Positions 1 through 19,806 of a stretch of 19,806 nucleotides of DNA are shown here, piece after piece. The notes below the pieces were generated by a model. The model was given only the letters and a program-made list of their open reading frames with translations. It did not search any database and had not been told where the DNA came from. The translations under genes were made by a program, and so were the position numbers. Origin of the DNA: Flavobacteriaceae bacterium (GTDB lineage Bacteria > Bacteroidota > Bacteroidia > Flavobacteriales > Flavobacteriaceae); assembly GCA_013003145.1 (NCBI GenBank), contig JABDLH010000214.1:1-19806 (forward strand), written 5' to 3'. The first letter of the stretch is position 1. Each line of letters begins with the position of its first letter.

Positions 1-434
1 GTAATTGCCGTTCCGCTGGGTGCATCAAGCTTCTGGGTGTGATGAATTTCTTCCAGGTCCAGCTGGTATTCTTCTAACTGGCTCATCATTCCCGCCAGGT
101 ATTTATTCAGTTCAAAAAAGATATTCACCCCAAGGCTGAAATTAGAGGCGTAAATAAATGCCCCATTAGTTTCCTTACAGATCTGGACGGCCTCCGTGTA
201 GCGATCTAACCAACCGGTGGTACCCGAGATCACAGGCACACCATTTCTGAAGCAACTGGTAATATTGTCAAAAGCAGCGTCGGGCATACTGAAATCAATG
301 GCGACATCCACTTGGCTGAAATCCATGGGCAGACCCGCCTGGTCCACCTTGGCTACGATCTCGTGACCGCGCTCCAGGGCTATCCCTTCGATCATTTTTC
401 CCATTTTGCCGTAGCCGAATAAGGCGATCTTCAT
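1..434 (-). CDS. dapB: 4-hydroxy-tetrahydrodipicolinate reductase, 3' end outside window
   Basis: DapB reduces hydroxy-tetrahydrodipicolinate with NAD(P)H in the cytoplasmic lysine/meso-diaminopimelate pathway, which supplies the peptidoglycan cross-link residue. The 144 complete codons visible start MKIALFGYGKMGK, a Rossmann GxGxMG dinucleotide loop at about residues 7-12. The segment IDFSMPDAAFDN at 46-57 and the GTTGW turn at 71-75 are typical of the family. The signature EIHHTQKLDAPSGTA (residues 129-143) carries the catalytic histidine pair and substrate-binding lysine. The reading frame runs off the left edge at that motif, so roughly the last 90 residues of a usual ~235-residue protein are missing here. 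The ATG at 432-434 lies 3 bp after the stop of the DUF5683 gene, so it should be the last visible member of the parA-parB-DUF5683-dapB operon. The identification is firm. Confidence 0.95.
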   Translation of the reverse strand, partial: MKIALFGYGKMGKMIEGIALERGHEIVAKVDQAGLPMDFSQVDVAIDFSMPDAAFDNITSCFRNGVPVISGTTGWLDRYTEAVQICKETNGAFIYASNFSLGVNIFFELNKYLAGMMSQLEEYQLDLEEIHHTQKLDAPSGTAI

Positions 435-437
435 ACG

Positions 438-1079
438 TTATAATTTGATGGTAAGAGCCAACCCGTAATTAGGGTCTGCGCTGATGGGATGATATTCCAG
501 GTAAGGCTTAAGCTCAAGGCTTAGGTCTTCATCCACGTTAAACTGTTTTAAGTGGGCGTCTACGTTGGCGTCTATGATGTTAAGAGCATAGAGTCCAAGG
601 GTAATTACCAGCGCCAGGTCCCGGTCTCTCTGGTAACGTTCCTGTGCATCCTGCAAGGCCTCATCAGAGAGGTCCGGACTGCCCGGAACTACGCCGGAAT
701 TATTCAGATCGTAAAATTCGTCATCGGTGAAGCCTGCCCTCCTTCGCTTAAAAGCATCCCGGAAACGATCGTATAAATCGTCATTGTAGATGTAGGCGTA
801 CACCCCGGTTCCAATAGCCCCGAATACAATAGGTACTTTCCAGTATCTCTGGTTGTAGATCTGGCCCAGCCCGGGTAATACAGCAGAATAAAATGCAGCC
901 TTACTCGGCGCCAGCGGATTAATAGCTTTCCGCTTAACACGGTTGGCCTTCATAATCGCTTTGGGATTGCCATCGTCTATAATACTATCCTGCTCGGTCT
1001 CTCCGGGCTGCACTTCCTGCGCAGGCAGTGGAAGCCCAAGCATCAGGACCAGGCAGAAAAACAGTAGATTCTTAGGCAC
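438..1079 (-). CDS. DUF5683 domain membrane protein
   Basis: This 213-residue protein has an N-terminal hydrophobic signal (residues 4-20, ending LPAQE), followed by a charged, low-complexity linker. Then comes the segment SKAAFYSAVLPGLGQIYNQR (about 59-78) and a hydrophobic stretch, VPIVFGAIGTGVYAYIY. A second hydrophobic stretch (ALVITLGLYALNIIDANVDAHL) lies at about 155-177. This pattern matches the DUF5683 family of Bacteroidota, whose biochemical role is not known. It overlaps the end of parB by 8 bp and ends 3 bp before dapB, so it is almost certainly co-transcribed with both. The conserved placement between parB and dapB suggests an envelope or cell-cycle related role, but this is only inference from context. 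Its last ~35 residues (ELKPYLEYHP...GLALTIKL) read like beta strands. Confidence 0.85.
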   Translation of the reverse strand: MPKNLLFFCLVLMLGLPLPAQEVQPGETEQDSIIDDGNPKAIMKANRVKRKAINPLAPSKAAFYSAVLPGLGQIYNQRYWKVPIVFGAIGTGVYAYIYNDDLYDRFRDAFKRRRAGFTDDEFYDLNNSGVVPGSPDLSDEALQDAQERYQRDRDLALVITLGLYALNIIDANVDAHLKQFNVDEDLSLELKPYLEYHPISADPNYGLALTIKL

Positions 1080-1977
1080 CTGTGAGTAATTTTTTTAATC
1101 GCTCAAATTCGTCTTTGGATCCAAAGGAAATGGTGATCTTTCCTTTTCCACGATCAGAGGCTTTGACCTGTACATCGGTCTCCAATGCTTTTTTAAAATC
1201 CTTTACACTATCTTTTGCAAAAGCAGGCAGCGTCTTTTGGGTCTTTGTTACTGTTTCTTTCTTGCCTCCTCCTTCGTGATAGGACTGAACAAGTTTTTCA
1301 GTATCCCTGACCGATAGGTTCTGGCCTACTATCTTCTCATAGATATCTATCTGGTCTTCTTTCTTTTCCACGTTGACCAGGGTACGGCCATGGCCCATGG
1401 AGATGAATCCATCGCGCATGCCTGTCTGAATGATAGGGTCTAACCTTAAAAGTCTCAGGTAATTGGTGATCGTAGAGCGTTTTTTTCCAACCCTTTCGCT
1501 GAGTTTTTCCTGGGTCAGTTGAATTTCGTCCATCAGGCGCTGGTAAGAGAGTGCGATCTCTATAGGGTCCAGGTCCTGGCGCTGGATGTTCTCTACCAAG
1601 GCCATTTCTAAGGACTCCTGGTCATTAGCGATCCGGATATAAGCAGGAATGGTCTCCATCCCGATCATCTTGGAGGCGCGATACCTGCGCTCCCCGGATA
1701 CCAACTGGTAGGTGTTGAAATCCAGTTTCCTGACCGTGATCGGCTGAATAAGACCCAGCTCCTTGATGGAGGATGCCAATTCTTCCAGGGCTTCGTCGTT
1801 GAAGTTAGAACGTGGCTGAAATGGGTTTACCTCTATACTGTCCAGTTCTAATTCCACGATATTCCCAACCAATTGGTCCGCATTCTTATCGGATACCGAT
1901 TTAATATCGTTCTCAGGGTCTTTGAGCAGAGCGGAAAGCCCTCTGCCCAACGCTTGTTTCTTGATTGCCTTCGCCAT
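1072..1977 (-). CDS. parB: Chromosome partitioning protein ParB
   Basis: ParB is the centromere-binding CTPase clamp of the ParABS chromosome segregation system. The 301-residue protein begins with the ParA-stimulating leader KQALGRGLSALL (8-18). It then has the N-terminal box IEVNPFQPR (48-56), the CTP-binding motif GERRYRA (95-101) and the ENIQRQDLDPIE segment (129-140). A helix-turn-helix (about 153-176, LTQEKLSERVGKKRSTITNY) binds parS. A C-terminal dimerisation domain follows a Lys/Gln-rich linker, and the length is normal. Its ATG shares one base with the parA stop codon (TAATG on the minus strand), so translation is probably coupled. Its 3' end overlaps the DUF5683 gene by 8 bp. No parS-like palindrome was seen in the window, so the binding sites are probably elsewhere. 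Confidence 0.97.
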   Translation of the reverse strand: MAKAIKKQALGRGLSALLKDPENDIKSVSDKNADQLVGNIVELELDSIEVNPFQPRSNFNDEALEELASSIKELGLIQPITVRKLDFNTYQLVSGERRYRASKMIGMETIPAYIRIANDQESLEMALVENIQRQDLDPIEIALSYQRLMDEIQLTQEKLSERVGKKRSTITNYLRLLRLDPIIQTGMRDGFISMGHGRTLVNVEKKEDQIDIYEKIVGQNLSVRDTEKLVQSYHEGGGKKETVTKTQKTLPAFAKDSVKDFKKALETDVQVKASDRGKGKITISFGSKDEFERLKKLLTGA

Positions 1978-2750
1978 TATACTTTCTCCTTGTTTTTCTT
2001 CAAGAGTTCACTGGCCATGTTCAGATAATTGGTCGCTCCTTTACTGGCCGCGTCATATTTGATAATAGATTCCCCGTAACTAGGTGCTTCGCCCAGTCTT
2101 ACGTTTCTCTGGATGATGGTATCAAAGACCATATCTCCAAAATGTTTCTTTACTTCTTCCACAACCTGGTTAGAGAGTCGCAAGCGCGAATCATACATGG
2201 TAAGAACCATGCCTTCTATGTCCAGGTCCGGGTTATGGATTCGCTGCACACTTTTAATGGTGTTCAGTAATTTCCCCAGGCCTTCCAGTGCAAAATATTC
2301 GCATTGGATTGGGATGATTACCGCGTCTGATGCCGTCAGGGCATTCAAGGTGAGCAGTCCTAAGGAAGGAGCGCAATCGATCAGGATATAATCGTATTGT
2401 TCCCTCAGCTGACCGATAGCTTTTTTCATCATATCTTCCCGGTCATCCTTGTCTACCAGTTCAATTTCTATCGCCACCAGGTCTATATGTGATGGGATGA
2501 GGTCTACATTGGGGGAAGAGGTCTGAATGATTGTTTCTTCGGCAGTTTTAGTATGTTCCATTAACTGGTAGGTACCCAGTTCTACTTCGTCTACGTCAAT
2601 TCCAAGTCCTGAAGTGGCATTTGCCTGGGGATCGGCGTCGATGATCAATACTTTCTGTTCTAATACACCTAGCGAAGCTGCAAGGTTCACTGTGGTGGTA
2701 GTTTTTCCAACTCCACCTTTCTGGTTGGCTATAGCAATGATCTTGCCCAT
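1977..2750 (-). CDS. parA: Chromosome partitioning ATPase ParA
   Basis: ParA is a deviant-Walker ATPase that binds the nucleoid and moves ParB-parS complexes apart. The 257 residues start directly with the ATPase core and have no N-terminal DNA-binding extension, as in chromosomal Soj/ParA. The deviant Walker A KGGVGKTT is at 11-18 with the signature lysine at 11. Switch I is DADPQANATSGLG (38-50), and Walker B/switch II is in YILIDCAPSLGLLTLNAL at about 120-137. The start is the only reasonable one, because MGKIIAIANQ is the canonical first strand. It is the first gene of the parA-parB-DUF5683-dapB operon and follows a 146-bp gap with a possible promoter. It lies downstream of mutB on the same strand, so some read-through from that operon is possible. 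Confidence 0.97.
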   Translation of the reverse strand: MGKIIAIANQKGGVGKTTTTVNLAASLGVLEQKVLIIDADPQANATSGLGIDVDEVELGTYQLMEHTKTAEETIIQTSSPNVDLIPSHIDLVAIEIELVDKDDREDMMKKAIGQLREQYDYILIDCAPSLGLLTLNALTASDAVIIPIQCEYFALEGLGKLLNTIKSVQRIHNPDLDIEGMVLTMYDSRLRLSNQVVEEVKKHFGDMVFDTIIQRNVRLGEAPSYGESIIKYDAASKGATNYLNMASELLKKNKEKV

Positions 2751-2769
2751 GTTCGTACAAGTTAGGGGT

Positions 2770-2796
2770 TAAAAATACGATTAATTAGCTTGACAA
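2770..2796 (-). promoter_or_regulatory. Possible parA operon promoter
   Basis: On the minus strand, TATTTTTA (2770-2777) matches the Bacteroidota -7 consensus TAnnTTTG at seven of eight places. A TTG (2794-2796) lies 16 bp upstream as a -33 candidate. The -7 box is 19 bp from the parA ATG. The last-base mismatch and slightly short spacing make this only a plausible call. Confidence 0.3.
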
Positions 2797-2838
2797 AAAA
2801 TGTAATTTGTTAACACTAAGTGAATAACTATTTATGCC

Positions 2839-2850
2839 ATAAGGCCTTAT
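2839..2850. repeat. 12-bp palindrome in the mutB-parA gap
   Basis: ATAAGGCCTTAT is a perfect 12-bp palindrome in the 146-bp gap between the mutB stop and parA. It has no adjoining T-run in either direction, so it is not a standard intrinsic terminator. It could be a protein-binding site or chance. Confidence 0.3.
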
Positions 2851-2896
2851 CTGCGTGCTTCCTGCAGTTGTGGGCTGATATCGCAATACTATCTTT

Positions 2897-5065
2897 TTAG
2901 TTCAGTAATTTTTCCAGGATTTCAATGGCGGCTTCACTGATACGGGTTCCCGGCCCAAAAACAGAACTCGCTCCGGCTTCTTTAAGGTAAGGGTAATCCT
3001 GCTTCGGGATTACACCTCCGACGATGACCATAATATCTTCCCGCCCGTACTTTTTTAACTCCTGTATCAGTTCCGGTACCAGGGTTTTATGTCCACCTGC
3101 AAGGGAAGATATCCCTAGGATATGTACGTCGTTCTCAACAGCCTGCCGGGCTACTTCGGTCGGAGTCTGGAAAAGGGGGCCTATATCCACATCAAAGCCA
3201 AGGTCTGCATAACCTGTTGCAATCACTTTAGCACCCCTGTCATGCCCATCCTGGCCCATCTTGGCTACCAGTATCCTGGGTCGCCTGCCTTCCAGTTCTG
3301 CAAAGCGATCAGACAATTCACGGGCTTTTTTAAATCCTTCATCTTCTGCCATTTCTTTAGAATATACTCCTGTAAATGTTTTTACTTCTGCGGTATGGCG
3401 GCCATATGCGGCCTCCAGGGCATCGCTGATCTCCCCTAAAGTAGCTCTTGCTTTGGCGGCTTTAACTGCCAGTGCCAATAGGTTGCCGGATTCCCAGTCT
3501 GCCGTTGCTGAGACGGCTGCATTCTCTTGTTTCTGTTTTGCCGCTGCTGTGATCCTGTCTAAGGCTGATCGGACTTCATCGCTATCCCGATCTTTTCTCA
3601 GGGCAGCCAATCGTTCTAATTGTTTACGTCTTACTTCCTGGTTATCGACTTCCAGGATCTGTAGTTCGTCCTCAATTTCGCGCCTGTATTTGTTGACTCC
3701 CACGATACACTCCTGCTTGCTGTCGATCTTAGCCTGTTTCCTGGCAGCAGCTTCTTCTATCCTCATCTTAGGGATTCCGGCCTCTATGGCCTTGGTCATT
3801 CCCCCTAATTCTTCCACTTCGGTCATTAAGGCTTTCGCTCTTTTACAAAGCTCATCAGTTAGAGACTCAACAAAATAACTTCCGGCCCAGGGATCAACTG
3901 TCCTTGTCATCCCGGTTTCCTGTTGCAGGAATATCTGGGTATTCCTCGCGATACGGGCAGAGAATTCACTGGGTAAGGCGATGGCTTCATCCAGCGCATT
4001 GGTATGCAGGCTTTGGGTACCGCCAAATACGGCTGCAGCTGCTTCAATGGTGGTGCGTGCCACATTGTTAAACGGATCCTGCTCGGTAAGGCTCCATCCA
4101 CTGGTCTGGCTGTGTGTGCGAAGTGCCAGTGATTTGGGGTTTTTAGGCTGAAACTGTTTCATCTCCTGTGCCCAGAGTAGCCTGGCAGCCCTGAGTTTAG
4201 CCACTTCCATAAAATGATGCATCCCGATACCCCAGAAAAAAGACAATCGCGGAGCAAATTTATCGATGTCCAGGCCTGCCTTCAGGCCCGTCTTTACATA
4301 TTCTAATCCATCTGCGAGGGTATAGGCCAGCTCCATGTCTGCCGGCGCTCCCGCTTCGTGCATGTGATATCCTGAAATACTGATGCTGTTAAATCGGGGC
4401 ATCGCCTTACTGGTATATTCAAAGATATCCGCAACCAGTTGCATGGAAGGGGTAGGGGGGTAGATGTATGTATTGCGAACCATGAATTCTTTGAGAATAT
4501 CATTCTGTATTGTTCCCGCAAGTTGCTCGGGAGAGACCCCCTGTTCCAAGGCTGCAACAATATAAAATGCCATTATGGGAATCACTGCCCCGTTCATAGT
4601 CATGGAGACAGAGATCTTATCAAGCGGAAGGCCGTCAAAAAGGATCTTCATGTCTTCTACAGAGTCTATGGCAACACCCGCTTTCCCTACATCTCCAACT
4701 ACCCTGGGGTGGTCACTGTCATACCCCCTGTGCGTTGGCAGGTCAAAGGCTACGGAGAGTCCTTTTTGCCCTGCAGCCATGTTACGACGGTAAAACGCAT
4801 TGCTTTCTTCTGCCGTACTGAAGCCTGCATACTGCCGGATGGTCCAGGGACGCTGCACGTACATCGTGGCATACGGTCCTCTCAGGTAAGGTGGGGTCCC
4901 TGCTCCGAATTCCAGGTGTTGAAGGTCCTTAAGGTCAGATTTACTGTAACACGGTTTTATGTCAATACCTTCCGCAGAGCGATAATTCTCTTGCTGCCCT
5001 TCGGCTCCGGCACTGTTTTCACTGCCATGTTCTATTGAAAGGTGCTGTATATCTTTTCTACTCAT
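2897..5065 (-). CDS. mutB: Methylmalonyl-CoA mutase large (alpha) subunit, cobalamin-binding
   Basis: MutB is the catalytic subunit that interconverts methylmalonyl-CoA and succinyl-CoA with adenosylcobalamin, linking propionate, odd-chain fatty acid and branched amino acid metabolism to the TCA cycle. The 722 residues comprise an N-terminal (beta/alpha)8 barrel with [20 protein letters not shown] (75-94, including the family's substrate-contact tyrosine) and [20 protein letters not shown] (231-250). A linker leads to a C-terminal cobalamin domain. That domain holds the base-off motif DGHDRG (606-611, DxHxxG), where H608 is the lower cobalt ligand, and continues through [16 protein letters not shown] to the C-terminus. 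Length is normal for MutB. The ATG lies inside the end of mutA (8-bp overlap), which fits production of a heterodimer. One small oddity: the position usually written YHMQEAG reads YHMHEAG here. Confidence 0.97.
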
Positions 5066-6437
5066 TTTCCAGTCGCGTTTTCTCAGTTCCCTCAGACAGT
5101 CTTCTTTCCAATATCGGTTCTACCAATGTTTTCCTGCGCCTGATTTTCCTGAATGGATCAATCTCCAGGTCGTTTTTCATTTGGTCCCCAGGGTTCTGGT
5201 ATTTGTTGGTACCCACAAGGATACGTTCTCCCTGTTCAAAAGCTTGCTGCTCCTTCTTGGCGTTATCGGCGATCTTCTTCTGTATGTTGTGATTTCTCAG
5301 CTGGGCGAGGAATCCTCCGCCAGCTTCGATCTGCTTAAAGAGCTGCAGGGCTTTTTCGGCCAGTTGCCGGGTGATGGTTTCAATATAATAACTCCCGGCT
5401 GCCGGGTTGGAAACCTTGTCCAGGTGACTCTCTTCTTTCAGTAATAACAACTGGTTACGTGCAATGCGATCCCCGAAGTCATTATGATGGTGGTACAAGG
5501 AATCGTAAGGCATATTCACCACCGTATTCGCATTTCCCAAGACGGCACTCATGCATTCGGCCGTGGTTCTGAGCATATTGGTGTTATAGTCGTAAAGGGT
5601 CTTGTTCCTGCGTGAGGGCACAGCCAGAATATGACAGTCAGGGCTTAAGCCATAGTCCTTTGCAAGCGTATTATATAATATCCGTAACGCTCTGAGTTTG
5701 GCGATTTCGAAGAAATAATCAGAGCCAACAGCTACATGGAAAACTGCCTGGCCGATATTCTCGCCTCTGCTATGGTTGATATATTCATGGATATGTGCCA
5801 AGCCATAGGCCAGCTGCTGTACGCTATTGGCACCTGCATTCTGGTATAAGGACATGTCTGCACTATAACAGTGGAACCCCTGTTTCTGACCGTATTTCTT
5901 GAGAATTCTATCCCAGGTATCGTGATCTTCCTTTTGCCCGGTATACCAGTTTCCTGTTTTGGCCAGGTTACCCAGGATATCTGTGTGAAAAAATATTCCT
6001 GCTGGCTTCTCCGGGGCTGAGTTCACTATGGCATCCAGGTATTCTTCGGAAAGAAAATCCAGGAAAAAATGCAGTTGTTTTTTTTTGAGATCTATGCCTT
6101 TAAGCAGGATCCCCGGGGCCACTGATTCACTGGATATTCTGAATACAATTGTCTCTGTTCCTTTTTCCAGGATATCCATTGCCTTGGTATTAGCAGCCTC
6201 GGCAGTTTCAACACGGATAAATTCTCCAAGGTGCCAGGGTTGAGGGCAGCTTGCAGCGGACATGGAATCGTGGCCGGTGTCTTCCTGGTGGTAAAATGGT
6301 TTTACCTTAATTCCTTCAGGGGATTCCCAGACTAAAGAGTCGTTATAATCTGCACCTTTAAGATCTACCTGTATCTTCTGCTTCCATTCCTTGGGTGTAA
6401 GAGGGGAGAAATCAAAGTGCAATTTTGTATTTTCCAT
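5058..6437 (-). CDS. mutA: Methylmalonyl-CoA mutase small (beta) subunit, short form
   Basis: This is the non-catalytic partner of MutB in heterodimeric methylmalonyl-CoA mutase. The 459 residues show the mutase barrel pattern: [19 protein letters not shown] near the N-terminus, the helix-rich [18 protein letters not shown] segment, and [18 protein letters not shown], which parallels [17 protein letters not shown] in MutB. The protein ends in [11 protein letters not shown] and a charged tail that reads like the start of the interdomain linker. There is no cobalamin-like domain and no DxHxxG motif. The well-studied Propionibacterium MutA is longer and keeps a degenerate cobalamin domain, so this is a shortened form. 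Its ATG shares a base with the stop of the septum protein gene (TAATG), and its end overlaps mutB by 8 bp, both consistent with coupled translation. Confidence 0.92.
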
Positions 6438-6763
6438 TAGGGTTGGGCTTTAATGCTGTCTTCGTACTCGATAAGGTAGATCTCTTCGTTCTTCTTCTTC
6501 AGGTAATATTGTTCCCTGGCAAATTTTTCAATTTCCTCAGGGTCAGACAGTTTGTCGATGATTTCTCTGTCCTTGGCAATCTCTTCTTTCAGGAATTCCT
6601 GTTGTTTTTCAAGTTTCCTGATTTCTTTCCTCAGCTCTAAATGGATCAAGAGGGAATTGGTATCAAAAAACAACATCCAGATCAGGAATACGGTGAGGAT
6701 AAGAACGTAAATATTGCTCACGATCCCAAACCATTTTTTCTTCTTAAGATCTTTCAGTTTCAC
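6437..6763 (-). CDS. Septum formation initiator family protein (FtsB/DivIC-like)
   Basis: This is a 108-residue bitopic membrane protein. A short basic cytoplasmic N-terminus (MKLKDLKKKKWFG) leads to one transmembrane helix (about 14-34, IVSNIYVLILTVFLIWMLFF). A periplasmic coiled coil follows (about 43-75, LRKEIRKLEKQQEFLKEEI), then the conserved FtsB/DivIC tail IEKFAREQYYLKKKNEEIY. Proteins of this family join FtsL and FtsQ/DivIB in the divisome and pass the signal for septal peptidoglycan synthesis. It overlaps udk by 4 bp upstream and mutA by 1 bp downstream, so it sits in a tightly coupled metabolic operon, an unexpected home for a division gene. FtsB and DivIC cannot be told apart from sequence alone, so no symbol is given. 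Confidence 0.92.
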   Translation of the reverse strand: MKLKDLKKKKWFGIVSNIYVLILTVFLIWMLFFDTNSLLIHLELRKEIRKLEKQQEFLKEEIAKDREIIDKLSDPEEIEKFAREQYYLKKKNEEIYLIEYEDSIKAQP

Positions 6764-7368
6764 AGCAGTTTCTCTATTATGATGGTCCTCACGATGTCAA
6801 CGGCAACCGTGTTGTATTTATTATTCGGAATGATAATATCTGCATGCTCTTTTGTCGGTTCAATGAATTGGTCGTGCATCGGTTTTAAGGTGGTCTGGTA
6901 ACGGTATAAGACCTCGTCTATATCTCTTCCACGCTCATTGATATCCCTTTTCAATCTTCTGATGAGCCGCTCGTCCGAGTCGGCATGTACAAATATTTTG
7001 ATATCAAACATATCCCGGATCTCGGGATGTGTCAGGATGAGGATCCCCTCTACGATCATCACTTTACTGGGTGGAGTGTGAACCGTTTGACCGGTCCTGT
7101 TATGTGAAGCAAATGAATAGACCGGCTGTTGTATGGCTTCTCCTGCGCGAAGCTGGGTCAGGTGTTCTCCAAGCAGTTTAAAATCGATGGCTTTTGGATG
7201 ATCAAAATTGATCTTACCGCGTTCTTCAAACGAAAGATGGGAAAGATCGTTATAGTAAGAATCCTGGGATATTACACTTACCTCCTTGTCCGGTAATTCT
7301 TCAATGATCTGATTGACAACGGTTGTCTTTCCACAACCTGTTCCTCCCGCGATTCCAATGATCAGCAT
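6760..7368 (-). CDS. udk: Uridine kinase
   Basis: Udk phosphorylates uridine and cytidine to UMP and CMP in pyrimidine salvage in the cytoplasm. The 202-residue protein starts with the P-loop MLIIGIAGGTGCGKTT, with the Walker A GGTGCGKTT at 8-16. The usual family sequence is GGSGSGKT, so Thr and Cys replace two serines here. Downstream comes the uridine-kinase signature ISQDSYYNDLSHLSFEERG (about 34-52) followed by NFDHPKAID, then MIVEGILIL for the Walker B region, and the lid segment RLIRRLKRDINERGRD. Length is normal. It is the first gene of the udk-divIC-mutA-mutB run and ends by overlapping the divIC-like gene by 4 bp (ATGA). A 95-bp gap separates it from the upstream anmK gene on the same strand. 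Confidence 0.95.
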   Translation of the reverse strand: MLIIGIAGGTGCGKTTVVNQIIEELPDKEVSVISQDSYYNDLSHLSFEERGKINFDHPKAIDFKLLGEHLTQLRAGEAIQQPVYSFASHNRTGQTVHTPPSKVMIVEGILILTHPEIRDMFDIKIFVHADSDERLIRRLKRDINERGRDIDEVLYRYQTTLKPMHDQFIEPTKEHADIIIPNNKYNTVAVDIVRTIIIEKLL

Positions 7369-7385
7369 CTGCTTTAATTTTGGTC

Positions 7386-7393
7386 CAAAAATA
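7386..7393 (-). promoter_or_regulatory. Possible -7 box upstream of udk
   Basis: On the minus strand TATTTTTG fits TAnnTTTG exactly and ends 17 bp before the udk ATG. No TTG is found at the expected -33 position. The site would give udk-divIC-mutAB its own promoter apart from the peptidoglycan-recycling genes upstream. A-rich sequence can match by chance. Confidence 0.3.
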
Positions 7394-7463
7394 AGGATTT
7401 GAGCCGAAACCTGAAGCTGATAAAAAGCTTTTTACCAATAGCGCATTGAAGTGTTGAAAACCA

Positions 7464-8537
7464 TCAGGGTTCAAAGATAATACCACTACTGGAGTCTTTC
7501 TCAGCCCCGGTTACCGAACTCAGCACATTATTTTTTCCCTCCAGTCGCATGGCTCCCATCAGGGCAAAGACCAGCGCTTCCTTATATTCAACCAGGGTGC
7601 GGTCAGGGATCACCACCTCTGCGACATCTTTGAGTTTTTCACGAAGTACATCAATCAGGAAAGGATTAAATGCGCCGCCTCCTGTGACAAGGATGCTGTT
7701 ATCCTCGTTCTTCCGGTGTTCCTTCACGGATAAGGCAACTTGCTCACAGATATGGTGGACCGAAGTATGCAGTAAGTCTTCAACCGAGTATTGGTCCGAA
7801 TCAATAATGGGGACAACTTCTTCCAGGAACCACTCGTAGCCTGTGGATTTAGGCATGGGTTGACTATAATACGGCAGATGGTTCAGCGCTTGCAATAATT
7901 CTTTTTGCAGTTTTCCTTTCCTCCCAAGTGCCCCGTCCTTATCATATTCCATCCCTACGGTAGCCGCAATATGGTTGAGGACCATATTGGCCAGGCCAAT
8001 ATCATATGCCACCCTTTTCCCGTTTTTCTCAAAAGAAATATTACTGATACCACCCAGGTTAAGACAGAATTCATAGCCCCCGAAGAAAACACGATCTCCA
8101 ATAGGAACCAGGGGAGCACCCTGCCCTCCCAGCACAACATCATAGGAGCGAAAATCAGCTATGGTACGTAGACCACTGGCATGTGCTACATTCTGACCGT
8201 AGCCCAGTTGAAAAGTGAACCCGGATTGGGGCTGGTGATGAGAGGTATGACCGTGACTAGCGATAAAATCGATATCCAATTGCTGTTCCCGTGCAAATTC
8301 AGCAGCCATCCGGCCAAGCCAGGTGCCGTATTCGTGGTGTAATTTCAACAGTCCCGTTGCAGGTAGTTGTATAGAATCCATCAGCCTGGATCTCCATTCT
8401 GCAGAATAGGAAATATTTTTACTTGCCTTAATTTCGTACTCCCAACCTTTATCATTGGAGCTAATATGGCAATAGGCAAGATCAAGACCATCCAGGGAGG
8501 TCCCTGACATCATTCCAAGAATTTTATAATTTTTCAT
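7464..8537 (-). CDS. anmK: Anhydro-N-acetylmuramic acid kinase
   Basis: AnmK opens the 1,6-anhydro ring of anhydro-MurNAc and phosphorylates it in one step, giving MurNAc-6-phosphate, the substrate of MurQ. The 357 residues show the family's ASKHA-type motifs: GMMSGTSLDGLDLAY at 8-22, IADFRSYDVVLGGQGAPLVP in the middle, then CLNLGGISNIS, AYDIGLANMVLNHIA, DKDGALGRKG, and near the C-terminus ILVTGGGAFNPFLID. Length is normal. The start codon lies within the last codons of nagZ (14-bp overlap), consistent with translational coupling. It is the final gene of the five-gene leftward recycling operon, and murQ is in the divergent unit of the same locus. The MurNAc-6-P it makes would therefore be used by a neighbour. 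Confidence 0.96.
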   Translation of the reverse strand: MKNYKILGMMSGTSLDGLDLAYCHISSNDKGWEYEIKASKNISYSAEWRSRLMDSIQLPATGLLKLHHEYGTWLGRMAAEFAREQQLDIDFIASHGHTSHHQPQSGFTFQLGYGQNVAHASGLRTIADFRSYDVVLGGQGAPLVPIGDRVFFGGYEFCLNLGGISNISFEKNGKRVAYDIGLANMVLNHIAATVGMEYDKDGALGRKGKLQKELLQALNHLPYYSQPMPKSTGYEWFLEEVVPIIDSDQYSVEDLLHTSVHHICEQVALSVKEHRKNEDNSILVTGGGAFNPFLIDVLREKLKDVAEVVIPDRTLVEYKEALVFALMGAMRLEGKNNVLSSVTGAEKDSSSGIIFEP

Positions 8538-10128
8538 TTAAGTTGTTTTTAAGGGTTACAGGAAGAATTCCGGGAGCCTGGGCTTCACCCAAAAAATATT
8601 GGGCTGCATGCTCCTGGAACGGAAGCATGTCCTGGTAAGCGACAATGACAGCTTTGGCCGAGGAGATATCCAACAGGTCCAGCACATATGGATTACCAAA
8701 AAGATAGAGTATCACGTTTCTTTCCCAGATCAAACCGTTGAGCAACTGGAGGATTTCGCGGCTGACATCAAAATTATCAGCGGGTTTTACCTTAGGAGGA
8801 TAAAGGGCTATGACCAAGGGCTTCTCGGAGTTTTCAAAATTGGTATTAGGTTGCTGATCGGATGGGTGCAGGTAAGTAATCCCGTTAACTTTAATCCCGA
8901 TCTCCCTGAAAAAAGCCGAGTCTGAATTTTTGGAAATAGCCAGGCAGTCATAACCATGCTGAGTAAGTTCATTTCTCAACCCGGGTGCTTCAAATAGGGA
9001 TGTAAGGCTTGCCGCGGCAAGTTCCCGGTTTAGTTTGGCAGGATCTGCAGGCTCCTCGAAAGATTCCGGTTGCCTGGCCATGGCTTCGGCTTTTAGATTC
9101 CAGACCCTGTTAAATGCATCATTTATAGACGTCTCAGAAGCTTTTTCCAGGATCATTTCTATGCCTTCATCCACGTGCTCTGTAAAACAAAGCACATCAT
9201 TACCGGCACTGAACGCGGCAAATTCTAATGCGCCTTTCTCCGGGTATAGCCTGGAAACTGCGTGCATATTGAGAGCGTCAGAAACAACGACACCCTGGAA
9301 TCCGAGCTCACCCCGCAAAACTTCTTTGATGATCACCGGGGATACCGTAGCGGGCATATTTTCACCCCGATCCAGGGCAGGAACCGAAAGATGTCCTACC
9401 ATGACCGAATCTACCCCTGCTGCTATCTGGGAACGAAATGGGACTAACTCCCGCTCGTCCAGAAGAGCTCTATCTGCACTGATCAAGGGTAACCCGAGAT
9501 GAGAATCCGTGGCCGTGTCTCCATGCCCGGGAAAATGTTTGGCGGATGTCAGTACGCCCCCGGCTTGCATACCTTTCATAAAGGCGGTGGATTTGCGGGC
9601 GACTAATTCTGCAGTTTCTCCGAACGATCGATAACCGATGACAGGATTATCGGGATTACAATTAACATCTGCTACCGGTGCAAAGTTCCAGTGAATTCCT
9701 TGATTGATACAATCCTGCCCAATGGCTTTCCCTGTCCTGTAAATAAGCTCATCATTATCCTGTATAGCGCCAAGTGTAATGGCATATGGATATTGAGGGG
9801 TGTCTTCTATGCGCATTGCCAGGCCCCATTCAGCATCTATACTGATCAACAGTGGAATAGATGCCGCCGCCTGGTAACGGAGAATAAGCTGTCTTAAGAC
9901 AGCGAGACTGTCTTTATTGTAATCGATCTTTTTAGCTCCTTCAAAATTGGTCGCGGCACTAGCCCTACTATGAAAGAAACAGATACCGCCTATATGCCTA
10001 TTTCGGATCAGTGCCTCAAGTTTTTGAATTTCTTCTTCCGAGTCATTGATAAAAGCGGCGGGCATAAATAATTGCCCGACCTTCTGTTCGGTGCTCAATG
10101 CGCTAATAGGTGGTAGAGTATAGGACAT
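8524..10128 (-). CDS. nagZ: Beta-N-acetylhexosaminidase NagZ, GH3, two-domain form
   Basis: NagZ removes GlcNAc from GlcNAc-anhydroMurNAc (peptides) during peptidoglycan recycling. The 534-residue protein has a GH3 barrel with SIDAEWG (96-102), the acid/base loop KHFPGHGDT (197-205) and the nucleophile in VVVSDALNM (Asp284). A second domain runs from about residue 385 to the end and has the GH3 C-terminal pattern FGNPYVLDLLD...YFLGEAQAPGILPVTL. Enterobacterial NagZ is a single domain of about 340 residues, so this form is larger. The Bacillus enzyme is also two-domain, but that one is exported. No signal peptide is visible in MSYTLPPISALSTEQK, so a cytoplasmic location is inferred, which fits an AmpG-like importer encoded 8 bp upstream. 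It overlaps anmK by 14 bp. Confidence 0.93.
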   Translation of the reverse strand: MSYTLPPISALSTEQKVGQLFMPAAFINDSEEEIQKLEALIRNRHIGGICFFHSRASAATNFEGAKKIDYNKDSLAVLRQLILRYQAAASIPLLISIDAEWGLAMRIEDTPQYPYAITLGAIQDNDELIYRTGKAIGQDCINQGIHWNFAPVADVNCNPDNPVIGYRSFGETAELVARKSTAFMKGMQAGGVLTSAKHFPGHGDTATDSHLGLPLISADRALLDERELVPFRSQIAAGVDSVMVGHLSVPALDRGENMPATVSPVIIKEVLRGELGFQGVVVSDALNMHAVSRLYPEKGALEFAAFSAGNDVLCFTEHVDEGIEMILEKASETSINDAFNRVWNLKAEAMARQPESFEEPADPAKLNRELAAASLTSLFEAPGLRNELTQHGYDCLAISKNSDSAFFREIGIKVNGITYLHPSDQQPNTNFENSEKPLVIALYPPKVKPADNFDVSREILQLLNGLIWERNVILYLFGNPYVLDLLDISSAKAVIVAYQDMLPFQEHAAQYFLGEAQAPGILPVTLKNNLNEKL

Positions 10129-10136
10129 GGTTTCTG

Positions 10137-11399
10137 TTATTCATTTGATTTTTTCCCGTAGTCATCAGGATATTTCAGGAATTTGAGCATCAGCAGTGCG
10201 GGTAGGGCGGCCAGGACCACCCAGATAAAGAAGCCGGAATATCCTAGCCACTCCTGTATATAACCGCTGATCATACCGGGTAGCATCATGCCCAGGGCCA
10301 TAAACCCCGTAGCGATGGCGTAGTGGGAAGTCTTGGAGTTTCCGTCGGCTATATAAATTAAATAGATCAGGAAAGCGGCAAAACCGAAGCCGTAGCCAAA
10401 TTGTTCCAGGACTACTGTGGCGACAATAGCGCCCATATTGGTGGTTTGTGTTACGGCCAGTATGGCGTAAAGAATGTTGGGTGCGTTCAGCGACAGTACC
10501 ATGGGCAGCATCCATTTTCGTAAACCATCACGCGAGATCAAAATCCCTCCCAGGATTCCTCCCAGGGACAACATAATGACCCCGATGGTTCCGTAGATGA
10601 TCCCGATGGCCTTGGTAGACAATCCCAGGCCACCCACTTCTGCACTGTCCAACAGGAAGGGCTGTGCCATTTTAACCAGCTGAGATTCCCCGAGCCGGTA
10701 ACATAAGATAAAACCGAGGGCCAAGCCGATCTGTGGTTTCTTAAAAAAGGAAGCAAAAACTTCCAGGAAATCTTTTGGTTTCTCGCGGTTGGGATCCGAA
10801 GCCTCGAATTTAGGAGTTACGAAGAAATTGACGATGGTCAGGAGCAGCATCAGTACTGCGGCCGAAACCATGGTGACAGACCAGGCCCTGGTATTGTCTC
10901 CCCACAACTCTTCCAGGAAGCCGGCGAGTACAACGATCAAACCACTCCCGGTAACCATGGCAAGCCTGTAAAAGGTACTGCGGATACCCACAAAAAAGGA
11001 TTGTTTTTTTTGGGTCAGGCCAATCATATAATATCCATCTGCGGCAATGTCATTGGTTGCCGAGGCAAAGGCCGCTACCCAGAAACAGGCCAGGGTGGTA
11101 ATAAAGAACTGGTTGGTAGGCAGGGTAAGACCCACACCCAGAAGCGCTAGCGAAATGAGCAGCTGCATGGCCAGGAACCATGTTCGTTTGGTGCTTTTCA
11201 GGTCGACAAAAGGACTCCACAAGGGTTTAAGGACCCAGGGTAAATAAAGCCAGCTGGTATATAGGCCTATATCCGCATTAGATATATCTAGCCTCTTGTA
11301 CATGGTGACCGATACGGTAACTATCAGTATATAGGGAATGCCCTGTGTGAAATAAAGGGTCGGGACCCAGGCCCAAGCCCGTTTATCTTTTTGAATCAT
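10137..11399 (-). CDS. AmpG-like MFS permease for muropeptides
   Basis: This is a 420-residue, highly hydrophobic major facilitator protein with about 12 membrane segments. It opens with WVPTLYFTQGIPYILIVTVS and the ADIGLYTSWLYLPWVLKPLW stretch (about 39-58). This QGIP..., then ...LPWxLKxLWxPxVD arrangement is characteristic of AmpG, the inner membrane importer of GlcNAc-anhydroMurNAc muropeptides. Further features are ASATNDIAADGYYMIGLTQK in the middle and YGFGFAAFLIYLIYIAD near the C-terminus. It is placed between the DigH-like hydrolase (17-bp overlap) and nagZ (8-bp gap), which is strong context for a muropeptide or anhydrodisaccharide substrate. Substrate choice cannot be read from the sequence, so it could import free amino sugars instead. 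The symbol is left blank because AmpG orthology is not proven. Confidence 0.85.
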   Translation of the reverse strand: MIQKDKRAWAWVPTLYFTQGIPYILIVTVSVTMYKRLDISNADIGLYTSWLYLPWVLKPLWSPFVDLKSTKRTWFLAMQLLISLALLGVGLTLPTNQFFITTLACFWVAAFASATNDIAADGYYMIGLTQKKQSFFVGIRSTFYRLAMVTGSGLIVVLAGFLEELWGDNTRAWSVTMVSAAVLMLLLTIVNFFVTPKFEASDPNREKPKDFLEVFASFFKKPQIGLALGFILCYRLGESQLVKMAQPFLLDSAEVGGLGLSTKAIGIIYGTIGVIMLSLGGILGGILISRDGLRKWMLPMVLSLNAPNILYAILAVTQTTNMGAIVATVVLEQFGYGFGFAAFLIYLIYIADGNSKTSHYAIATGFMALGMMLPGMISGYIQEWLGYSGFFIWVVLAALPALLMLKFLKYPDDYGKKSNE

Positions 11400-12918
11400 A
11401 CTGTCGACTTTGCTCTAAATGTAGAAAAATAGGTTGGCTTTCCTTTCCATAGCGATCTAAAAAGGTGATTTGGATTTTTTTCCTGCGCTTGATGCGATCG
11501 ATGGGTAGGCTAAATTGATTTTCCGAATTGATCCGGACCTTTGCCAGCAGCTCTTTGGGGGCTGGAGGTTGATTTGCTTTCTTTCTCACTGGCTTATAGA
11601 TCAAGGCATAGGTCCAGTTAGACGCTTCAAGGGGAGTGATGCTAAAGTCCAGGGAATCGCCGGAATCGCTGAACTCGATTAGGTCCGGGGTGGCGGCAGG
11701 GAAAGGTGGAGCCAATGGGGTAACCGGTGTCAAGGCCGGCAGGGGGTATATTTTCTTTTCAAATATTCTGACAAGTTCCTTTTCTGCGTTCATGAGTGAT
11801 TTGGCGCTGAAATAGGCATTACCCTGTACCGCCTTGCTATTCCTGGCATAATTGACCTGTTTTAGTAGCTCATCGTTTTGGTTCCAGGCCAGATCCGGGT
11901 TGTTCTTAACTTTGTAAGTGCCATTACCGACATAGAGATTAGACGTACTTTTATTCGCCGACCACCAATCGACAATCTTTCGGTGCGAGGCAACTTGGTA
12001 ATCCATACTCCAGTAAACCTGGGGAATCAGGTAGTCTATCCATCCCTCCTCCATCCATAATAGAGGATCGGCATACAAGTCTTCATAAGTAGTGTGCCCG
12101 GCCTGGGTATCTGAACCCCTTGGATCCGTGTCCTTGTTCTTCCATACTCCGAATGGGCTTATGCCGAACTGCACCCAGGGTTTGTGTTTTTTGATAGCCT
12201 GATGAACCTTTCTGACCAGCGAGTCTACATTACTCCTTCTCCAATCATCCAAGGTCTGGCCCGTTTTGGAATAGGTTTGGAACGCGAGGGAATCATTTAA
12301 ATTTTCCCCGGAGATCTTATAGGGGTAAAAGTAATCGTCAAAATGGATGGCATCTACCGGGTAATTGAGAACCAGTTCTTCCATGATGGCGGTAAGTTTA
12401 TCCTGCACTTCCGGTAGACCGGGGTTGTAATAGTATTTAGTACCATAGGGCAACATCCACCCGGGATTTTTCTTAAGGTCGTGCTCTTCAGCAAGGGCAA
12501 GGGTGTCCAGACTCATGGTAGCGCGGTATGGATTCAGCCAGGCATGGAATTCCAGTCCTTTTTCATGTGCTGTTGCAATCATCCATTCCAAGGGGTCCGC
12601 AACAGTGGGGGCTTTTCCTTCTTTCCCGGTCAGGTAGCGCGACCATGGCGCCAACTCGGTAGGGTAGAAAGCATCCCCGGCCGTTCGGACCTGGACGATC
12701 ACCGCGTTAAAATGGAGGTCTTTATAAAAGTCCAGAATCCGGTTAAAATCCTGTTTTTGAATTTCCCATGAAGCATTGGGGTCCTTAGGCCAGTCAATAT
12801 TAGCCACCGTAGCTATCCAGACTCCCCTGAATTCCCTTTTCGGGGCAGGGGAGGTGGTTTTAAAAATTCCGCATGAAGCCAGTGACAGTATTAACAGTAA
12901 ACCTATGGCCTGTCTCAT
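11383..12918 (-). CDS. GHL10/DUF187 family glycosyl hydrolase lipoprotein (DigH/YngK-like)
   Basis: This 511-residue predicted lipoprotein has a signal peptide (MRQAIGLLLILSLASC) with a clean lipobox LASC and Cys16 as the lipidation site. The mature part holds a GHL10 (DUF187) TIM barrel: REFRGVWIATVANIDWP (28-43), WLNPYRA (126-132), YYNPGLPEVQDKL, AIHFDDYFYPY (189-199) and GISPFGVWKN. A C-terminal beta-rich, fibronectin-like portion starts at about residue 405 after a proline-rich stretch. E. coli DigH (YddW) of this family cleaves denuded peptidoglycan glycan strands at the septum. Position between nagB and the AmpG-like gene suggests the same kind of job, making importable sugar fragments in the periplasm, but substrate is inferred. 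It overlaps the permease gene by 17 bp and follows nagB after 56 bp. Confidence 0.88.
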   Translation of the reverse strand: MRQAIGLLLILSLASCGIFKTTSPAPKREFRGVWIATVANIDWPKDPNASWEIQKQDFNRILDFYKDLHFNAVIVQVRTAGDAFYPTELAPWSRYLTGKEGKAPTVADPLEWMIATAHEKGLEFHAWLNPYRATMSLDTLALAEEHDLKKNPGWMLPYGTKYYYNPGLPEVQDKLTAIMEELVLNYPVDAIHFDDYFYPYKISGENLNDSLAFQTYSKTGQTLDDWRRSNVDSLVRKVHQAIKKHKPWVQFGISPFGVWKNKDTDPRGSDTQAGHTTYEDLYADPLLWMEEGWIDYLIPQVYWSMDYQVASHRKIVDWWSANKSTSNLYVGNGTYKVKNNPDLAWNQNDELLKQVNYARNSKAVQGNAYFSAKSLMNAEKELVRIFEKKIYPLPALTPVTPLAPPFPAATPDLIEFSDSGDSLDFSITPLEASNWTYALIYKPVRKKANQPPAPKELLAKVRINSENQFSLPIDRIKRRKKIQITFLDRYGKESQPIFLHLEQSRQYDSKR

Positions 12919-12974
12919 AAAAAATATTGATTTGGGAGATGAAGATACTTTAATATACTATTTCCACTAAGGCA

Positions 12975-14924
12975 TCATTGAAAATGATAGCGAACAAAAC
13001 CTTCCATAGCTTCATACTCTGCCAGTCCAAGGGCGTTGTACCGTCGGGCAGTCTCCTTGTTCCTCTGTTCCGCCCTTTGCCAGAATTCACGTTCGTCATT
13101 TCCGGGGAACATGGCACTGTCTTTCTGGGATTGGTGCTTAAATATTGCGTTCTTCTTGCGCTCCATGTCTTTTGGGCCTATAGGGATGGCCATTTCCATG
13201 TCAGCGATATCCCATTCCTGCCAGGCACCACGGTATAGCCATACATAGCAATCAGAGAGCCATTCCGCCTCTTCTTTCACCAAGCGATCCAGTGCAGCAT
13301 AGATCACCTGGAGGCATACCCTGTGGGTTCCGTGTGGGTCTGATAAATCCCCAGCTGCAAATATCTGGTGTGGCTGTATCTCCTGTAACAGGTCGTAAGT
13401 AATCTGTATATCTTCTTCCGTATAAGGTTTTTTCTTTACGGTTCCAGTTTCGTAAAACGGCAAATTCTGGAAATGGGCATTAGCCTCTTTTACCCCGCAA
13501 TAGCGACAAGCCGCCAGGGCCTCTCCTTTCCTGATTAATCCTTTAAATTTTTGGATCTCCGGGCTATCTACCTGTCCCGGTGTTTTACTGCTAAGGAATT
13601 CTCGGACTTCCCGGAATTGTTTTTTCAAGGTCTCGTTCTGTTCCTGTATATCCGTGGCAAAATCTAAAAATCGGATCACTTCGTCATCAAAGACCGCAAT
13701 ATTTCCTGAAGTCTGATAGGCGACATGCACATTGTGTCCCTGATCTACAAGCCTCAGCAGTGTACCACCCATGGATATTACATCGTCGTCGGGGTGGGGG
13801 CTGAAAACCAGCGATCGTTTGGGGTAGGGATCTTTTCGTTCCGGGCGCCTGCTATCATCAGCATTGGGCTTACCACCCGGCCATCCGGTAATGGTGCTTT
13901 GTAATTGGTTAAAGACCCTGAGGTTGATATCCTCTGCAGAGCCGATCTCCGCCACCAGGTTCCCCATACCGTATTCGTTATAATCCTCGTTGGTAAGCTT
14001 TAAAATGGCTTTGTCCAGTTTAAGAGACAGCCAGATGGTGGCTTTTTTGATGAGGTTGTCATCCCATTCGCATTCGCTGACCAACCAGGGGGTGTTCAGG
14101 CGGGTAAGGGATGATGCAGCTGCATGATCCAGGATAAAGTCACAGTTGTTATGGTGCTGCAAGAAGGTAGCCGGCACCGATTCTCGGATTTCGCCCTCAA
14201 CGGCTTGCCTGATAATATCGGATTTTCCTTCACCCCATGCCATCAGGACAATTCTCTTGGCACTCATTATAGTGCCTACCCCCATGGTGATCGCTTTAGA
14301 GGGAACATTTTCCAGGCCAAAGAAATCACTTGCGGCGTCCAGGCGCGTCACCCGGTCCAGTCTGACCATCCTGGTCTTACTGTTGATAGAAGAGCCCGGT
14401 TCATTGAACCCCACGTGGCCGGTCCGGCCAATCCCGAGGATTTGTATATCTATTCCACCTTCGTCCTTGATCTTCTTTTCATATGCCTCGCAGAAATCCC
14501 TGACGTCTTCCTTATCCAGGGTGCCGTCAGGTATATGAATGTTCGATTTCTTAATGTCTATATGATCAAAAAGATGCTCGTTCATAAACCGGACGTAACT
14601 GTGAATAGAATCCGGCTCCATAGGATAATACTCATCCAGGTTAAAGGTGATCACGTTCTTAAAGCTAAGCCCTTCTTCCTTGTGGAATTTGACCAAAAAA
14701 TCATACATCTTGGTAGGGGTAGAACCTGTAGCAAGTCCTAACACCACGTTTTTTCCGAGTTTCTGGCGCTGCCGGATCAGTTCGGCTATCTCGTTGGCCA
14801 CGTAAAATGACGCTTCTTCCGAATTGTCGTGGATATGAGTGTCTATTTTTTCAAATTTCCGCGATTCCTCATCTGTAGGATATCCGGGGATTCGGGGTCT
14901 GGTTTGCAAATCGGCCATGATCAA
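12975..14924 (-). CDS. nagB: Glucosamine-6-phosphate deaminase fused to LmbE/PIG-L deacetylase domain
   Basis: The 649-residue protein joins two enzymes. Residues ~35-285 are a NagB isomerase-deaminase: GLATGSTPTKMYDF (63-76, phosphate loop), NLDEYY (95-100, Asp97 matching the E. coli catalytic Asp72) and GIGRTGHVGFNEPGSS (164-179). In E. coli the last motif reads GVGNDGH, so the Asp141 position is Thr168 here, while the His (170) and Glu (175) are kept. Residues ~368-640 are a LmbE/PIG-L metal-dependent N-deacetylase with FSPHPDDD (374-381) and DPHGTH (529-534) as zinc ligands. The NagB half would give fructose-6-P from GlcN-6-P. The LmbE half could supply GlcN-6-P by deacetylating GlcNAc-6-P, which would replace NagA; this is inference. 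It heads the leftward recycling operon. M1 is taken as start, though M3 is equally possible. Confidence 0.92.
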   Translation of the reverse strand: MIMADLQTRPRIPGYPTDEESRKFEKIDTHIHDNSEEASFYVANEIAELIRQRQKLGKNVVLGLATGSTPTKMYDFLVKFHKEEGLSFKNVITFNLDEYYPMEPDSIHSYVRFMNEHLFDHIDIKKSNIHIPDGTLDKEDVRDFCEAYEKKIKDEGGIDIQILGIGRTGHVGFNEPGSSINSKTRMVRLDRVTRLDAASDFFGLENVPSKAITMGVGTIMSAKRIVLMAWGEGKSDIIRQAVEGEIRESVPATFLQHHNNCDFILDHAAASSLTRLNTPWLVSECEWDDNLIKKATIWLSLKLDKAILKLTNEDYNEYGMGNLVAEIGSAEDINLRVFNQLQSTITGWPGGKPNADDSRRPERKDPYPKRSLVFSPHPDDDVISMGGTLLRLVDQGHNVHVAYQTSGNIAVFDDEVIRFLDFATDIQEQNETLKKQFREVREFLSSKTPGQVDSPEIQKFKGLIRKGEALAACRYCGVKEANAHFQNLPFYETGTVKKKPYTEEDIQITYDLLQEIQPHQIFAAGDLSDPHGTHRVCLQVIYAALDRLVKEEAEWLSDCYVWLYRGAWQEWDIADMEMAIPIGPKDMERKKNAIFKHQSQKDSAMFPGNDEREFWQRAEQRNKETARRYNALGLAEYEAMEGFVRYHFQ

Positions 14925-14940
14925 ATGGATTTAAAGTGAA

Positions 14941-15047
14941 CTGCAAAGATACACAATTATGCATAATATTGCAGCTTTATGCTGTTTTTGTTGCAGTAAA
15001 TTGCTTTTTTAACGTTTTATTTTCATTAAAGCAACAAAAAGTTGCAG
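14941..15047. promoter_or_regulatory. Candidate DeoR operator array between nagB and deoR
   Basis: The 152-bp divergent gap holds repeated elements. CTGCAA is at 14941-14946 and its complement TTGCAG is at 14969-14974, 14991-14996 and 15042-15047. TTTTTGTTGC (14985-14994) and GCAACAAAAA (15031-15040) form a perfect 10-bp inverted repeat with 36 bp between. GCAAC-AAAAA-GTTGC (15031-15045) is a small hairpin-like inverted repeat that overlaps the deoR -33 TTG. ATTATGCATAAT (14956-14967) is a perfect 12-bp palindrome lying just upstream of the nagB -7 box. Positions over both promoters suit repression, perhaps with looping. That the neighbouring DeoR protein binds here is inferred. Confidence 0.5.
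14944..14951 (-). promoter_or_regulatory. nagB operon promoter, -7 box
   Basis: On the minus strand this reads TATCTTTG, an exact TAnnTTTG match, with 19 bp to the nagB ATG at 14924. No perfect TTG is found at -33, where CTGCAA (14969-14974 on the minus strand) sits instead. That hexamer is one of the repeated operator-like elements of this region. The box is identical in sequence to the divergent deoR box. Confidence 0.6.
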
Positions 15048-15069
15048 GTTGAATATTTTGTTATCTTTG
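15042..15069 (+). promoter_or_regulatory. deoR-murQ promoter, very close to the start codon
   Basis: TTG (15042-15044), a 17-bp spacer and TATCTTTG (15062-15069) match the flavobacterial -33/-7 promoter layout. The deoR ATG begins at 15077, only 7 bp after the -7 box. Transcription would therefore start at or within a few bases of the ATG, giving a leaderless or near-leaderless mRNA. The ATG itself is well supported because MLKEERQLKIL aligns with the usual start of the DeoR helix-turn-helix. Confidence 0.6.
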
Positions 15070-15076
15070 CCTCATT

Positions 15077-15826
15077 ATGCTAAAAGAAGAGAGACAATTA
15101 AAGATCTTATACGAGGTAGAATTGCATAACCGTGTTCTGCTATCGGACATCGCAGAAATGCTGGATGTATCCGTAGATACTATCCGCAGGGATGTAAAAG
15201 AGCTGGATGCGGAGAATAAATTAAAGAAAGTACATGGTGGAGCAATCTCTATGGGTTTTACAGATCCCACCGCGGATAATTCCAAGATTTACGCCTTAAA
15301 CGAGAAGAGCATTATCGCCCAGAAAGCCATAGGCCTCCTGAAAGACGGAGCAGTGATCTTTATAGATGGAGGAACTACTTGCCTGGAACTGGCCCGGCAG
15401 ATACCGAGGCAGCTACACCTTACCTGCTTTACCCTGAGTCTCCCGGTTGCCCTGCAATTACTGACCAAGCCCAACATCGAGGTAATCTTCCTCGGCGGAA
15501 CGATCTCCCGCGAGGCCCAAATATCCGTGGGTGCCAGCGCTATCCACCAACTATCGGAAATTAGGGTGGATTACGGTTTTATCGGGACCGGGTACGTGGA
15601 TGCGCTACATGGGCTGACCGAGTTTGACTGGGACATCGTCCAGGTTAAAAAAGGAGTCATACAGGCGTCTAAAAAAACGGTACTTTTATGCATCTCGGAA
15701 AAGCTTAATTCGCAACACCGATATAAGACCTGCAACATCAATGCAATTAACACGATGATCACTGAGCTGGAACCGGAAAACAACCTGCTTAATATGTTCA
15801 GGAAACACGAAATACACCTGCTATAA
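15077..15826 (+). CDS. DeoR/GlpR family transcriptional regulator
   Basis: This is a 249-residue DeoR-type repressor. The N-terminal winged helix-turn-helix (about 3-58) shows KEERQLKIL, then LSDIAEMLDVSVDTIRRDVK and the wing KLKKVHGGAI. The C-terminal sugar-phosphate sensing domain, an ISOCOT-type fold related to NagB and RpiA, has IDGGTTCLELARQIP (96-110) as its phosphate loop and FLGGTISREAQISVG downstream. Family members respond to phosphorylated sugars. Because it is divergent from the nagB operon and 1 bp upstream of murQ, GlcNAc-6-P, MurNAc-6-P or GlcN-6-P is the likely effector (inference). It probably controls both units and itself through the repeats at 14941-15047. Its exact target set cannot be read from sequence. 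Confidence 0.93.
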   Translation: MLKEERQLKILYEVELHNRVLLSDIAEMLDVSVDTIRRDVKELDAENKLKKVHGGAISMGFTDPTADNSKIYALNEKSIIAQKAIGLLKDGAVIFIDGGTTCLELARQIPRQLHLTCFTLSLPVALQLLTKPNIEVIFLGGTISREAQISVGASAIHQLSEIRVDYGFIGTGYVDALHGLTEFDWDIVQVKKGVIQASKKTVLLCISEKLNSQHRYKTCNINAINTMITELEPENNLLNMFRKHEIHLL

Positions 15827-15827
15827 T

Positions 15828-16643
15828 ATGTCAGATTACCATAAAATTACTGAATCGCCTTCCCGATACGATCATTTAGAGCAAATGGAGACGGGAGAAA
15901 TCCTGGAAAATATTAACCAGGAAGACCGCGAAGTTGCCGATGCCGTTGCCTTGGCCATTCCCCAGATCACTAAACTGGTAGATGGGTTGGAAGAACGCTT
16001 CTATAAAGGAGGCAGGTTGTTTTATATCGGTGCCGGCACCAGCGGACGGCTTGGTATCCTGGATGCATCCGAGATCCCGCCTACCTTCGGAATGCCTCAT
16101 AACAGGGTGATTGGACTGATTGCAGGTGGAGATGGCGCGATCAGGAAAGCGGTGGAATTTGCCGAAGATAATACCGAGCAGGCATGGAAAGACCTGCAGG
16201 CCCACCAGATCACCCCCCTGGACACCGTGGTAGGAATTGCGGCATCGGGAACCACCCCCTATGTTCTTGGAGGTGTAAAGACGGCTCGTGAAAATGGGTT
16301 GCTTACTGCGGGGATCACCAATAACCCCGGTTCTCCCTTAGCCGGTGTAGTAGAGATTCCTATCGAGATCAATGTAGGCCCCGAATTTGTAACGGGAAGT
16401 ACCCGTATGAAAAGTGGAACCTCCCAGAAACTTGCGTTGAATATGATTTCCACTGCCCTTATGATCAGGATAGGTAGGGTTAAAGGAAATAAGATGGTAA
16501 ACATGCAGCTCAGCAATGACAAGCTCGTAGACCGTGGTACGAGGTACCTCATGGAAGGCCTGCACCTGGATTACCAGGAAGCCCAGGATGTTTTAAAGAA
16601 ATACGGATCTGTACAAAAAGCGATGGAAGCTTACGGCAAGTAA
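15828..16643 (+). CDS. murQ: N-acetylmuramic acid 6-phosphate etherase
   Basis: MurQ splits the lactyl ether of MurNAc-6-P to give GlcNAc-6-P and D-lactate, the joining step between AnmK and the amino sugar route. The 271-residue protein has a SIS fold: YIGAGTSGRLGILDASEIPP (66-85), with Glu82 matching the known catalytic Glu83 of E. coli. AVEFAEDNTEQAW follows, where Glu113 matches E. coli Glu114. Then come GIAASGTTPYVLGG and NVGPEFVTGSTRMKSGTSQK. The C-terminus LDYQEAQDVLKKYGSVQKAM looks like the short helical UBA-like end of the family. It is somewhat shorter than the ~300 residues of E. coli MurQ but no motif is missing. It starts 1 bp after the deoR stop, so the two are one transcript, and it ends 1 bp from the convergent cytochrome gene. 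Confidence 0.97.
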   Translation: MSDYHKITESPSRYDHLEQMETGEILENINQEDREVADAVALAIPQITKLVDGLEERFYKGGRLFYIGAGTSGRLGILDASEIPPTFGMPHNRVIGLIAGGDGAIRKAVEFAEDNTEQAWKDLQAHQITPLDTVVGIAASGTTPYVLGGVKTARENGLLTAGITNNPGSPLAGVVEIPIEINVGPEFVTGSTRMKSGTSQKLALNMISTALMIRIGRVKGNKMVNMQLSNDKLVDRGTRYLMEGLHLDYQEAQDVLKKYGSVQKAMEAYGK

Positions 16644-16644
16644 A

Positions 16645-17046
16645 CTATTGGCTTATGGCGGCAACTTCTTCCGGGGTCACCATTTCTCCGCCCTTATTGC
16701 CCCAGCTGTGTAAGATGTAGTTCAAAACATCGGCCACTTCCTCATCTTCAAGACCCATATTCATCATCATATTATCATAGGTTTGACCGTTTACCACGAT
16801 CTCGCCCTGTTGCCCGTATTTGACAGCCCTGATGCTCGCTTCGCGCTTTTCCAGTAAGTAATCTGAGCCGGCCAGTGGAGGAAAAGTGTTCGCTACTCCT
16901 TCCCCGGAAGGCAAATGGCATGTGACACAAAAATCCTGGTAAATCTCCTGTCCGCGCTCCATGCTGGCTTTCAGTTCTTTATCCTGGAACAGGAACATGG
17001 ATATGGCACTGACCAGGCAGATGTAGATAGGAACAACTATTTTCAT
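16645..17046 (-). CDS. Small c-type cytochrome
   Basis: This is a 133-residue exported monohaem cytochrome c. The N-terminus MKIVVPIYICLVSAISMFLF is a signal peptide or membrane anchor. The haem motif CVTCH is at 40-44 (two Cys for covalent attachment, His as axial ligand) within ERGQEIYQDFCVTCHLPSGE. FPPLAGSDYL follows, and DNMMMNMGLEDEEVADVLNY holds the likely distal methionine and the class I cytochrome C-terminal helix. It lies 5 bp downstream of the sugar dehydrogenase gene on the same strand, so it is a natural electron acceptor for that enzyme's PQQ, though direct transfer is inferred. Its stop codon is 1 bp from that of murQ on the opposite strand, and I see no clear bidirectional terminator in that tight convergence. 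Confidence 0.93.
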   Translation of the reverse strand: MKIVVPIYICLVSAISMFLFQDKELKASMERGQEIYQDFCVTCHLPSGEGVANTFPPLAGSDYLLEKREASIRAVKYGQQGEIVVNGQTYDNMMMNMGLEDEEVADVLNYILHSWGNKGGEMVTPEEVAAISQ

Positions 17047-17051
17047 CGGGT

Positions 17052-18173
17052 TCAGTCAACTGGGTTTAAACGGTAGATACCCTTGCCTTCAACCGCAACG
17101 TAGATCAATCCGTCCGGACCTTCAACCACATCCCTTACACGGCCAATATCCTCCATTAATTTTTCCCGATCGGTGACCTTGGTGCCGTCAAGAGATAAGC
17201 GCTCCAGGTACTGGAATGCCAGGGAACCGACCAATAAGCTGCCTTTCCAGCCCGGGTAAGTATCGGTGGTCACGAAGGTCATCCCGCTGGGTGCTATTGA
17301 GGGAACCCAATAATGTATAGGTTGGGTCATTCCCTCCATTTCGGTCTTATCCGTGATCGGGGTTCCGCTGTAGTTGATCCCGTAGGTCACCACTGGCCAA
17401 CCGTAGTTATTCCCTTTTTCTATAATATTGATCTCATCGCCACCTCTTGGCCCGTGTTCATGAATCCAGATCGCCCCGGTCTGTGGATGTACCGTCATTC
17501 CCTGGGGATTCCTGTTCCCGTAGGTAAAGGCTGCTTCTTTAGCACCTTCCTGCCCTACAAATGGATTGTCTTCCGGGATACGACCATCATCATATATGCG
17601 ATAAATCTTTCCGCCATCGCGGGTAATATCCTGTGGATTCGTGTCCCGATCGCCGCGTTCACCTATGGAGAAATAAAGGTATCCTTCCTCATCAAAGGCA
17701 AAACGGGATCCAAAGTGCTGTCCTTTGGTCGTATTCGGAGTTGCCTTATATAATGTTTCAATATTGGTAAGGGCCATATTATCCAGTTTTGCCCTGACAA
17801 TAGCAGTATTGCCACCTTTCTCATCTCCTTCTTCAGAAGCAAAGGAGAGATAGATCCAGCCATTATTTTCGTAATCCGGGTGTAAAGCAACATCGAGAAG
17901 GCCTCCTTGCCCACGGTTGTAGACCGGGGGAACATTAGTGATCGATGTTTTTTTGCCCTCTTTAAAGTGGATCAATTCGCCCGATTTTTCGGTGATCAGC
18001 ATGGCGCCGTCCGGTAAGAAGGTCAGACCCCATGGTATCTGGAGCCCATCGACCAACAGTTCTGCATCAAAAGGAGTTGAATCGGCAATATTGGCCTTGT
18101 TTTCAGGATCCTGACCACAAGAAAATTGTGTCAGTACAACGAAAAGGCACATGATTTGGATACTTTTTTTCAT
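17052..18173 (-). CDS. PQQ-dependent sugar dehydrogenase (soluble GSDH family) lipoprotein
   Basis: This 373-residue protein has a signal peptide MKKSIQIMCLFVVLTQFSC and a likely lipidated Cys19; the lipobox is loose, as often in Bacteroidota. The mature part is a six-bladed beta-propeller of the glucose/sorbosone dehydrogenase family: LQIPWGLTFLPDGAMLITEK, GQGGLLDVALHPDYENNGWI, FDEEGYLYFSIGERGDRDTN, NRNPQGMTVHPQTGAIWIHE and GPRGGDEINIIEKGNNYGWP. The clustered His/Arg/Asn in the last two segments match the PQQ and calcium site of soluble aldose sugar dehydrogenases such as E. coli YliI. It would oxidise a periplasmic sugar aldehyde to the lactone. The cytochrome c gene follows by 5 bp. The sugar is unknown; no PQQ biosynthesis gene is in the window. 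Confidence 0.92.
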   Translation of the reverse strand: MKKSIQIMCLFVVLTQFSCGQDPENKANIADSTPFDAELLVDGLQIPWGLTFLPDGAMLITEKSGELIHFKEGKKTSITNVPPVYNRGQGGLLDVALHPDYENNGWIYLSFASEEGDEKGGNTAIVRAKLDNMALTNIETLYKATPNTTKGQHFGSRFAFDEEGYLYFSIGERGDRDTNPQDITRDGGKIYRIYDDGRIPEDNPFVGQEGAKEAAFTYGNRNPQGMTVHPQTGAIWIHEHGPRGGDEINIIEKGNNYGWPVVTYGINYSGTPITDKTEMEGMTQPIHYWVPSIAPSGMTFVTTDTYPGWKGSLLVGSLAFQYLERLSLDGTKVTDREKLMEDIGRVRDVVEGPDGLIYVAVEGKGIYRLNPVD

Positions 18174-18304
18174 AGCGAATCGTTAAAATATATAATAATA
18201 GAGATGAATGGCATAAAACTAACGAAAATTATAAGTTTAAAATAATACTCTGAAGAATAACCTGATCCCAAATCTGTCTATTCTTTCAAAACACCTACTA
18301 ACCT

Positions 18305-19806
18305 ATGCTCCCAAGTAACTCGAGGCGGGACGTATTTGTCATCTTTCTGACACTGATGTCATTGGCATTTACTTTTGCCGGAACCAACCCAGGTAGCTCC
18401 GACCCCATAAATGGGGACCGGGTTTCCTACACAGAGCTTACTGCCTATGCCAGCAGTAGGTTTGACCTCTCACCGGATCATACCGATACCGAGATCACCG
18501 TAACACCACTGCCTTTCTTCTATGCCACCATTATCCAGAATGCCGATGAGGAAGTAAATTGTCCCAACGACGGAAGCACCTTGGCCAAATTCTTTCTATG
18601 CGGTACCAGTGACGTCCGAACGATAAGCTTAAGCCAGAGTGGGAGTAGCTACGAATGGCAGAAATTGGATAGTAACCGTTGTGCCACATCGGTCATGGCC
18701 GACTGTGCCAATACAGATAGCAGCTGTTATGATACCGTGGGAGTGGGATCCACGTATAACCTGAATTCCTCCGGGGAGTTTCGTGTCCGCATAGATGGCG
18801 GACAGTACTATTATTTTAAATCTACACTCAATCCACTTGATCCACAACTCATCAAAGAAGATATTATCTGCGGGAACCCGGGTAGGGTAGAGGTGACCAA
18901 TGTACCTGCAGGGTATGAATACAGCCTTAACAATAGCGCAGGTCCTTACCAGGATACCCCGTATTTTGATATTACAACTGCCGGGGATTATAAAGTGTGG
19001 GTACGATTGAAGAATGTATCCAGTACTGCATGTCTTTTTCCCTCCAATACGGTTACTGTTGCCAGCCTGGATTTAAGCGCTTCAGTTACTGCAAACGATA
19101 TCTTGTGTAGCGGTGAACTGGGGAGCATAGATGTGACTGTTTCCGGTGTGCCGGGATTCTTTACCTACAGGCTGCTGAAAAATGGAGTGACCGTAGATAC
19201 TTTTGGTCCGGATTCGGCCAGTTCTTACAGCTTTGAGAATGTGAGCCCCGGAACCTACAGTGTAAGGGTAGCGACCAATAAATGTAATGAGGTCATTACC
19301 ACAGACGTAAATAATGATCCCATCCGTATTGGGAACGGGATAAGCCCGCTTGCAGTTTCTGCATCGGCCTCGGACAGTTTTGGCTGTGGTGCATCTTCAG
19401 TGGATGTTCGTATAGAGACTTCAGGAGGAACTGCGCCCTATCGCTATAGCCTTGATGGTGGCAGTAGCTTCAGTGCTACGTATAATAGCAGTACCGTATT
19501 TACCGTAAGTTCGGCCGGCACCTATAATATATTGGTAGAGGATGCCAATGGCTGTACCAAGACGGCAAGTACCGATGTTGAAGACCTTCCGCCACCGGTG
19601 TATACCGTTTCTTCTGATGATGCTACCTGTGGTAGCAGTAATGACGGTAGAATCACTTTTAATGTGAGTAATGGTTACGGGTACCAGATGACCTATAGTA
19701 TCAATAACGGTGCATCATACCAAAACAACAATATTTTTAACGGTCTTGCACCGGGAACCTACCAGGTACTCATCCGGTACCAGCAAGGAGCATTTAGTTG
19801 TACCAC
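18305..19806 (+). CDS. Large secreted SprB-repeat protein, 3' end outside window
   Basis: The 500 complete codons seen here start MLPSNSRRDVFVIFLTLMSL, a signal peptide ending near FAG at about residue 26. An in-frame TAA two codons before the ATG fixes this as the first possible start. Residues ~40-175 form a Cys-containing N-terminal region with no repeats (EEVNCPNDGSTLAKFFLCG and three further Cys). From about residue 185 there are four SprB-like repeats: roughly 187-245, 265-330, 358-418 and 438-500. Each has a Cys-Gly or Cys-Ser start, a YxYSL or YRYSL turn and an AGTY/PGTY-x-V strand before the next Cys. This is the pattern of gliding-motility adhesin SprB and related proteins exported by type IX secretion. 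Its sorting domain would be at the missing C-terminus. The function, adhesion or gliding, is inferred; no Shine-Dalgarno is apparent. Confidence 0.88.
   Translation, partial: MLPSNSRRDVFVIFLTLMSLAFTFAGTNPGSSDPINGDRVSYTELTAYASSRFDLSPDHTDTEITVTPLPFFYATIIQNADEEVNCPNDGSTLAKFFLCGTSDVRTISLSQSGSSYEWQKLDSNRCATSVMADCANTDSSCYDTVGVGSTYNLNSSGEFRVRIDGGQYYYFKSTLNPLDPQLIKEDIICGNPGRVEVTNVPAGYEYSLNNSAGPYQDTPYFDITTAGDYKVWVRLKNVSSTACLFPSNTVTVASLDLSASVTANDILCSGELGSIDVTVSGVPGFFTYRLLKNGVTVDTFGPDSASSYSFENVSPGTYSVRVATNKCNEVITTDVNNDPIRIGNGISPLAVSASASDSFGCGASSVDVRIETSGGTAPYRYSLDGGSSFSATYNSSTVFTVSSAGTYNILVEDANGCTKTASTDVEDLPPPVYTVSSDDATCGSSNDGRITFNVSNGYGYQMTYSINNGASYQNNNIFNGLAPGTYQVLIRYQQGAFSCT

Follow-up and report, generated by a model that had tools for sequence, protein, structure and literature searches.

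A catalogued NagB-LmbE fusion of Bacteroidota as a candidate bifunctional enzyme of GlcNAc-6-P catabolism

The NagA-NagB pathway relies on a deacetylase of the amidohydrolase family, NagA (TIGR00221), and on the deaminase NagB (TIGR00502). In F. johnsoniae, the authors of one study assigned the deacetylase step to NagA (Fjoh_3974); the deletion of the chitin-locus nagB, which may be fused or unfused, is reported to have had no effect on growth on chitin, the expression of its product in E. coli failed, and three further nagB-like genes are mentioned (PMC5127042). LmbE proteins and a NagA appear as separate genes in another study (PMC5901876). Among LmbE-like enzymes, TkDAC deacetylates GlcNAc2, and BshB is described with His12, Asp15 and His113 as metal ligands and Asp14 as a catalytic residue, Asp112 of its HPDH motif being also listed as catalytically important (PMC4101496). 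No paper that connects LmbE domains with GlcNAc-6-P or NagB, or that proposes an LmbE half in place of NagA, was found in the open-access literature, in a search that scarcely covered subscription papers. Proteins that carry both domains are catalogued as NCBIfam NF002557/PRK02122 ("glucosamine-6-phosphate deaminase-like protein"), a family whose name covers the NagB half only and in which the LmbE half is given no function.

We studied such a protein in a window of 19,806 nucleotides from a Flavobacteriaceae bacterium (contig JABDLH010000214.1; Table 1). An earlier note on this window had described a NagB protein with a C-terminal LmbE/PIG-L domain and had suggested that it could be a two-step enzyme in place of NagA. 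The first part of this description is borne out by both Pfam domains and by a score of 1078.8 bits to NF002557, and the strand, which the note did not give, is the minus strand.

The fusion protein and its two halves

The likelier start of the fusion is the ATG at 14918, two codons into the open reading frame, which would give a protein of 647 aa; the copies fetched from two genomes of the same genus (G001 and G003) begin there too. Both Glucosamine_iso (35-259) and PIG-L (372-544) are above the gathering score, and in the profile search the window protein covers positions 20-652 of the 653 of NF002557/PRK02122. The fusion is real, but it has been seen before, since it is a strong member of this catalogued family. 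At least 8000 proteins match the window protein with an E value of 1e-30 or lower; among the matches listed, the top one (97% identical) comes from Zeaxanthinibacter enoshimensis, and all 120 have both Pfam domains. The linker between the halves contains a stretch (TITGWPGGKP) which is kept in close relatives and absent from the most distant relatives aligned, as well as from the split form described below.

Table 1. Features of the window related to the NagB-LmbE fusion and its neighbours
Feature	Coordinates	Strand	Remarks
NagB-LmbE fusion ORF	12975..14924	minus	649 aa from TTG; NCBIfam NF002557 1078.8 bits, cut-off 384
NagB half, residues 35-259, PF01182	14148..14822	minus	D97, H170, E175 and K234 present
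Linker, residues 260-371	13812..14147	minus	no Pfam domain of its own
PIG-L/LmbE half, residues 372-544, PF02585	13293..13811	minus	H377, D379, D380, H531, H534
GHL10 glycosyl-hydrolase-like protein	11383..12918	minus	PF02638; next downstream of the fusion
AmpG-like muropeptide transporter	10137..11399	minus	TIGR00901 195.8 bits, below the cut-off of 350
NagZ-like GH3 beta-N-acetylhexosaminidase	8524..10128	minus	PRK05337 150 bits, below the cut-off of 207; GH3 domain above its own cut-off
AnmK, anhydro-MurNAc kinase	7464..8537	minus	NF007144 505.5 bits, cut-off 436
DeoR-family regulator	15077..15826	plus	Pfam; divergent from the fusion
MurQ, MurNAc-6-P etherase (makes GlcNAc-6-P)	15828..16643	plus	NF003915 366.6 bits, cut-off 168

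The NagB half scores above the cut-offs of both TIGR00502 (260.9 vs 236.9 bits) and PF01182 (83.1 vs 27). Its D97, H170 and E175 align with the solved NagB chains and are at what we take to be the catalytic Asp, His and Glu positions of NagB; T168 sits where chain 2bkv, presumably the B. subtilis NagB, has an Asn. The conservation of both active sites was followed in 176 rows, which were drawn from the matches listed and are thus biased to high scores; four same-copy rows were removed and the window copy is present twice (P0001 and L008). With this double counting, the three NagB residues are retained in 172 of the 176 rows. In two copies (L063, at 1477-3465, and L136), Tyr and Asn stand in the place of the catalytic Asp and His of NagB, but the LmbE residues are kept; nagA was not found in the genomes concerned, and these are possibly deacetylase-only copies.

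The LmbE half reaches 67.6 bits to PF02585 (gathering cut-off, 28.2). Its H377, D379, D380, H531 and H534 align with His12, Asp14, Asp15, His110 and His113 of BshB, and the positions that the earlier note had given for the HPDDD motif (377-381) and for H531 and H534 were confirmed in the window protein. The second motif is HGTH, vs HPDH in BshB, so that Asp112 of BshB corresponds to Thr533, a residue that does not vary among 36 aligned members. The five key residues of this half are all retained in 168 of the 176 rows (the window copy again counted twice), at identities down to 47%. The eight rows that have lost some of them comprise 5 of the 52 copies with nagA in the genome vs 3 of the 124 without it (p = 0.05, the copies not being independent). 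In the first 120 rows this damage appeared confined to genomes with nagA, a rule that was broken by 60 further loci, where paralogs in G164 and G175 and the copy of G200 are damaged and nagA was not found; the sole fusion match of G200 has H531N. The loss of LmbE residues is hence not clearly tied to the presence of nagA.

A separate BshB1 was found in 32 of the 34 genomes searched, three near-complete congeners among them. Since these congeners have their own BshB1, bacillithiol should not need the LmbE half, and this role was rejected. Most of the 34 genomes encode an additional LmbE-domain ORF of ~820-890 aa besides BshB1, as at G000:C296.

Gene neighbourhood and distribution of nagA

The layout of the window, in which the fusion and DeoR-MurQ are divergently oriented and GHL10, AmpG, NagZ and AnmK follow the fusion, is common to five genera: it is kept in G001 and G002, of the same genus (the G002 contig ends at GHL10), and in G013, G019, G026 and G032, of four others. 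The GHL10 protein has a lipoprotein-like start and stays beside the fusion in several genera. The far end of the window (18305-19804) holds the start of a long protein cut by the window end, with an SprB repeat match of 34.6 bits over the whole protein and no single stretch passing. Neighbourhoods were also compared among 50 fusion loci, the highest-scoring of the order and phylum lists, window included, with flanks of 1.5 kb. A GlcNAc/MurNAc enzyme lies at most 1.5 kb away in 27 of them, a count for which there is no random-locus control: GH20 in 14, MurQ in nine, and NamZ, AnmK, a BadF-type kinase and NagA in one each. Examples of GH20, SusD, NamZ and BadF neighbours were confirmed by Pfam, and 14 of the 50 loci lack every one of the markers.

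The earlier note had also stated that no nagA-like gene is in the window and had called for a search of the full genome. Nothing on the window contig matches TIGR00221, and the weak matches of the same genome, five in all, are on other contigs; the genome-wide search gave nothing above 35.5 bits in this genome (68% complete) or in three congeners (99-100%), and the nagA genes of the order sample score 199-309 bits. Within an incomplete genome and three more complete relatives, the search that the earlier note had called for thus favours its suggestion. When 80 fusion genomes were searched with another NagA profile, the four expected positives were the sole matches. The fusion itself shows no homology to the amidohydrolase-type NagA, TIGR00221 being absent from its family matches. 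Concerning sensitivity, a B. subtilis control genome had no match at E 1e-25, which points to a possible gap in the search; a B. subtilis NagA sequence, however, scores 602 bits, and the first search, that of the order sample, picked up proteins scoring as little as 20 bits in its genomes.

The order sample consists of 60 genomes, that of the window and 59 others with a completeness of 90% or more. Of these 60 genomes, 29 have the fusion above cut-off; nagA is present in seven, every one a fusion genome, and was not found in the remaining 22 fusion genomes, including all three near-complete congeners. In the phylum sample (296 genomes), NF002557 is above cut-off in 125 genomes and nagA was called in 52; the two coincide in 30, which leaves 95 fusion genomes where nagA was not found. 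Some of the nagA calls are below the TIGR00221 cut-off: four of the seven are above it in the order sample (G004, G016 and G031 are below, at 199-218 bits), as are 44 of the 52 in the phylum sample, where the threshold was E 1e-25. Since these weaker matches were counted as nagA, the count works against a replacement of NagA by the fusion. As the genomes are related, none of these numbers represent independent events. Among the genomes whose only NagB is unfused and bona fide, 18 of 27 have nagA. This set was reduced from 41 genomes by keeping those with a NagB above 200 bits; the matches of the 14 that were removed belong to another family, mostly of ~790 aa, and three of these genomes also have a match of ~115-120 bits. 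Members of this divergent family (L182:631-2973, L184:589-2961 and others) resemble the fusion in the C-terminal part of NagB and the linker, with a weak PIG-L match in L182. The two that were aligned have HHDD and a Glu instead of H531 and have lost the NagB Glu175; the family may be an old, altered relative.

In the order sample, the presence of nagA goes together with that of a second NagB. Of the nagA genomes, 7/7 have a NagB-like gene that is separate from the fusion and scores over 95 bits, vs 2/22 of the fusion genomes where nagA was not found (Fisher p 2e-5, kinship ignored); with a threshold of 50 bits, the latter become 6/22 (p 0.001, kinship again ignored). The distance between nagA and this separate gene is 1.3-9.1 kb in five of the seven genomes, and some of the genes concerned could be of the GalNAc type (aga). 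The other two genomes, G043 and G055, belong to one genus, and their fusion lacks residues of both active sites. At another locus (L091:7231-9995), an unfused NagB directly precedes a fusion with residues lost in both active sites, in a genome with nagA. In G125, nagA precedes the fusion on the same strand, at a distance of 50 nt, and this fusion has its LmbE residues intact. In G272, by contrast with the fused form, the halves are separate genes on one strand, 23 nt apart (from the first start codon), with motifs in each, and nagA was not found. The combination of halves that are fused in many genomes and adjacent in G272 is the usual sign of two proteins acting in one pathway.

Within the order sample, 24 of the 50 murQ genomes (for instance G007, G009 and G010) have neither the fusion nor nagA, and three of the 29 fusion genomes have no murQ above cut-off. 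No NagB-like match above 40 bits was obtained in those 24 genomes, which may therefore lack the whole route. MurQ alone is, however, no proof that a deacetylase exists. Most LmbE proteins of these 24 genomes are BshB1 and the ~820-890 aa protein; a few of the genomes have additional small ones, and no LmbE protein was found in G058. With regard to a biosynthetic role of NagB, most genomes of one search have GlmS-sized matches, a class assigned by ORF length and matched region only. The earlier note had reasoned that the GlcNAc-6-P made by MurQ needs deacetylation before NagB can act. The need for NagA is weaker than it sounds, because the fusion and nagA coexist in 30/125 genomes and 24/50 murQ genomes have neither.

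Candidate function and alternative explanations

We consider it probable that the fusion is a bifunctional GlcNAc-6-P deacetylase/GlcN-6-P deaminase, in which a non-homologous replacement of NagA is fused to NagB. According to this proposal, AmpG, NagZ, AnmK and MurQ of the cluster would deliver GlcNAc-6-P; the LmbE half would bind a metal ion via H377, D380 and H534 and take the acetyl group off; the NagB half would convert the resulting GlcN-6-P to Fru-6-P and ammonia, and the intermediate may be channelled between the halves. The two-step enzyme imagined in the earlier note thus fits the distribution, the neighbourhood and the split form, while the deacetylation of GlcNAc-6-P is a step that we, too, infer, and the 30 genomes of the phylum sample that have both nagA and the fusion speak against a simple replacement. 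The proposal is also favoured by the company of nagA and a separate NagB, by the retention of the key LmbE residues, by the deacetylases among the solved relatives of the LmbE half and by the separate BshB1 of the congeners. Further points against it are the intact LmbE residues next to nagA in G125, the murQ genomes with neither gene, the fusion genomes with no murQ above cut-off, the H531N copy of G200 and the F. johnsoniae nagB deletion. The broader proposal, that NagA has been replaced across much of Bacteroidota by a NagB-fused LmbE deacetylase, which possibly passes GlcN-6-P from one site to the other, and that this is the main route for peptidoglycan recycling and chitin-derived GlcNAc, has about an even chance of being correct.

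Several other explanations have to be considered. In clusters of the MurQ type, the sugar comes already phosphorylated, as GlcNAc-6-P. If the LmbE half, like Dac, deacetylated a sugar that carries no phosphate (chitobiose or free GlcNAc) and a kinase then provided GlcN-6-P for the NagB half, the GlcNAc-6-P made by MurQ would be left unused. This is nevertheless the main rival, because in the profile comparison the solved proteins nearest to the LmbE half are diacetylchitobiose deacetylases (8bgn and 3we7 groups), and the GH20 genes adjoining 14/50 fusion loci would also suit it; we regard it as unlikely. Another possibility is that the LmbE half acts on a different amino-sugar conjugate, or is regulatory, and that GlcNAc-6-P is deacetylated by an enzyme encoded elsewhere. 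The murQ genomes with neither gene and the genomes with nagA alongside the fusion could be understood in this way. Yet the former, which have no NagB-like match above 40 bits, may simply lack the route, and the frequent presence of a separate BshB1 takes away one such conjugate, so that we find this explanation rather improbable. Finally, the eight rows with damaged LmbE residues might suggest that this half is inert or structural and that NagB works alone. The retention of all five residues in the other 168 rows, even among quite divergent copies, and the two copies that lost NagB residues yet keep those of LmbE make this very hard to believe.

If the fusion is indeed a GlcNAc-6-P deacetylase/GlcN-6-P deaminase, it would explain how cell-wall sugars are recycled without the usual deacetylase in many Bacteroidota and fill a gap in GlcNAc catabolism across much of a phylum with a large turnover of chitin and cell-wall sugar. 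The LmbE family would gain a new reaction, and it would become apparent which seemingly nagA-less genomes can still use GlcNAc-6-P.

Comparison with known systems

The full-length architecture of NF002557/PRK02122 is identical to that of the window fusion, from which it has no structural difference. BshB1 is similar to the LmbE half in being LmbE-like, with an HxDD motif and aligned metal His, but the fusion scores 26.8 bits to TIGR04001 (cut-off, 182.5) and has HGTH in the place of the HPDH of BshB. The profile alignment with the diacetylchitobiose deacetylases is limited to roughly the first 52 residues of the LmbE half, and their solved chains (267-272 aa) are unfused, whereas the LmbE half of the window is fused to NagB. 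The NagA-NagB pathway carries out the same two-step chemistry that is proposed here for the fusion; the difference is that the deacetylase would belong to the LmbE family, unrelated to NagA, and would be fused to NagB.
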